Assembly (NCBI RefSeq): GCF_000373485.1
Contig: NZ_KB891590.1
Location: forward strand, 13,610 to 77,609
Origin: Dasania marina DSM 21967
GTDB taxonomy: Bacteria > Pseudomonadota > Gammaproteobacteria > Pseudomonadales > Dasaniaceae
Reading direction: 5' to 3'
Length of the DNA stretch: 64,000 bases
Made by a program: the position numbers and the translations under genes. Positions 1 through 64,000 of the stretch are shown here, one piece after another (within the stretch, counting starts at the first letter, position 1; each line of letters begins with the position of its first letter). The notes below the pieces were generated by a model, which was not told the DNA's origin, ran no database searches, and saw only the letters and a list, made by a program, of their open reading frames with translations.

Positions 1-665
1 CCGCGATTTTGCAGTTCAGTCAGTACGTTAAGCCAAAACTTAGCGCCTTCATTTTCAGATATCCACAGCCCTAATAGCTCTTTATGGCCTTCTATATTCA
101 CGCCTAACGCTAAGTAGATCGCTTTATTGATAACCTGTTTGTCCTGCCTAATTTTAAGCACGATGCAGTCGAGATAGACGATGGGGTAGATGGCATCCAG
201 CGGCCGCGCTTGCCACTCGACAACTTGATCGATAACGGCGTTAGTCACTTTTGAGATTAATGTGGGCGAAACATCCGCACCGTACATTTCTTTAAAGGTG
301 GTGACGATTTCCCGTGTGCTCATGCCCTGGGCGTAGAGGAAGAGAATTTTATCGTCCATGGAGGTAAAGCGGCGCTGATGCTTTTTAACCAGCTGGGGTT
401 CAAAGCTACCTGCTCGATCGCGTGGAGTATCAACTTGAAATTGGCCATCTTCGGTCTGCAAGGTCTTGCTGGTAAAGCCATTGCGGCTATTACTCGCTTC
501 CGATGACTCGTGCCTTGCGTAACCTAAATGATCGTCTAATTCAGCATTAAGGGCCGTTTCAACGGTGATTTTGGTGAGCATCTGCCTGAATTCATTAAGA
601 TCAGCTTCCGTCTTAATGTTCTTGGCTGCGGCTTGGGCTATTGCTTTTAGTTCGTCGTGGTTCAT
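1..665 (-). mobile_element. IS256-family transposase, 3' part cut by window edge
   Basis: Reading the minus strand from an ATG at 665 gives an open frame to base 1, about 221 residues, starting MNHDELKAIAQAAAKN. The stretch with ELDDHLGYARHE, the STREIV segment and the YPIVYLDCIVLKIRQD segment (first catalytic Asp region) are hallmarks of IS256/MULE-type DDE transposases. A Shine-Dalgarno-like AAGGAT lies upstream of the ATG. Only the N-terminal half is in the window, so I cannot say whether the element is intact. The outer end of the IS is probably the AT-rich stretch around 695-731, but I could not align it to the other end. It sits at the left margin of a mobile island. Confidence 0.9.
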
Positions 666-752
666 GGCTGTCTATCCTTACCCTTTTTGGGGTTTAATGA
701 TAGACAGTTACACAGATTTAGTTACAGTCTCTTCCGCTCTTACTGATATTAC

Positions 753-768
753 AGTGAAACGTTTCACT
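753..768. promoter_or_regulatory. Palindromic operator-like site, copy 1 (LacI-type)
   Basis: AGTGAAACGTTTCACT is a perfect 16-bp palindrome with a central CG. It is the first of two near-identical copies 58 bp apart (centre to centre). The TGAAACGTTTCA core is the type of sequence bound by LacI/GalR-family repressors. No regulator gene is in view. Confidence 0.55.
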
Positions 769-808
769 TTTAGCGAGTCACAAGAAACGCATTATCTCTA
801 TTGACTAT

Positions 809-828
809 AAAGTGAAACGTTTCACTTT
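809..828. promoter_or_regulatory. Palindromic operator-like site, copy 2 (LacI-type)
   Basis: AAAGTGAAACGTTTCACTTT is a perfect 20-bp palindrome sharing its core with the site at 753-768. It directly follows a TTGACT at 801-806 that could be a -35 element reading rightward. No gene follows on the plus strand before 3.4 kb, so the site was probably separated from its target by the neighbouring insertion sequence. Bases 829-987 are AT-rich with no other feature that I can see. Confidence 0.55.
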
Positions 829-987
829 TCAAACGATTGAATTAACAATTGCTCAGCTGTAAAACATGACAATTCTATTATTTGGCCCTCAACAATGACA
901 TTGATTTATTAATTTTTAGTAACCGCTGAAGACAACACTTAATATATTAATTATTTTAACCAATCACAAATAATATCTTATACCTTA

Positions 988-2724
<1,737 letters not shown>

Positions 2725-3060
2725 CTAAGGCTGCTTATTCACCAAAGCTAAAACCGCCTGCCTCAACGATTCCAATTCTCGGGCTGGCACGTAATTACCA
2801 GAGTTTGCCGCTCGAGCAAGCTGGTTAATATTATTGCCTATAGCTGACAATTGATTTCTATACTCCCTGCTTATACGACTTGGCCGTTCAATAACAGTAG
2901 AGATTAAAACTGTGGTTCGAATGTACTGAGAAACAGCTAAATTCAACAAATCTGCCTTTGTTTTAATAGCTTCTTTTTCTAGATCAGATACACGGATTTC
3001 TATGCGCTCTAGCTTCTTCACACATTTTCTGTGAAGAGAATTTTTATTCACCATTTTCAT
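2725..3060 (-). CDS. mobC: MobC-family mobilization accessory protein
   Basis: The frame is open up to 3138, but the best start is the ATG at 3060, which has GGAGT seven bases upstream; this gives 111 residues. The C-terminal half (SRISREYRNQLSAIGNN, INQLARAAN) is the conserved MobC core, which in known plasmids is an oriT-binding accessory factor extending strand separation at nic. The N-terminal part is basic and may carry a ribbon-helix-helix DNA-binding fold. It ends at TAG immediately before the GTG of mobA, and both face away from the oriT-like region at 3140-3290. Confidence 0.85.
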   Translation of the reverse strand: MKMVNKNSLHRKCVKKLERIEIRVSDLEKEAIKTKADLLNLAVSQYIRTTVLISTVIERPSRISREYRNQLSAIGNNINQLARAANSGNYVPARELESLRQAVLALVNKQP

Positions 3061-3139
3061 GTGAATACTCCTTCTTATTATTTTTATTTGAGTAAATCTT
3101 TGACAACCTTTGTCATCAAACAACCAGGCCGAAGGCAAA

Positions 3140-3290
3140 AGCCCGCGGCAGGCGCGAGGTATTTATTTCAGTAATGAAATAAATTTTGCAACAGAGTCGC
3201 AGACGACAGCGCAAAACCTAAAAAGGTAGTTATGTAACGTACGTACATAACCCTTCCTCGCGTAGCTTTGATGACAAACGATTAACAGTA
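3140..3290. other. Candidate oriT region with two inverted repeats
   Basis: A non-coding stretch directly upstream of mobC, where oriT lies in many mobilizable elements. It contains a perfect 10-bp inverted repeat with a 4-nt loop (ATTTATTTCA at 3161-3170 and TGAAATAAAT at 3175-3184) and an 8-bp one with a 7-nt loop (GTTATGTA 3229-3236, TACATAAC 3244-3251). A GC-rich CCCTTCCTCGCG follows the second repeat. I cannot identify the nic site by sequence alone. Confidence 0.5.
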
Positions 3291-3374
3291 TCTCACATGC
3301 CGCTCTTGATATCAATATTTTATTAGCGTAACCTATTGATATATAAGGAGTTTATATATTAAATCAAAATCAAA

Positions 3375-3440
3375 TTGTCAAGAAAACGTAAAACCAACTA
3401 TTCACAACTAACTAGTGAAGCTTCACAAGTTAGTTGTGAA
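3375..3440 (+). promoter_or_regulatory. Promoter overlapped by a 40-bp palindrome
   Basis: TTGTCA (3375-3380) and TATTCA (3399-3404), 18 bp apart, make a plausible sigma-70 promoter. Starting inside the -10, bases 3401-3440 form a 40-bp palindrome with a single mismatched pair: outer arms TTCACAACTAACT / AGTTAGTTGTGAA and an inner perfect palindrome GTGAAGCTTCAC (3415-3426). TTCAC/GTGAA is repeated in each half, suggesting a multi-site operator. It precedes the gene at 3472 and may also act on the divergent mob genes. Confidence 0.55.
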
Positions 3441-3471
3441 TTATAAAAATAATAAGAATAAGGTAAAGACT

Positions 3472-3948
3472 ATGAAAAGTAGTTTATGGGCAAGATCCTG
3501 CAAAAATCACAATCTAATTTATCGAACATCTAGCAACAATAAAAAAACACTGATTGCTAAGTTAATGAATGATTGTTCAAACGCTTGCGAGATAGAAAAC
3601 ATACTAATCAACGATCAAGAACGCCGAAAGTTTGAAGAAATTGTTAAATACAGAAAGATAGACTTCCACCGAGATAAGTTTCAACTCATTATTGATTTAG
3701 GCCCAAAGGAAGCAATGCTCTATTTAGCTCTAGTTATAGCTGAGATGACAGAAGAGCAACCCTGCAATAAACATCAAGTCCCCGAACACCTACAGAAGCT
3801 ATCTAAAGAAATTTGGGGGATATGGAGTGTTATTAGACCCTTTATAAGCTCAAAGACATACTGGGATGTAAGAGAGGCTGACTCAAAGACCGAGTGCGCA
3901 GAAGCAAAGGAGACAATCAGCCATATACAGTCACTGATGAATAGCTAA
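3472..3948 (+). CDS. Unknown protein, divergent from mob operon
   Basis: The open frame begins at 3415, but that would put the start inside the palindrome. The ATG at 3472 has AAGGTAAAG about five bases upstream and is preferred, giving 158 residues. I do not recognise the family. The protein is mixed charged and largely helical in look, with a conserved-looking hydrophobic stretch LGPKEAMLYLALVIAEM in the middle and four cysteines, none in a metal-binding spacing. No signal peptide or membrane segment. Its promoter carries a large operator, so it might be a regulator or accessory factor of the mobile element, but that is inference from position only. Confidence 0.55.
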   Translation: MKSSLWARSCKNHNLIYRTSSNNKKTLIAKLMNDCSNACEIENILINDQERRKFEEIVKYRKIDFHRDKFQLIIDLGPKEAMLYLALVIAEMTEEQPCNKHQVPEHLQKLSKEIWGIWSVIRPFISSKTYWDVREADSKTECAEAKETISHIQSLMNS

Positions 3949-3989
3949 TGATTAGGATTGGACCAACTCATCCCGCCATAGGCGGTCGA

Positions 3990-4012
3990 TTTTGTGCGTG
4001 AAGCGGATTCTC
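3990..4012. repeat. Dispersed island motif, divergent copy
   Basis: TGTGCGTGAAGCGGATTCTC resembles TGCGTAAAGCGGACGCTCA found at 6205-6227 and related copies at 5493-5510 and 6482-6502. All lie in intergenic DNA between 4 and 6.5 kb. Confidence 0.45.
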
Positions 4013-4121
4013 GAGAAAAACAAAATCAACTGAATTTAGACGAGGACTTGGGGGGGATTATGCTTAAAAATCCCCCATCAAGCGTTAAAGTTTCATCTGA
4101 TCCCACTAATCTCTAATCTTT

Positions 4122-5240
4122 ATGCAGTCTGGCATGAACTCAGGTAAGATAATCGCCTTAAAAATAACTTTGCGAGAAATACCGTTGTTAAAACTCGAAC
4201 TATTTGGCAAAACCTTAAAGCTTGAAAACGATGGTGCGGGTACCCAGTGTTTGTACTGGGCCGATGAGCTGGTGAGCAAGGTCGAATTAAGTGGAGTCAC
4301 CGCCAGTGAAATTGTACATAGATTTCTCTTACAGCAACCAAACAATAGCGTAGAGATCAGCTTAAATCTGCAAGCCAAAGATCAAACCGTGGCCTATCAG
4401 CTATGGGTAGATCAGCATCAGCAAGAAACAGGTGAGTTCCTATTAACCGCCTCAGCATATCTAGCCAAAGAAAAATCAACACACAGTTTTATGGGGTTGG
4501 CGGCGCTGGCCTTTAAGCTTTTTAAAAGCGCCAAGGTGATAAAAGTGGCGTTGGCGGGGGCATCCGTAGCCGGTTATGCCTGGTTGTTTACCGTAGAATT
4601 TGCCCTAGTAATAGTGGCCTGCCTGGTGGTGCATGAATATGGCCATGTAAGAGCGATGCAATACTTTGGGATTAAAACCAAAGGCATTTACTTAATCCCC
4701 TTTGTTGGCGGCCTGGCGGTATCCGACGATAAGATCAATACCCGCTGGCAAGATGTGGTGATCTCTATCATGGGGCCGTGTTTTGGTCTCTTTATGTCGC
4801 TGGCTTGTTTGATTATTTATTGGGTAACGGACATAGAGTTATTTGCCGGGGCCGCAGTGCTTAGCGCCTTATTAAATTTGTTTAATCTACTGCCTATTTT
4901 GCCTTTAGATGGTGGCCACGTACTCAAGAGCATAAGCTTTTCAATGCACTCATGGGCGGGTTTATCCGTATGTATGGCAGGCATAGGCCTGGGGCTTTTG
5001 TTGGCTTATATCTTCGGCCTAGCGCTGCTGGTATTCTTTTTGTTTGTTGGCGCCATCGAGGTCATCTTTGAATGGCGGCAGCGACATTTTTCCCATTTAA
5101 TTCCGCTGGATCGCTACGGCCAAATATTCTCGGCGGTGAGTTACTTCCTGGTGACTGCTGGGCATATCGCGGTGATTATTAGCTTTGCGGACTCAGAGAA
5201 TCCCATATTGAGCCTACCGATGAAAATATTCAGTAGTTAG
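4122..5240 (+). CDS. M50-family membrane metalloprotease (site-2 protease type)
   Basis: A 372-residue multi-spanning protein. The zinc-binding HEYGH is at residues 171-175 within a membrane helix, and the second family motif LPILPLDGGH lies near residue 260, so both catalytic elements of intramembrane M50 proteases are present. Residues 1-120 form a soluble N-terminal domain of unknown type; six or so hydrophobic helices follow. M50 enzymes cleave membrane proteins such as anti-sigma factors, but no such partner is adjacent. The ATG at 4122 has no strong ribosome site; ATG 4134 is an alternative. It lies alone between repeats in the island, and its codon use is less AT-rich than that of its neighbours. 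Confidence 0.85.
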   Translation: MQSGMNSGKIIALKITLREIPLLKLELFGKTLKLENDGAGTQCLYWADELVSKVELSGVTASEIVHRFLLQQPNNSVEISLNLQAKDQTVAYQLWVDQHQQETGEFLLTASAYLAKEKSTHSFMGLAALAFKLFKSAKVIKVALAGASVAGYAWLFTVEFALVIVACLVVHEYGHVRAMQYFGIKTKGIYLIPFVGGLAVSDDKINTRWQDVVISIMGPCFGLFMSLACLIIYWVTDIELFAGAAVLSALLNLFNLLPILPLDGGHVLKSISFSMHSWAGLSVCMAGIGLGLLLAYIFGLALLVFFLFVGAIEVIFEWRQRHFSHLIPLDRYGQIFSAVSYFLVTAGHIAVIISFADSENPILSLPMKIFSS

Positions 5241-5284
5241 GTTTTTTCCGGAATCACCGCCTATGACGGTTTTATCGCAACCTC

Positions 5285-5403
5285 GATCAAACAGCCTTTG
5301 AGTAATGTCTGTTATTGAATTGTAAATTAGCTGCACTCTAATGACAGCAACGGGCCATTAACAACCATCTTGCGTGGTCAGCAACCAATAACTCCCCAAC
5401 TTC
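5285..5403. repeat. 118-bp direct repeat, copy A
   Basis: Begins GATCAAACAGCCTTTGAG and ends CTCCCCAACTTC. A second copy at 6315-6432 differs at about four positions, one being a single-base indel. The two copies are 1,030 bp apart and flank the HNH gene. Neither contains an open frame. The rest of 5241-5607 holds only a copy of the dispersed motif (5493-5510). Confidence 0.95.
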
Positions 5404-5492
5404 AGCTATGGGGCCCCTTTGCGACAAGCGCAGAATATTATGGTGCCACCTAATACGGAGGATAAAGGGCGGCTAGTATGAGTGGCCGCTCT

Positions 5493-5510
5493 AATGCGGA
5501 CGCTCACATA
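5493..5510. repeat. Dispersed island motif copy
   Basis: CTAATGCGGACGCTCACATA matches the core of related copies at 6205-6227 and 6482-6502 (consensus about TGCGTAAAGCGGACGCTCA). Short, intergenic, no coding role seen. Confidence 0.5.
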
Positions 5511-5607
5511 AGGAAAACATATCCCGAATTCTGTCGAGGCTTTGGGTCAGTTTACTTCCATGAGCAGTCTCATTTTTAATTCCTACTGCATTTTTATAAG
5601 CGCCCTC

Positions 5608-5958
5608 TCACAGAACAGCCCTAGCTGCATGCCAGCGACCAGCATTCATCCTTCTTTGTACCAAACCTCTAAAACAATGAGGATCTAAATCCCTCCCTCT
5701 TCTGTGCCTCCCAACATTACAAAAAAGACAAGCCGCAACAATATTCTCTCGACCACTACTACCGCCATCCTTGTGAGCCATCAGGTGCTCACCAGTACAC
5801 TGAAACCTCCGTGCCTGCCGAACAGACAATCCATACCTGACAGAAAAAGATTTCGGACATCCATCCCACATTGGTTGGGCACAGTAATAGCAAAGACCTT
5901 TCTGTTTAGAGAAAGCAAAATGACGAGGTTTCTTGAGAGATTTTCGGGGATTTAACAT
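5608..5958 (-). CDS. HNH endonuclease
   Basis: A 116-residue HNH nuclease. Cysteine pairs at 23/26 (CYYC) and 77/80 (CLFC) form the zinc knuckle pair, and TGEHLMAHKDGG (55-66) followed by GRENIVAAC gives the HNH core with Glu-His, Asp and Asn. The family cuts DNA and occurs as stand-alone homing, phage or defence nucleases. It starts at ATG 5958 and is very basic at both ends. It sits alone between two copies of a 118-bp direct repeat, which suggests that it moved with, or was copied between, those repeats. Confidence 0.85.
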   Translation of the reverse strand: MLNPRKSLKKPRHFAFSKQKGLCYYCAQPMWDGCPKSFSVRYGLSVRQARRFQCTGEHLMAHKDGGSSGRENIVAACLFCNVGRHRRGRDLDPHCFRGLVQRRMNAGRWHAARAVL

Positions 5959-6314
5959 GACGCACTCTACATTCTAATTGAGAAAAAGAATGTCCGCGTG
6001 CCGCCGTATGGCTGACCTAGGAACCCAGCGGGTGTATACCCAACTGACCTAACAGTAGTCCCTATCGGTGACTAGATTAGGCAATATTAGTACTAGTGAT
6101 ACATTTTTACAATAGTAAATTTTACAGCCCATACCTCTGTTAATTTACGGCCTTATCTTTTATAGAGGTATCTAGTTCAATTAGGTCAGATCAACGGGCG
6201 CTCTTGTGCGTAAAGCGGACGCTCAACAAAAGTAAAACAACTGATTTAGCCGAAAATCCGGGACGGAAATAACATAGCTGTATGAAAAATAATCGTTACG
6301 ACCCCTTTAGATTT
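5959..6314. other. Gene-free stretch of the island
   Basis: No open frame with coding character. It contains one dispersed motif copy (about 6196-6227, GCGTAAAGCGGACGCTCAA). No RNA gene recognised. Confidence 0.6.
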
Positions 6315-6432
6315 GATCAAACAGCCTTTGAGTAATATCTGTTATTGAATTGTAAATTAGCTGCGCTCTAATGACAGCAACGGCCATTAACGACCATCTT
6401 GCGTGGTCAGCAACCAATAACTCCCCAACTTC
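6315..6432. repeat. 118-bp direct repeat, copy B
   Basis: Near-identical to copy A at 5285-5403 (see there). Followed at 6482-6502 by another dispersed motif copy, TGCCTAAAGCGGACGTTCA. Confidence 0.95.
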
Positions 6433-6510
6433 CCCCTGTTGAATCCCTAACATCCAACTGATGATTGCAATGGTCGCTCTAGTGCCTAAAGCGGACGTTC
6501 ACCTAATGTG

Positions 6511-6534
6511 AAAAAGCCTCGATTTAGTCGAGGC
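6511..6534 (-). terminator. Rho-independent terminator (minus strand)
   Basis: Read on the minus strand, GCCTCG-ACTAAAT-CGAGGC is followed by five T residues. It lies downstream of the minus-strand cassette gene ending at 6616. Confidence 0.7.
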
Positions 6535-6562
6535 ATTGAGACGGTTCAGTTCGAAACCGGAT

Positions 6563-6621
6563 GGTCAACGCCTCAAGAAGAGGCGCGCTTTTGCGCGTCC
6601 TTCTTGCTTGATTTGTTAGGA
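6563..6621 (-). other. attC-like cassette recombination site 3
   Basis: On the minus strand it begins TCCTAACAA, where TAA is also the stop of the upstream gene, and ends GGCGTTGACC. Between them the arms CAAGAAG and CTTCTTG enclose CGCGC-AAAA-GCGCG, so the strand folds almost completely. The outer boxes are a poorer match than in site 2 (TAAC pairs with GTTG by one G-T wobble). Confidence 0.5.
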
Positions 6622-7374
6622 ATATTTTCTCTCAAGATAGTTTTCTCTATATTCTAGCAACTTATCAATTTTAACCTTCCAGTCTTTTTGGAGCACCGGT
6701 GCTAGCCACTGCATTTCTTCGTACCAACTAGGGATACAGTTTTCATTGAGACTGCCCAAGCCAACAATGTTATTTCCGTAAAGGTCTATATGCCTTTTAT
6801 AGAAGCACACTTTAATGCTTTTCATGTGATCTGTAGGCTTGGCAAAACCCTTAGGAATTAACACTATGTTGGAAGCTGAAGTAAAGAGGCCATAAGGCTT
6901 GGTCTCCATATCAATGTCAATAAACACCTCTTTCTCTAAATCCCTTTCATTTGGTTTGTGACCAAAAACATGTGCCAGCTCAAACCTATCTAATCCGCTT
7001 GAAGCCCACATGCCAGTTTTACCACCAGAATAAGCCTTCCCCATAGATAGGAAGGCCCATATATGTCTTGGAAAGGTGTTGTCATTCAATATCGTACCGT
7101 CGGCCATGTAAACATTATTTTTCCATTGAGCCGATTTCTCTTTATTTATTGGTCGCCTAAAGCCGGGGAATACGCAATCAGACTTAGGATATAGAAACGC
7201 TGAAATATTTAGATTTTCATGGCAAATATCACTGAATTTTCTGTGATAGTTTAAGTTTTCATTTTCAATGTATTTAACAATTTCAGGATGGATATGGTGG
7301 GTGATTTTCCCAAGCATCAGTGCCAGCTCTCTTTCTACAGAACCAGATTCATCTTTGTAAATAAATTTATTAAT
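6616..7374 (-). CDS. Cassette gene of unknown function, possible HNH-like
   Basis: With the first ATG (7317) the protein is 233 residues, but the frame continues upstream as INKFIYKDESGSVERELALMLG with protein-like composition, and a strong GGGAGG stands five bases before an ATT at 7374. Translation probably starts there (252 residues), which would be a rare ATT start or a mutated ATG. I do not recognise the family firmly. The segment FELAHVFGHKPNE and later FTSASNIVLIPKGFAKPTDH loosely resemble an HNH-type core (His, Asn, His), so a nuclease is possible. No membrane segments. It is enclosed by attC-like sites at 7391-7460 and 6563-6621, as a single-gene cassette would be. Confidence 0.6.
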   Translation of the reverse strand: MNKFIYKDESGSVERELALMLGKITHHIHPEIVKYIENENLNYHRKFSDICHENLNISAFLYPKSDCVFPGFRRPINKEKSAQWKNNVYMADGTILNDNTFPRHIWAFLSMGKAYSGGKTGMWASSGLDRFELAHVFGHKPNERDLEKEVFIDIDMETKPYGLFTSASNIVLIPKGFAKPTDHMKSIKVCFYKRHIDLYGNNIVGLGSLNENCIPSWYEEMQWLAPVLQKDWKVKIDKLLEYRENYLERKYS

Positions 7375-7390
7375 ACTGACCTCCCTGAGA

Positions 7391-7460
7391 GCCTAACGCC
7401 CATATAAATTGCGCAAAAAAGAGCAGCTTTTTGGAGTCGATTTGATATGTTTGTTAGCAC
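7391..7460 (-). other. attC-like cassette recombination site 2
   Basis: On the minus strand: GTGCTAAC at the start and GTTAGGC (matching GTTRRRY) at the end. Inside, CATAT-c-AAAT pairs with ATTTATATG leaving one unpaired C, and AAAAAG-CTGCT-CTTTTT makes the terminal hairpin. An imperfect self-complementary arm with a bulged base is the structural signature of integron attC sites. It directly follows the stop of the TIR remnant and precedes the next gene by 17 bp. Confidence 0.65.
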
Positions 7461-7471
7461 TGCTTGTATCA

Positions 7472-8064
7472 TTAGCTAAAATCTAAATCATCCAGCTGAT
7501 TATCACGCTCAATTCTTTTAGCTTCTTCCAGCTCTGCTTGAATGCGAGAGTTAGCATTGTATTCGTCTATATGTTTTTCTAACTCTCGATTTGCTTCTGC
7601 AACATCGTGCTTTAGATCTTTTAAATGATAACGGTTTAACTCATCAAGTGCACATTTAACGACAATACAATCGCCTTCAATCCAAGCTCTACGCCACATT
7701 GAGTGACGGGCAAAACCTCTAGACTGGTCAAAAAAGTGCACCCAGTCTCTTGCTGGAATTTTTGATAGTTGTAAATAATAATCTTGCAAGCCAGAGTATT
7801 CTCTATCTTGTTTAGTTCTCTCTTTTACAATACCAACAATTTTAATTTCTTGTTCGCGCGGAACATCACCTGGTAAAGATTGAGGTTTACTTTGCTTGGG
7901 TTGATAAGTTTTTTGTTGTTTGATGGCTTTAGGCGTTTCTTTAACGCCTAGTGCTATTAATAGTTTTGAATAAGAGATTTCAAATTCATTTGGGTTGGTA
8001 AAGTCAGCATATAGCTTATCTGAAAGAGAAGCATGGAGTTATGACTTAGAAAAACTGACGACAT
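7472..8064 (-). pseudogene. TIR-domain gene with internal deletion
   Basis: A good ribosome site (AAGGAT) precedes ATG 8064, which encodes MSSVFLSHNS, the typical beta-A start of a TIR domain. A few codons later the frame is lost; another frame then runs open from 8038 to the stop at 7472, starting with LSDKLYADFTNPNEFEISYS, the typical end of a TIR domain, followed by a 150-residue C-terminal domain of unknown type with a charged helical tail. The middle of the TIR domain, with its catalytic Glu, is missing. I infer a deletion of roughly 100 codons with frameshift near 8034-8050. TIR proteins of this layout are often anti-phage effectors. An attC-like site precedes it and another follows, so this was a cassette. 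Confidence 0.7.
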
Positions 8065-8081
8065 GCGCGATATATCCTTGT

Positions 8082-8133
8082 AGTGCTAACGTTTTTAGCA
8101 GGGGCGACCACGAAGTTGTGATCTTGTTAGTGA
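8082..8133 (-). other. attC-like cassette recombination site 1
   Basis: On the minus strand, TCACTAACAAGATCAC follows the stop of the gene ending at 8137, and the site ends AACGTTAGCAC. CTAAC pairs with GTTAG, and GATCAC pairs with GTGGTC around AACTTC. It is shorter than site 2, and its last box departs from GTTRRRY at one position. Confidence 0.5.
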
Positions 8134-8136
8134 TTA

Positions 8137-8595
8137 CTAAGAAACATGCATGAACTCCATAAACCTATTGTCGATCTCTTTAAGTTGGGCACCAAACCAT
8201 TTTTTATGCGCAGCCCGTTCAGATGCATGTGTTGAGGTGTGTTCATCCTCAGACCACTCCATTAAATCTACTGACTTAGACCATAGTTGGTTGATGTATT
8301 CCTTTATTTCCTTATTGAAAAGAAATTCAGCTCCCACAGTACCTGCGCTGAAGGCTTGCTGTAGAGCAAGATCTTTTTGGTTTCCTTGTATTACTACAAT
8401 AATATAGTTTCGTATTGCATCGTAAACAGCATACCTTTTATCGAATAGATCAATCTGAAGCTTTCTTCTATTGGTTCTGTATTGCTGCACAGCGATGTAA
8501 GACCCCAATGCAGCGATGGCTATAGGAATTAAGGCCGTGAAGAAATCAATAATCGGAGTATATTTTGCTATCAGGCAAAGAAAGTTATCAGTCAT
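8137..8595 (-). CDS. Small membrane-anchored protein of unknown function
   Basis: 152 residues with one hydrophobic segment near the N-terminus (FFTALIPIAIAALGSYIAV, about residues 18-36) followed by a basic YRTNRRKLQIDLFDKRYAVYD stretch and a helical cytoplasmic domain. This arrangement, one membrane anchor then RxxxLxxxLFDxRYxVY, recurs in uncharacterised proteins of mobile elements and phage-defence regions, but no function is assigned to it. ATG 8595 is preceded by GTTAAGAGAAC, which fits a cassette leader, and an attC-like site follows the stop. It would therefore be the first cassette of the minus-strand run. Confidence 0.65.
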   Translation of the reverse strand: MTDNFLCLIAKYTPIIDFFTALIPIAIAALGSYIAVQQYRTNRRKLQIDLFDKRYAVYDAIRNYIIVVIQGNQKDLALQQAFSAGTVGAEFLFNKEIKEYINQLWSKSVDLMEWSEDEHTSTHASERAAHKKWFGAQLKEIDNRFMEFMHVS

Positions 8596-8946
8596 TGTGT
8601 TCTCTTAACGAGCCTGTAGAAAAACGTTTTGACATAATCGTCCGTCTATAGCTCTCTTCTTATTGGTTTTATGGGATGATTCCAAGCTGTGTAGAAACCA
8701 CCCACTTCAATTTGACATAATGCCATATTATACGTATTTCATCATACTGCATAGCGAGCCTAAAAGACCCTAGACTAAGTCGCTGAACAGCCGCTATGGG
8801 GCGTTTTGCGACGGTCAGACTTAATGTAGCCCTATGCTGGCAATCTGTCAGGTCGAGTCTGAGTCACTACATCTAAGGCTATCTAAGGTCATCCAAGCAC
8901 ACAGCATAACTCCAAATTGACAAGCAGTTACCGCCCCACTATTATA
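8596..8946. other. Gene-free stretch upstream of umuDC
   Basis: No open frame of note. It contains ACAGCCGCTATGGGGCG, loosely like the dispersed intergenic motifs of the island. Nothing else supported. Confidence 0.5.
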
Positions 8947-8962
8947 CTGTTTTTATATACAG
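8947..8962 (+). promoter_or_regulatory. LexA (SOS) box
   Basis: CTGTTTTTATATACAG is an exact CTGT-N8-ACAG, the gammaproteobacterial LexA operator, ending 11 bp before the umuD start. It implies induction of umuDC by DNA damage. Confidence 0.9.
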
Positions 8963-8973
8963 TATATTAGATT

Positions 8974-9423
8974 ATGATTATTAAACCTCTTTGCCTCATC
9001 CATACCACATACGACACCCCATCTCACGCCCTAGAGATGCTTAAAAGTCGCCTATCCTGTGGGTTCCCTAGTCCTGCTGATGACTATTCAGAGACTATGC
9101 CTAGTCTTAGTGAGCTTCTCATAAAACATCCCTCTGCAACCTATCTAGCGAAGGCTCAGGGGGACTCTATGGTTGAAAGAGGAATACTCGACGGCTCACT
9201 TCTAATCGTTGATCGAGCCATTGAATCTCAACATAACTCTACTATCGTCGCATCTATTGCCGGTGAACTAACCATAAAAATCCTAGATCTAAAAACACGA
9301 CAACTTAAACCAGCCAACCCAAAACACGCATCTATACCAATTCCTGAAAACCTTGATGTGATCTGTGAAGGTACAGTTACCTTCTGTATAACTCCACAAG
9401 CTAATTGCGCTTTCTCATGTTAG
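8974..9423 (+). CDS. umuD: UmuD-like self-cleaving subunit of translesion polymerase V
   Basis: 149 residues of the S24/LexA peptidase fold. The autocleavage site CGFPSPADDY has Cys-Gly at residues 29-30, the nucleophile Ser65 lies in GDSM and the general base Lys102 in ELTIKI, with the 37-residue spacing seen in UmuD. RecA-filament-stimulated cleavage would give the active UmuD' form. A LexA box lies just upstream. The stop TAG overlaps the umuC ATG. The location inside a mobile island, next to a cassette cluster, suggests a plasmid-type (rumA/mucA-like) mutagenesis pair rather than the host's core copy. Confidence 0.92.
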   Translation: MIIKPLCLIHTTYDTPSHALEMLKSRLSCGFPSPADDYSETMPSLSELLIKHPSATYLAKAQGDSMVERGILDGSLLIVDRAIESQHNSTIVASIAGELTIKILDLKTRQLKPANPKHASIPIPENLDVICEGTVTFCITPQANCAFSC

Positions 9424-10667
9424 CGCTCGTTGATTGCAATTCATGCTATGCCAGCTGCGAACAAATCTTCCAGCCAGATCTTCGTGGTAAACCTGTAGTA
9501 GTTCTCTCAAATAATGATGGCGTGATAGTTACACGTAACAAAGAAGCTAAAGCACTAGGTATTCCAGACCTTCAACCCTACTTCAAAATCAAAGACCTAT
9601 TACAGAAACATAACGTAACAGTTAGATCATCAAACTATGAACTCTATGGAAGTGTCTCCACGAATATAATGACCTTGCTGGAAACGTTCGGAAATAGTAT
9701 TGAGGTTTATAGCATTGACGAAGCTTTTCTGGATGTAACCGGATTCAACAACCTTATAACTCATGGTCATGACATTAAGAACGCGTGCTGGAAGCAACAA
9801 CGCATGCCTGTATGCGTTGGAATCGCTAGAACTAAGACACTTGCAAAACTTGCCAATCACTTAGCTAAAAAGTCAGATCGACTTAACGGGGTGTGTTTAA
9901 TTGATGATATCGAAAGCTGGAATAAAGTCTTTAGTAAGATTGATACTGGGAAGGTATGGGGAATAGGGTCTCGTATCAGCAAACAAATGAAATTGATGAA
10001 GATCAACACCATTTTAGACCTTAAACAACAATCACCTAAAAGTATGAGGGATAGGTTTGGTGTTGCTGTTGAGCGAACAGTAAATGAACTGAATGGCACT
10101 CCATGCTTAAAACTAGAATCACAACCACCACCCAAGCAACAGATATTCAGCAGTAGATCTTTCAGCAATAAAATAACAACACTACACGAACTTAATGAAA
10201 GCATAGCTAATTACGCAGCAAGGGCAGCAGAGAAACTAAGGGGGCAGAACAGCTTTACGAAGCGTATATACGTCATGATTCAAAGCTCTCGGCATGCATC
10301 GACAGCTTATAACAACAGTCAGTCAGTACCGCTTTTATATCCAACAAACGATAGTCGATTGATAATCAAGGCTGCACAGAAATTAGGAACACGCTTGTTT
10401 AAGGATGGCATCGATTACGCTAAAGCAGGCGTAGGATTGATGGAGCTATCAAATCGAGGCATTAAACAAGCTGACCTCTTCACTCCACAACAGTCAGTTC
10501 AATCTGAATTAACAATGAATACCTTTGATGGCATTAACATACGGTATGGCAAAGGAACTGTATTTATTGGTTCGCAGGGCATTCAACGTCAATGGACAAT
10601 GGCAAGAAGCATGAAATCGCCAGCGTACACAACGAGATTCTCGGATATTCCAGTCATAAAGCTATAG
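9417..10667 (+). CDS. umuC: UmuC-like Y-family DNA polymerase V catalytic subunit
   Basis: 416 residues from ATG 9417, which overlaps the umuD stop by seven bases; the frame is open from a TTG at 9405 but ATG gives the standard start MLALVDCNSCYASCE. The catalytic carboxylates are in LVDCNS (palm) and YSIDEAFLDV, with the steric-gate region NCYASCEQ. The helix-hairpin-helix (VWGIGSRISKQM) and little-finger domains follow, ending with the usual C-terminal clamp-binding region. It performs error-prone lesion bypass with UmuD'2. Length matches the family and no disruption is visible. Co-transcribed with umuD from the LexA-controlled promoter. Confidence 0.93.
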   Translation: MLALVDCNSCYASCEQIFQPDLRGKPVVVLSNNDGVIVTRNKEAKALGIPDLQPYFKIKDLLQKHNVTVRSSNYELYGSVSTNIMTLLETFGNSIEVYSIDEAFLDVTGFNNLITHGHDIKNACWKQQRMPVCVGIARTKTLAKLANHLAKKSDRLNGVCLIDDIESWNKVFSKIDTGKVWGIGSRISKQMKLMKINTILDLKQQSPKSMRDRFGVAVERTVNELNGTPCLKLESQPPPKQQIFSSRSFSNKITTLHELNESIANYAARAAEKLRGQNSFTKRIYVMIQSSRHASTAYNNSQSVPLLYPTNDSRLIIKAAQKLGTRLFKDGIDYAKAGVGLMELSNRGIKQADLFTPQQSVQSELTMNTFDGINIRYGKGTVFIGSQGIQRQWTMARSMKSPAYTTRFSDIPVIKL

Positions 10668-11041
10668 GAAAAACTTGTTGAAATATATCATGGGTAATAA
10701 GCAGAATCGTTTTCATCAGGGCACTTAACATGCTTTAAGTGTAGTAGCTAAAACTTAAACGAGCGTAACTCCTATTCCAATCGCACGGTCGGCTCTGTAC
10801 AAAAGAAGCCGGTCGCCAAAAGTTAAAGTGCCCCATGCTACAATTAAAACCATTTTTTATGTGAAACCTCAACCCAAGAGCGAAATAAAAATAGAAACCG
10901 TATGAAATCAAAAAAAATGTCCTAGCGTTTCGCTTCGTTTTCCTACGCTAAGAAAATAGGAAGTGAAGTGCCAGCCCCCTATGCCTTCGGGAGCAGGAAT
11001 ATTTAATGCAGTCATGATTGTTAGATAATCATCTTAAGGTA
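10668..11041. other. Intergenic stretch after umuC
   Basis: No gene supported. A weak hairpin CACTTAA-CATGCT-TTAAGTG (10722-10741) follows umuC without a U-tract. A GC-rich patch around 10970-11000 with partial self-complementarity precedes the next minus-strand gene's end. Confidence 0.5.
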
Positions 11042-11386
11042 TCACTGTCCGATTCCGTCAGTTCTAGCCAGCAAGCGATTTACAGCAGTATCACCCTCAA
11101 CCCCCCGCTCTTCGTCACTGTCTTCCAGATAATCCAGTTGATCAGAAATCGCTACAGGAATATCTCCACACTCATATAAGACCGACAACTGTCCACCTCT
11201 ATCAATCTTAATATCTTTGATAAATGCACTACCCCACTGATCGCTATCGTTCAACAATTTAGCCATTTTATAAATAGCTAAGAAATAGCCATTAGTCGCA
11301 TCAATTGCAGTAAATCCATCATACCTTTCATTTCTGAAAACATGAGGAAAGTCGGCATAAAGTTTATTTACTAGTAACGTATTCAT
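11042..11386 (-). CDS. Unknown small acidic protein
   Basis: The frame is open up to 11485, but the upstream part overlaps the phosphatase remnant and the protein-like segment starts at MNTLLVNKLYADFPHVF (ATG 11386), giving 114 residues. I do not recognise it. It is acidic and soluble, with no cysteines arranged for metal and no signal peptide. Small acidic proteins that begin this way (pathogen or phage gyrase-type 'FPxVF' openings) are common in phage and plasmid accessory DNA, but no function can be assigned. A weak purine-rich stretch (AAAAAAAGAATAG) is the only ribosome-site candidate. Confidence 0.5.
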   Translation of the reverse strand: MNTLLVNKLYADFPHVFRNERYDGFTAIDATNGYFLAIYKMAKLLNDSDQWGSAFIKDIKIDRGGQLSVLYECGDIPVAISDQLDYLEDSDEERGVEGDTAVNRLLARTDGIGQ

Positions 11387-11456
11387 AGCTATTCTTTTTT
11401 TGATCGTCGTAAAAATAGGTTTACCGTAAATAAACTCCAAAAACGTTAATTTATTT

Positions 11457-11675
11457 TTATAAACAGTCGTGTCGATGCAGTTCACAGTGAGTCACCCTGT
11501 CCACTAAATCACCGACTGAGATTATTCTGTCGATTTTATTGTTAAAGTATATTTCCGCTAGGCCCTGGTTAAATGTGTCAAGGTGACCATGTATGTCGCC
11601 GACAAAGAAATCTCTGCCATTTTAGTTTTTAGGTAGTGTTAATAACGGCTTTTTTACATCGAGTAAGCCACTCAT
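11457..11675 (-). pseudogene. Truncated PPP-type metallophosphatase remnant
   Basis: From ATG 11675 the minus strand reads MSGLLDVKKPLLTLPKN, then an in-frame TAA, then in the same frame GRDFFVGDIHGHLDTF and DRIISVGDLVDR. GDIHG and GDLVDR are the first two metal-binding motifs of PPP-family (ApaH/PrpA-like) phosphatases. After GDLVDR the similarity stops and the frame ends at 11457. The remaining motifs (GNHE, H) are absent, so this is a 5' remnant with an additional nonsense codon. Confidence 0.75.
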
Positions 11676-11676
11676 A

Positions 11677-12183
11677 CTAAAAAAAAGTATAGGCTGATTT
11701 AGCATCAACTGTCTTTCTTGTTCCTTGTCCTACTAATATATAGCACGTATTTTTTGTCTCAAACACGCAGTTATCGTGTAGTTTTTGCAGCAACGTTGTT
11801 CGGACCCAGTTCCCTAGTTCGAAACCAGGATGAATCGTCGCTAAAATACATTCAGCTTTTACCACGGCAGGCAACGACCCTTCAGGTACATCAATCCCTT
11901 CAGGAATCTCAAGGTCCCACCAGCACCACCCTGATACAGCTGTAACGTTTTTATCTGTCTTCTTTCTCCATGTCTCATATATCTCTTCGAATTCATCGAT
12001 AGAGATACCGTAATCGCAAGCATCACCAACATCATTCAGCACACCGCTTAAACGCTTTACTTCGTTAAAGAGCGGAGAATCAAGAATTTTCATGAATTCA
12101 ATCTCCGCTCCACTCTCTAATAACTCTTCTACATCTTTTTTTGTTTTAATGCTAGAAGATTTTATCTTTTTCTTATCGCTCAT
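11677..12183 (-). CDS. Unknown protein, intact member of a duplicated family
   Basis: 168 residues from ATG 12183 (MSDKKKIKSSS), which has GAGG nine bases upstream; the frame extends to 12195 without a better start. The N-terminus is Lys-rich, and the middle carries KTDKNVTAVSGWCWWDLEIP followed by a C-terminal CYILVGQGTRKTVDAKS. Both segments recur in the decayed copy at 12213-12621, so they define a family that I cannot name. The globular look with conserved Trp/Cys suggests a small enzyme-like or binding domain. No signal peptide. It lies between phosphoesterase remnants in the island. Confidence 0.6.
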   Translation of the reverse strand: MSDKKKIKSSSIKTKKDVEELLESGAEIEFMKILDSPLFNEVKRLSGVLNDVGDACDYGISIDEFEEIYETWRKKTDKNVTAVSGWCWWDLEIPEGIDVPEGSLPAVVKAECILATIHPGFELGNWVRTTLLQKLHDNCVFETKNTCYILVGQGTRKTVDAKSAYTFF

Positions 12184-12212
12184 AAATAACCTCACAAAAA
12201 TTTAAAAAAAGT

Positions 12213-12621
12213 CTATACATCAACGGTCTTGCTAGACCCTATACCCACTAAAAAGTAGCAACTATTCGCTGCCTAAAAATTCAATTATCCCGTAAACTTA
12301 CAAGCAGTGACGTTCTTACAGGTTGAGTATATTAAAAGTCAGAATGGTTTTCTTTTAAAATCTGTAGGCTATAATTATGCTCGGAAATAGCCCCGTCCCG
12401 TCGCGCCAGATTTCTGAATATTCTAAGTTACACCAACACCACTCACTTACTGCCGTGACATTTTTACCCGTTTTTTCTACCAATTTTTCACAGATCGCTT
12501 TGCAACTATCCACTGAGCAGCCAATGTCAGATGTTTCACCTGGCTCGAAACAAATATTTTCAAATTCTTCGATATCGTACAGAAGCGGTGATAACTTCTC
12601 CCAGTCGTTGTCTTCTATCAT
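12213..12621 (-). pseudogene. Decayed paralogue of the 11677-12183 gene
   Basis: ATG 12621 opens MIEDNDWEKLSPLLYD and continues to KTGKNVTAVSEWCWCNLE, clearly related to KTDKNVTAVSGWCWWDLE in the next gene. The first frame ends at 12355, but further on, in another frame, NSCYFLVGIGSSKTVDV matches NTCYILVGQGTRKTVDA of the intact copy, up to a stop at 12213. The segment between the two matches is shortened, so this copy has lost part of its middle and its frame. The ATG follows directly after the stop (TGA) of the phosphoesterase remnant. Confidence 0.75.
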
Positions 12622-12837
12622 TCAATAACAACGCTCCAGCGTAATCATTAAGTGCTCTAAACACCTTGTGTCGTCAGTGTTGGAGTAACCAAATTGATTG
12701 CTATATAGCTCAGTTGTTCCAATTCTGAAGCTGGAAGACCAGTGGTTATGGCCTTACATGAATACAAAGGGCTGATGCTTTTCGATCAACCATTTTAAGT
12801 CGTTGACGCAATATGGATATACGTAATTAAATACTTC
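12622..12837 (-). pseudogene. Phosphoesterase C-terminal fragment (paralogue of next gene)
   Basis: Translated on the minus strand, this stretch gives NDLKWLIEKHQPFVFM, an in-frame TAA, then GHNHWSSSFRIGTTELYSNQ. The intact neighbour (12836-13834) ends NDLEWIVEKHKIDLWLY GHNHWSTSFTLKKTRFYSNQ. Only the last third of the gene remains. It begins exactly at the stop codon of the intact copy and contains a nonsense codon just before the GHNHW metal motif, so it is not functional. Confidence 0.85.
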
Positions 12838-13834
12838 ATAGCAATATCTTTAAATTTTCGTCGTGCCCAGTTTGTTCACGAGGATAGCCGGGCTGATTAG
12901 AATAAAAACGCGTTTTCTTGAGCGTAAAACTGGTACTCCAGTGATTGTGACCGTAAAGCCACAGGTCAATTTTATGCTTCTCAACAATCCATTCCAAATC
13001 ATTATTAAAGTACGTCGTCACTGCATCAACCTCAAAATGAGGATGCACGCACTCGATTACCCCTGGAAAGTGCGTCACAATTACTGTTTTTCCGAAAAAC
13101 GGCTTTGCTAGCTCAGTATCAAGCCAATTAACGTCTATTTTTTGCCACGACGCCATCTGCTTAGGAGTCAAAGCGAAACCGTTATTTGTAATTTCCCTAA
13201 AGTCGTTTAAAAAATATTTAGCGGTATTAAGTGCTAATTTTTCAAGTTCAGGACCGAATGTGGTGAAGTCTGACCACAATGTGCATCCCAAAAACTTGAT
13301 GCCGTCGATAACAACAGAATCACGATTCAAAAAATGAAGGTTATCGACTGTCTTTGCGACACTTCTAAATGTTTTATCAAGCGTATCTTTAGCTAAATTT
13401 GGATTGTAGTATTCGTGGTTTCCTGGCACAAAAATGAAATGAGTATCAGGATATAGTTCAGCAAGTCCTTTAATATAATTTATAGCATACTCGCCGACGC
13501 CAATGTCGCCTGCAAAAACGGCAACTTTTTCACCCCGATTAACATAGTTGTAATTTTCACGACGAAACTCATTATGAATATCGCTTTGCAAACTGATAAA
13601 TTTTTTATTACCGCCTTCATCCGCCTCTTTGCTTTCTTGATCGCCAGTATACAAAGACATTTCATGAAATTTTTCTTTATTAATACTTCTTTTCAGATAT
13701 TCAATCCCGCCATCAACAATGTATGTTTCCCCATTTTTATCGACGTGAGAATTAAAGTCATGCCTGTGCTTGCTCGTTAAAATAGTTCCGTCAGGCGTCC
13801 TTATCTGATTAAGTATTATTTGCTTTTCTTTCAT
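12836..13834 (-). CDS. Calcineurin-like metallophosphoesterase with N-terminal domain
   Basis: 332 residues from ATG 13834 (MKEKQIILNQ), with GAAGAG eight bases upstream; the frame extends to a TTG at 13858. The first 55 residues form a small domain (RTPDGTILTSKHRHDF, YIVDGG) seen in phage and plasmid proteins. The phosphoesterase core follows with all metal motifs: SDIHNE (D-x-H), FAGDIG, GNHEYY, VTHFPG and YGHNHW. Such enzymes hydrolyse phosphodiesters or nucleotides; the substrate cannot be told. No signal peptide, so cytoplasmic. A fragment of a second copy lies directly downstream, and an unrelated PPP-type remnant is 1.2 kb away. Confidence 0.85.
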   Translation of the reverse strand: MKEKQIILNQIRTPDGTILTSKHRHDFNSHVDKNGETYIVDGGIEYLKRSINKEKFHEMSLYTGDQESKEADEGGNKKFISLQSDIHNEFRRENYNYVNRGEKVAVFAGDIGVGEYAINYIKGLAELYPDTHFIFVPGNHEYYNPNLAKDTLDKTFRSVAKTVDNLHFLNRDSVVIDGIKFLGCTLWSDFTTFGPELEKLALNTAKYFLNDFREITNNGFALTPKQMASWQKIDVNWLDTELAKPFFGKTVIVTHFPGVIECVHPHFEVDAVTTYFNNDLEWIVEKHKIDLWLYGHNHWSTSFTLKKTRFYSNQPGYPREQTGHDENLKILL

Positions 13835-14234
13835 ATTTAACTCTTCATAGCTAACCAATTACAGGTAAAAACACAGAAAAAATCTACAATCTTTTCACAA
13901 CCCTACAGACAAAAACCGACAAAATATTACTAAAACCATAATCATTCATACACTTTTCTTTCGCCACCAAAATTAAACAAGCCTGCCTTAATCTTATAAT
14001 CAACAAACAAACTCAACCAGATCACTACACACAACACCCAAACCAAGACAACAAACATTCAATCAAAGAAAACGAAAAAAATCAAACATTATTATAAAAA
14101 ATAAATTTAATTAGAGCTAAATAAATATTAATTATTTAACTCTAATTAAATTGAAAAACAAAAATATTCTTGACAGAAAACAATAATGAACGAAATATAT
14201 ATAGGATTAACGCACAAAAAAATAAGGATTTAAA
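13835..14234. other. AT-rich intergenic region with 19-bp inverted repeat and promoter
   Basis: Strongly AT-rich. Bases 14106-14124 (TTTAATTAGAGCTAAATAA) and 14132-14150 form an inverted repeat with one mismatch and a 7-nt loop. TTGACA at 14170-14175 with TATA-rich DNA around 14194-14201 is a plausible promoter for the gene at 14235. The inverted repeat lies 20 bp upstream of the -35, so it could be an operator or a terminator of leftward transcripts. Confidence 0.55.
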
Positions 14235-15017
14235 ATGCACAAACTAAAACCAAAAATTGAAAATATAAATAGCAACAAAGTATATATTTTAAAAAACAAC
14301 AACCACATTAAAAACATCGAAGTAAAGATTGGCGTATATATAACATTAAGCAGGCACACCAATTATTACTACATAGGCGAATCATCAAATATTGACATGA
14401 GACAAAGGGTAAGTGAAAACTTAAAAACCTACGAAGCACTATATTTTTTATCTATTAACGAAAAACTAACAAAGAAAGAGTTACTATACCTAGAGCTTTT
14501 AACAATATATATAGCAAAGGAATCAGGCTACTCTATAACCAACAAGCAGCAACCAAGCAAATCAATAGAACGCAGCCTATCATTAAAAGAAATAAATAAA
14601 CTCGAACTATTATTCTCAAACCATATAAAAATTCTCAGACAAAAAAAATTATTTATAGTGGATACCAATTACCATTACACCCACTTTTTCGGAATTACAA
14701 ATGTACTTGCTAAAGGAGTAATGGAAAAAGACGGTACTATAACAATACAACCTGGCAGTAGCATAAAACTCGAGGAATCAATCAGCTTCCCCAAAAAAGC
14801 AAAGAAATTAAAGGAAGAACTAATTAAAGATAAAATCATAGAAAAAAGAGGAAATCACCTCGTGGCCATTACTCCAATAAAAGGTCTTTCCTGCTCACTA
14901 TCAGCTTCACTAGTGGCAGGAACAGCAAGAAGCTCAGGACAAAATTCAGGGAATTGCTGGAGAGAAGGACAAACACCTACTAGCTACCTGTATGATATTA
15001 ACGAGACACGTCGCTAA
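14235..15017 (+). CDS. GIY-YIG-like nuclease fused to DUF4357 domain
   Basis: 260 residues with AAGGATTT before the ATG. Residues about 33-57 (GVYITLSRHTNYYYIGESSN then R) match a GIY-YIG nuclease opening: the paired aromatic motifs, Gly and the following Arg. The C-terminal third (KLKEELIKDKIIE to SLSASLVAGTARSSGQNSGNCW) is a DUF4357 domain, with its Ser-rich loop and terminal Trp. Proteins of this architecture are nucleic-acid enzymes of unknown role, often carried on islands and near restriction genes. The gene is much more AT-rich than the flanking chromosome, which points to recent transfer. Confidence 0.7.
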   Translation: MHKLKPKIENINSNKVYILKNNNHIKNIEVKIGVYITLSRHTNYYYIGESSNIDMRQRVSENLKTYEALYFLSINEKLTKKELLYLELLTIYIAKESGYSITNKQQPSKSIERSLSLKEINKLELLFSNHIKILRQKKLFIVDTNYHYTHFFGITNVLAKGVMEKDGTITIQPGSSIKLEESISFPKKAKKLKEELIKDKIIEKRGNHLVAITPIKGLSCSLSASLVAGTARSSGQNSGNCWREGQTPTSYLYDINETRR

Positions 15018-15044
15018 ACTTAAGATTAAAAAACATCACCAACA

Positions 15045-15470
15045 ATGCCATCTTCTAGAAAGAACATAAATATGATCGAAAAAATCACTAAGACTACAGA
15101 GCACATTCAGTTAATGGAACAATTCCCCAGCCTAGGGCTAAATAGATTAAACCCTTATATGCTCTCATTGCCACTTGGCTGGATGAAATCTGTCACTGAA
15201 ATTTGTCAATTATTGAGTGACTACAAAAAAGAAACGGGAAACCAGGTTAAAGTAACTCAGATAAAAGAAAAATTTGGCTCACTTCGGTTTTACTATCGAG
15301 CGCCAAAACAACCCGCTCAACTCTACGAGACAATAGAACAACTTTGCTTAATGACGGAAGAGATATGTGCATATTGTGGAAGCAAAGGAAAAATAAAACA
15401 CCAAGATGGATACTATATGATGGCTGTTTGTGATAAGCATTACATACCTGATGAGACTGACTATGATTAG
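15045..15470 (+). CDS. Small zinc-ribbon-like protein of phage/island type
   Basis: 141 residues; a second ATG at 15072 is an alternative start, as neither has a strong ribosome site. VTQIKEKFGSLRFYYR in the middle and the CAYCGSKG pair followed by Cys-x-x-His (VCDKH) near the end are typical of a widespread uncharacterised phage/plasmid protein family with a C-terminal zinc-binding patch. The first 60 residues are helical. It follows the GIY-YIG gene by 27 bp in the same direction, and its stop TAG overlaps the ATG of a small ORF, so the three may be one transcript. Function unknown. Confidence 0.65.
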   Translation: MPSSRKNINMIEKITKTTEHIQLMEQFPSLGLNRLNPYMLSLPLGWMKSVTEICQLLSDYKKETGNQVKVTQIKEKFGSLRFYYRAPKQPAQLYETIEQLCLMTEEICAYCGSKGKIKHQDGYYMMAVCDKHYIPDETDYD

Positions 15471-15597
15471 TCTCTACGAGCTTGATCAAGAAATTAAGCA
15501 CCTATCACCTAGCTCTAAGTTTACATACATTAGCATTGGCCATTTTCTTCAATATTGCTTTCACATTGCCAAGGATGGAGTAATGATGATCAGTTGA
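15463..15597 (+). CDS. Possible 44-residue translationally coupled ORF
   Basis: ATG 15463 overlaps the preceding stop (ATGATTAG) and opens 44 codons, MISLYELDQEIKHLSPSSK onwards, ending at TGA 15595-15597. The arrangement suggests coupling, and the composition looks protein-like. No recognisable family. It could also be the 5' remnant of a longer gene. Confidence 0.4.
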   Translation: MISLYELDQEIKHLSPSSKFTYISIGHFLQYCFHIAKDGVMMIS

Positions 15598-15644
15598 GCC
15601 CCCTCTTTCTAAAAAACTTACTCAATTAATCGAGGAGATTAACA

Positions 15645-15701
15645 GTGGCAAATAACTTTAAAGTTCCTGTTAGTCGTTTTAATCGTGAACTCAGAAAATG
15701 A
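15645..15701 (+). pseudogene. Remnant start of a small gene (18 codons)
   Basis: A strong GAGGAGA ribosome site precedes GTG 15645, which reads VANNFKVPVSRFNRELRK and then stops. Such a good initiation region for 18 codons suggests a truncated gene. The downstream DNA shows no continuing frame that I can join with confidence. Confidence 0.35.
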
Positions 15702-16079
15702 ATATAAGTCATCGAAGATCCACAAAACAACATACTGTCAGAATAACGTCAAACGGAGTGGCGACCGCTGTAATAGCCGCGCCTAGATTATGAAAGCCAG
15801 CTCAGTCTGGATTATTATAACTAAGGTGTAGTGGATGGGCAGTAGTTACGATTAACCCTGATATCAACTGAACTTTTAGTTGTATAAAAATGCCTTATAA
15901 CAACAGCTCATCCATATTGTTTATGTGTAGTGTAAATCTTGGCCTACTGCAGAAATCGACTGTGGAAATAGATATATTTATTGGCTACTCACCTAATATA
16001 AATCATTGGTAGGGGTGAAAAATTTATCCCCTCCCCCTAGATCCTTCTACATTAATCATCTACTGTAAGGAAGCTTAAT
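15702..16079. other. Gene-free stretch
   Basis: No supported open frame on either strand, and no RNA gene or clear repeat. Confidence 0.5.
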
Positions 16080-16274
16080 TCATAAAAAGTACCCTTCCTT
16101 AATTTTATTTAACTCTTCAATCACTTTGAGTTTTCCAGCTTCAGTACTGGAAAATAGCAATGGTGACTTACCATCAAACATTTTTTTATCTGACACTAAC
16201 CACTGATCAGCTTTATTTTCACTACCAAACACACCTATAGCCAACTCTTTTACCTCAACATCAATAACATCCAT
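16080..16274 (-). CDS. Stand-alone ParS/MbcA-like antitoxin domain (DUF2384)
   Basis: 64 residues. VFGSENKADQWLVSDKKMF, then SPLLFSSTEAGK and VIEELNKIKEG, match the toxin-binding C-terminal domain of Xre/MbcA/ParS antitoxins (A..vFGs..kA..WL, sPl.l..t..G...V...L..i..G). Unlike normal antitoxins, it lacks the N-terminal helix-turn-helix. ATG 16274 has AAGGAT eight bases upstream, so it looks expressed. The usual RES-domain toxin partner is absent; the gene upstream (16341-17201) is not a RES protein. It may be a remnant, an anti-toxin without DNA binding, or half of a new pair with its neighbour. Confidence 0.65.
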   Translation of the reverse strand: MDVIDVEVKELAIGVFGSENKADQWLVSDKKMFDGKSPLLFSSTEAGKLKVIEELNKIKEGYFL

Positions 16275-16340
16275 AATAATATCCTTATCTGTAATTTCTT
16301 AAGACGATTTATGTCTATTCTTAAAATTTAACACATAGAA

Positions 16341-17201
16341 CTAGAACTTTTTTCTACCAGCCCCCACTCTCTTACCACCGCTATTTGATCTAACCGCTCT
16401 CTCAGATCTCAAAAATGCTTCAGCTCGAAGTAAAATTGCAATTTTTATAAATTTTATGTTTTCAACTTCTACTGGAATTTTTGGAAATAGCTTTATTTCT
16501 TTATTCAATATCGAGTTATCACTATAGCTAGCACTAGGCCTTGAATCTAGCTTCTCTAAAATTAGTTCTTTTTCAAAAACTGTTAATCCTTCATTATCAG
16601 CAAACTTACGAACCTCTATTAAGAGGCTATGGAGAGTTTCAGTTTGATAGCTTATCCGTAGTTTCGTTAATGTTTCTGTATATAGATCTTTACCTCTTAA
16701 TGCTCTTTTATATGATGCAGTCCCATTTTTATGTATAGAGCAATTTTTATCTTTGCCTGGCTCTATTTCTCGCCAGCATAAATTACAAACACCTTCAGTT
16801 CTATTGTATTTATTAACATCGACTCTAATATTCGTCAAATGACTCTTAATAGAGTCACAAAAATAGGCAACATTTATTAGTGAATACAGATATTTATATT
16901 CGTCAGGGTATTCAAAATCCGAAAACATACCCCTTTCCATCAACTTATTTTCAAAATGCACCCTCCAACGCTTACCAAACTCAGCTAACTTCCTCCATGT
17001 ATTACACGCTTTAGAACGAAAAAATAAACTTTCGTCTTCGACAAAAGCATTTAAATATTGGTGTTTTTTTTCATCTATAAAAGCCCATAGTACTGCTGGA
17101 TTAACAGGGCTATCTATATTTTCAATCAGATAAACTGACAGCTCATCTGTAACCTCTTCACCTAAGAAAGCAACTAAATACTGTATGTTTTTATATTCCA
17201 T
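16341..17201 (-). CDS. Unknown protein with putative zinc finger
   Basis: 286 residues, no family recognised. The middle holds CNLCWREIEPGKDKNCSIH, a Cys-x2-Cys ... Cys-x2-His arrangement that may bind zinc, and the C-terminus is strongly basic (GGKRVGAGRKKF), as in DNA-binding or small-terminase-like proteins. The remainder is helical with many aromatic residues. No signal peptide or membrane segment. No clear ribosome site before ATG 17201. It is 66 bp upstream of, and co-directional with, the orphan ParS-like gene, and divergent from the xis/int pair. Confidence 0.55.
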   Translation of the reverse strand: MEYKNIQYLVAFLGEEVTDELSVYLIENIDSPVNPAVLWAFIDEKKHQYLNAFVEDESLFFRSKACNTWRKLAEFGKRWRVHFENKLMERGMFSDFEYPDEYKYLYSLINVAYFCDSIKSHLTNIRVDVNKYNRTEGVCNLCWREIEPGKDKNCSIHKNGTASYKRALRGKDLYTETLTKLRISYQTETLHSLLIEVRKFADNEGLTVFEKELILEKLDSRPSASYSDNSILNKEIKLFPKIPVEVENIKFIKIAILLRAEAFLRSERAVRSNSGGKRVGAGRKKF

Positions 17202-17300
17202 ATATTCAAAACGTCATATTTTTAAGAGCCACCTAGCCTACAGAATCAGATGTGATAATTACACTTATCAATGCAAATATATTCACATCGAAGGTGCTTA

Positions 17301-17678
17301 ATGAGTAATAAGGCGGGTTTATGGACATATGAGCAGGTTGCTGACTTCCTTGGCAGCTCTGCAAATGATGCCATTTCTACACGATCCGTGATGCGCTTAT
17401 GCCAACAAGGAAAAATTCGACGTGTTTATCCTTTCCCTAAAAAACCACGAGTCGTCCCTGACTCGGTTGTTCAATATGTGGACAGCATTATAAATACTCA
17501 ACATACAGATAGCAGCACTAATGTCGTTTTTCTACCTGGTAACAATACATGGCAAAATTATTCACACGAACCAATTCCCCGTACTTCTGGACACGCTTCA
17601 CAGGCCCAAAAGGCCAAGACGTTAGACTCAGTCTTAGCATACCAAAAGGTAGAGAATTCAAAGAAGCGGCGCAACTAA
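17301..17678 (+). CDS. Excisionase-like (AlpA/HTH) protein
   Basis: 125 residues from ATG 17301, which has GAAGGTG at the right distance; an upstream ATG at 17271 lacks one. The N-terminal part, WTYEQVADFLG ... ISTRSVMRLCQQGKIRRVYPF then PRVVPDSVVQYVDS, is a helix-turn-helix of the MerR-like/AlpA excisionase type. Together with the adjacent integrase it would direct excision. Its last 130 bp overlap the integrase start in another frame, far more than a usual coupling overlap. The C-terminal 60 residues have low complexity and may simply be what the overlap allows. Confidence 0.6.
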   Translation: MSNKAGLWTYEQVADFLGSSANDAISTRSVMRLCQQGKIRRVYPFPKKPRVVPDSVVQYVDSIINTQHTDSSTNVVFLPGNNTWQNYSHEPIPRTSGHASQAQKAKTLDSVLAYQKVENSKKRRN

Positions 17679-18766
17679 AGGCTTCCCAACTTGAAGTCCA
17701 GCAATGGGATGATTGGAAGTCTGGTAAATTCGACCGCCCTGACTATAGCTTTGATGACCTAATGATTGGCTGGGTCGAAGATAAAAAGCCTGGCGATGCC
17801 GACTTAAACTGTATAGCTAAGCTAAGCGATCAATTTACCGGCATGTTACTAAAAGACATTAAAGGCAAAGACATAGCCGAGTGTAAGCGGGTTTGGCGTA
17901 AAAGTGGCATTAGTAACAATACTATAAGACGTCGTTTATCCACTTTCAGCTCAGCGATCACTTACGCTAGAAGCGAGTGGGAGTGGGATATTGAAAACCC
18001 TGTATCTGGCCGCCTACCAGCAGAAGAGATCTATGAAGCCGATCATTTAAGCTATAAACAGGCTCAGCTATTTGTAGACGCACTTAAAATAAGGCGTTTC
18101 CAGCCTTATAACGCCTCACACCTATTGGACTTCTTTATCCTAGCAATACATACAGGCATGCGTAAATCAGAGATTTTATCTCTTAAGCTAGAGCAGATAG
18201 ACTTTGAGCATAAATGCATCCATCTTAAAGCAAGCCAACAAAAAGGAGTTAAGCGCACTGCAACGCCCCTCAACGACGAGGCAATAGCTGCTATAGATCG
18301 CCGCTTAGATTATATTGCAACTAAGTGCCCAAATACTCTGTGGCTATTCCCCAGCCCAACATCCAAAGGCGATAATCACTTGCTGGATGTTACAACAGGA
18401 TTCAATTCTGTTCGCAAAGAGGTTGGACTGCCCAATATCCGCATTCACGATCTTCGGCATACCTTTGCTAGCTGGCTAGTCCAGCGCGGTAACAGCCTCT
18501 ACGAAACCTCTAAAGCTTTACGGCACGCATCGATCAAACCAACTGAGAGATACGCGCATTTAGAGTTAGAGCATTTACGAAAAACACATGATGATTTATC
18601 ACAAGTTCCTGTTGATTTTAATTTAAAAGAAGATGAAAAAAATACAAACAATAGTCTTGCTAATGAAGCATGGAAGAAGAGCCTGAAAGGTAAGCATAAG
18701 TCATTGAAAACACACAAATCCGCACACTATTCGCACACTGACGAAAACGACAGCAATACGCCCTAA
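17549..18766 (+). CDS. int: Tyrosine recombinase (phage-type integrase)
   Basis: 405 residues. The catalytic set is complete: Arg205 in HTGMRKSE, His300/Arg303 in HDLRHTFASWL, His326 and the nucleophile Tyr335 in TERYAHL. Residues about 65-155 are the SAM-like core-binding domain. The N-terminus is short and lacks a clear arm-binding domain. The gene ends 60 bp before the 3' end of tRNA-Ala, the standard arrangement for islands that integrate into tRNA 3' ends. ATG 17549 has no good ribosome site and lies within the xis-like gene, so translation may depend on it. Confidence 0.92.
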   Translation: MAKLFTRTNSPYFWTRFTGPKGQDVRLSLSIPKGREFKEAAQLKASQLEVQQWDDWKSGKFDRPDYSFDDLMIGWVEDKKPGDADLNCIAKLSDQFTGMLLKDIKGKDIAECKRVWRKSGISNNTIRRRLSTFSSAITYARSEWEWDIENPVSGRLPAEEIYEADHLSYKQAQLFVDALKIRRFQPYNASHLLDFFILAIHTGMRKSEILSLKLEQIDFEHKCIHLKASQQKGVKRTATPLNDEAIAAIDRRLDYIATKCPNTLWLFPSPTSKGDNHLLDVTTGFNSVRKEVGLPNIRIHDLRHTFASWLVQRGNSLYETSKALRHASIKPTERYAHLELEHLRKTHDDLSQVPVDFNLKEDEKNTNNSLANEAWKKSLKGKHKSLKTHKSAHYSHTDENDSNTP

Positions 18767-18788
18767 TATTTTCTAGACGTAAAAACAA

Positions 18789-18822
18789 GAAAACCCCCGC
18801 AACCATTGGGTTGCGGGGGTTT
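18789..18822. terminator. Bidirectional rho-independent terminator
   Basis: AACCCCCGCAACC and GGTTGCGGGGGTT pair around ATTG, with A-tract and T-tract at the ends. It terminates the tRNA transcript on the minus strand and the integrase on the plus strand. Confidence 0.9.
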
Positions 18823-18826
18823 TAAT

Positions 18827-18902
18827 TTGGTGGAGCCTAGCGGGATCGAACCGCTGACCTCAACACTGCCAGTGTTGCGCTCTCCCAGCTGAGCTAAGGC
18901 CC
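18827..18902 (-). tRNA. tRNA-Ala (anticodon GGC)
   Basis: Minus strand, 76 nt including an encoded CCA. Acceptor GGGGCCT pairs with AGGCTCC (one G-T), the D-arm is AGCTCAGCTGGGAGAGC, the anticodon loop CTGGCAG gives GGC, and the T-arm has GGTTCGATCC. Its 3' end faces the integrase. Confidence 0.97.
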
Positions 18903-18970
18903 CGAAAGAGGTGCGCATTATGGAGATGACGGTTTTTTTTGTCAACTATAATACGAAATAAATCGGTAAT

Positions 18971-20788
18971 TTATTCGGATTGTTGTTTTAAGTTGCGCAC
19001 GTAATCCAAGGCGGTGCTAATACGTGGTTCAGCGCCACGGATGGACTCTTCGCTCATAAGCATAGACTCGGCTTTGTCGTAGTAGCCCTGGGCACAATAC
19101 GCTAGTGCATCAGAGATAAGGTCGTCGACATTATCATGTTCATGATGATGTACCACATCAAAGCCCTTGGGCGACTCGGGTACATAGCCCTGCATTTTGG
19201 CCTGTATTTTTTTGCTAAGCTCAGGGTCGGGACGCCATTTGCCTATGTGGTCAGCACCGGTGGGTTGCCCCGCGTCGTCGAATAAAGAGCTGAAGTTAAT
19301 ATCGCCCTGCGCGCTTTCATAGCCTATGGTTTGATCTTGGCTGGCTAGGGCCTCATCTAGACGCGCCAACTCAACGTCTTCATCAAAATCCGCTTGCTCT
19401 ACATCTAGCTCTGACTCTGTCTCTTGTCGCTGACGACGTGAGGTTAGGTAAAAATAGCCACTACCGATTAAACCCGCGACTAATAATAACCACAGCCATA
19501 GCCGGCTGCTTTGGGCGGTGTCAGCGGCTTTGTTGGCAGGCTTGGCGGCGCTGTCTATGTTCAACACCCGCTTAATGCTCTCATCAGCAGTCTGGTTACT
19601 GCTTGCGGCTGCGGCCTGTGGCTGCATGGCGTGCAATTCGGCAATTTCCTGCTCGCGCAGCTGTACTAGGCGCTCTAAGGATTTAATATAGTTCGAGCCC
19701 TCTAAGCGCTGTAAGCGCGCTTCCATGGCTTTGTTTTCGCGCAATAATTGATCGTTTTGTTCTTTGCTGCGGCGCACGCGCTCACGCAGTTGCTCTTCAA
19801 CAACGCTGCCGCTTGCTTGGTCGGTGTCGGTACCGGCGGCAGAGGCTTTTAAGCTCAACCTAGGCTCGGCTTGGGTCATTTGCTCAGCGGCTTGCTGCTG
19901 GGCTGGCGCGCTAGTGGCAGGCTGCTGCATAGGCGTTGGAACAGGGTTGAGTTTGCGCACTGGGCTTTGTGCGGGTTTGCTAGGCTCAGCAAGGGTTTTA
20001 AGCGCAGGCTTAGCCACCACGGACCAGTTGCTTTCGTTAGGTAGCTTTAGCACCACGGCCGCTTTTAGGCGGTTGGGATCGCCCTTAATAAACGCCTGCG
20101 GGTTGTTGGCTAATAACCAGTTCATCATGTCGCTCTGGCCGTAGCTTGTGCCTTGGCTAAGGCGCTGGGCAATACGTGACAGACTGTCGCCACTGCGCAC
20201 CCGGTATTGATCACCCGATAAGCTCGCTGCCGCTGGCCGCGAGCTAGCACGCTGCGTTGAAGAGTTAGTTACAGGCTGGCTTGCAACCTTAACTGTAGGC
20301 TTAGCCGCGGGTTGGCTTAGCGCTTGCGCCGCCTGCGCTAATTGCTGGCTGGGTGGATCTAACAAGAGGGTATATTCGCGATACACTTTCCCTTGCGGCC
20401 ACTTAAGTTCTATAAAAAAGTTAATAAAGGGTTCGTTAACAGGGTCATCAGAGTGCAGCGTTATATACAGCTGGCCATTTTTTAATTCTGGCTTTATCTC
20501 AAAACGTTGAAAATAACTAAGCAGCTCTACCCCCATGGTGGCAGCTTGTAGTGCATTAAGCTGGCGCACTTTTAGCTCATTGATGCTGTACTCTTTTTCA
20601 GGGCTGATGAGATCTATGCGCGCATCTAAGGACTGGCCCAAGTAGGAGCTATAGCTTAATTCTCCCAAACCCAAGGCCGCAGCCTGTGCACTCAGCGCAC
20701 TGATTAACAATGCCGCCGATAATTGTTTACCGGTGCATTGTGATAAAAAAGATAATGTATATTTGCTCAACGCGACACGCCCTATCAT
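18971..20788 (-). CDS. fimV: FimV/HubP-type polar landmark protein
   Basis: 605 residues. N-terminal signal peptide, the FimV N-terminal domain (LGELSYSSYLGQSLDARIDL, residues 39-58, through about 155), a LysM peptidoglycan-binding motif (YRVRSGDSLSRIAQRLSQG, about 197-215), a Pro/Gln/Ala-rich linker, a coiled coil (about 330-385), one membrane helix (LWLWLLLVAGLIGSGYFYL) and an acidic cytoplasmic tail ending in a TPR-like C-terminal motif. FimV organises the cell pole and supports type IV pili assembly. It is shorter than Pseudomonas FimV because the acidic tail is short. It heads the core-genome part of the window, just outside the island. Confidence 0.9.
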   Translation of the reverse strand: MIGRVALSKYTLSFLSQCTGKQLSAALLISALSAQAAALGLGELSYSSYLGQSLDARIDLISPEKEYSINELKVRQLNALQAATMGVELLSYFQRFEIKPELKNGQLYITLHSDDPVNEPFINFFIELKWPQGKVYREYTLLLDPPSQQLAQAAQALSQPAAKPTVKVASQPVTNSSTQRASSRPAAASLSGDQYRVRSGDSLSRIAQRLSQGTSYGQSDMMNWLLANNPQAFIKGDPNRLKAAVVLKLPNESNWSVVAKPALKTLAEPSKPAQSPVRKLNPVPTPMQQPATSAPAQQQAAEQMTQAEPRLSLKASAAGTDTDQASGSVVEEQLRERVRRSKEQNDQLLRENKAMEARLQRLEGSNYIKSLERLVQLREQEIAELHAMQPQAAAASSNQTADESIKRVLNIDSAAKPANKAADTAQSSRLWLWLLLVAGLIGSGYFYLTSRRQRQETESELDVEQADFDEDVELARLDEALASQDQTIGYESAQGDINFSSLFDDAGQPTGADHIGKWRPDPELSKKIQAKMQGYVPESPKGFDVVHHHEHDNVDDLISDALAYCAQGYYDKAESMLMSEESIRGAEPRISTALDYVRNLKQQSE

Positions 20789-20930
20789 TGATGCAGTCTC
20801 TTATTCTATTTTTCTTATGTGTTGAAACAATTTCATGGGCAGTAGCCTTGCAGCACTGCCCTATTATTTTGCGGCTCACTTAGGATCACAAGTTTAGCCG
20901 AATCAGCTGGATATGCCTATTTTTACAGCA

Positions 20931-22424
20931 CTAGCCTGGGCTAATGGCATTATAGGCCTTTTCTAGCTTCTTCAGTTTCTTTTTGCCCAGCTCACCGGCT
21001 ACGGTATTAAGGGCATGACGTATACGGGCGCGCGACATATCGGGGCCCAAAATCGCCATGGCATCTATTACCGATACTGACGTTGTGCTACCCGAAATAG
21101 CGATAAACAAGGGGCCAAAAAAGTCTTTCACTTTGATACCCATGCTATCGGCCAAGCCCTTCATGCAGGCAAAGATGCTATCGCGCTGCCAATCACGCAA
21201 CGCTTCTAGCGACCACAGGCTAAATTGTAGGGCTTGCGCCAGCTCATCGCCTTGCAGTTTGCAATCGGCAAAATCGCTCTCACTGATGCTTAATTGACCA
21301 GAGGCAAAGAAGCCCGCCAACGGTGCAAAGTCGCTGAGAGTATCCATGCGCTGTTGCGCGAGCGGTAAAATTTGCAGTAAGTAGTCTTTATTAAACGCCC
21401 ATTGCTGTAAACGTTCGGCCAGTTGCTCTACGTTTAAGTTTTCGCGTATCCACAGGCCGTTGAGCCAGCTGAGTTTAGCCACATCAAAGATAGGGCCGCC
21501 TAAGCTCACGCGTTGTATATCAAAGTGCTCTAGCATTTCTTGTAAGTTAAACTTTTCACGCTCATCAGGCATAGACCAACCCATGCGGCCCAAATAATTT
21601 AATAAGGCTTCGGGCAAAAAGCCCATGCGCTGATAATACATAATGCTGGTAGGATTTTTGCGCTTGCTTAGCTTGGTCTTATCGGGGTTACGCAATAAGG
21701 GTAAGTGACACAACTCGGGCATATCCCAACCAAAGTATTCATACAATAGTTGATGTTTGGGGGCGGAGTTTATCCACTCTTCACCACGTAGTACGTGGGT
21801 GATTTTCATTAGGTGATCATCGACCACATTGGCCAAATGATAAGTGGGCATGCCATCGGACTTGAGCAAAATTTGCGCATCCACTAAGGCCCAGTCCAAC
21901 TCCATGGTGCCGCGCAGCATGTCTTTAACGTCTACTCGGCCTTCTTCGGGTACTTTCATGCGTACGACAAAGGGCGCGTTTGCGGCCTCACGGGCAGCGA
22001 TTTCGCTGGCGGGCATGGCTAAATCACAGGGTTTGAGGGCCCGGTTGATGCCCTGTTCTTTTAAGCCAGCACGCAGTTCGTCTAGCTCTTCAGGTGTGCG
22101 ATAGCAGTGAAAGGCGTGGCCTTTGTCGACTAATTCTTGTGCGTATTGGCCGTAAATATCGCGGCGCTCGCTTTGGCGATAGGGGCCGTATTCGCCCCCT
22201 ACGTCTGGGCCTTCATCCCACTCTATGCCCATCCAGCGCAGTGAGTCGAAGATGGCTTGCTCTGAGCCGCTAGTAGAGCGGGTTTGGTCGGTGTCTTCTA
22301 TGCGCAGGATAAATTTGCCACCCAGTTTTTTGGCGAAGCAAAGGTTAAACAAGGCCACATAGGCGGTGCCTACGTGTGGGTCGCCGGTGGGCGAAGGCGC
22401 AATACGAGTACGAACAGCGGTCAT
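20931..22424 (-). CDS. gltX: Glutamyl-tRNA synthetase
   Basis: About 497 residues from ATG 22424 ([19 protein letters not shown]), preceded by GGAA; the upstream ATG at 22445 lacks a ribosome site. Class I signature motifs are present: [12 protein letters not shown] (HIGH equivalent) near residue 10 and [10 protein letters not shown] (KMSKS equivalent) near 245. It charges tRNA-Glu with glutamate. The C-terminal anticodon-binding domain is complete (ends [15 protein letters not shown]). It lies 140 bp from fimV, in the same direction. Standard housekeeping gene, nothing unusual in length. Confidence 0.96.
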
Positions 22425-22579
22425 GAGTGTTCCAAAGCGAGTCAATAAAAAGGCGAATTATAGTGGAATAGCGGCTAGTTCACAGTAAAAACCTATGTAT
22501 TAAGTGCTATTTATGACTAGACACTATTAACAAAGCCAACAATGATAAGTAAGCCAATCATTAAAGCAGTGAAAACGCT

Positions 22580-23155
22580 TTATGTTTGATCGGCTAGCGT
22601 CTGTAGCTTGTTGCGTAGTGCCTCTATACCCGGCTTAGCATTGAGCACTTCTTGCGCAGTTAGGCCCACTAGCTCGTGGGGGAACACTAACCACTTATCG
22701 GTTTCGTGCAAAAAGTAATCGGGGACCCGGCCGGTTTTATTGTTAGCCGGTTTGTAATACGGGGTGGCTACGCGTATCTCGGGGGTATTGCTGCCGCACT
22801 GCTCGTTTAAGTCGGCGATAACTTGCTGCATGCTTAGGCCTGTGTCGTGCACGTCGTCAACAATTAGCAGTTTATCGTCGGCACGCATACGCTCTACCAC
22901 ATAGGCTAAGCCATGCACGGCGACCTTGCCGGCGCGCTGCTCTATGCCTGTGTATAACGAGGTACGTATGGCGACATGGTCGGCATGGTGGCCGCAGTAA
23001 TCCAATAACTCCTGCACCGCGATGCCTATAGGGGTGCCACCGCGCCAAAGTGCGACGATAAAATTAGGTATGTAGCCGCTCTCGATAATATTAAGACCCA
23101 ACTGAAAAGAATCATCCAGTAATTGTTGGGCGCTAATATAGTGTTTATTGGGCAC
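22580..23155 (-). CDS. Purine-type phosphoribosyltransferase
   Basis: 191 residues of the type I PRTase fold. The PRPP-binding loop is LLIVDDVHDTGLS (about residues 95-107), preceded by the flexible-loop region and a hydrophobic WRGGTPIG that fits the N-terminal strand. It resembles hypoxanthine or xanthine-guanine phosphoribosyltransferases used in purine salvage, but the base specificity cannot be decided from the sequence. It starts at ATG 23155, between gltX and a stretch of short intergenic repeats. Cytoplasmic. Confidence 0.85.
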   Translation of the reverse strand: MPNKHYISAQQLLDDSFQLGLNIIESGYIPNFIVALWRGGTPIGIAVQELLDYCGHHADHVAIRTSLYTGIEQRAGKVAVHGLAYVVERMRADDKLLIVDDVHDTGLSMQQVIADLNEQCGSNTPEIRVATPYYKPANNKTGRVPDYFLHETDKWLVFPHELVGLTAQEVLNAKPGIEALRNKLQTLADQT

Positions 23156-23392
23156 GGTGTTTACTCATGAAGCTTACGGGAAATGTTTAGCCAGAATAGC
23201 AGAGCCTTCTACCGTTGATAAACACTTAATAAAAAAAACCAGTCACACCGGACCCCTACCCGGCATCTAACTCGACATCCAACTCGACATCCAACTAAAG
23301 GCTGAAACCAGTGGATTCCGGATAAGCAACAAACGCTTTCCGGAATGACATGCCCCGTGAGCCGAAATCCAATAGAGCAGCGGCAGCTTTAT
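23156..23392. repeat. Intergenic region with short tandem repeat
   Basis: CATCCAACTCGA is repeated (about 23264-23297), followed by two imperfectly inverted copies of ATTCCGGA (about 23313-23346) of the kind seen in chromosomal intergenic repeat units. No gene. Confidence 0.6.
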
Positions 23393-24151
23393 TTAAAAAT
23401 GCCACTTTAGCAAAAGATCTACTGACTTTTGATCGGCACCATCAACACCAAATTTGTTTTTCCAATAGGTGTATTCTATACCCACATCAAAGCGGCCAGT
23501 TTCCATACCCATGGCAGGCCCAATATTATATTTAATTTGCGGGGTAAAATGCGAGTCGCCCTTAGCTTTACCGAAGTCATTATCATAGCCAGTGGTGATA
23601 TCCCAAAAGCCATCGATACGCCAGTTTTCAGCAAAATCAAAACTCTAGGTTATGGTTAGCTGATTATTATCTTCTTTGCCTATACCAAAATCATCTTGGT
23701 TTCTGCGGTAAACAATGACATTAAAATAGCTGGCACCGGGCACGGCTAAATTAACACCCACACCGTATAAGTAATTATTAAAGCCTCTATCTTTAGATTG
23801 GTGCTCTGTTTGCACAGCTACATAATAATTTTTAATAAAACTATCTTTACGCGCTTCCCCCATTAATAAAGGGATGCTGATATTCGCCCCTATTTCACCA
23901 TAGGTTTCATGGGCACTGCCATCATCGCTGGCTAAGCGATCCATAAACATAAAGGTACTGCCCCAGGTATGGCCGGCGGCATGTTCCAAAGTAACGACCT
24001 TGCTGGTGTATTCATAGTCACCGAAAGGGTTCAGGTAATCATTACCCTGCAAATAGCTAACACTAAAATCTGACCAAAGCTGCTTGGCTAAAGCTAACGG
24101 CGTGAATGATAGTGAAATGACCCCGATTAATACGCTAAGACTTTTTCCCAT
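23393..24151 (-). pseudogene. Tsx/OmpK-type outer-membrane channel with internal amber codon
   Basis: The frame from ATG 24151 begins with a signal peptide (SLSVLIGVISLSFTPLALA) and continues as an outer-membrane beta-barrel of the nucleoside-specific Tsx/OmpK family (WSDFSVSYLQGNDYLNPFG). At 23645-23647 it meets TAG, but the same frame then continues for 83 more codons, SFDFAENWRIDGFWDITTG and on to LLLKWHF, with a terminal Phe, as barrel proteins end. The full 252 residues match the family, and TAG replaces what would be TGG (Trp) in ITWSFDF. So either a nonsense mutation, suppression, or a sequencing error; no other damage is visible. Confidence 0.8.
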
Positions 24152-24314
24152 GCCTATCCCTTTTTATACGCTATAAGACTCATTGAATATAGATGCATAG
24201 TGGAATATCAGCAATAAAGGACTAAGAGGTAAGAAAATCTGGCGCGGGGTGTCAGGATTGTCAACCCGCGCCATGGAAAGTTTTAAAAATAATTATCGCT
24301 AGAGTATGTTGCGA

Positions 24315-24683
24315 TTATTTTTCGGGCTCGCCAACTATCAGCTCACCGCGGTACATTTGCATTTGGCAGGTGAAGGCATAATGCCCTGCGGCCATGGCCG
24401 GCAAGCTAATATCAGTAGCTTCATTAAGCGGCAGTTCGGCGCTAATCTCTAAATCAGAAAACACCACCATTTTTGCGCAGGGCGAGGCATCTTTACGCAT
24501 AAAGCGTAAGGTAGTGGCCTGGCCCGCAGGCAACTGTATACGTGCCGGTTGATAGCTGCCGTTTTCTACCAGCACGGTCACTGGCCCCTGCTCTGTCGCG
24601 ACTACCGCGGTAGGTTTATACAACCAAAACCACCACACGATTAGCGCAATTAATAATAGGCCGGCTAGGTTAATCATTAACAT
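24315..24683 (-). CDS. Membrane-anchored cupredoxin-domain protein
   Basis: 122 residues. One N-terminal membrane helix (LAGLLLIALIVWWFWLY) followed by a plastocyanin-like cupredoxin domain with the expected ligand set: Cys in ASPCAKMV and HYAFTCQMQMY (His, Cys, Met) near the end. It would face the periplasm and bind copper. It lies 12 bp downstream of the Cu+-ATPase gene in the same direction, so it is probably co-expressed with it and receives or hands over exported copper. Confidence 0.8.
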   Translation of the reverse strand: MLMINLAGLLLIALIVWWFWLYKPTAVVATEQGPVTVLVENGSYQPARIQLPAGQATTLRFMRKDASPCAKMVVFSDLEISAELPLNEATDISLPAMAAGHYAFTCQMQMYRGELIVGEPEK

Positions 24684-24695
24684 GTCAGTCTCCTT

Positions 24696-26972
24696 TTAGT
24701 GCTTGCGCGCGTTAAAAAAGCGCAGGCGATTAGCGTTAGTCACAACAGTGAGTGATGAAAAAGCCATGGCGGCCCCGGCAATCACCGGGCTTAATAACAT
24801 ACCGGTAAACGGAAATAATATACCCGCCGCGATAGGCACACCCGCGGCGTTATAAATAAACGCGCCGAATAGGTTTTGTTTAATATTACGCAAGGTGGCC
24901 TTACTCACCGCGATGGCATCGGCCAAACCGTGTAGGGAGCCGCGCATTAAGGTGATGTCGGCACTTTCTATAGCCACATCGGTGCCGGTGCCTATGGCAA
25001 AACCAACATTAGCTAGAGCCAAGGCTGGGGCATCGTTAATACCGTCACCGGTCATACCCACGATTTCGCCCTGGGCTTGCAGCTCGGCCACTTTCTCGGC
25101 TTTTTGCTCGGGTAATACTTCGGCAAAGTATTCGCTAATGCCCACCTTTTTAGCAACGGCTGCGGCGGTAGCGCGATTATCACCGGTTAACATCACTATG
25201 CGCACACCTTCGTTTTGCAGGCGTTTAATAGCGGCTACGGAATCTTCTTTAATGGGGTCGGCAACGGCAATGATCGCTGCTAGCTGTTCATCAACCGCAA
25301 AGTACATAGGGGTTTCTGCGCGCTCGGCCATGGCTTGGGCGGTAGCTATATAATCGTCTATGGCCACGCCTTTATCGCGCATTAATTTTTCATTACCCAA
25401 TAATAAACGACGACCATTAGCCTGCCCTGCCACGCCGTGGCCGGCAATGGCGTTAAATTTTTCTACCGTCGTTAGGCTTAGCCCGCGCTCTTTTGCAGTG
25501 GCAACTATGGATAAGGCCAGTGGATGCTCTGAACCGGCCTCTAAACTGGCGGTTAATTGCAGCACTTCGTTTTCATCCTTGGCCTGCGCCAAGGCAATAT
25601 GAGTAACCTTCGGTTGGCCTAGGGTAATAGTCCCGGTTTTATCTAAAATCATGGCGGTTATTTTCGAGGCGGTTTGCAAAGCGGCGCCGTTGCGGATTAA
25701 TACCCCCGCTTCGGCGGCCTTACCCACCCCTACCATTACCGACATGGGGGTAGCCAAACCCAAGGCGCAAGGGCAGGCAATAATCAACACCGTAGTGGCC
25801 GATACTATGGCAAACGCCAATTTGGGATCGGGGCCAAAGTTTAACCACAGCAAGGCACTGAACACGGCAATAATCATTACCGCGGGCACAAAGTAGGCAG
25901 AGATAACATCGGCCATACGCCCTATCGGTGGCTTGGAATTTTGTGCGCGTTTTACCATTTCGATAATGCGCGCCAAGGCGGTATCTTTGCCCACTCGTGT
26001 CACTTTATAAAGTAAACTGCCACTTTTATTGAGCGTGCCTGCTGCCAGTTCGTCGCCGCTGCTTTTAGTGACAGGCATGGGTTCGCCGGTAAGCATGGAT
26101 TCATCCACCGCACTACTGCCCTCTTGCACCACACCATCAACGGCAATTTTTTCGCCGGGGCGCACGCGCAACACATCACCTTGCTGAATTTTCTCTATCG
26201 CAACATCCACTTCTTCGCCGTTGCGTAGCAAGCGTGCGGTTTTGGCTTGCAAACCGATTAAGCGTTTAATAGCCTCGGAGGTACGGCCGCGCGCTTTTAT
26301 CTCTAGCGCTAGGCCTAAGTTAATTAAACCAATAATCATGGCGGTAGCTTCAAAATACACATGCCTAGCCATTTCGGGTAATGCTAAGGGAAACAACACC
26401 ACGATCATGGAATATAACCAGGCGGTGCCGGTGCCTAGTGCGACTAGGGTATCCATGTTGGCGTTGTGGTTTACAAAGGACTTCCACGCACTCACATAAA
26501 AGTGCTTGCCCGCGAATACCATTACCGCCAAGGTAAGCAGCCCCACTATTAACCACAGGCCACGCTGCAGGTCTGTTACCACCGTCATTTCGCCACCCAA
26601 CACGCCGTAGAGCATGAGCGGCACACCTAAGCCTAGTGCTATCCATATCTCGCGTTTGAGGCGCTGGTAATACTGTTGATCGGCCTGCTCTTTGTCGTCC
26701 ATTAATTGTTGATCAGTACTGTCGGCGATACTTTTGGCGCCGTAACCGGCGGCGCTAACGGCCTTAATTAATGTGGCAACGGGCGCATCGCCGGTTATTG
26801 TCACGGTGCCTTGCGCTAAGTTCATGGCGGCGCTTTCTACGCCCTGTAACTGCATGAGCGCGCCTTCAATTTTGCCTACGCAGCTCGCACAAGAGGCGCC
26901 TTCAACCTGTAAATAGGCCATGTTTTGCGGGGTATCTTCTTGCGAAACTTTTGTTTGCGAAACACTGCTCAT
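24696..26972 (-). CDS. copA: Cu+-exporting P-type ATPase
   Basis: 758 residues from ATG 26972 ([11 protein letters not shown]), with AGGAG eight bases upstream; the frame runs up to 27005. One N-terminal metal domain ([13 protein letters not shown]), eight membrane helices, the intramembrane CPC in [11 protein letters not shown], the phosphorylation site DKTGTIT, the TGES-type loop (LTGEPMP) and the hinge [11 protein letters not shown] complete P1B-1 ATPase that pumps cytoplasmic Cu+ outward. It lies between the MerR regulator and the cupredoxin gene in one minus-strand transcript. Confidence 0.95.
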
Positions 26973-27075
26973 TTTCTCGCTCCTATTAACCCAAAGTTTA
27001 ATCACTATAAACCCTGGGACTGAGTGTTGATACGTAAAAGGCTTATGCTAAGCCTTAGTTTTGAAAACTGTTTTG

Positions 27076-27501
27076 CTAACTTTTTTTACTACTGCCCTGC
27101 TCCCAGGTTTCGATAAGATGGCAGATGCTTGCACCTGAAGGCATATTGTCGGGCAATTCACACCAGCTATCTAAAGCCGTTTCCATGCGCGCCATTAGCC
27201 TTTGCGCTTCTTCCATCTCGTTCCGGATAGCGGCAATGCGGCTCTCGATTAGCTTTCTGACTAAGGGGCAAGGGGTGTCACCGGTAGTGGCCGTTGCTAA
27301 AATTTTCTGCACCTCTTTTAAACTAAAGCCCAACTTTTTTGCCGATAGTAAAAAGCGCAGCCGCTGCTCATCCTGCAAACGGTAACGCCTATAGCCATTA
27401 AGCTTATCCCGCTCGGGGCTAAGCAAACCCAGCTTGCTGTAGTGCCGTATGGTGTCGGCACTGACATTAAAACACCGTGCTAGCTCTGTGACTGTTTTCA
27501 T
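27076..27501 (-). CDS. MerR-family metal-responsive regulator
   Basis: 141 residues. N-terminal winged helix (VTELARCFNVSADTIRHYSK, then GYRRYR), a long dimerisation helix, and C-terminal candidate metal ligands Cys78 (TPCPL), Cys114 and Cys127-His128 (ICHLIE). The ligand spacing differs from the CueR CxxxxxxxC loop, so it is copper-associated by context, not by a diagnostic motif. It is followed by copA and the cupredoxin gene and preceded by a promoter with a perfect dyad in its spacer (27600-27631), which fits autoregulation. Confidence 0.85.
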   Translation of the reverse strand: MKTVTELARCFNVSADTIRHYSKLGLLSPERDKLNGYRRYRLQDEQRLRFLLSAKKLGFSLKEVQKILATATTGDTPCPLVRKLIESRIAAIRNEMEEAQRLMARMETALDSWCELPDNMPSGASICHLIETWEQGSSKKS

Positions 27502-27599
27502 ACTATTGCCTTACTATTTGCCTGACTATTGCCCTGCGCTTGTTCATACTCACTTTAGTTTGCTGTGCTTTTGCTCAGTAAGCTGTATCAAGAGCCTAT

Positions 27600-27631
27600 A
27601 GTTTACAACCTAGGTGCTGCACCTAGGTCAA
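27600..27631 (-). promoter_or_regulatory. MerR-type promoter with operator in the spacer
   Basis: On the minus strand, TTGACC (27626-27631) and TAAACT (27600-27605) are 20 bp apart. The spacer contains a perfect 21-bp palindrome, ACCTAGGTGC-A-GCACCTAGGT (27608-27628). An overlong spacer holding a dyad is the classic MerR arrangement, with twist-based activation. It would drive merR, copA and the cupredoxin gene. Confidence 0.8.
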
Positions 27632-27740
27632 CACGTTTTTTCATTTTAGCTAGACTATTTTCCCTTACCTTATCCCCTGCAAGCTTGGCATTAATGTTGA
27701 TCGGCGACACTTGTTCAGCATCACCAAGCCCACGCCACAC

Positions 27741-27769
27741 GCTATCAGGCTATCAGGCTATCAGGCTAT
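27741..27769. repeat. 8-bp tandem repeat at the end of cusA
   Basis: GCTATCAG is repeated 3.6 times and overlaps the cusA stop codon. Copy-number changes could alter the C-terminal codons slightly, but the stop is inside the repeat unit. Confidence 0.85.
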
Positions 27770-30700
27770 ACTGCGCCTCCATCAGCAGGCAATGGGGAAT
27801 CCAGTTGATCAGCTATCACTCTATTTTTTTCCTGATACTGCAAAATAAAACTATAAATCACCGGTAACACCAATAAATTAAGTAGGGTAACGGTTAGCAT
27901 TCCACCTAACATCGGGGCGGCAATACGATGGGTAACATCGGAGCCAGTGCTACTACTCCACATAATGGGTATTAAACCCGCCATGGTAGAAATAGCCGTC
28001 ATGGCGACGGGACGCACACGTTTTGAGGTGGCAGATAATACTGCATCTTTTACCTCCGCCAATGATAATCGATCAGTAGCGATGGACCGTCGCTTAGCAA
28101 TTTCTAAATCGATAAAGCTTAGCACCAACACCCCAATTTCCGCAGCCATGCCCGCCAACGCAATAAAGCCCACTGCCACCGCCACCGACATATTGTAATC
28201 ATTAATATAGATAAGCCAGACCCCACCCACTAAACCAAAGGGGATGGACATCATCACCACTAGTGGCTCGGTAATATTGCGAAAGTTGAAATACAAGAGT
28301 AAGAAAATAATCAATAACGTGACTGGCGCTACAATTTTCAACCTAGCCTCTGCACGTTGCATATATTCAAACTGCCCAGACCAGGTAACTGTATACCCTG
28401 CCGGTATTTTCACTTGATCCTGCAAAACACGTTTTGCTTTGGCGACAAAACCACCAATATCAGAGCTAGAAATATCCACATAAATCCAAGCATTAGGCCG
28501 GGCATCTTCACTTTTAATAACCGGAGGGCCACGTCGATAGTTTATCTCTGTAACCATAGCCAAAGGGATTTGTGCGCCGGTTGGGGTAGGCACTAATACG
28601 CGTTTAAGCGCTTCTAAATCGTCGCGCAATTCTCTGGGATAACGTAAATTTACCGGATAACGTTCTAGGCCTTCAACGGTTTCAGTAATATTCATGCCAC
28701 CAATAGCGCTTTGGATAATATCTTGCACGGCACCCACGGTAAGGCCATAGCGAGCGGCACGCTCACGGTCAATATCAAAATCTAGGTAATAACCGCCTAC
28801 CGCTCTATCACCAAAAGCCGAAGTGGTTTCCGGCAAGGTTTTCATCGCTTGCTCAATGTCCTGGGCAACTTGTTGCAGTACATTAAGATCGGGGCCAGAA
28901 ACTTTAATACCAACCGGTGTTTTAATACCGGTTGACAACATATCGATACGAGTTTTAATCGGCATAGTCCAAGCGTTAGCTAAACCGGGGAACTGTATCG
29001 CCTGATCCATTTCACTCATCAGTTCCTTGGTAGTTTTTTGGGGGTTTGGCCATTGCTCCTTAGGTTTTAATCGCACCGTAGTTTCTATCATAGCCAGCGG
29101 CGCCGAATCGGTCGCCGATTCTGCACGGCCCACTTTACCAAAAACATGATGTACTTCAGGAAAGGTCTTTAATATTTTATCGGTCTGCTGTAATAACTCC
29201 TTGGCCTTAGTAATCGAAATACCGGGGAAGGTTGTAGGCATATACAGAATATCGCCCTCGTCCAACGGCGGCATAAATTCGCTACCCAATTTTGAATAGG
29301 GGTAATAGCTCACGGCTAATAAAGCCACTGCTAAAATAACCGTAATACCGCGCCACCGCATCGCCAGCTTTAACGCAGGCCCGTGTAGTGCATGTAACGC
29401 TCTATTGATGGGGTTGTTATGCTCGGCAATAATTTTGCCCCGCAAAAAATAGCCCATCATTACCGGTACCAAGGTAATAGCCAAAATGGCCGAAGCCGCC
29501 ATGGCATAGGTGGCGGTAAACGCTAGCGGGCTGAACAACCGCCCCTCCTGCGCCTGCATAGTAAAGATAGGTAAAAAGGAGACGGTAATGACCAACAATG
29601 AGAAAAATAGCGCGGGGCCCACCTCTTGACAGGATTCGCCTATCGTCTTCCAGCGTTCATCATTGTTCAATGCGCTGCCTTTTTCCTCAACGGCTATAGC
29701 CAAGCGACTATGCGCGTTTTCTACCATGACTATAGCGCCATCAACCATCGTACCAATGGTTATCGCAATACCACCCAAGGACATAATATTGGCGTTTAGC
29801 CCCTGTAAGCGCATCACGATAAAAGCCATTAAAATACCTAGCGGTAAGGTGATAATGGCCACGAAGGCCGAGCGTGCATGCAACAGAAATAGAATCACCA
29901 CCAAGCTAACGATAAGCAGTTCTTGCATTAATGATGTGTTAAGACTTTTAACCGCACGCTCAATCAAATCACCGCGGTCGTAGACAGGTATAATCTCCAC
30001 CCCTGCTGGCAAACCCGCTTTTAACTCCTCCAATTTGGCCCTAACAGCCTGAATGGTCGCTAAAGCATTCTCACCATAGCGCATAATTACCACACCACCG
30101 GCAACCTCACCTTCGCCATTAAGGTCAACCACGCCACGCCGCAATTCGGGGCCGATCTGAACATGGGCGATGTCTCGTAGCCGTATCGGTGTGCCATCGC
30201 CATCAACTCCTACCGGTATACTGTTGAGGTCATCAATCGACTGAATATACCCTCGCCCACGTACCATATATTCGGTTTCTGCCATTTCAACCAAGCGACC
30301 GCCCACATCTTTATTGGACATTTTAATGGCCATCTTGATTTTGTTCAGCGGAATGTTGTAACGGAGTAAGGCATTAGGGTCGACTTCAACTTGGTACTGT
30401 TTGACATAACCCCCCACAGATGCGACCTCGGCTACCCCTTGCACTGTTTGCAAGGGGTAGCGTAGATACCAATCCTGCAAAGAGCGTAATTGCGCTAGGT
30501 CGTGCTTACCGGTTCTATCCACTAAGGCATATTCATAAACCCAGCCGACGCCAGTAGCGTCTGGCCCTAAAGTCGGCGTAATACCCTGAGGCAGGCGGCC
30601 ACTGACATAATTAAGGGACTCCAGCACCCGTGAACGCGCCCAGTACATATCCGTGCCGTCTTCAAAAATAATATAGACAAAAGACAGCCCAAAGAATGAG

Positions 30701-30960
30701 TAACCTCTAACGACTTTCGTTTTCGGCACCGCCAGCATTGAAGTCGTCAGCGGATAAGTGACTTGATCTTCAACCACCTGCGGTGACTGGCCCGGATATT
30801 TGGTAAAGACAATTACCTGCACATCGGATAAGTCCGGGATGGCGTCCAACGGCGCGTTTTTGTAAGCAAACAAGCCGACCAGTGCAATAATGACCGCCGC
30901 GATCAACACCATAAAACGATCACGTAACGAGGCTTTGATAATGGCATTAATCATGGACAT
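27766..30960 (-). CDS. cusA: Heavy-metal RND efflux pump, inner-membrane subunit (CusA/CzcA type)
   Basis: 1,064 residues from ATG 30960 (MSMINAIIKASLRDR), which has GGGAG just upstream; the frame extends to 31071 inside cusB. The typical HME-RND layout is seen: first helix (FMVLIAAVIIALVGLF), PLDAIPDLSDVQVIV, two large periplasmic loops, a central block of helices with SLGGIAITIGTMVDGAIVMVEN and a C-terminal helix set. The motif PDLSDVQV and the acid residue set fit monovalent Cu(I)/Ag(I) pumps, but Zn/Co cannot be excluded. It overlaps the cusB stop by 14 bp; cusC-cusB-cusA is one operon. Confidence 0.93.
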   Translation of the reverse strand: MSMINAIIKASLRDRFMVLIAAVIIALVGLFAYKNAPLDAIPDLSDVQVIVFTKYPGQSPQVVEDQVTYPLTTSMLAVPKTKVVRGYSFFGLSFVYIIFEDGTDMYWARSRVLESLNYVSGRLPQGITPTLGPDATGVGWVYEYALVDRTGKHDLAQLRSLQDWYLRYPLQTVQGVAEVASVGGYVKQYQVEVDPNALLRYNIPLNKIKMAIKMSNKDVGGRLVEMAETEYMVRGRGYIQSIDDLNSIPVGVDGDGTPIRLRDIAHVQIGPELRRGVVDLNGEGEVAGGVVIMRYGENALATIQAVRAKLEELKAGLPAGVEIIPVYDRGDLIERAVKSLNTSLMQELLIVSLVVILFLLHARSAFVAIITLPLGILMAFIVMRLQGLNANIMSLGGIAITIGTMVDGAIVMVENAHSRLAIAVEEKGSALNNDERWKTIGESCQEVGPALFFSLLVITVSFLPIFTMQAQEGRLFSPLAFTATYAMAASAILAITLVPVMMGYFLRGKIIAEHNNPINRALHALHGPALKLAMRWRGITVILAVALLAVSYYPYSKLGSEFMPPLDEGDILYMPTTFPGISITKAKELLQQTDKILKTFPEVHHVFGKVGRAESATDSAPLAMIETTVRLKPKEQWPNPQKTTKELMSEMDQAIQFPGLANAWTMPIKTRIDMLSTGIKTPVGIKVSGPDLNVLQQVAQDIEQAMKTLPETTSAFGDRAVGGYYLDFDIDRERAARYGLTVGAVQDIIQSAIGGMNITETVEGLERYPVNLRYPRELRDDLEALKRVLVPTPTGAQIPLAMVTEINYRRGPPVIKSEDARPNAWIYVDISSSDIGGFVAKAKRVLQDQVKIPAGYTVTWSGQFEYMQRAEARLKIVAPVTLLIIFLLLYFNFRNITEPLVVMMSIPFGLVGGVWLIYINDYNMSVAVAVGFIALAGMAAEIGVLVLSFIDLEIAKRRSIATDRLSLAEVKDAVLSATSKRVRPVAMTAISTMAGLIPIMWSSSTGSDVTHRIAAPMLGGMLTVTLLNLLVLPVIYSFILQYQEKNRVIADQLDSPLPADGGAV

Positions 30961-32365
30961 GCGCTCCCTGTGTTTCAGGCTTCGATTGATCCGCCATTTC
31001 ACTATTGGAAGGGTCAGTATCCTCCATGGCCTTATCGCCGCCCTCGCCAGTTGCGCCATCAGTTGCAGCACTACCTGCCTCTTTCAGAACAGCCATCATT
31101 TTTGCGGTGGCTTCCCGCAATTTAGATTCAGAATCAATCAGGAATTGGGCCGAGGTCACCACCTCATCACCCGCATCGACTCCCGCTAACACCGCCACCT
31201 TGCCATTTGACTCTATACCCAAGGTGACGATTCTGGGTTCAAATTTCCCTGGGCCTCTCACGATAAAAACCTGTGTACGATCACCTGTACGAATAACCGC
31301 CTCAGCAGGTATGACGATTACATCATCCAGGGGATCTGAATGAATGCTAAGTTGCGCAAACATATCAGGGCGTAATAGCGACTCACTGTTATCAAAAATT
31401 AAACGCAGCTTAGTAGTCCGCGTTTTTGACTCAGCGTAAGGATAGATATAGGAGAGAGAGCCCTTAAAAGTCTTACCCGGCACAGAAGCCAAGGTCATTT
31501 CAACTTCATCACCTAACTTAACCCACGGTAATTCATATTCGTAGACTTCCGCATAGACCCAGACCTTATTCAAATCAACCATCATGTATAGCTCAGTATT
31601 CGGTGTCACAAATTGACCCTGACGTGCACCAATATTGATAACCGTGCCGTTTACCGGTGCGTGTATATGCAGGGTTTTTTGAATAGTTCGGGTTCGTTCT
31701 AAAGTCTTAATCTGATGTGTTGGTACATCTAACAATCGCAAACGTTCGAGAGAGCTTTTAACTAACTGTTCAGCCCCTTTTCGAATTTGTTCGAAAGGGC
31801 TCTTACTCAATGTCGACAAATTATTAAGTGCTAATAAGTATTCTTGCTGCGTTGAAACCAGTTTCGGTGAATAAATACTCAACAGAACATCGTCCTTAGC
31901 GACGGCCTGCCCCGTTTTATCCACGCGCATTTCTTCGACCCACCCTTCTACTTTGGGGTGCAAGCGCAACATGCTTTCCTCATCAAAATCGACTCGACCC
32001 ACGGCACGAATCGTTCGGCTGAGGGATGTCCGCTGAGCTATTGCTGTACGAACGCCGATATTCTGCACCACCACGGGGTTAATTTTTACCGTGCCCACCA
32101 CCTTACTGGCCTCGTTATCGGCATACACCGGCACATAGTCCATACCCATAGCATCTTTAGCAGGTGACGGTGAGGTGACATCCGGATTCATTGGGTTGCG
32201 GTAAAACAGCGGTTTCTTTTCCTCCTGAGACAAACTCTGAGCTGATCCCTGAACTAAACGCTCACCTACAGCCTTAGCAGCATTGTCATTACCAAATAGT
32301 AGATAGCCCGTTGCTACACCAACAATAAGCATAGTAATTGAAGCCCATAGGATAGATTTATTCAT
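30947..32365 (-). CDS. cusB: RND periplasmic adaptor (CusB type)
   Basis: 472 residues from ATG 32365 (MNKSILWASITML); its ATGAATAA overlaps the cusC stop by eight bases. N-terminal membrane anchor/signal, then a small heavy-metal-binding domain (YRNPMNPDVTSPSPAKDAMG with MDYVPVY), the membrane-fusion hairpin and barrel domains, and a Met/His-containing C-terminal tail ending HVHD. It bridges the inner-membrane pump and the outer-membrane channel and can pass metal to the pump. Complete length. Confidence 0.92.
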   Translation of the reverse strand: MNKSILWASITMLIVGVATGYLLFGNDNAAKAVGERLVQGSAQSLSQEEKKPLFYRNPMNPDVTSPSPAKDAMGMDYVPVYADNEASKVVGTVKINPVVVQNIGVRTAIAQRTSLSRTIRAVGRVDFDEESMLRLHPKVEGWVEEMRVDKTGQAVAKDDVLLSIYSPKLVSTQQEYLLALNNLSTLSKSPFEQIRKGAEQLVKSSLERLRLLDVPTHQIKTLERTRTIQKTLHIHAPVNGTVINIGARQGQFVTPNTELYMMVDLNKVWVYAEVYEYELPWVKLGDEVEMTLASVPGKTFKGSLSYIYPYAESKTRTTKLRLIFDNSESLLRPDMFAQLSIHSDPLDDVIVIPAEAVIRTGDRTQVFIVRGPGKFEPRIVTLGIESNGKVAVLAGVDAGDEVVTSAQFLIDSESKLREATAKMMAVLKEAGSAATDGATGEGGDKAMEDTDPSNSEMADQSKPETQGAHVHD

Positions 32366-33725
32366 AAACAGATTCCTCACCGACAGCGGCTTCCAGGCGC
32401 GCTAATGCTTGTTTCGCATCGCTCAACGCTTTCCAATATTGTAATTCATAATTAAAGAGGGTCATTTGGCTACGAACCAGATTAAGAAAATCCACTTCAC
32501 TAACCTGATAACCCGCTAACATAGATTCCACCGTTTGCTGTGCTTGCGGCACAATACCGCTGCCAAAAAGCGATAATTGTTTTTTTGCTCGGTGATAATC
32601 TGTAACCGCCGTTGAGATAGTGGCCATAACTCTATTTTTTTCGTCTAATAACGCATAATGGTTTTTTTGTAGCTCATAACTTTTTTGCGACACTGCTTTT
32701 GATTGTTTACTACCTGCATACAACGGTATTTTTACGCCCACCATAACAGACACAAAATCTGAACGTGCACCACCTCGCGGCAATGGGTTATAACCGCTAC
32801 GGTCACCGTAGGTAACACCTACAGTGAAATCAGGGTAATAGTCACGCTTAGCCAAGTCGAGACGCGATTGCGCCGCATTCAGCTGTGTTTCCATCTGTTT
32901 TAAACGCGGCCTAGCAGCTTCTGCCAATTGGTAAAGCACCGCTTCATCGACAAGCTTGGGCATCATCTTTGATACTTGATTCGGTAACGAGACAACTTCA
33001 TTCGCGGGCCTAGCCATAAGGATATTAATCTGAATAGCTTGGTTTCTTCGTATTGCTTGAAGTTGAATTTTTTGATCGATAAGCTTGGATAATTCTAGCT
33101 GTGCAAGTAAAACATCCTGCTGTAAACCTTTTCCCGTTTCGTATTTTGTTTTTGCTACGCTGATAAACTGGCCTAATAGACTTTGATTTATATCCACTGT
33201 TTTAAGAGCGCGATCTAAATAGTAAAGTTGCCACCATTTAGCTTTAACATTGTTAATAAGTTGCAAGCGAACCTCTTCCACAGTATGCCCTGCAGCCAAA
33301 GCATCGTATTCAGCAGCTTCTTCCTTCAAACGCAGCTTGCCGGGAAAAGGGAACACTTGGCTAAAACCTATCTGCGTCTGCGTCATCGCTTCCTGCTCCC
33401 TATCAAAGGTATCAGTGGGAAAGTTCATCGCGTTAAAGCTAACCATTGGATCCGGTAATGTGCCAACCTGTGAAGGGACTTCCGCCAACGCTTCATAGCG
33501 TGCTTGCATTTGGGCAAGGTTCGGATTATCACGAACGGCAATTTTAACCGCTGCCTGCGCACTCAGCAACTTGCCCTGTGGGTGTTCATCGGCCTGCAAC
33601 GTTTCAACGCTTAAGGCAAGGCAGATAATAGCCGCACCAACAAAGTATTTATTGCAGGTAAAAACGAATCGATACATCCACCGACAAAATACTGCATTAG
33701 CAGATAAGCTGGCGAGTTGTTTCAT
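32358..33725 (-). CDS. cusC: Outer-membrane efflux channel (TolC/CusC type)
   Basis: 455 residues from ATG 33725, preceded by GAAGGAAG; a GTG at 33728 is immediately upstream. Long signal peptide (VGAAIICLALSVETLQA), then two outer-membrane-factor repeats with characteristic coiled-coil helices (QAAVKIAVRDNPNLAQMQAR; AAEAARPRLKQMETQLNAAQ). It has no lipobox cysteine, unlike E. coli CusC, so it is probably a non-acylated channel. First gene of the cusCBA operon on the minus strand. Confidence 0.9.
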   Translation of the reverse strand: MKQLASLSANAVFCRWMYRFVFTCNKYFVGAAIICLALSVETLQADEHPQGKLLSAQAAVKIAVRDNPNLAQMQARYEALAEVPSQVGTLPDPMVSFNAMNFPTDTFDREQEAMTQTQIGFSQVFPFPGKLRLKEEAAEYDALAAGHTVEEVRLQLINNVKAKWWQLYYLDRALKTVDINQSLLGQFISVAKTKYETGKGLQQDVLLAQLELSKLIDQKIQLQAIRRNQAIQINILMARPANEVVSLPNQVSKMMPKLVDEAVLYQLAEAARPRLKQMETQLNAAQSRLDLAKRDYYPDFTVGVTYGDRSGYNPLPRGGARSDFVSVMVGVKIPLYAGSKQSKAVSQKSYELQKNHYALLDEKNRVMATISTAVTDYHRAKKQLSLFGSGIVPQAQQTVESMLAGYQVSEVDFLNLVRSQMTLFNYELQYWKALSDAKQALARLEAAVGEESVYE

Positions 33726-33755
33726 CACAAATTCTTCCTTCTATTGAGGCTGCCA

Positions 33756-34142
33756 TTAGTGGCAACCACGTCTTTCACTTAGGTGCGCCAGATTATCCAG
33801 TTCACATTCCTCAGAATATTGAATAAGACCTTTGCGCAATTTATCCGTCATTGTTTGTTTCATGTGGCCCTGCGTCTGAAAGATTACATTTTCTATATTC
33901 TTCATCGACACTTGTAACAGGTCGTAAACTAGGCTCATTTCGCCCGTGCTCACCTCAACACTTTCAATTCCCATCAGTGCTCCGAGTTTAGCAGTCAGTT
34001 GTTCCCGGGTAGCCATATATGGTAACGCCTTCAGTTTTATATTGTGGGCCTTTTTTACCACCGTAGCTTCTTGTTTCTCCGATTTCCTCAACCGATCCCC
34101 CCAAAAAACAGACGCGAGCAGTGGGCAAATCGATTTCTGCAT
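33756..34142 (-). CDS. HMA-like fold protein without CxxC, ending in Cys-His
   Basis: About 128 residues from ATG 34142; the start is uncertain, because a GTG within ATVVKKAHN (about 34061) has a better purine-rich upstream. The segment IKLKALPYMATREQLTAKLG to VEVSTGEMSLVYDLLQVSM has the beta-alpha-beta pattern of a heavy-metal-associated domain but no CxxC. It ends ERRGCH. A second protein of the same kind is at 36894-37253. It lies 30 bp upstream of cusC in the same direction, so it is probably a copper-linked accessory, but its role is unknown. Confidence 0.6.
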   Translation of the reverse strand: MQKSICPLLASVFWGDRLRKSEKQEATVVKKAHNIKLKALPYMATREQLTAKLGALMGIESVEVSTGEMSLVYDLLQVSMKNIENVIFQTQGHMKQTMTDKLRKGLIQYSEECELDNLAHLSERRGCH

Positions 34143-34254
34143 TGCTCCGAGCAAAACGAGAACCCTATCCCTCGATCGTTAAGGCGCAACGCTGCCGCTG
34201 AAACTTCCATTGTGCAAACCGGATATTTTTCTAAGCTCATAACCCTGCCATAAC

Positions 34255-34728
34255 TTATTTACGCCTATTCAGCCCAAGACAAAAAATCCTGGCCGCCCAC
34301 AAACTGACCAGAGGTACAATCAACCACTGGATAATCGGAGTAATCCCCGTCCCTAACCCCCAGAGCTGGGGCATAATTTCGCTGTATTGCCATCGATCAA
34401 AAACCTCGGTGGCTAAATATTCAAGAATTAGGGTAATTACCAATCCTATAGCTATATATATCCTACACCAGCCCATTTTCATTTTATAAATCCAGGCAAA
34501 ATTTCTGGAAACCCAGGCCACTAGCAGATAGGCGAACATAGCGATAAACGCGTCCCCCAAAGAAGCTCTGCTGCATAAAATCACGGAACTCCAATGTGAA
34601 GACTCAGACATACCCTGATAGAACGGCGCTTGCCACATTTCCCAGACAAAATGAAAAAGGAACGCCGTCACACCAACAACTGGTAGAAGTACTATGGCTT
34701 TAATTTTTATATTCGTATCTCTTGTCAT
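34255..34728 (-). CDS. Multi-spanning membrane protein of unknown function
   Basis: 157 residues with four hydrophobic helices (AIVLLPVVGVTAFLFHFVW; FIAMFAYLLVAWVSRNFAW; YIAIGLVITLILEYLATEV; IIQWLIVPLVSLWAARIFC). WEMWQAPFYQGM after the first helix and FDRWQYSEIMP are conserved-looking loops. No transporter family is recognised. It lies in the copper cluster between the first HMA-like gene and a diheme cytochrome, all on the minus strand, so it may take part in metal or redox handling; that is inference. Confidence 0.65.
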   Translation of the reverse strand: MTRDTNIKIKAIVLLPVVGVTAFLFHFVWEMWQAPFYQGMSESSHWSSVILCSRASLGDAFIAMFAYLLVAWVSRNFAWIYKMKMGWCRIYIAIGLVITLILEYLATEVFDRWQYSEIMPQLWGLGTGITPIIQWLIVPLVSLWAARIFCLGLNRRK

Positions 34729-34951
34729 GGTTAATTAATCAATTTTGGTGGGCAAGACACCAACTTCTTTGCTGCTACAAATAAGTTCATGCCAATGCAT
34801 TTTTATTCACGCCAATTTCCATTAAATTCGTCGGTGCCAGTACGCCCTTGAATACCCGTCCCGCTCCAGCCCGTATGGTGCAAATATTGGAACGAGCCGT
34901 AAACACTCCATCGTTGTAGTCATCTCACTTTCCGGCCTTATCATAAGATCT

Positions 34952-35584
34952 TTATTCACTGCTACTTAAACGACCAAATGATGCTTGTATATAGCTCAAT
35001 ACAGCTTGAATATTCCCTTCTGTCAGACTGCTATTTCCACCTTTTGGCGGCATAGGCATCGAGCTACCTGGGCTTTGAAAACCGTTGGTAATATTGCTGA
35101 GCAGTTCCCTGTCACTCTTTAATAAACGACCACTTTTTGCAGTAAAGTCAGGCACTCCAGGCAAACTTCCTTTGCCATTTACACCATGACAAGCAACACA
35201 ATTTTTCTCATAGATACTTTTTCCAGATTGAGTTGCTGGCATCGATACTGCTAGTGGCTTAGCCATAATCTGTCTATCCTTTTTCACTTTGGCATTCGAG
35301 CCTTGCAAAAAAGTTAAGATGTCACGACTCTCCTGCCCGGTAAGCCCAGCCCTTGCTCGCATATGAAAGACGGTTGTGACCCATTGGTCGTCGCGAAGAT
35401 CGCTTGGGCTACGCATATTGTGGCAACGCATACAATTTTCTGACCAAGCCTTACTGCCTTTGGCAAAATCACCTGCTTCTGGATAATCAAACGCCATCAC
35501 CAATGGGGATGCCATCCCAACAACCAAGAACAAAATAATCATTTTACTGTTGTTATAAATACTTTTTCTAATTGTAATTTTCAT
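34952..35584 (-). CDS. Diheme c-type cytochrome
   Basis: 210 residues. A signal/anchor helix (MIILFLVVGMASPLVMA) then two heme attachment sites, CMRCH (about residue 51) and CVACH (about residue 131), with distal Met candidates (SMPMPPKGG near the C-terminus). Periplasmic electron carrier. The first heme domain is short and the second is a normal class I cytochrome c. It lies 30 bp downstream of the porin gene in the same direction. Its electron donor or acceptor is unknown; the neighbouring porin and copper proteins are the context. Confidence 0.85.
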   Translation of the reverse strand: MKITIRKSIYNNSKMIILFLVVGMASPLVMAFDYPEAGDFAKGSKAWSENCMRCHNMRSPSDLRDDQWVTTVFHMRARAGLTGQESRDILTFLQGSNAKVKKDRQIMAKPLAVSMPATQSGKSIYEKNCVACHGVNGKGSLPGVPDFTAKSGRLLKSDRELLSNITNGFQSPGSSMPMPPKGGNSSLTEGNIQAVLSYIQASFGRLSSSE

Positions 35585-35614
35585 TACTATTACCCTCTGT
35601 TAGAAGTCCTTTGA

Positions 35615-36868
35615 TTAAAAACCATAGGCCATCTGAAACAAAAATCGGTCATCATCGGCGTCGCTACCAGTTTGTCCATCGTTAAATTCATAACTGAACT
35701 TTCCGATAAAATTATTGGTGAATAGATAGTTCACGCCTAGTGCCCACTGTTGCTGGTCTTGAGTGTTATGGGGCGAGTCGAAATCCGTATAGCGACCCAC
35801 CAACTCCCATTTGGATTGATACAAGCGATAGGATCCCTGTGTGTACCAAGTGTCCCAGGTCGCACCATTTGATGCGGCGGTACCACTACCGGTATCAGCA
35901 CCAACCTCAGTCTCTACATATTCACCGCGTAGATTAAAAGCTTTGTATTGCCAATTAAAATCAGCTCCAATCACATCATAATCACGCGCACGCTCACCAC
36001 CGAGTAAGCTGCTATCCCCTCCATGAATTGACGTGACTGTGGCTTGGCCACTCGCAGCAGAAATACCTAATTCAAACCCCGCAAATGGAATTAAGCCCAG
36101 CCGACCACCTACGACTTTTTCACCATCATTGTCTGAACCGAAACCTTCTGCTTCAACGCCATCAAGTTCAAACTCAATTTCGCCATCCTCTTCTTCCATC
36201 TCAGCAACTAGCTCTGGACCATTACTCACATAGAGAGCGTAATTGGTGCGAACGCTTCCGATAGGAAACCCGCCGCGTAATTGGAATCCCACATCAGATA
36301 CGGGCGCGGCGCCATCGTGACCAAACCCCGGTGGTGCTGAGGGAAGTTTATTAATCCAGGACGGGTGTAAATTTTGGCGAAATTGACCAACAGGACTCAA
36401 AAACTTCCCTCCCACCAAGGTCATATAATCGTTCATAAACCAGTCGATAGTCAGGTACTCCAAAGCTGTCTCAGTTTCTCCATCATCACCCACCTCAATC
36501 TCTAGCTCCGCTTCCAACATCACTATATCGCGATATTGAAAATGAAAGATGGGCGAGAAAGTACCGACATTAAAACTACCGTCAGCCGACTCAGTATCGG
36601 TGTATCCCACATCGGCATAACCGGACATATGAATTAAGGTATCAGGCTGTAACCATTCGCCAGCGGTAGCGACATCTTGCTTGATAACTTCAACCTCCTC
36701 TTTGCTCGCGCTATTTTTAAGCTGCTGCTTAAGTACATCCATTTCCTGTTGCATACGCTCAACACGTTTCGCTAACTCATCAACACTGGACTCGGCCAAG
36801 CTTGCAATTGAAACAGTAGAGATAAAAACCGTGACTGCTGTGGTGATTGCTAAGTTTGTAATTTTCAT
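35615..36868 (-). CDS. Outer-membrane porin with N-terminal coiled coil
   Basis: 417 residues from ATG 36868 (MKITNLAITTA), with AAGGAG upstream; the frame continues to 37024 but the ATG with signal peptide fits best. Signal peptide (AVTVFISTVSIASLA), a trimer-type coiled coil (VERMQQEMDVLKQQLKNS), then a beta-barrel ending QMAYGF with the terminal Phe. The barrel resembles the phosphate- or anion-selective/DcaP-like porins. The substrate is not evident. It is in the copper cluster, followed by the diheme cytochrome. Confidence 0.8.
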   Translation of the reverse strand: MKITNLAITTAVTVFISTVSIASLAESSVDELAKRVERMQQEMDVLKQQLKNSASKEEVEVIKQDVATAGEWLQPDTLIHMSGYADVGYTDTESADGSFNVGTFSPIFHFQYRDIVMLEAELEIEVGDDGETETALEYLTIDWFMNDYMTLVGGKFLSPVGQFRQNLHPSWINKLPSAPPGFGHDGAAPVSDVGFQLRGGFPIGSVRTNYALYVSNGPELVAEMEEEDGEIEFELDGVEAEGFGSDNDGEKVVGGRLGLIPFAGFELGISAASGQATVTSIHGGDSSLLGGERARDYDVIGADFNWQYKAFNLRGEYVETEVGADTGSGTAASNGATWDTWYTQGSYRLYQSKWELVGRYTDFDSPHNTQDQQQWALGVNYLFTNNFIGKFSYEFNDGQTGSDADDDRFLFQMAYGF

Positions 36869-36893
36869 AACATGTCTCCTTTTTTGGATAGGC

Positions 36894-37253
36894 CTATCGT
36901 CCGGGCGGACGTTTATGGCAACTCCATGGCTCATGACTGGCATTGTCTTTAACGTTCTGGTCAACAAATTTGTAATAGCCCTCTTTAAAATTCGTCCACC
37001 AGTCATGAGAAATATCACATTCATATTTCCTGATTATTTCTTCAATTTCGTCCAGTTGTCGTTTCGATGCGTCATAACTTATATTCAACAAGCTTTCTGA
37101 AACGTTAATCGAAACTGCATCTACGCCCACCAGCTGGCCAATTTCCGCTGCTATAATCTGGTGATTTTTATCTACTGCACCTTCTAATCGTAGATGCCTT
37201 GTCATCAAATAATTTTCATTAGCAGCCACTTCATATTTCCGCTTATTATTCAT
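36894..37253 (-). CDS. HMA-like fold protein without CxxC (second copy)
   Basis: 119 residues from ATG 37253 (MNNKRKYEVAANENY), preceded by GGAGGG; the frame runs to 37343. LMTRHLRLEGAVDKNHQIIA then VDAVSINVSESLLNISYDAS repeat the beta-alpha-beta pattern of the protein at 33756-34142. It lacks CxxC and has a terminal CHKRPPGR. It is followed by the porin in the same direction. Function unknown; its pairing with the cusC-adjacent copy suggests a shared, possibly chaperone-like role. Confidence 0.65.
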   Translation of the reverse strand: MNNKRKYEVAANENYLMTRHLRLEGAVDKNHQIIAAEIGQLVGVDAVSINVSESLLNISYDASKRQLDEIEEIIRKYECDISHDWWTNFKEGYYKFVDQNVKDNASHEPWSCHKRPPGR

Positions 37254-37323
37254 AAATACTACCCTCCTACACTGATCCTGATTTAGGAATAAACGATGGC
37301 GTCTACTTCCTATTGTGAAGATA

Positions 37324-37485
37324 TTAATCGTCGAACTGTTCAATAGTCTGTTGTTCTTCTGCTTTCGACAGGCGCAAATAAACCATTAATAAAATAGAAA
37401 ACATGACGAGCGTTGAAATGGTTGGCCATTGCAATAAAAAACCAAACATAATCATGACATAGGCAACATTGTGCCTGCACTGTCG
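37324..37485 (-). pseudogene. Fragment of an isoprenylcysteine-methyltransferase-type membrane protein
   Basis: On the minus strand, one frame reads CRHNVAYVMIMFGFLLQWPT, then ISTLVMFSILLMVYLRLSK and AEEQQTIEQFDD before a stop. This is the conserved C-terminal part (RHP.Y.GF...FGFLLQWPT...YLRL...EE) of ICMT/NnrU-type methyltransferases. It has neither a start nor the N-terminal helices, and the conserved RHP is RHN, so it is a 5'-truncated remnant in the copper cluster. Confidence 0.7.
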
Positions 37486-37662
37486 TTAAATCGTTTGGCG
37501 ATACTAGTCTTATGCTCGGCGTTCCAAACGCTCTATTTGGACATGGCAAAAAATATGCGAAAAGAAAAGTTTGATCGTACAACCTGGGTGTAACAGCAAG
37601 GTCAACAGTCAAATATCTACGGAGTCCGAAAAATCAGGCGTAGCAACGCCATTCCGGAGAGC

Positions 37663-38100
37663 TTAGGCGTGTTTTGGGGGATGGAAAATACGAGAAGGTA
37701 GCGCGTAGCTACGAGGTTCGATGGCGCTAATGATCTGTGCGTGGCTGTTTAGGAGAAGATTAACCGGCAATGTTTGAAATGCCGCCACACCACTGCCCAC
37801 TACACAAGAGGTAGCACAGATACAATTATCACTACACATGTCACAATGCTCTGACGAAGAGTCGTCAGCACTTTTCTCGTGGCAAGGAACTTGGGGGGAA
37901 GCTCCCGGTAATTGAGCGGTGCCATCATGATGTCTGGCATGAGCTGATACATCTGCGTCGGCAACCATATCCATAAGTCTATCGACAGGTACGGAGGAAT
38001 GGGAACTATCCATCATCATTTTTGCAGGCATAGCGGCAGCCATTAGCGGCTGAACAATCAACCCCCATATGACTATGACTATACTGACAAAACGAATCAT
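37663..38100 (-). CDS. Secreted His/Cys/Met-rich protein (CopL-like)
   Basis: 145 residues from ATG 38100 (MIRFVSIVIVIWG), with AAGGG upstream; the frame extends to 38169. Signal peptide, a Met/His-rich segment (AKMMMDSSHSS, HARHHDG), then a cysteine cluster (CHEKSADDSSSEHCDMCSDNC and ICATSC) and a C-terminal SRIFHPPKHA. This fits the loosely conserved exported copper-resistance proteins of the CopL type, known from copLAB operons. The protein at 42590-42994 has the same layout, so the cluster has two. Confidence 0.65.
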   Translation of the reverse strand: MIRFVSIVIVIWGLIVQPLMAAAMPAKMMMDSSHSSVPVDRLMDMVADADVSAHARHHDGTAQLPGASPQVPCHEKSADDSSSEHCDMCSDNCICATSCVVGSGVAAFQTLPVNLLLNSHAQIISAIEPRSYALPSRIFHPPKHA

Positions 38101-38351
38101 GAATTTACCCTTATACGAAGAATCAATAGGGTACAGCCAGCAGCGCTTCCACGTATTGACCTGCATCAAGTGAGATGGACATAGGTTCTTTTCTAAGGTT
38201 CACTCCTGCCAAACTGAGTCTAAAATTCTAACGCTTAGCGCTACCACAACAATATAGTGGCTCAATCGTCTATAGCCTCATTTAGCTGCTTGCGTAACGT
38301 CTGCATATCTATCAGGCTGTTTTTCATTGCCCGATACCAGCAGACTTAGTA

Positions 38352-38708
38352 TTACTCAGCAGCGTCTATGGCTGCCTCTAGCTGCTGTAATGTTGTGCCC
38401 ATATCCTCGAGACTGTCTGTCATGACCTCCATATAGTCAACATCATAACGGCTGCTATTCGAGGGTATGGCTAAGCCATCTTTAGCTAAAGTATTTCTTA
38501 ATAGTAGGAGGGTACTATGTAATGTTGTCAGCTGATTGTTAAGGCTGCTTAGTTTTTCGGACGTGCTTGTTAACGCCAGATAATCGGCTTGATATTGCAA
38601 AAGGTAGCTACGTTTTTTGGCTAGCTCGCGTGCGGGATCTGCCCCGCTATGCGCAAGTGCTGTAGTGGCTAATAAAGAGGCTAGGACTAACCCAATAATA
38701 GTGTGCAT
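38352..38708 (-). CDS. Small periplasmic coiled-coil protein
   Basis: 118 residues. Signal peptide (HTIIGLVLASLLATTALA) cleaved before HSGADPAREL, then a helical protein with heptad-like Leu spacing (KLSSLNNQLTTLHSTLLLL). No Cys or metal motif after the signal peptide. Family unknown. It is 14 bp downstream of the monoheme cytochrome gene in the same direction, inside the copper cluster, so probably co-transcribed with it. Confidence 0.6.
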   Translation of the reverse strand: MHTIIGLVLASLLATTALAHSGADPARELAKKRSYLLQYQADYLALTSTSEKLSSLNNQLTTLHSTLLLLRNTLAKDGLAIPSNSSRYDVDYMEVMTDSLEDMGTTLQQLEAAIDAAE

Positions 38709-38722
38709 TATGGCTCCGCTCT

Positions 38723-39265
38723 TTAATGGTGAGGCTGCGTACTGCTGCTATTCCGTGCAGTAACAATTTGATATTGCAGTGGTGTAAGTTCAGGCAGTTT
38801 TTGTAAAAAAGCCACCATGGCCCATATACGCTCATCGTCATGGGTAGGCCCCCATGCAGGCATGCCCGATGCTTTAATGCCGTGTTTGATTATCCAAAAC
38901 TGGCGCCGACTATTTTGCACTGCATCGCCATGGCCTTTAGTTTTTAGGCTCAAATTGGGTGGCTTAGGGTATAGCCCTATACTCATATCACTTTGCTCTT
39001 GGCCAGGCTTTAAATGGCAAGCTGTACACATATCGTTATAGTCCGCGCCGCCTGCCAATAATAATTCTGGGTCATCTAAAGCTGGCACCCTGATATCTTT
39101 TGACGCTGACGCTACCGATTGCTCTCTTACCGTTTCTAATAACCAATAGCTTAATTTGTTATGGGGCACATCAGCTCCCATAGGATAAATACCTGCATAG
39201 ATATAAATTATAGCCGCCGCCAGTAAAGCGACCGCTATAACAATAAAGTATTTCACTACTCTCAT
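38723..39265 (-). CDS. Membrane-anchored monoheme cytochrome c
   Basis: 180 residues. An N-terminal helix (YFIVIAVALLAAAIIYIYA) anchors a periplasmic class I cytochrome c with CTACH (about residue 81) and a distal Met in ASGMPAWG. The ending is His-rich (TQPHH). Cytochromes of this kind accompany copper-resistance clusters with a PcoA-type oxidase, possibly as electron sink, but the partner is not shown by the sequence. Confidence 0.82.
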   Translation of the reverse strand: MRVVKYFIVIAVALLAAAIIYIYAGIYPMGADVPHNKLSYWLLETVREQSVASASKDIRVPALDDPELLLAGGADYNDMCTACHLKPGQEQSDMSIGLYPKPPNLSLKTKGHGDAVQNSRRQFWIIKHGIKASGMPAWGPTHDDERIWAMVAFLQKLPELTPLQYQIVTARNSSSTQPHH

Positions 39266-39365
39266 GGTTTATGTCCTGTTGATATCACATTAATTATGGA
39301 TAAGCACCGCTGTAACAGCCTGCAATGTGGCTGTTACACTATTGCGGTATTACTTACTAGTTAGA

Positions 39366-39677
39366 CTAATGGTTATGGCTATCGCTACCTTGCGGCTGAC
39401 CCATTTTGCTTTCGCTATGATCATGAATATCACCGGTGGTTTGCTGTTGATGGCTATCACCATGGCCCTCAGTAGAAGTTTGCTGCTGACAGCGTTTCAT
39501 CATTGCTACCATGACCGTATCCTTGGCATCCATTTTGCCATGCTCGCTGTTAGCCATAGCTTCACAGTTAGGCTTTTCAGCTTTAACGGCGTGCTGTGAA
39601 GGATCATGTGCATTAACAGCCGATGCACAAAAAAGGCTGGCGAGTAAAATGGCTACACTATAATTTGTATTTTTCAT
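39366..39677 (-). CDS. Small periplasmic His/Met-rich metal-binding protein
   Basis: 103 residues. Signal peptide (SVAILLASLFCASAVNA) then a hydrophilic chain with about one residue in five His, Met or Cys near the C-terminus (EGHGDSHQQQTTGDIHDHS, ending DSHNH). A likely copper sponge or periplasmic carrier, as its composition and neighbours (copB downstream in position, cytochrome) suggest; no defined fold. Its distance to the copB end is 56 bp upstream of it in transcription terms, so it may belong to another unit. Confidence 0.6.
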   Translation of the reverse strand: MKNTNYSVAILLASLFCASAVNAHDPSQHAVKAEKPNCEAMANSEHGKMDAKDTVMVAMMKRCQQQTSTEGHGDSHQQQTTGDIHDHSESKMGQPQGSDSHNH

Positions 39678-39734
39678 TTAATATTCCTAGATATTTTAAA
39701 ATATTGATTAATGCTCAATGCCTACGTACAGCTA

Positions 39735-40466
39735 TTAAAACCACGCACGTATACCGACTACCCATTGGCTGTCTTGAACATCATGACCGGCGCTACGCGC
39801 ATAGTCGGCGCTATTGCCAAAGCTCTTTTGCCAATTAATACCTATATAAGGCGCAAACTCGCGGCGAATTTCATAGCGCAATCGTAAACCCGCTTGCACA
39901 TCAGATAATCCAGAGCCTATACCTAACTCGCTATCGTTTTGGCCATAAAAATTGGCTTCAATTTCTGGGCTTAAAATCAGTTGTTGGGTGAACAGTATTT
40001 CGTACTCGGCTTGCACTCGCAGCGCGCTGCGGCCACTCTCACCGATAAATAAAGCGGTATCAATTTCAAAAAAATACGGCGATAAACCTTGCACACCAAT
40101 AACTGCCCAGTTACGGCTGGGTGTGGGTTTGCTATCTCGTCGCAGCCCAACTTGTAAATCCCAATAAGGAGCAATAGCTTGGCTATATAACGCCTGTAAC
40201 TCCAACTCTTCGGTGGCGCCATCTACCCGCTCCGCGTCGACTTTTAACCAGAGTTTTTGCAGGTCTTTACCCAACCAAGCCTGCCCCTCTAACACCCAGG
40301 GGTTATCCTCATCGCTATCGCGTACTTCTAACTGATCGATCATGACTTTGCTTAACAAGGGGTCATCTTTGCCACCGGCATACGCCGCGGGGCTTAGTGC
40401 GACTAACAACGACATTGCCGCTGCCGTAATACCTTTATGGCATTGTTGCTGACTACATTTTCTCAT
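39735..40466 (-). CDS. copB: Copper-resistance outer-membrane protein (PcoB/CopB)
   Basis: 243 residues. Signal peptide (AAMSLLVALSPAAYA), then the CopB beta-barrel: DPLLSKVMIDQLEVRD, WLGKDLQKLWLKVDAE and a C-terminal WVVGIRAWF with terminal Phe. Unlike long CopB forms, it has no Met/His-rich N-terminal insert; that role may be taken by the neighbouring multicopper oxidase. It lies 13 bp downstream of the oxidase gene in the same direction, the standard copAB order. Confidence 0.9.
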   Translation of the reverse strand: MRKCSQQQCHKGITAAAMSLLVALSPAAYAGGKDDPLLSKVMIDQLEVRDSDEDNPWVLEGQAWLGKDLQKLWLKVDAERVDGATEELELQALYSQAIAPYWDLQVGLRRDSKPTPSRNWAVIGVQGLSPYFFEIDTALFIGESGRSALRVQAEYEILFTQQLILSPEIEANFYGQNDSELGIGSGLSDVQAGLRLRYEIRREFAPYIGINWQKSFGNSADYARSAGHDVQDSQWVVGIRAWF

Positions 40467-40479
40467 TATTCAATTCTCC

Positions 40480-42456
40480 TTAGCTCACTCGCACTTCACG
40501 AAACATACCTGGCATGTGGTAAACCAAGTGGCAATGGTAGGCCCAGCGGCCTAAGGCGTCGGCGCTGACTAAGTAACTAATTTTTGAGCCCGGCTGCACG
40601 ATAACGGTATGTTTACGAGGAATGTAATCGGCATCGCCGGTTTCTAGTTCGCTCCACATGCCGTGTAAGTGCATGGGGTGAGTCATCATGGTGTCGTTGA
40701 CTAAAGTAAAGCGTACACGCTCGCCGTACTTCAATTGCAAAGGCTCTGCATCGGCAAACTTAATACCATTCACCGACCACATATAACGGCTCATATTGCC
40801 GGTAAGATGCAGCTCTATTTCCCTAGTAGGTTCGCGCGAATCGTGGCTGCGATATAAGTTTTTCAAGTCGCCATAATTTAATACCCGCCTACCGTACAAC
40901 TGCTGGTGGTTGCGCAAGCCTATGCCGGGATCATACAAGCCGCTTTGCGGGCTACCGGCCTGCATATCAACCTGCGGGCCAGCTTCACTGGCGTGATGAC
41001 TAATCTCTGCGCTGCTACCAAAACCAGCCTTGCCTAATGCTTGGCCGCCGCTATCGCTGCTGTGCTCAGCCATGGTTTTCATACCTGACATGGGTTGCTG
41101 GCTGTGATCCATACCTTGCATTGCCCCCATGTCGTGCTGGCTGTGATCCATCTTATCGCTGCCTTGCATGCTACTCATATCGTGCTGGCTGTGGTCCATC
41201 TTTTTGCTGGCTGGCATCTCGTGCTGGCTATGATCCATTTTTTTGCTAGCCGCCACTGCGCCCATGGCATGCTGGCTGTGATCCATGTCCATAGCCATAC
41301 CCATATCACGGTGCGATAACACGGGGGCTTTATCCATAGCCGGTATGGCTGCGCGCACGGAAGCGTCCGGGGTAAGGCTACCGCAGGCATAACCTGTTCT
41401 ATCTATCGTTTGGGCAAATAAGGTGTAGGCGCTATCGGCACTGGGCTCGACGATAACATCGTAGGTTTCGGCAACGCCTATACGAAATTCATCCACACTA
41501 ACCGGCTGCACATTTTGGCCATCGGCGGCTACCACGGTCATTTTCAAGCCGGGTATGCGCACATCAAAAATGCTCATGGATGAGGCGTTTATAAAGCGCA
41601 GCCGAATTTTTTCACCGCGCTTAAACAAACCTACCCAGCCATCGTCCGGGGTGACGCCATTCATAAGATAGGTGTAGGTATAACCGGTTACGTCTGAGAT
41701 GTCGGTTTCGCTCATGCGCATTTGATTCCACATAGCGCGCTCATCCCACGTTTGGGCTATGCCTTTTTCTTTGATATCACGCCACAGATCAGCGGCGGTG
41801 CGTTCGCGAAAGTTATAGTAATGGCTGAGTTTTTTTAGCCTGGCATAAATATCGTGAGGGGAATCGTCTGACCAATCCGATAGCACTACCACATGGTCTC
41901 TATCGTAGCTCACTGGGTCTGGCAGCTTGGGATCTATGACTATTGCACCATACACGCCAGTAGGCTCTTGAAAGCCCGAATGGCTGTGATACCAATAAGT
42001 GCCGCTTTGCTTAACATCAAACTGATATTCAAAACTGCTACCGGGTTTAATACCGGCGAAGCTTAAACCCGGCACCCCGTCCATACCCGTAGGTAAAATC
42101 ATGCCGTGCCAATGTATTGATGTGTCGACGGACAAATTATTTTTGACCCGCAGCGTCACCCTATCCCCTTCACGCCAGCGCAGTACCGGTGCCGGCAGCG
42201 AACCATTCACCGTGGTAGCCACGCTAGGTGCACCGGTAAAGTTTACATCTTGATAGCCTATGGTGAGATCAAACTGTTTGCCCCGCAGGGTGCTAGGCCC
42301 CGTGCGCGGCAATACTGATGCATTAGCGGTGCCTGTGCTCATTATCCCCATGCCCAAGCTCAACAAGGCTGAACCTGCAGCCATGCCGGTAACAAAGCGG
42401 CGACGAGAAACGGTAGACGAGCTTATCAAGCCCGATCCGTGTATTTTTTTGTTCAT
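40480..42456 (-). CDS. copA: PcoA/CopA-type periplasmic multicopper oxidase
   Basis: 658 residues from ATG 42456 (MNKKIHGSG), with AGAGG upstream. A Tat signal (SRRRFVTGMAAG), then three cupredoxin domains with all copper motifs: HWHGMIL, YWYHSHSG, HPMHLHGMW and WAYHCHLVYHMPGM (type 1/trinuclear). Between domains 2 and 3 is an unusual Met/His-rich linker with five repeats of MDHSQH. It oxidises Cu(I) to less toxic Cu(II) in the periplasm. It is called copA as in pco/cop plasmid systems; the same symbol is used for the unrelated ATPase at 24.7 kb. Confidence 0.95.
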   Translation of the reverse strand: MNKKIHGSGLISSSTVSRRRFVTGMAAGSALLSLGMGIMSTGTANASVLPRTGPSTLRGKQFDLTIGYQDVNFTGAPSVATTVNGSLPAPVLRWREGDRVTLRVKNNLSVDTSIHWHGMILPTGMDGVPGLSFAGIKPGSSFEYQFDVKQSGTYWYHSHSGFQEPTGVYGAIVIDPKLPDPVSYDRDHVVVLSDWSDDSPHDIYARLKKLSHYYNFRERTAADLWRDIKEKGIAQTWDERAMWNQMRMSETDISDVTGYTYTYLMNGVTPDDGWVGLFKRGEKIRLRFINASSMSIFDVRIPGLKMTVVAADGQNVQPVSVDEFRIGVAETYDVIVEPSADSAYTLFAQTIDRTGYACGSLTPDASVRAAIPAMDKAPVLSHRDMGMAMDMDHSQHAMGAVAASKKMDHSQHEMPASKKMDHSQHDMSSMQGSDKMDHSQHDMGAMQGMDHSQQPMSGMKTMAEHSSDSGGQALGKAGFGSSAEISHHASEAGPQVDMQAGSPQSGLYDPGIGLRNHQQLYGRRVLNYGDLKNLYRSHDSREPTREIELHLTGNMSRYMWSVNGIKFADAEPLQLKYGERVRFTLVNDTMMTHPMHLHGMWSELETGDADYIPRKHTVIVQPGSKISYLVSADALGRWAYHCHLVYHMPGMFREVRVS

Positions 42457-42589
42457 TACATACCTCTTTAAAGCCATGCCTTAGCGAACATGCTTATACG
42501 GCTATTAATGTATTTATGTTGCAATATGACAATTAACTACAGAAAAGTAAGACGTAAGTAGGCCAAATTTTAGGCGCACTTATCCTATG

Positions 42590-42994
42590 TTAGTGACGAA
42601 TAGGAGGACGATATAGGGAGTTGGCCAAGGTATTAAAGGCCATAGTATTACGATGGGGAGGCACGCTTGCGTGCAGCTTGCTAGCTAATAAAGGCGATGT
42701 AACAAAGGTGATTACCGTACTACAGCCACCTAAGCTACAGTCGCAACTAGGGCAGCAGCCCAGCTGGCTACTATCGCTAGCATTAGCTTGATGTTGGCTA
42801 TGATCCATAGCGCCCGCAGTCATAGTCATGCTCATAGCCATGTTCATAACTATAGTATCGGCCACCATTGTTTGTTGATGGCTGGCAGCCGATGACGCCC
42901 CCAAACAAGCCATACTGGCAGACGCTACCGCTTGGCCGGCTAAAGCCAGCATCAGCAGCACTGCTATAAGTTGTTTGAGTTTTGCTATATGCAT
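42590..42994 (-). CDS. Secreted Met/Cys/His-rich protein (CopL-like, second copy)
   Basis: 134 residues. Signal peptide (LLMLALAGQAVASA), a Met-rich run (VMNMAMSMTMTAGAMDHS), then a Cys pattern CCPSCDCSLGGC and a C-terminal SLYRPPIRH. Same architecture as the protein at 37663-38100 (metal-rich middle, Cys cluster, basic Pro end). It lies immediately upstream of the multicopper oxidase in the same direction, as copL does in copLAB. Probably a periplasmic copper-binding factor; the exact role is not known. Confidence 0.65.
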   Translation of the reverse strand: MHIAKLKQLIAVLLMLALAGQAVASASMACLGASSAASHQQTMVADTIVMNMAMSMTMTAGAMDHSQHQANASDSSQLGCCPSCDCSLGGCSTVITFVTSPLLASKLHASVPPHRNTMAFNTLANSLYRPPIRH

Positions 42995-43250
42995 GGGTAG
43001 TTCATCAGGTCTTTTAAGCGCTGCTAGCTAGTGAGCAAGAAGCTATGCTTGGGCCATTAAACGCCACAATAGTTCAAATTTAAGCGGCCTACAAGCGACT
43101 ATTACCGGCTGTAGCTTTCTACTACCGTCAGCATCTAGCGATAGTTAACATTGCGACAGCCGTCAAAGACTGTTCTTTCAAACTACCCGTCATCGCTGTT
43201 ATAGTTTTTAGGACGGTTGATAATCTATTTAACCTGACTATGGAGAAATA

Positions 43251-43838
43251 ATGTTTACACTAGCAGAACTACCCTATTCGGAAGACGCACTTAGCCCCCA
43301 TATAAGCCAACAAACCATCAGCTTCCACTACCATAAGCACCACCAGGGCTATGTCGATAAACTTAACCAAGCCTTGACGAAGGCTGATGCGCCTATGCAA
43401 GCTATGACACTAGAGCAGTTAATTAGCCATAGCGATGGTTCAATCTATAACTTGGCCGCACAGGTGTGGAATCATACTTTTTATTGGCAATCAATGTGCC
43501 CAAGCAACAACGGCAAACCTAGCGAGGCCTTGGCAAAAATATTGACAGAAAGCTTTGGCTCAGTGGATAGTTTTATAGAACAATTCACCGCTGCCGCCAC
43601 TCAGCAATTTGGTTCGGGCTGGGCATGGTTAGTAAAAAATAAAGATGGCTCATTAGCAATCACCTCCACCAGCGACGCCGTTAACCCGCTCAGCAATGGT
43701 CAACAACCCCTGATAACGCTAGATGTATGGGAACATGCCTATTACCTAGACTATCAAAATAAACGCCCCGATTATGTAACGAACTTTTTCGCTCACTTAA
43801 TCAACTGGGATTTTATAGAACAAAATCTTAATGCATAA
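43251..43838 (+). CDS. sodB: Iron superoxide dismutase
   Basis: 195 residues with TGGAGA upstream of ATG 43251. Metal ligands are in HYHKHHQGYVDKLN (His27 type), WNHTFYW (His) and DVWEHAYYLDY (Asp, His). QFGSGWAWL with Gln two residues before Gly favours the Fe over the Mn form. It detoxifies superoxide in the cytoplasm. On the opposite strand to the copper genes. A strong terminator follows. Confidence 0.95.
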   Translation: MFTLAELPYSEDALSPHISQQTISFHYHKHHQGYVDKLNQALTKADAPMQAMTLEQLISHSDGSIYNLAAQVWNHTFYWQSMCPSNNGKPSEALAKILTESFGSVDSFIEQFTAAATQQFGSGWAWLVKNKDGSLAITSTSDAVNPLSNGQQPLITLDVWEHAYYLDYQNKRPDYVTNFFAHLINWDFIEQNLNA

Positions 43839-43865
43839 TTCATGCACTTAGATACTGCACAAAAC

Positions 43866-43896
43866 AAAACGCCTAGCTAACCACTAGGCGTTTTTT
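43866..43896. terminator. Bidirectional terminator after sodB
   Basis: AAAACGCCTAG pairs with CTAGGCGTTTT around a short loop, followed by six T. It separates sodB from the convergent LysR gene. Confidence 0.9.
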
Positions 43897-43927
43897 CACT
43901 TTAGAAAACCAATTCAAAATAACACAA

Positions 43928-44848
43928 TTAACTTAGCAGTAAATTCCCCTGCCACTCTCCTTTTTGATGAACCTCTTTAACCGATTGTTTGATAATATCA
44001 ACGACAGCCATACCTGCTCTGGATAAAGTCCTATGCAGCGGAGAAATTAAATAAGCTTTCCTATAAATGGTCGGGTTTATAATACGCTGTGCTGTAAATT
44101 CGCCACCTTTAAGGCGATTAAAAAAAAGCGATGAGGGTATGATGACACTCCCAAATCCTGATTCAGCTAACGCTAAATCACCCATCGCAGAGCCAAGCCC
44201 TGGTACAATATTTAAGGACACTCCGGTTTCTTTTTGAAATTTTTCATAAGTCAGGTAGGCGGACGACTGATCTCGGTTCGAGATAATTGAATACTTAGCC
44301 AGCTCGCTAAACTCAACTGATTCTTGCTGAGAAGAACCTTTCCCAACTAAAAAAAACTCCTCTTCTATCAACGCATCACATTGGTAGCGCTGCTGATCTT
44401 TAATATCGAAAGTAATCATTAAATCGATTAAATCAACATCAAACAACTTTTGTAAAAAAGGCGTTTGCGAGTCGTCTAGTTCCACTTCTATTTCTGGATA
44501 TTCCTTGATAAGGGCTTTATAAATAGGCACGCCCAGCACATTAGAGACCCCCTGTGTACAGCCTATCCTCACCAAGCCGGAAGGGTTGCTATGAAAACTC
44601 TTAACAGAAGATTGGGCAGTATCGACCTGTTTCAAAATAGAATAGGCATATTTTAAAAAATGCTTACCTGGATCAGTGAGCTTAACCCCCCTACTATTTC
44701 TATCAAACAATTTCACATCAAGGCCATCTTCAAGGCTTTTAAGACTAAGACTCAACGCGGGGTGACTAAGATGCACCTTCTCACTGGCCACCCGCATGTT
44801 TTCCGCTTCAGCAATGGCGATAAAATGTCGTAATTGTCTTAATTCCAT
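43928..44848 (-). CDS. LysR-family transcriptional regulator
   Basis: 306 residues from ATG 44848 (MELRQLRHFIAIAEAENMR); the frame extends to 44899 without a better start. The N-terminal winged helix (RQLRHFIAIAEAENMRVASE, then HLSHPALSLSLKSLEDGLDVK and LFDRNSRGVKLT) is typical, followed by a periplasmic-binding-protein-like effector domain. It is divergent from the TonB-dependent receptor, so it is probably the regulator of the receptor-sulfatase locus. The effector cannot be inferred. Confidence 0.9.
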   Translation of the reverse strand: MELRQLRHFIAIAEAENMRVASEKVHLSHPALSLSLKSLEDGLDVKLFDRNSRGVKLTDPGKHFLKYAYSILKQVDTAQSSVKSFHSNPSGLVRIGCTQGVSNVLGVPIYKALIKEYPEIEVELDDSQTPFLQKLFDVDLIDLMITFDIKDQQRYQCDALIEEEFFLVGKGSSQQESVEFSELAKYSIISNRDQSSAYLTYEKFQKETGVSLNIVPGLGSAMGDLALAESGFGSVIIPSSLFFNRLKGGEFTAQRIINPTIYRKAYLISPLHRTLSRAGMAVVDIIKQSVKEVHQKGEWQGNLLLS

Positions 44849-45051
44849 GGTGCCTCGATGAGATTTTATAGAAACAAAGTGTTTTGCATAACTTACCACT
44901 CAATTAAGTATATTAAAATATATTTATACCAAGGTTCTTACTACAGTATTTAAAAGCTTAATAACAGCGGCTCGTCTCTACTGATAGGGAATGGTTAAAT
45001 AACCACAAATAAAATAATCAAACACCATAAACTGGTTAGGGGATAAAGCAC

Positions 45052-47398
45052 ATGACTATCAACAGCTATTTAGCTCATAACAATCGTATGTACAAACTCA
45101 TAGCAGCTATAGGGTTAGCTTCGCTATCAACCACAGCCACTGCAGCTACACTGGAAGAAGTTGTGGTTACCGCCCAAAAGCGATCTGAGTCATTACAAGA
45201 TGTAGGCGCAGCCGTGTCCGCCATGACTAGTGACGATCTCAACCGGCTCAATATTAAAAGCGGTCGGGATCTCTTTGATCGCCTACCGAATATATCACTG
45301 CAAACCAATGCCTCAGAATCACAGGCACAGGTATCTATGCGTGGCCTAAGCTTTTCAACCTTTAATCTGAATGCAGTTCAGCCTGTGGGCTTATTTCAAG
45401 ATGAAATTAATTTGAACTCACCTCAAGCTAGCGGCTTGTTTCTATTCGATTTAGAACGAATTGAAGTTGTGCGCGGCCCTCAAAACACACTGTATGGCCG
45501 CAATACCACCGGTGGCGCAGTTAACTTTATCAGTAAACGCCCCAAGGTAGGGTCTGGCACTACTGGTGACATCGCAGTCACTTATGGTCGCTTTAATCAA
45601 CTTGATTTCGACGCCGCCGTGGGTTTTGATCTGGGCGATACTGCTGCCGCACGTATTGCCGTTAACTCACGTGATAGAGATGGCATATTCGATAATAAGT
45701 TTACCGGCGATGATGACTCTGAACAGGACAAAAAGGCCATTCGAGCCCAGCTTGTATGGGAGCCATCCGATGAAACAGAAATACTTTTCAACTACCACTG
45801 GGGGCAGGTTGATGCCGACTCCCGCCGCATTAAAACTATTGGATTGCTAGACCCTAATAATATTGACGCCTCTACCGTGGACTTTAAGAACGGCTTAACT
45901 GGCAACTGTCCACTACCCGGCAAGGGTGACCTAGGTAGCGGCTGCGTCAGTGCAAATTGGGCCGGTGACCAGGGATATGCCGATACTGATGACTTTGATA
46001 TTAGCGCCGACCTAACCTCACCCATAGACAAAATAACCGATTGGGGAAGCTTCTTAAATATTACCCATGATTTCTCATCCTTTACGCTGACATCCATTAC
46101 AGGTTACAAAGAAAACGAATTTAGATTTGCTCATGATGATGATGCCTCACCCTTTACAGTTTACAGTTTATAATTTTTATCAAAATGCCGATCAGGAACA
46201 AATTTCACAAGAGTTACGCTTTTCTTCACCGGAAGATCAAGACACACGCTGGATAGCTGGACTTTATTATTTTAAAGAAGACCTAGACGCCGAAGTTATA
46301 ATTTCTTTACCGCAGGCTAGAGCCGGAATGGGAGGCGGCCGATCTTCGCGATTAATACAGTCGGATACTGTTTATTCTGGTTTTTCAGAATTCGAATGGG
46401 ATATTAACGATAAACTAACCCTGATTGTAGGTGGACGTTATTCAGAAGAGAAAAAAGACGGTAGCGGTGAGGTGATACGCACTCAAACTGCAGGTCTCGC
46501 CGCTGTCACTGATGGCTCTGATGGCCTGCGCTACCAAGATCTGCTGAACAATGGCGCAGAAATATTATTTCCCAAGTCAGACTTTAGTAAAACCTGGCGC
46601 GACTGGGGTGCAAAATTCGGACTCGAATATAAAATGCAAGATGACACACTAATCTACGCCAGTGCTTCACGCGGCATCAAAGCAGGTAGTTTTGCTACCG
46701 GACCTGCGATTATTGCCGGCGGAGGTCTTGATAAACCCGTTGATCCAGAAACCGTATGGGCTTATGAGGTTGGGGTTAAAACAGATTGGTTAGAGCGCAG
46801 CTTGAGAACTAATCTTGCTGTTTTTTACAACGACTACCAAAATCAACAACTGCAAACTTTCGTAATCATTGCGGGCGAGCAAACCGGCAACCTAGTCAAT
46901 ATTGACTCTTCTAGTACTGCCGGCGTAGAGCTTGAATTGAACTGGTTACCACAATCCGTAGAAGGTCTTAGTGTAGATGTAAATATGGGCTGGCTAACCA
47001 CCGAAATCAAAAAAGATGACACCACAGGTAATGATCTTGAAGGCAATAACCTGGTCAACTCACCAGAGCTGACCGCAACAGTCGTTATCAGGAAAGAGTG
47101 GGATGTGAATTGGACAGAGGGCGGAATCTTCTCAATACAGCTAGATGGTAATTACACCGCCGAAAGAGAATTTGATATCGGTAATAACCCGCTACTAACT
47201 GCCGACAGCTACACTATTTTTAATGCATCAGCATCCTATCAATTTGGTCAGGAGCAACAATATACTGCTTCAGTATGGGGTAAAAATATTACTAATGAAT
47301 TGTACTTCCAAAATATGGCCGAAGGCGTTTCCGGTGACATCCAAGCTTATATCAATAACCCTGCCAGCTATGGCGTAACCCTAAGCGCCTCTTTTTAA
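45052..47398 (+). pseudogene. TonB-dependent receptor frameshifted by a 7-bp duplication
   Basis: The first frame (45052-46173) has a signal peptide, a TonB box (LEEVVVTAQKR), the plug (RGLSFSTFNLNAVQPVGLF, ERIEVVRGPQNTLYGRNTTG) and the first barrel strands, then ends early. The second frame (from about 46150) continues the barrel, PFTVYNFYQNADQEQISQEL, to the terminal Phe at 47398. At 46156-46169 ACAGTTT occurs twice; removing one copy joins both frames perfectly into 779 residues. So the only lesion is a 7-bp tandem duplication. Followed by a terminator and a sulfatase gene; it would import a sulfated organic compound. Confidence 0.9.
46156..46169 (+). repeat. Tandem 7-bp duplication (ACAGTTT) in the receptor gene
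   Basis: Two adjacent copies of ACAGTTT. With one copy the receptor frame is open; with two it is shifted by +1. The same repeat structure is used by slipped-strand phase switches, but here only two copies are present. Confidence 0.9.
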
Positions 47399-47467
47399 AC
47401 TGGCCTTAAAAGCCCTCAAAGGCGAAAGGATAACCCACCGCCCTTGAATATCACTACTCCCTCTTCT

Positions 47468-47488
47468 GGCCCTTTGCGGGCCTTTTTT
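47468..47488 (+). terminator. Rho-independent terminator after the receptor gene
   Basis: GGCCC-TTTGC-GGGCC followed by six T. It sits within the frame upstream of the sulfatase and argues that the sulfatase starts after it. Confidence 0.85.
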
Positions 47489-47521
47489 AAAACGATCAGA
47501 CATCAATCTAGGAGATATTCT

Positions 47522-49210
47522 TTGGTGGCCCAGTTCGCAAAAAAAAACCTCTTTCGACTATCAATAGTTATAACTTTGGTGGCAGTCTCTTCCTGTAATC
47601 ATGCTGCGAGGGCTACCACTGCTCCCGCAACTGTACCAGTGCATGGATCACAACCGAATATAGTATTGATAGTCGTCGATGATATGGGTTATTCAGATAT
47701 AGGCAGTTTTGGCAGTGAAATCGACACACCTAACTTAGACAAGCTTGCCTATAAAGGAATAAGGTTTACCAATTTTCACGCCACCCCTATGTGCTCTACT
47801 ACCCGAGCAACATTGATGACAGGTATTGATCACCATCTTGCAGGATTCGGCAATTTTCTTGATGAAATAGCAGACAATCAAAAAGGAAAGCCTGGTTATG
47901 AAGGTTATTTACCCTCCGATAAAAGAACCATCGCCACACTATTATCTAAACAGGGTTACCATACATCTATGGTGGGAAAATGGCATTTAGGGGAAGCCGT
48001 TGAGCACGGGCCGGCTGCTAAAGGCTTTGATCGCTCCTTTGCTCTTATGGGCCCAGGCGGTAACCATTTTAACAACCTGAACTTTCTCCCTAAACCTCGT
48101 GAGGTCCATTATCTAGAAGATGGGCAACCTGCCAAATTGCCTGCAGGCAGCTACTCCTCTTATTTTTTTTCCGATAAGGCTAAAATCTATATAGACGAAT
48201 CTTTAGCGCAGCAGCGCCCGTTTTTTTCTTATTTAGCATTTACCGCACCACACGCACCACTGCAGGCTCCTAAAGCCGTAATTCAAAAGTATCGTGGAAA
48301 ATATGATCAAGGCTATGCGTCTTTACGCAACACACGCATGACTCGCATGAAAAAAATGGGGCTGATTGATAACAACACCAAAGCTTTTAGCCAAGTTCCA
48401 GATCTAACTCCTTGGAATGCCCTATCGACAAGTGAACAGCAAATAGAAGCACGAAAAATGGAAGTTTATGCCGCAATGATTGAAACCATTGATCATAGCG
48501 TAGGTGAACTTATCAGCTATCTGGAAAATAAAAATATATTGAAAAAAACCGTCATTATTTTCTTGTCTGACAATGGCGCTAGCGGCGTTGACCCGCTCAC
48601 GAAAATTGATTTTCGTCTATGGGCAGAAAACAACTTTAACAATGATCTTGATAATATCGGTAGTGCAACAAGCAATTCATTTCTTGGCCCTGGCTGGGCT
48701 AATGCAGTAAGCGCTCCGCTTAGAATGTTTAAGCGTTATATATCCGAGGGCGGGATAAGAACCCCAGCCTTTATCTGGAGCCCCATAGCTGACACGCACA
48801 GGACTATCAACCATAGTTTTGTGTCCATAAATGATATTTTTACAACCATCTTAGATATTGCCAATCCCCATGCAGTAAAAGCTAAGTCCTTTGCTGAAGC
48901 TGGCTACTTAGGAAAGTCATTACTGCAGGTAATAAGAGGAGACATAGACTATATTCATGATGACAATGCGGTTTATGGTTGGGAGTTATTCGGCTATCGT
49001 GCAGCACGTAAAGGCCCATGGAAAATTATTCATATGCCAGAACCTTATGGTAACGACAGCTGGCAACTTTATGATCTCAACAAGGATCCTGGTGAATTAG
49101 AAGACCTATCATTACAGCACCCGAAAAAACTGCAAGAGTTAATCAACTATTGGGAGCAGTATGCTATAGAAAATGGCGTTATCTTACCGAATAAGGTGTA
49201 CAATAATTGA
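47522..49210 (+). CDS. Lipoprotein sulfatase with atypical CSTTR motif
   Basis: The frame is open from 47444, but a terminator lies at 47468-47488. AGGAG at 47510 precedes TTG 47522 (or GTG 47525), giving 562 residues with a lipoprotein signal (SIVITLVAVSSC, lipobox Cys about residue 25). The sulfatase fold is complete: IVLIVVDDMGYSD (metal Asp pair), PMCSTTRATLMTG, KWHLGE and LSDNGA. The active Cys, converted to formylglycine in most sulfatases, sits in C-S-T-T-R, whereas the consensus is C-x-P/A-x-R. It would cleave sulfate esters at the periplasmic face. No dedicated activating enzyme is in the window. Confidence 0.85.
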   Translation: MVAQFAKKNLFRLSIVITLVAVSSCNHAARATTAPATVPVHGSQPNIVLIVVDDMGYSDIGSFGSEIDTPNLDKLAYKGIRFTNFHATPMCSTTRATLMTGIDHHLAGFGNFLDEIADNQKGKPGYEGYLPSDKRTIATLLSKQGYHTSMVGKWHLGEAVEHGPAAKGFDRSFALMGPGGNHFNNLNFLPKPREVHYLEDGQPAKLPAGSYSSYFFSDKAKIYIDESLAQQRPFFSYLAFTAPHAPLQAPKAVIQKYRGKYDQGYASLRNTRMTRMKKMGLIDNNTKAFSQVPDLTPWNALSTSEQQIEARKMEVYAAMIETIDHSVGELISYLENKNILKKTVIIFLSDNGASGVDPLTKIDFRLWAENNFNNDLDNIGSATSNSFLGPGWANAVSAPLRMFKRYISEGGIRTPAFIWSPIADTHRTINHSFVSINDIFTTILDIANPHAVKAKSFAEAGYLGKSLLQVIRGDIDYIHDDNAVYGWELFGYRAARKGPWKIIHMPEPYGNDSWQLYDLNKDPGELEDLSLQHPKKLQELINYWEQYAIENGVILPNKVYNN

Positions 49211-49328
49211 CTATATTAAATCTAACCGGAAACTATCAGCTTGGCCTATACTGACACAAACGCAAGCTATGTCTTATGGGCGATAGAGCAGATCAAACAT
49301 TAATGCAAACGTTGATAACAGCCTGCTT

Positions 49329-50228
49329 ATGTATTACTCCCAGAGTTTAATTTCTGGAGCGCTATTTATTATTTGCGCTGAATTTATGGCTGTTATCACC
49401 GGCGCACTAATAAAAATGGCTCACGACAGCCTCCCTATGGAGGCTATAGTCTTTTTTAGAAACCTCTTCATCTTATTAGCAGTCGCGCCACTGATAGTGC
49501 GCTTTAAAATAAATCACTTAAAAATAGCCGTTATCCAATGGCATATAGCTAGAGCTATTTTTGGATTGGGTGGTATCTATAGCTACATCTACGTTCTTTC
49601 AGAGCTAAAGCTCGTTAATGCCATGCTGCTGTTAACTATGTCACCTATTTTTATTCCTATTGCCGCCTTTCTTATTTTAGGTGAAACTATTAACCGCTGG
49701 ATATCGCTAGCTATTTTAATTGGTTTCTTAGGCATCATAGCCATTTTACAACCTGACGGTAGTACCAGTACCTATACGCTTATAGGAGTCGCTGGTAGTT
49801 TTTCTATTGCTTTAGGGCAAGTCATTATTCGCAAGTTATCGAAAACTGAGCCCGCCCAAAAAATCGTTTTTTATTTTGCTTTTTTCGCATCTATAGTCAC
49901 GGCCATACCGCTGACTTGGTCATGGCAGAGCCCAACACTATGGCAGTGGGGCTTATTAGTAGCGCTGGGGGGTTCAGCCGCGATAACACAACTCTTAGTT
50001 ACCCGAGGGTTTGCTTCGGCCCCGGCGTCACAGGTTGGTATTTTCACTTACTCCTCGGTGTTTTTAGCCGCTGTTACAGGGTGGCTCTTCTGGGGAGAAG
50101 TGTGGGATATTATTTCAGTCACGGGTGCAATACTCATCATAGCCGCAGGGCTTGTGGTATTGAGATACACAAGTGCAGAAAGACTAAAAAAGAGTAACAC
50201 CCACGACAGCGCATATGCAAAGGACTAG
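49329..50228 (+). CDS. EamA/DMT-family membrane exporter
   Basis: 299 residues with ten hydrophobic helices and two EamA repeats, typical of the drug/metabolite transporter superfamily. Conserved patterns: MEAIVFFRNLFIL in the first repeat, ILGETINRWISLAILIGFLG at its end, and FWGEVWDIISVTGAILIIAAG in the second. The substrate is unknown. It lies 118 bp downstream of the sulfatase in the same direction, so it may export a product of sulfated-compound metabolism. ATG 49329 is standard. Confidence 0.85.
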   Translation: MYYSQSLISGALFIICAEFMAVITGALIKMAHDSLPMEAIVFFRNLFILLAVAPLIVRFKINHLKIAVIQWHIARAIFGLGGIYSYIYVLSELKLVNAMLLLTMSPIFIPIAAFLILGETINRWISLAILIGFLGIIAILQPDGSTSTYTLIGVAGSFSIALGQVIIRKLSKTEPAQKIVFYFAFFASIVTAIPLTWSWQSPTLWQWGLLVALGGSAAITQLLVTRGFASAPASQVGIFTYSSVFLAAVTGWLFWGEVWDIISVTGAILIIAAGLVVLRYTSAERLKKSNTHDSAYAKD

Positions 50229-50229
50229 G

Positions 50230-50481
50230 GAGCACACGGCTCTGCCGCAGCCGATGACACATCATCAGCTGGCACGCCGATTTCCAAGCCCGCACGTTGC
50301 GCTTTGGCAAGGTACTGAAGTCGACATCTGGATTGGTATCCACTTCGTAAAACATATGACGAGTGACTTTGTCAATACCGCAATAGCTAAAAGTCCCCAT
50401 ATCCATATTGTTACTGATAGCCGCTTCGTAGCGCCGCTTGCCTTCAAAGGTACGCTGCGATGAGGCACACAAATGGTACAC
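50230..50481 (-). pseudogene. Frameshifted gene fragment truncated at a direct repeat
   Basis: On the minus strand, one frame reads TFEGKRRYEAAISNNMDMGT, YCGIDKVTRHMFYEVDTNPD, VDFS; then the sense continues in another frame as QYLAKAQRAGLEIGVPADDV, SSAAAEPCAP and a stop at about 50230. Both halves look like protein, so this is a frameshifted remnant of an unidentified gene. Its upstream end coincides with the 34-bp repeat at 50464-50497. Bases 50482-50991 hold nothing else except a copy of a dispersed motif near 50690. Confidence 0.5.
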
Positions 50482-50497
50482 TTTTGAGCAACCTACT
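50464..50497. repeat. 34-bp imperfect direct repeat, left copy
   Basis: Contains GTACACTTTTGAGCAAC (50476-50492). The right copy is at 55642-55675 with four mismatches over 34 bases. Together they bound a 5.2-kb block just upstream of dusA. Confidence 0.85.
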
Positions 50498-50991
50498 TTT
50501 ACTAACCCCTCAAACTACCTTGCTATAACCAACTAAAAGCGTAAAGGCCTCCTTCTCTTTCCTATAAATTTATATGTATCTAGAGAATTAGAACGCCATC
50601 GTTTGAAAAGCGCTGATATAAACTAATGCATCTGTAGTGGATTATACAGTGCGAAGGGATATCTCAGATGGAAAAGCCTAAAGCCCCCTTATATGCGTAA
50701 AGCGAACGGTAAATAAGACAAAAAATACGAAAAAAACGAGCCCCTAGGACTGCTGAGTGCCAAAAGATACCTATGAAACACTACTACACCAACGTTTGAT
50801 CTTGAGCCGCTCATCTTTAGTAAATCAGCCTGCCATGATACCCTTCCTTAGCTTTGGGCACTTTAAGACAAAATAATACTTTCGCGAGTTCGTGCATCAG
50901 CGATTTACTGATCCGACACAAAGCTAGGCAGTGATTAACTCACTCAAGTAGCAGGACTACGCCTGTATAACCCTTCTATGGAATTAAAATA

Positions 50992-51726
50992 ATGTACAGT
51001 ATTAGTCTTGTCAGTTTATCACTGGTTGCTGTTATCTTTCTCAGCCTTGTACATGTACTGGCTGACATGTTGCGATGGAAGCAACAACTGCCACAAAAAT
51101 ATTGGCTGTCATTCGCTGATGGTATTTCAATTAGCTATGTATTTCTTGGGTTGTTACCAAAAATAATCGAGGGTACCGCTGATATTCCTGATTCAATGGG
51201 CCCCATGGTTGCCATTTTAAAACACAATCCCTTTTTGCCATTACTGATCGGCCTTGTCTCATTCTATGGACTTGAGCGCCTAATAGAAAAACCGGCGACT
51301 GAGAATAACCCACAGCTATCGAACAGCTCCGAGATTCGGGTCTGGAGCCACCTGGCTTCATATGCACTCTATAAAGCAATTATCGGATATCTAATTGCAA
51401 AGATGAACGATCCCTTACTTATCGCCATTTTTGTTCTATCTATGGCCGTGCATTTTCTAGTAGTTGACTACCGAATGATGGAAATCCATAAAGGTGCCTA
51501 TCAGCGAGTTGGACGCTGGCTTTTGACCCTCGCGATTATCTTAGGTTGGGCTATCGGTATCACAACCGTTATCGCGCCCGTTGTAGTGACCTTATTACTG
51601 GCATTCGTGGCGGGCGGCATCGTGCTGGTTGTTCTTGAAGAAGAATTTTCCCGCGAACACCCTTCCTCGTTCCCGGCTTTTTTAGTTGCGGTTTTGGCCT
51701 ACATGGCTGTTCAAATCTCAATGTAA
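50992..51726 (+). CDS. ZIP-like membrane protein
   Basis: 244 residues with about seven hydrophobic helices. The last part (LLLAFVAGGIVLVVLEEEFS, then SFPAFLVAVLAYMAVQ) resembles the C-terminal helices of ZIP-type divalent metal transporters, and the loop contains few of the usual metal His residues. No strong diagnostic motif otherwise, so the name is provisional. It is preceded by a long gene-free region and is one of four genes in a block bounded by direct repeats. Confidence 0.6.
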   Translation: MYSISLVSLSLVAVIFLSLVHVLADMLRWKQQLPQKYWLSFADGISISYVFLGLLPKIIEGTADIPDSMGPMVAILKHNPFLPLLIGLVSFYGLERLIEKPATENNPQLSNSSEIRVWSHLASYALYKAIIGYLIAKMNDPLLIAIFVLSMAVHFLVVDYRMMEIHKGAYQRVGRWLLTLAIILGWAIGITTVIAPVVVTLLLAFVAGGIVLVVLEEEFSREHPSSFPAFLVAVLAYMAVQISM

Positions 51727-51913
51727 GATAGAGCTCTCGGGGGCCCTAAAGATGTTCATGAACCCTGTATAGGCTGATTATTTATGTCGTATTTTCTTGT
51801 TTAGCCGGATTAACAACAGCCGTATTTTAGAAAAAAATACGGCATATTTCGATCCCGTTAATATACGAAAACATATAAAATATTTTATTCGTTTTTGAAA
51901 AACGTGCAAGCGC

Positions 51914-52840
51914 TTAGTTCAAACAGTGTGAAATAGGCGCAATGGGTTCTGGGATGTTTTTATCGCCAAGAGCTTCCAATAAACTTATCTCAATGGTACG
52001 TGTCATGGCATGCAGTGGTAGATCGTTGGTCGACAACCCAAACGGTTCTTCCAGTTCTTCACTTAGCGCGTCTAGTCCAAAAAAGGTGTAAGCAACGACA
52101 ATGCAAAACAATGGGGTTGCCAACCCTTGAGAGGCGACAAGCCCAAAGGGTAGCATTAGGCAATACAGATAAGCTGTCCGTTGCACAAGCAGCATATAGG
52201 CGAAAGGCAGTGGTGTATTTTGGATTCGCTCGCAGGCCGCTTGCACGCCTGCCATGGAAGTGATGCGCTCATCAACACCCTGGATAAGAAAGTCAGAAAG
52301 CAGCAATTTGTGCCTACAGCTACCCAACTTTTTGCCTATCATCCGCAATAAGCTATCGGGTAAATTTTTCGCTTGCTCTAGTTGTTCAATATCCTCTACT
52401 TCAACGTATCGGCCTATGTCATCCCAGGGGTCACTTTTTCGAAGCTGGTGACGCAAGGCATGGCTGAAAGCAATAGTCAGGTTTACCAGACGCCGTTGAA
52501 CTTCTGGCGCGCCATCAAGGCTTGAGTCTATATACGATGTTGCCTGACGGGCGAGGCTTCGAGCGTCCACAATAAGCTGCCCCCATTGTTTTCTAGCCTC
52601 CCACCAACGATCGTATGCAGCGTTATTTCTAAAGCCAAGAAATAATGACAGCGCCACACCCAGCAAACCGAACGGCGCAAGTGTCTGCTGAGGAAATATA
52701 CTAGGGTAGTAAACGTGGGCTATAGCCACACCACCACCTAGTAACGCGACAAAAATAATTTGGGGCAGAATCGCTGGCACAATAGAGCCGCGCATTATAA
52801 AAAGTAGCTGCAACGCATTGGGTTTATTTCGGACTATCAC
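51914..52840 (-). CDS. Bestrophin-family anion channel
   Basis: 308 residues. The family signature GFRNNAAYDRWWEARKQWG follows the second helix, and the order of four membrane helices and cytoplasmic helical segments fits prokaryotic bestrophins (UPF0187). Known members are pentameric channels, some selective for cations, others for anions; which applies here cannot be read from the sequence. It starts at ATG 52840. Opposite direction to its neighbours. Confidence 0.85.
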   Translation of the reverse strand: MIVRNKPNALQLLFIMRGSIVPAILPQIIFVALLGGGVAIAHVYYPSIFPQQTLAPFGLLGVALSLFLGFRNNAAYDRWWEARKQWGQLIVDARSLARQATSYIDSSLDGAPEVQRRLVNLTIAFSHALRHQLRKSDPWDDIGRYVEVEDIEQLEQAKNLPDSLLRMIGKKLGSCRHKLLLSDFLIQGVDERITSMAGVQAACERIQNTPLPFAYMLLVQRTAYLYCLMLPFGLVASQGLATPLFCIVVAYTFFGLDALSEELEEPFGLSTNDLPLHAMTRTIEISLLEALGDKNIPEPIAPISHCLN

Positions 52841-53293
52841 TACAACCTCCGCTTAGTAAGAAGTGAGTATATGTTGGTAAGCACAAACGCCTCATTCGGG
52901 TCAATGGCCGTTTGCGGTGAAATAGTAGTAGTGGCTTGGAGTTGCAACACTAACATGATTGGCAGCCGCTGAGGAAAACGATCACCCTGTAAATCACTGC
53001 TATTCAAAGAGCATAGGCAGTATATGCATACTATTGTAGCCAACTTACCACAGCAAAATATTATGCCCCCCATTATGGTTGCTTTACATGGATTACCTAC
53101 TACAATTAATGAGCGAAATACATCTACCCACACCGAGAGCCTTTCTGGTTTTTAACGTCTTGCACCGGCACTGCCGAGCGTGAATGATGTTACGTTATAA
53201 CTATCGTCGGTGGACGCCTTCGTAAAGGTTTCTGTCGTTGTATATTTTCACTAAAGTGCAGTCCAGCAGGATACGCACAAAAGGAGAAAAATC
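52841..53293. other. Gene-free stretch before the GFA gene
   Basis: No supported gene. It ends with AAAAGGAGAAAAATC, a strong ribosome site for the next gene. Confidence 0.5.
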
Positions 53294-53731
53294 ATGACCC
53301 GTTCCTATACCGGTGGGTGCGAGCACGTTCATATGAAAGCGAAGGCAGAGCCTATCGACAATCACGTCTGTCATTGTAATGTTTGCAAAGGCGTAACTGG
53401 ACAGCAGACCACGCATGTGGCCTTTTTCAAACACGCCGATCTTTCGGCCGATCACCCCGAAAAAATGAAGCGCCAGCCGTTCAATAAGGACAACCCAAGC
53501 GGCCCACTCGAGCTTTGCACCTGTGCCGATTGTGGTGCCGCCCTAATGCTCGATGACAAACAAAAACGCATCCGCGTGGCAGTGCCAAACGTCATGGGCT
53601 ACAAAGACTCATTCCCCAAGCCCACTTATCACGCATTCTACGACACCTCAAAAGGCTACCCTAAGCCATCAGACGGCCGCCCGGTTTATGAAGGCCTGCG
53701 TCCTGAATTCGTTTGGCCTGAACCCGTCTAA
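53294..53731 (+). CDS. GFA-family (glutathione-dependent formaldehyde-activating) protein
   Basis: 145 residues with strong AAGGAG. The zinc sites of the GFA fold are present: GGCEHVH near residue 8, CHCNVC near 32, and CTCADCGA near 77. GFA proteins bind glutathione and are proposed to promote its condensation with formaldehyde; Gfa proper is about 190 residues, so this is a short relative. The following gene encodes the dehydrogenase of the same pathway, which supports this role. Confidence 0.82.
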   Translation: MTRSYTGGCEHVHMKAKAEPIDNHVCHCNVCKGVTGQQTTHVAFFKHADLSADHPEKMKRQPFNKDNPSGPLELCTCADCGAALMLDDKQKRIRVAVPNVMGYKDSFPKPTYHAFYDTSKGYPKPSDGRPVYEGLRPEFVWPEPV

Positions 53732-53932
53732 GCTGTCGGGTTTATCCTCGACTATACAGGGGTTCAGGAAACACTCTTTCCGCAGGTAAGTAGCGGATGG
53801 TCAATGGCTTTAATGAACCCCAGCCCCATTCTTGACTTCGGCACCGTCGCCCTTACCGGGAGGCTAACATGACCAATACTACAGGCACACCTAAGTTATA
53901 CACCCAATGAAATATCATTAGCTAAACAGTGA

Positions 53933-55072
<1,140 letters not shown>

Positions 55073-55534
55073 CCCTTGTCCTGCTGACCGCTAGTAAACT
55101 AATACTATGGGGGCAGCATTTTGAAGCCTTTCCCTAGCAATTCAAACTAAAGCGTTAATACAAGCTTTGGGAAATGGCATCAATAACACAGCCACCGCAG
55201 CTATTAAACGAAAAAATGTCTGAGCTGCACTAGCTTTCAGGCTTGAGCAGCTGCGCATTACCGCTGATATAGACGTCCACTATGGGCTGGCGGATTTTTA
55301 ATCGGTAAAGGCCTGCTTTGTTTCAACTTACACTATCTTTATTCAGTTTATTCCGCACATAAACGAAAGGGATGAAGTCCCGCTAACAGTGATTAATGTT
55401 TTACACAAATCTAATTAATCAGACCATTAATTCAGTGGTCAGGCAGCAATATAATCCGTAAAATATACGGCCGTAGCCTTTAAGCTTCAATCGTTTTCCT
55501 CCACCCACAAAAACCATAAAAAAGTTGTTAATTA
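55073..55534. other. Gene-free stretch downstream of frmA
   Basis: No gene supported on either strand. Base composition gets AT-rich toward 55530, where the dusA-like remnant begins. Confidence 0.5.
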
Positions 55535-55590
55535 TCAATGCGTTAGATAGATAACTCTGTTATGCCCCGCTGATAAACTGGTCAGACTAA
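55535..55590 (+). pseudogene. Decayed copy of the dusA 5' end
   Basis: Bases 55535-55590 (TTATCAATGCGTTAGATAG ... ACTGGTCAGAC) match the start of dusA at 55706-55765 (TTATCAATATGTTAGATAG ... ATTGGTCAGAC) at roughly three positions in four, including the codons for the CAPLMDW region. The ATG is lost and the frame has stops. This is what remains after integration into dusA, or after a partial duplication. Confidence 0.75.
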
Positions 55591-55641
55591 ACTCATTAGA
55601 ACTTGTATTCACTGGGCTGTAGAGGTATTGAAAATTATAAT

Positions 55642-55675
55642 GGTACACAAACAGTACACTTTTGAGCAACATACT
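55642..55675. repeat. 34-bp imperfect direct repeat, right copy
   Basis: GGTACACAAACAGTACAC then TTTTGAGCAACATACT; see the left copy at 50464-50497. It lies between the dusA remnant and intact dusA. Confidence 0.85.
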
Positions 55676-55715
55676 GCTCTCACTCATCAACACAGCAATA
55701 AGCTCAGTTATCAAT

Positions 55716-56741
55716 ATGTTAGATAGAAAATTCTGTTGCGCCCCTCTCATGGATTGGTCAGACCGCCACTGCCGTTACTTTTGGCGCCAACTCAGCCAAC
55801 AAGCCGTGCTCTACACCGAGATGATTACTACAGGCGCTATTTTGCATGCGGGGCCAGAACGCTTTTTACCCTTTCATCAGCACGAGAACCCTCTAGCCCT
55901 ACAGCTGGGTGGCAGCAACCCGCAAGACTTAGGGCGCTGCGCCAAAATTGCCGAGGACTGGGGCTACGACGAAGTTAACCTTAATTGCGGCTGCCCTTCC
56001 GACCGGGTACAAAATGGTATGTTTGGCGCCTGCCTGATGGCACAGCCACAGCTAGTGGCAGACTGTATAAAAAGCATGCAGGATAGCTGCGCCATACCCG
56101 TTACCGTCAAGCACCGTATCGGTATAGACGATATGGAAGACTATCGAGACATGGTTGCCTTTGTAGAGCCCATCGCCGCCACCGGCTGTAAAACCTTTAT
56201 CGTTCACGCGCGCAAAGCCTGGCTACAGGGCTTAAGCCCAAAAGAAAACCGCGAGATACCACCACTGCAATACGATATGGTTTACCGGCTTAAAAAAGAC
56301 TTTCCTGATTTAGAAATTATTCTTAATGGCGGCTTAGTTGATTTGGATAGCTGTGATGCGCCTTTGCAACAAGTTGATGGTGTTATGTTAGGCCGCGCAG
56401 CTTATCAAAACCCCTATGTATTAGCCGAGGTGGATCAGCGTTTTTATAATAGCGATGCGCCGGTTAAAAGCCGCGAACAAGTGCTGCTAGACTTCTTTCC
56501 CTATATTGAGCAACAATTAAGCGCAGGCGCACACTTAAATTATATTACCCGCCACATCTTAGGCTTGTTTCAAGGCCAGCCTGGGGCAAAATTATTTCGC
56601 CGCTACATCAGTCAGAACGCACATTTAAAAGGCGCTGGTATAGAAGTATTACAGCAAGCCTTGCAACTCATTGTTGACGAGCGCGAGCGCGCCGAGCAGT
56701 ATCACAATGACAGACTACAGGAACTCAGCCAGCAAAGCTGA
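55716..56741 (+). CDS. dusA: tRNA-dihydrouridine synthase A
   Basis: 341 residues from ATG 55716 (MLDRKFCCAPLMDWSDRHCR); the frame starts earlier at 55662 but this start matches the family. FMN-binding (CAPLMDW), the catalytic Cys in NLNCGCPSDRVQNGMFGACL, and VKHRIGIDDMEDYRDM are present. It reduces uridines of the D-loop. The 5' end of dusA is a known integration hotspot for genomic islands, and a decayed copy of it lies 170 bp upstream. Confidence 0.95.
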   Translation: MLDRKFCCAPLMDWSDRHCRYFWRQLSQQAVLYTEMITTGAILHAGPERFLPFHQHENPLALQLGGSNPQDLGRCAKIAEDWGYDEVNLNCGCPSDRVQNGMFGACLMAQPQLVADCIKSMQDSCAIPVTVKHRIGIDDMEDYRDMVAFVEPIAATGCKTFIVHARKAWLQGLSPKENREIPPLQYDMVYRLKKDFPDLEIILNGGLVDLDSCDAPLQQVDGVMLGRAAYQNPYVLAEVDQRFYNSDAPVKSREQVLLDFFPYIEQQLSAGAHLNYITRHILGLFQGQPGAKLFRRYISQNAHLKGAGIEVLQQALQLIVDERERAEQYHNDRLQELSQQS

Positions 56742-56762
56742 AAACACCAATAAGGATTGAGC

Positions 56763-57713
56763 ATGAGTAGTAATAAACTAGAGCAACTTAAAAGCATGAC
56801 CGATGTGGTCGCCGACACCGGCGACATAGAAGCCATCGCCCGCTTTAAGCCCTTAGATGCAACCACCAACCCCTCGCTATTATTAAAAGCTGCCCAGCTG
56901 CCCCAATACGGCCAGCTAGTCAGCGAGTCTAAAGACTGGGCACTGCAACAAGTAGGCAGCCAAGCCGAACAACTGGCGCTGTGCAGCGATAAACTAGCCG
57001 TTGCCATAGGCTGTGAAATTTTAAGCATTATTCCCGGCCGCATATCCACCGAAGTGGATGCTCGCCTCTCCTTTGACACTCAAGCCACCCTAGCGAAAGC
57101 GCGCAGCCTTATTGCACTTTATGAAGCTGCAGGTATTAGCAAAGAACGGGTATTAATTAAAATCGCCTCTACTTGGGAAGGTATACGCGCCGCTGAAACT
57201 CTTGAAAAAGAAGGCATAAACTGCAACCTAACGTTGTTGTTTGGCTTTGCCCAGGCCGCGGCCTGTGCCGACGCCGGCGTGTTTCTTATCTCGCCGTTTG
57301 TGGGCCGTATTTTAGATTGGTATAAAGCCAGCACCGGCCACAGCTACAGCGCCGAAACCGACCCCGGCGTGCAGTCAGTCAGCCATATTTATAATTTTTA
57401 TAAACAGCACAACTACAACACCGTGGTAATGGGTGCCAGCTTTAGAAATACCGGTGAGATTGAGCAGCTGGCAGGCTGTGACCGCCTCACCATTAGCCCG
57501 CAGCTATTAGAGGAGCTAAGCCAAGACAGTGGCTTACTCACGCCAAAACTCAGCCGCGATAATACTGGCGCAGCGATTAGCAAAATAGATTTACACGAAA
57601 GCAGCTTCCGCTGGCATATGAATGAAGACGCCATGGCCACAGAGAAATTAGCTGAAGGCATACGTAACTTCACAGCCGATCAACGTAAACTAGAACATCT
57701 ATTAAAGCAGTAG
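56763..57713 (+). CDS. tal: Transaldolase
   Basis: 316 residues from ATG 56763 (AAGGATTGAGC upstream); a TTG at 56757 is a poorer start. Active-site Lys in [11 protein letters not shown], and family motifs ATTNPSLL and [10 protein letters not shown]. Converts sedoheptulose-7-phosphate and glyceraldehyde-3-phosphate in the pentose phosphate pathway. Lies 22 bp downstream of dusA and five bp upstream of the TerB-like gene, all on the plus strand. Confidence 0.95.
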
Positions 57714-57717
57714 CATT

Positions 57718-58170
57718 ATGTTTAAAAAAATACAGCAATTTTTTAACGAACAACTGACGTTGCAAGATAGCGATGGCGAATCACAACAGCCGAAAGTTGA
57801 TTTGGCGGCGGCAGCTTTATTAATTGAACTCAGCCGCGCCGATTTTGAAATTAGCACGGTAGAGCAACAAGCCATAGAGCAGGCACTCATTAAAACCTTA
57901 GGCTTAGCGCAAACACAACTCAACCAACTGATAGAATTAGCGGAATTAGAAAACAAGCAGGCCACCTCTTTATTCGAGTTTACCCGCCACATAAATGAGG
58001 CCTATAGCTCAGCGCAGAAATTCGAATTATTAAAAGCTTTATGGCAGGTAGCGGTTGCCGATGGTGATATTAGTAAATACGAAGATAACTTAATTCGAAA
58101 AATTGCCGGGTTGATTTACGCACCGCACAGCGACTTCATCAAAAGCAAGTTAGCCGTAATAAATAGGTAG
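57718..58170 (+). CDS. TerB-like protein
   Basis: 150 residues, mostly helical, of the TerB/DjlA-like alpha-helical fold (AAALLIELSRADFEISTVEQ, then LKALWQVAVADGDISKYED), with acidic residues of the TerB metal site. Five bp after transaldolase, so probably co-transcribed with it. Single TerB proteins have no firmly known role; the tellurite link comes from the ter operon, which is absent here. Confidence 0.8.
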   Translation: MFKKIQQFFNEQLTLQDSDGESQQPKVDLAAAALLIELSRADFEISTVEQQAIEQALIKTLGLAQTQLNQLIELAELENKQATSLFEFTRHINEAYSSAQKFELLKALWQVAVADGDISKYEDNLIRKIAGLIYAPHSDFIKSKLAVINR

Positions 58171-58204
58171 ATAGATAGATAAATGGATAGATAGCCAGCT
58201 AAGT

Positions 58205-58699
58205 TTACTTAAAGGCTTTAGGCGTTTCTAAGGCACAGACTAAATCACAAAAATCCGCGTGATTTTGTTTGTTTAAGCCCATTAATATCTTATGAGCCTC
58301 TAACACCTTACTGCGCACCTGCCTCTCGCTACCTTGTTTCACAGGCAGTTCTTGCAAGTCATCAGCATCGGTGATTTCATCACTGTAAATATTAAAAACT
58401 TTGGTGAAACCCATACTCTGCAGCAAACGGGTGATATCGGGATTGGGTGATAATATGGTGGGTATATCTAGGCCGTGTTTTTTCGCCTGTATTGCCAGCT
58501 TGGCCAATAGACCTAAAGAAGTACTGTCTATACCTAGGGTTTCGGCCAAGTCTACCGTTACCCCAGAGAAATCACTGGCCGCAAACATCTGCTCTATATA
58601 TTCATCTATAGTATTACAAAGCGTCAGGCGTACATCGCCTGTCAGCTTTATCATATATGTGCCTTGATGATCGGCAACTAGCATTTTACCTGACTGCAT
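58205..58699 (-). CDS. STAS-domain anti-anti-sigma factor (HsbA-like)
   Basis: 164 residues. STAS fold with the phosphorylatable Ser in GIDSTSLGLL (about residue 57) and a C-terminal extension (DADDLQELPVKQGSERQV). Such proteins are switched by phosphorylation and bind anti-sigma factors or other partners. It is 32 bp downstream of the REC-PP2C phosphatase in the same direction, the arrangement of the hsb system of Pseudomonas, which controls flagella/biofilm. The kinase or anti-sigma partner is not in the window. Confidence 0.85.
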   Translation of the reverse strand: MQSGKMLVADHQGTYMIKLTGDVRLTLCNTIDEYIEQMFAASDFSGVTVDLAETLGIDSTSLGLLAKLAIQAKKHGLDIPTILSPNPDITRLLQSMGFTKVFNIYSDEITDADDLQELPVKQGSERQVRSKVLEAHKILMGLNKQNHADFCDLVCALETPKAFK

Positions 58700-58731
58700 A
58701 CATAAATCTCAGTGGCTGCGCCACCACTACG

Positions 58732-59916
58732 CTAATGATAACCCTTGGAAATTAATAACACGGCAATATCATCGGGAAAATCAATAATTTGCTGTAACTC
58801 TAAGCTTTCGGCTAAGGCCTCTACCGATAGTTGCGCCTGCTGTAAGCGCTCTAGTAAAAAGGCTTCCTGCGCCCGCAAGCCCTCTCTAGGCAATATCTCT
58901 AAGATGCCATCTGAAAACAAGGTCAGCACAAATTTATCGGGCAAGTTAATAAGCTGCTCATTAAACTCTGGCTCATCAAACAAGCCCACCGGCATGCCCT
59001 CGCCTACCAAGAACTGGCTATCGCCCTCAGTGCTTAAAATAGGCTGCGGCAAGTGCCCTGCATTAGCATACTTAAGCTCACCACTGGCCAGATGTAAAAC
59101 CCCTATACACATAGTGAGATGCTTGCCCACGCCGGTATCAAAAATGACACTATTCGATAACGTCAACATGCTCAACGGCGACAGTATGGAGGGATCCTGT
59201 TTGTGTAAATAATCTGAGCGCTTGCGGGCAAATAGGTTTTTTAGCAATACCGTTACAAAAGCCGACGAGGCACCGTGGCCAGACACATCGGCAATAAAAA
59301 ACACACAATGCTCTTTACCTACAGTGATATATTCGATGAAGTCGCCGCTAAGGTATAGCGAGGGAAATATACGGTGGCTAAAATGATAAGCACCGATTTG
59401 ATAAGGTGAGGCTGGCAGCATTTTAAACTGTACTTGGCGACCGGCTTTTTGATCTTGCTCCAGCAGTGCTAGGCTGTTTTTTAGCTCTAGGTTGGCCTGC
59501 TCTAGCTTCTGCTTATAGAGGGCATTTTCGCGCTGTAATTGTGCGTACTCAATACTGCGAGTAACCGCATGCTCTAACATTTTGACATCGATGATAGGCT
59601 TAAACAGATAATCGCTAGCCCCAAAGCGCAGGGCTTGCACAACATCCTGCACTTCACTGGTTTCTGACAGCACTACCACAGGGGTACTTGCAACGATCTT
59701 TTGTATCTCGGCTAGCAGTTTGCCGTCACCACAGTAAGGCACGCTTAAGTCGCAGAGTATAACATCGGGGTTATACTGGCGATAAAGCGCCAAACCTTGG
59801 TCACCTGTAACCGCTTGGTAACAAGTATAGCCCTGAACTTGCACATAATTGACGATAGTAGCCAGAGCCTGCTCATCATCATCAATTACCAAGAGGCTGA
59901 ATTGCAGCGATGTCAT
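58732..59916 (-). CDS. Response regulator with PP2C-type phosphatase domain (HsbR/RsbU-like)
   Basis: 394 residues. N-terminal receiver domain (LLVIDDDEQALATI, phospho-Asp in VILCDLSVP near residue 56, then Lys in YLFKPI), a coiled linker, and a C-terminal SpoIIE/PP2C domain (SGDFIEYITV, FFIADVSGHGASSAF, VLTLFSDGILEI) with metal Asp residues. It dephosphorylates the STAS protein encoded downstream when phosphorylated. Start ATG 59916. Signalling module, not linked to the copper genes. Confidence 0.92.
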   Translation of the reverse strand: MTSLQFSLLVIDDDEQALATIVNYVQVQGYTCYQAVTGDQGLALYRQYNPDVILCDLSVPYCGDGKLLAEIQKIVASTPVVVLSETSEVQDVVQALRFGASDYLFKPIIDVKMLEHAVTRSIEYAQLQRENALYKQKLEQANLELKNSLALLEQDQKAGRQVQFKMLPASPYQIGAYHFSHRIFPSLYLSGDFIEYITVGKEHCVFFIADVSGHGASSAFVTVLLKNLFARKRSDYLHKQDPSILSPLSMLTLSNSVIFDTGVGKHLTMCIGVLHLASGELKYANAGHLPQPILSTEGDSQFLVGEGMPVGLFDEPEFNEQLINLPDKFVLTLFSDGILEILPREGLRAQEAFLLERLQQAQLSVEALAESLELQQIIDFPDDIAVLLISKGYH

Positions 59917-60158
59917 TTAAAAACCCGATTTTTCACAATTATCTACACTTACACTTATGTCTACGCAAGTGCCTATGGCAATGCCGACTATATAGAGTCT
60001 ACTGTAGTTTAACTAAGGCAGCTTTTGAAAGTGGCCAGAACATACTCTTATAAGAGTGGGACTTCAATAGCAGAAAGCCAAAATAATAGCGACTAACATT
60101 GACGGCTGTGGGTAGGCGTATTATAAAAGGTAACAATAAGAACTGTGAGGTAATCGCT

Positions 60159-60461
60159 ATGACGGCAATCAACCGTAGTTACGATGAGAAGCGCGACTTT
60201 ATTCGTATGCAGGTCAACTCCCCTATCAGCATCCATCACCAGGGTAAGCAATACAATGGCCTGTGCATGGATTTAAGCGGCACAGGGCTCAAGATAGCCT
60301 GTAGTGATACGTTGCCCATAGGGGCTGAGTGCGAAGTGTCTATAGCCCCACAAGAGCAGGGGCAGCACTCTTTTAAAGCCTTGGCCACGGTGAGCCGGGT
60401 AGAGAGTGACCAAGAAGACCAATACCTTCTAGGCTTTAGTATCGAGCAAATACTCTCCTAA
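60159..60461 (+). CDS. PilZ-domain protein
   Basis: 100 residues from ATG 60159 (MTAINRSYDEKRDFIRM), with GAGG eight bases upstream; the frame begins at 60099 without a good site. The c-di-GMP motifs are visible: R-D-F-I-R (RxxxR) and DLSGTG (DxSxxG). A single-domain c-di-GMP receptor. Divergent from the REC-PP2C gene, and convergent with mlaA; these signalling genes may act on motility or surface behaviour. Confidence 0.9.
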   Translation: MTAINRSYDEKRDFIRMQVNSPISIHHQGKQYNGLCMDLSGTGLKIACSDTLPIGAECEVSIAPQEQGQHSFKALATVSRVESDQEDQYLLGFSIEQILS

Positions 60462-60518
60462 AGCCCAGCCTCAACAGGGCTCTCAGACAAGGCTCAGGGG
60501 GAATTCAGATAAGACCGG

Positions 60519-61259
60519 CTAATCCCAATTATCGAAGGACTCAAAATCCTCCTCACCAAAACCACTGGCCTCTACCTCTACCCCTGCCGCTGCATCCCTA
60601 CGCTGTAGGTACACATCGCGTATAAAAATATACCGGTCTCCGGATAGTAGATCTTCGGCTTTTAACAAGCTGGCACGCTTGTCGACAATTTGCGCCGCTT
60701 TTACCTGATTTCTAGTGCGTATATGGTTTAATTCATTGGAGTAATCGCTGGTAGCACCATCAACCACCACGCCAAAGCCATCCCTCAACGTAGAGGGCCC
60801 TATCATGGGCAGCACCACGTAGGGCCCAGAATCCAGCCCCCAGGCAGCCAGCGTTAAGCCAAAGTCCTGGTCGTGCTTTTCCAATCCCACCTTGCTGGCG
60901 ACATCAAAAATACCCAATATGCCTATCGTACTGTTAATTAAAAAACGGCCGGTATCAGCTCCCGCCCGAGCAAACTCGAACTGTAATAAGTCATTGGCAA
61001 TAGTGGTGATCTCTAGAAAATTTGAAAACACATTACTAATACCCGTTTCCACCGGGTCGGGAGTCACGGCACGGTAACCACGGGCAACCGGCGCCAACAC
61101 ATAGCGATCGGCAGTATCGTTAAACACAAACACTTTGCGGTTAAGGCTTTCCCAAGGGTCACGGGGGTTCTCTATCTCCAAAGCCTCGGCATTGGCGTGA
61201 AAGCTGTAATGTGTAATAAAAGTAATTAAACTGGCGTATAGAAACCCGCGCATAAGCAT
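60519..61259 (-). CDS. mlaA: MlaA (VacJ) phospholipid transport protein, no lipobox
   Basis: 246 residues (or 244 from ATG 61253). The family core is complete: NPRDPWESLNRKVFVFNDTAD, VFSNFLEITTIANDLLQ, GRFLINSTIGILGIFDVASK and GPYVVLPMIGPSTLRDGFG. MlaA removes mislocalised phospholipids from the outer leaflet with OmpC/F and MlaC. Normally it is a lipoprotein; here the signal region (YASLITFITHYSFHANA) has no cysteine, so it seems to be cleaved by signal peptidase I. The C-terminus is acidic and extended. Confidence 0.93.
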   Translation of the reverse strand: MLMRGFLYASLITFITHYSFHANAEALEIENPRDPWESLNRKVFVFNDTADRYVLAPVARGYRAVTPDPVETGISNVFSNFLEITTIANDLLQFEFARAGADTGRFLINSTIGILGIFDVASKVGLEKHDQDFGLTLAAWGLDSGPYVVLPMIGPSTLRDGFGVVVDGATSDYSNELNHIRTRNQVKAAQIVDKRASLLKAEDLLSGDRYIFIRDVYLQRRDAAAGVEVEASGFGEEDFESFDNWD

Positions 61260-61339
61260 CCCATCAATTATGCTGTGTTGAAACAGCGAACATTAATGGA
61301 AATAGCGCCAATAATCTAGCGGGGATGTAGAGGAATATA

Positions 61340-62131
61340 TTAAGCAGCGGTAGCGATAACAACAGTACCTAACAAGATATCTACCGTATACAGCTGTTTA
61401 TAGATCTCTAGGCCACTGCTAACAATCTGCTCTGGGTTAGGGTGCTGCATCTCTAAGGCCAGTTGCAGCAACAAATCCCTGCCGTTGCGCTGCTGCGGGT
61501 TGTTATTAATTAGCTCTAGTAATCTGGCGGTAACCGCATTGGCCTCCATAAACTGCACCGCATCCTGTAGATTGCGATAAACCACTAAATAACTGGCCTG
61601 CTCGCTGGGCTGTTGGGGCTGATAATCCGGCCCTATCAAATGTACAGGGTATTGATAGGCCAAACTCCAAGCCAATGGCGACGCCACCGGACGCTGCGCC
61701 AGCCAGTCAGGCTGCTCGCTAATGCCTTGCTCTATAGCAAGCTGAGGCAGGTCATCTTCTGCCACATCCAGTGCCAGCTCCACCCATTCATAATGGGCCA
61801 AGGCTTGAATAAAAACGGGGTAAGCCTCCGCCGTTAAAATAACGGGGTTAGCCGCTAAGTAGCGCTGAAACTCTTGGCTGATTTCTAAAAAATAGGGGCT
61901 GTGGCAGCGATGTTCAATCATAAAGTCACGCACTAGCGCATGCCAAGCTTGATCGTTAATGACACTACGTAACACTGGAAAGGCGCCGCTGACAAAACCT
62001 TCAATATTGTTATAAAACAAGTCGCGATAAATATTTAAGCGCCGTTGCTCTATATTCTCAGGGGCAGAGGCCTGCTCGGGGTTACGTATATAGGCGGTGA
62101 ATTGATCGGTGGTTTGTTGCAGCGTGGCCAT
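61340..62131 (-). CDS. hvfC: HvfC/BufC-type DUF2063 protein
   Basis: 263 residues of the DUF2063 family (ENIEQRRLNIYRDLFYNNIE, AFPVLRSVINDQAWHALVRD, FLEISQEFQRYL). DUF2063 proteins are the partner of DUF692 enzymes (MNIO) and help recruit the precursor peptide. Its start ATG 62131 shares its first base with the stop of the DUF692 gene, so the two are translationally coupled. Third gene of an hvfABC/bufABC-like operon; transport and other later genes are not seen downstream. Confidence 0.87.
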   Translation of the reverse strand: MATLQQTTDQFTAYIRNPEQASAPENIEQRRLNIYRDLFYNNIEGFVSGAFPVLRSVINDQAWHALVRDFMIEHRCHSPYFLEISQEFQRYLAANPVILTAEAYPVFIQALAHYEWVELALDVAEDDLPQLAIEQGISEQPDWLAQRPVASPLAWSLAYQYPVHLIGPDYQPQQPSEQASYLVVYRNLQDAVQFMEANAVTARLLELINNNPQQRNGRDLLLQLALEMQHPNPEQIVSSGLEIYKQLYTVDILLGTVVIATAA

Positions 62132-63015
62132 TAGCCAGCCGCCTTGGCAGTGTTGCCCTGTTGAGCTTGGGCCTGCTGAGCCTGGCCCTGAAGAGCTTGT
62201 GCCTGTAACTGCCGAATGGTGGCCACTTCGGCCAATAGCTGGTCCATGGGCGGGAAGTTAAAATCGCGTTCCAACAATGTTGGTAGCACCCCCACCTGCT
62301 GGTAGGCCGCTTTCAATAAATCCCATACCGGGCCTATGACATCGGCACCATGAGTATCAACACGTAGATCCTCGGCCTCTTCAAAATGGCCCGCCACATG
62401 GATATAACTGGCGCGCTGCAGAGGCAGCTCGCTTAAAAACTGATAGGGATCGTAACCATGGTTAATACTGTTGACGTAGATATTATTCACATCTAACAAT
62501 AACTCGCAGTCGGCCTCGGCCATAACCGCACTAATAAACGCGCTCTCGCTCATGTGTTGGTCGGGGGCGCAATAATAGGAGGCATTTTCTAATACTAGCT
62601 TTTGCTCTAGCCTATCCTGCACTTCACCAATCCTAGCGGCCACATGTTTAACCGCCTCTTCCGTAAACGGGATGGGCATTAAATCGTATAAATGGCCACC
62701 GTCACCACAGTAGGTGAGATGCTCTGAATACAGGGGGCAGTCATATTGTTTGATAAACTGTTTGATACTATCGATGAGCTCAATATCTAAAGGGGCCGTG
62801 CCGCCGATATTGAGTGATAGTCCGTGCAAGTATATAGGGTAGCGTTCGGCTATAGCCTGAAACTGCTTACCCAAGCGACCACCCAAGCCTATCCAATTTT
62901 CGGGTGCCACTTCAAAAAAATCTAACTCACCGGCGGGTAAGCTTTGCAAAGAGGACATAATGTCCCTGCGCAAACCTAAACCCGCCAGTGCTACAGCTTT
63001 ATTAACTAAAGTCAT
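62131..63015 (-). CDS. hvfB: DUF692 multinuclear iron oxidase (HvfB/BufB, MNIO)
   Basis: 294 residues with a TIM-barrel look. His, Glu, Asp metal-ligand regions are seen in order: HGLSLNIGGTAPL, LYSEHLTYCGDGGHLYDLMP, VLENASYY, LLLDVNNIYVNSINHGYDP, and HVAGHFEE, then DTHGADV. MNIO enzymes use two or three iron atoms to modify Cys residues of precursor peptides, for example to oxazolone/thioamide or thiooxazole. Start ATG 63015 lies 12 bp after the stop of the precursor gene. The C-terminus is a Gln/Ala-rich tail. Confidence 0.9.
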   Translation of the reverse strand: MTLVNKAVALAGLGLRRDIMSSLQSLPAGELDFFEVAPENWIGLGGRLGKQFQAIAERYPIYLHGLSLNIGGTAPLDIELIDSIKQFIKQYDCPLYSEHLTYCGDGGHLYDLMPIPFTEEAVKHVAARIGEVQDRLEQKLVLENASYYCAPDQHMSESAFISAVMAEADCELLLDVNNIYVNSINHGYDPYQFLSELPLQRASYIHVAGHFEEAEDLRVDTHGADVIGPVWDLLKAAYQQVGVLPTLLERDFNFPPMDQLLAEVATIRQLQAQALQGQAQQAQAQQGNTAKAAG

Positions 63016-63027
63016 TACTGCTAGTGC

Positions 63028-63381
63028 TTATTTCTCGCCACACTTGCCTTCTTTAGTTTTTTCGCCACATTTACCTTCTTTGGCTTTTTCACCGCACTTG
63101 CCTTCTTTGGCTTTCTCGCCACACTTGCCTTCTTTGGCTTTCTCGCCACACTTGCCTTCGCCGCACTTACCTTCTTTTTTAGCTTTCTCGCCGCATTTAC
63201 CTTCACCACACTTACCTTCGGCATCTGCGTAGTTAGCAAGGTCATAGCCGCTGGACAATTGGTTGGCAGCAAATGGATTCACTTCAGCAGATGCTAAAGG
63301 TGAAATCGCCGTTGCTAAAAAAGCCGCACCTAATGCAGCAGCTAAAGGCTTTTTGTTTATAGTAGATTTTGAGGTAGACAT
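63028..63381 (-). CDS. hvfA: HvfA/bufferin-type RiPP precursor with eight EGKCG repeats
   Basis: 117 residues from ATG 63381 (MSTSKSTINKKPL), with AGGAG upstream; the frame extends to 63426. A Sec signal peptide (PLAAALGAAFLATAISPLASA) is followed by a short conserved segment (ANQLSSGYDLANYADA) and eight EGKCG units with Cys58, 63, 73, 78, 87, 96, 105 and 114. The same pattern occurs in copper-induced HvfA of Haemophilus and related bufferins, whose Cys residues become copper-chelating heterocycles. The Cys-rich part spans residues 55-117, so most of the mature chain is repeat. First gene of the three-gene operon. Confidence 0.88.
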   Translation of the reverse strand: MSTSKSTINKKPLAAALGAAFLATAISPLASAEVNPFAANQLSSGYDLANYADAEGKCGEGKCGEKAKKEGKCGEGKCGEKAKEGKCGEKAKEGKCGEKAKEGKCGEKTKEGKCGEK

Positions 63382-63434
63382 AGTAGCTCCTAGTATTGTA
63401 TTTCTATTTATCAGTATTAACACCACAGATTAAG

Positions 63435-63596
63435 CATACGGCTTAGTCCCTGTTATCGCCACCACAGTGTAGCTAATTTACACCGCAGCTCAAATACCAG
63501 CGCTAACTCACATGCTCAAAAATAACACAAGCCATACTGAATCGTGCAGTTATGACCCAAGCCCCGACTACAAGTTTCACACCAGCCTAAAAATAA
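63435..63596. other. Intergenic region upstream of hvfA
   Basis: Should hold the hvfABC promoter. I see no clear -10/-35 pair or known metal-regulator box that I can defend. Confidence 0.35.
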
Positions 63597-64000
63597 TCAG
63601 GTATTTAAAACGGGTTGCCGGTATTCCTTAAGCCATGCCAGCATATGCGGGAAGTGATCCTGCTCGGCATCGGCATGGTTAAGTAATTCGTTATGCTTAT
63701 AGTTATTTAAGCTGCCGGCGCTTTTATCTAACACCAACATACGGCCATCATGGCTACCTAGCTGCTTCATAAAGCTGCGGGCATCCAACACATCACCGTA
63801 GATACGATCCCCTGCCGAAGCTATATACAAGCTGGGAGGCAACTGTTTATAGGCAATGGCCGCACCGTAATCAAAGCCATCTTTGGGATCCAGCCAATCA
63901 CTGCTCATACTCCAGGCCAAATAATCTTGGTAATCGGCGCTGGATTCTTTGCAATCACCCAAGCATAAAAAGCGGCTGGGTAAGTAGCCGTTTAAGCGTA
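63597..64000 (-). CDS. Alpha/beta-hydrolase-like protein, N-terminus cut by window edge
   Basis: The frame is open from the right edge to the stop at 63597, about 134 residues; the TTG at 63962 is not a start but an internal codon. YGAAIAYKQLPPSLYIASAG, GDRIYGDVLDARSFMKQL and a late histidine region (EQDHFPHMLAWL) fit the C-terminal half of a serine alpha/beta hydrolase with acid and His catalytic residues. The nucleophile elbow lies beyond the window. It is in the same direction as hvfABC but 200 bp upstream, with no evidence that it belongs to it. Confidence 0.6.
   Translation of the reverse strand, partial: RLNGYLPSRFLCLGDCKESSADYQDYLAWSMSSDWLDPKDGFDYGAAIAYKQLPPSLYIASAGDRIYGDVLDARSFMKQLGSHDGRMLVLDKSAGSLNNYKHNELLNHADAEQDHFPHMLAWLKEYRQPVLNT

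Follow-up and report, generated by a model that had tools for sequence, protein, structure and literature searches.

An HvfABC operon of the EGKCG (oxazolin/captophorin) kind with an unlinked hvfX gene in Dasania

In the window analyzed here, a 64,000-nucleotide stretch of the Dasania marina DSM 21967 genome taken at its full length, we found an HvfABC operon of the EGKCG kind that very probably makes a Sec-exported, Cu(I)-binding 5-thiooxazole peptide and whose HvfX is unlinked (we place the probability of this reading at roughly 0.87). The direct basis is gene content, family membership, conserved residues and co-occurrence among genomes; the chemistry, the Cu(I) binding and the localisation are put forward by analogy with homologues. 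Family membership of the operon is firm, and judged by its sequence the locus is an ordinary EGKCG (oxazolin/captophorin) HvfABC operon in the genus Dasania, a kind already known. It represents a further case of a widespread copper-peptide system with an unsettled natural role, and the main text of PMC12452194 makes no mention of Dasania. Two additions came out of the comparison: HvfX tends to accompany HvfC class-wide even where the two are unlinked, and in marine Gammaproteobacteria mlaA is repeatedly found after hvfC. The most useful leads are the mlaA gene behind hvfC and the unlinked hvfX. Published systems are cited here from PMC13097082, PMC12538549, PMC13419390 and PMC12452194. The features are as follows (window coordinates except for hvfX).

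63028..63381, minus strand: hvfA, precursor of 117 aa, ATG at 63381; NF050137 43.3 bits (cut-off 19.5)
hvfA residues ~1-32, putative Sec signal, judged by eye; residues 35-46, NPF..L..GY segment; from residue 55, eight EGKCG
62131..63015, minus strand: hvfB, MNIO (DUF692) of 294 aa; NF003818, PF05114
61340..62131, minus strand: hvfC, DUF2063 plus NGO1945-type C-terminal domain (RRE partner), 263 aa; NF050145, PF09836, PF22106
60519..61259, minus strand: mlaA, outer-membrane lipid-asymmetry lipoprotein; PF04333 252 bits; 80 bp after hvfC
63387..63391, minus strand: Shine-Dalgarno-like AGGAG before hvfA, read from the sequence; conserved in the sister species
63466..63493, minus strand: candidate hvfA promoter TTGAGC-16-TACACT, lying 85 to 112 bases upstream of the ATG; conserved in the sister species
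63467-63483: GTGTA-N7-TACAC, overlapping the candidate hvfA promoter
G000:C3:60277-60795 (L111:8155-8820): hvfX (DoxX family), 217 bits (cut-off 80); not adjoining hvfABC

The three genes form one row on the minus strand, from 63381 down to 61340. The initial annotation had correctly given 12 bases between the hvfA stop codon and the hvfB ATG, but it had placed hvfB and hvfC one base apart, whereas base 62131 is common to both (TAATG) and the genes overlap by one base. Its description of a 117-residue precursor with eight EGKCG motifs and Cys spacings of 5, 10, 5, 9, 9, 9 and 9 residues was confirmed from the sequence. The 27-bp and 15-bp DNA repeats that it named were both found as tandem arrays (27 bp × 4.8 and 15 bp × 2.1), together with an additional array of 45 bp × 2.0. 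When the eight EGKCG units were compared, 4 of the 15 base positions proved variable, every one of them third-position and silent, suggesting that the repeat is maintained as protein and not as DNA. The N-terminus of HvfA carries KK, a hydrophobic stretch and an ASA site, all judged by eye, and the aligned relatives look much the same in this part; the product had been called secreted, for which Sec-exported to the periplasm is the better wording. No export or regulatory gene is adjacent, as had been stated, the flanks being mlaA, to which the initial annotation had not referred, and a frame cut by the window end that had no Pfam match. Structure prediction of HvfA was of low confidence (mean pLDDT 45.6, pTM 0.12) and contained no strand or helix long enough to report, which leaves a beta-helix unsupported, and this candidate was dropped.

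Directly after the putative HvfA signal peptide lies the NPF..L..GY segment (window 63244-63279), a pattern matched by 54 of the 66 precursors from the window and its relatives. The segment is possibly a docking site for HvfC, and we keep it as a lead but do not claim it, because FonA requires no single pre-core position (PMC13097082).

While HvfA exceeded the cut-off of the repeated EGKCG domain model NF050137, it remained under that of the narrower equivalog model NF050188 (37.3 bits, cut-off 95), and the precursor is therefore filed in the broader EGKCG family and not as an HvfA equivalog. HvfB scored 426.4 bits with NF003818 (cut-off 360) and 341.6 bits with PF05114, and HvfC scored 306.2 bits with NF050145 (cut-off 142), the Pfam assignments of enzyme and partner agreeing with those of NCBIfam. 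With the HvfA domain, HvfB and HvfC models all over cut-off, the term ‘HvfABC type’ in the initial annotation was appropriate. The methanobactin MbnB model TIGR04159 gave HvfB 48 bits, under its cut-off of 325. The hvf locus holds the single MNIO-family match and the single EGKCG-model match of the genome. None of the 14 control genomes had an EGKCG-model match; these included Caulobacter vibrioides, which is at odds with the earlier statement that EGKCG precursors occur in Caulobacter.

Among the known systems compared, MmrABC (bulbicupramide) of Microbulbifer has the same set of precursor, MNIO and DUF2063 genes, with 5–8 EGKCG motifs in MmrA across strains (PMC12538549), and the M. variabilis locus (L032) further shares the NPF..L..GY segment in its precursor and mlaA downstream of hvfC. 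It differs in its Cys spacing (10, 10, 5, 10, 10 in L032), and the product has been characterised for Microbulbifer, that of Dasania being predicted from its genes. HvfABCX (oxazolin) of nontypeable Haemophilus influenzae has the same HvfA-domain, HvfB and HvfC families and EGKCG motifs, and its Sec signal has a putative counterpart in Dasania, but there hvfX lies inside the operon (PMC13419390) and HvfA has six Cys in three AEGKCGEGKCG units. The Dasania precursor also differs in scoring below the equivalog cut-off. The captophorin systems FonABC (fontiphorin) and NgoABC (gonophorin) likewise combine an MNIO, a DUF2063 partner and EGKCG repeats; FonA has seven modification sites as against eight Cys in Dasania, and 5-thiooxazole has been demonstrated for fontiphorin and is predicted for Dasania.

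The initial annotation had proposed comparing precursor repeat numbers among relatives, and such a comparison revealed wide variation in both number and spacing. KCG precursors were identified at 65 of the 80 related loci, with a median of 8 motifs and a range of 3–16 when motifs were counted as K/S/R-Cys-Gly; the remaining 15 loci had no KCG precursor by this rule, and contig ends may account for some of them. Mixed single and double motifs were common, and in 13 of the 65 loci at most half of the motifs were in doublets, as in the window (4 of 8). The polymer with two spacing classes suggested in the initial annotation gained no support. The 9-residue spacing was rare (3 of 65 loci, including the sister species), as were runs of at least three equal spacings other than 5 (also 3 of 65). 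The sister species (G001) has DNA identical to that of Dasania sp. GY-MA-18, L009 falling inside L012, and its precursor has 10 motifs spaced by 5, 10, 5, 10, 5, 10, 5, 9 and 9 residues. Motif number and spacing so appear to drift among relatives, and the successive 9-residue units seem to have arisen by local expansion of a type already present in the genus. Up to 58 Cys have been reported in Pseudoalteromonas piscicida (PMC12452194). We also observed a precursor with a different repeat motif in Pseudomaricurvus alcaniphilus (L019, 3477-3914), which has ten Cys with consecutive 10-residue spacings but just two KCG.

The solved structures closest by sequence were 3BWW for HvfB (E 1e-86) and 3DEE for HvfC (E 6.6e-12), both of which are also named in PMC13097082. 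HvfB residues N177, D220 and H222 were identical in 80 of 80 relatives; through the 3BWW alignment, and assuming a one-residue shift between 3BWW and HvfB, they were mapped to site-3 residues N175, D242 and H244 of the published HvfB (PMC13419390). That enzyme has a mixed-valent diiron cofactor and requires HvfC, and these three site-3 residues are needed for its activity (PMC13419390). At its C-terminus (window 62131-62205), the HvfB of the window has a Gln/Ala-rich tail that is encoded by 15-bp repeats and is longer than in the sister species.

From these homologues we propose that HvfA would be synthesised with its Sec signal and that HvfC would dock its N-terminal part onto HvfB, which would act as an iron-dependent oxidase, taking four hydrogens from each Lys-Cys to form a 5-thiooxazole. 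Up to eight 5-thiooxazoles could arise per HvfA, with an expected mass shift of -32.25 Da. The modified peptide would then pass to the periplasm via the Sec machinery, where the thiooxazole sulfurs would bind Cu(I), most likely for copper buffering or sequestration; HvfX, a membrane protein and the usual fourth part, would be supplied from elsewhere in the genome. In fontiphorin, 5-thiooxazole forms with a loss of 4 H per Lys-Cys; oxazolin has been reassigned to 5-thiooxazole, the class has been named captophorins, and both fontiphorin and gonophorin bind Cu (PMC13097082). All six of the six Cys of MmrA were modified in the Microbulbifer strain tested, and the excised modified MmrA peptide binds Cu(I) (PMC12538549). 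By homology to these products (PMC13097082, PMC12538549), copper binding by the Dasania peptide is likely, and the earlier suggestion of a Cys-modifying MNIO with a copper-binding product gains support in the same way. Several points speak against our preferred reading: the low equivalog score of HvfA, the 12 HvfC genomes of the class sample in which no HvfX exceeded its cut-off, the undetected expression of the Microbulbifer genes with or without copper and the only slight protection that they gave in E. coli (PMC12538549), the lack of a recognized inducible promoter and, lastly, the placement of four of the eight Cys in 9-residue units instead of 5-residue doublets. Given that a one-repeat FonA peptide stayed unmodified in vitro (PMC13097082), these units might be poorly modified, although MmrA with one of two Cys replaced by Ala still lost 4 H (PMC12538549), which qualifies this concern. 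The two Dasania precursors, with 8 and 10 motifs and differing shares of single and double motifs, form a natural pair on the modification of single EGKCG motifs.

The hvfX gene was absent from the hvfABC operon, where mlaA follows hvfC, and was located on a different contig of this draft assembly. It is preceded there by genes that we take to be prfA-, prmC- and moeB-like, and the moeB-like neighbor was seen in 4 of the 5 other family loci compared. Between hvfX and the moeB-like gene, two short frames look by eye like a broken sensor/GGDEF gene. Of the 10 family genomes, 8 had HvfC as well as HvfX over cut-off, never at the same place; the other two, one of which is 64% complete, had neither over cut-off. 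In a class-wide sample (200 genomes requested, 185 obtained; proteins counted solely when over cut-off), HvfX was present in 53 of 65 genomes with HvfC as against 7 of 120 without it, a difference for which the Fisher test takes no account of relatedness; 12 of the 65 HvfC genomes had no HvfX over cut-off. Among the 53 genomes with both, the two genes lay within 10 kb in 39 and farther apart or on different contigs in 14, different contigs of a draft genome being counted as not linked. HvfX travels with HvfC class-wide even when unlinked, which argues for HvfX as a working part of the pathway, and on balance the counts support that HvfX belongs to the system, linked or not. The H. influenzae HvfX is described as DoxX-like and uncharacterised (PMC13419390).

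The large copper cluster that the initial annotation had noted at 24-43 kb of the window is genuine: among ten frames scanned, a Cu-translocating P-type ATPase, a CusA/CzcA-type RND pump and a CopA-type multicopper oxidase were over their subfamily cut-offs. Its presence raises the alternative that the operon is a copper detoxification unit, induced by copper and wired to this cluster, which we regard as unlikely. The cluster is situated ~18 kb from hvfC in the window, the sister Dasania (G001) has a shorter version (oxidase, MerR-type regulator and P-type ATPase) at a distance of ~6 kb from hvfC, and excess copper is reported to induce such pathways often (PMC13097082). On the other hand, four family genomes (G002, G004, G005 and G007) carry hvfABC yet lack any match to the multicopper oxidase of the cluster, and in a genome of another genus of the family (G003) the hvf-to-tal block goes on without the cluster, so that the hvf operon is seemingly independent of it. 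A special partnership between the two, including the earlier idea that the product complements the cluster, is not supported. The window's best matches to a CueR-like pattern, searched on one strand, had 3 mismatches and none was upstream of hvfA, and MmrA-C were undetected in Microbulbifer at 0, 0.1 and 0.2 mM added CuSO4 (PMC12538549). In G003, a different multicopper-oxidase-domain protein with TSP3 and dockerin-like stretches was found ~8 kb beyond hvfC. The ~12 kb that separate the copper cluster from the tal-hvf block of the window (43251-55600) had no blastn match at that place in the sister species.

The region upstream of hvfA is conserved in the sister Dasania. The candidate promoter has 8 of 12 consensus matches by hand and is absent from the hits of our promoter scan, which had a threshold of 9 and returned sites no more numerous than in shuffles. 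Upstream regions were obtained for 63 of the 66 precursors, the window included, and GTGTA-N5-9-TACAC was found in 2 of the 63, both from Dasania; the wider GTGTA/TACAC element, searched with up to 3 mismatches allowed, occurs once in the genome. A copper operator was rejected as a candidate, since the CueR-like and palindrome searches yielded no regulon and no inducible promoter was recognized. The label ‘copper-responsive’ given in the initial annotation gained no support from these searches.

A Cu(I)-binding product could also serve copper uptake, as a chalkophore like methanobactin, instead of protection; the Microbulbifer authors were hesitant about a protective role (PMC12538549), but PMC13097082 links relatives to excess copper and oxidative stress and neither flank of the operon encodes a recognizable receptor, which makes this reading very unlikely. 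We give still less weight to a silent or relic operon, for which the undetected Microbulbifer products could be adduced: the purely silent variation of the repeat units, the conserved iron-site residues and the joint retention of the operon and hvfX across 8 of the 10 family genomes all oppose it. The initial annotation had also called the operon ‘bufferin-type’, and the bufferins Buf1 and Buf2 (BufABC) do share an MNIO with a DUF2063 partner, a Sec signal (putative in Dasania) and a copper link with it. Their precursors belong to other families, however, and the BufB maturase model NF050167 matched HvfB at 266.4 bits, below its cut-off of 310. Because the HvfB and HvfC models were exceeded, the precursor matched the EGKCG model, and Pfam gave no model over cut-off on the precursor, with DUF2282 absent, a bufferin operon proper (Buf1 or Buf2) is mostly refuted by the model scores and is scarcely credible.

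The mlaA gene downstream of hvfC is the only match in the genome and is possibly part of the same operon as hvfABC. In the 80 related loci, a co-oriented mlaA was detected downstream of hvfC in 33, an hvfX close to hvfC in 35 and both in 2, so that 31 of the 33 mlaA loci had no nearby hvfX; some loci end shortly after hvfC, where mlaA could be missed, and 77 reach more than 700 bp beyond it. The gaps between the aligned hvfC and mlaA stretches ranged from 34 to 2240 bp and were shorter than 450 bp in 24 of the 33. In the class sample, where a place for MlaA was entered for 53 of the 65 HvfC genomes (G015 has MlaA, its place not being among the matches listed), mlaA was within 3 kb of hvfC in 3 of 53, including the present genome, and all three have hvfX elsewhere. 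Within ~3 kb in the 33 mlaA loci, a response-regulator gene followed at 22 loci and a STAS gene at 16, and neither was found in the five Kangiella mlaA loci. The recurrence of these genes after mlaA suggests that an inherited neighborhood may explain the adjacency of hvfC and mlaA, and this fit, together with the rarity of the adjacency class-wide, led us to demote functional coupling of hvfC and mlaA to a minor hypothesis. A functional hvfABC-mlaA operon, in which copper-peptide production would be co-expressed with MlaA and HvfX would come from a second locus, is doubtful and in our view quite unlikely; if true, it would tie metal stress to envelope repair. MlaA and VacJ are absent from the main texts of the MNIO papers compared, and a literature search for MNIO/DUF692 with MlaA/VacJ gave no paper with both kinds of term among the matches listed. 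On a quick HvfB tree with six long end branches, explaining the mlaA label takes 5 changes or more, of which starred branches force at least 3; with the mlaA-only and hvfX-only loci alone, 3 changes were counted.
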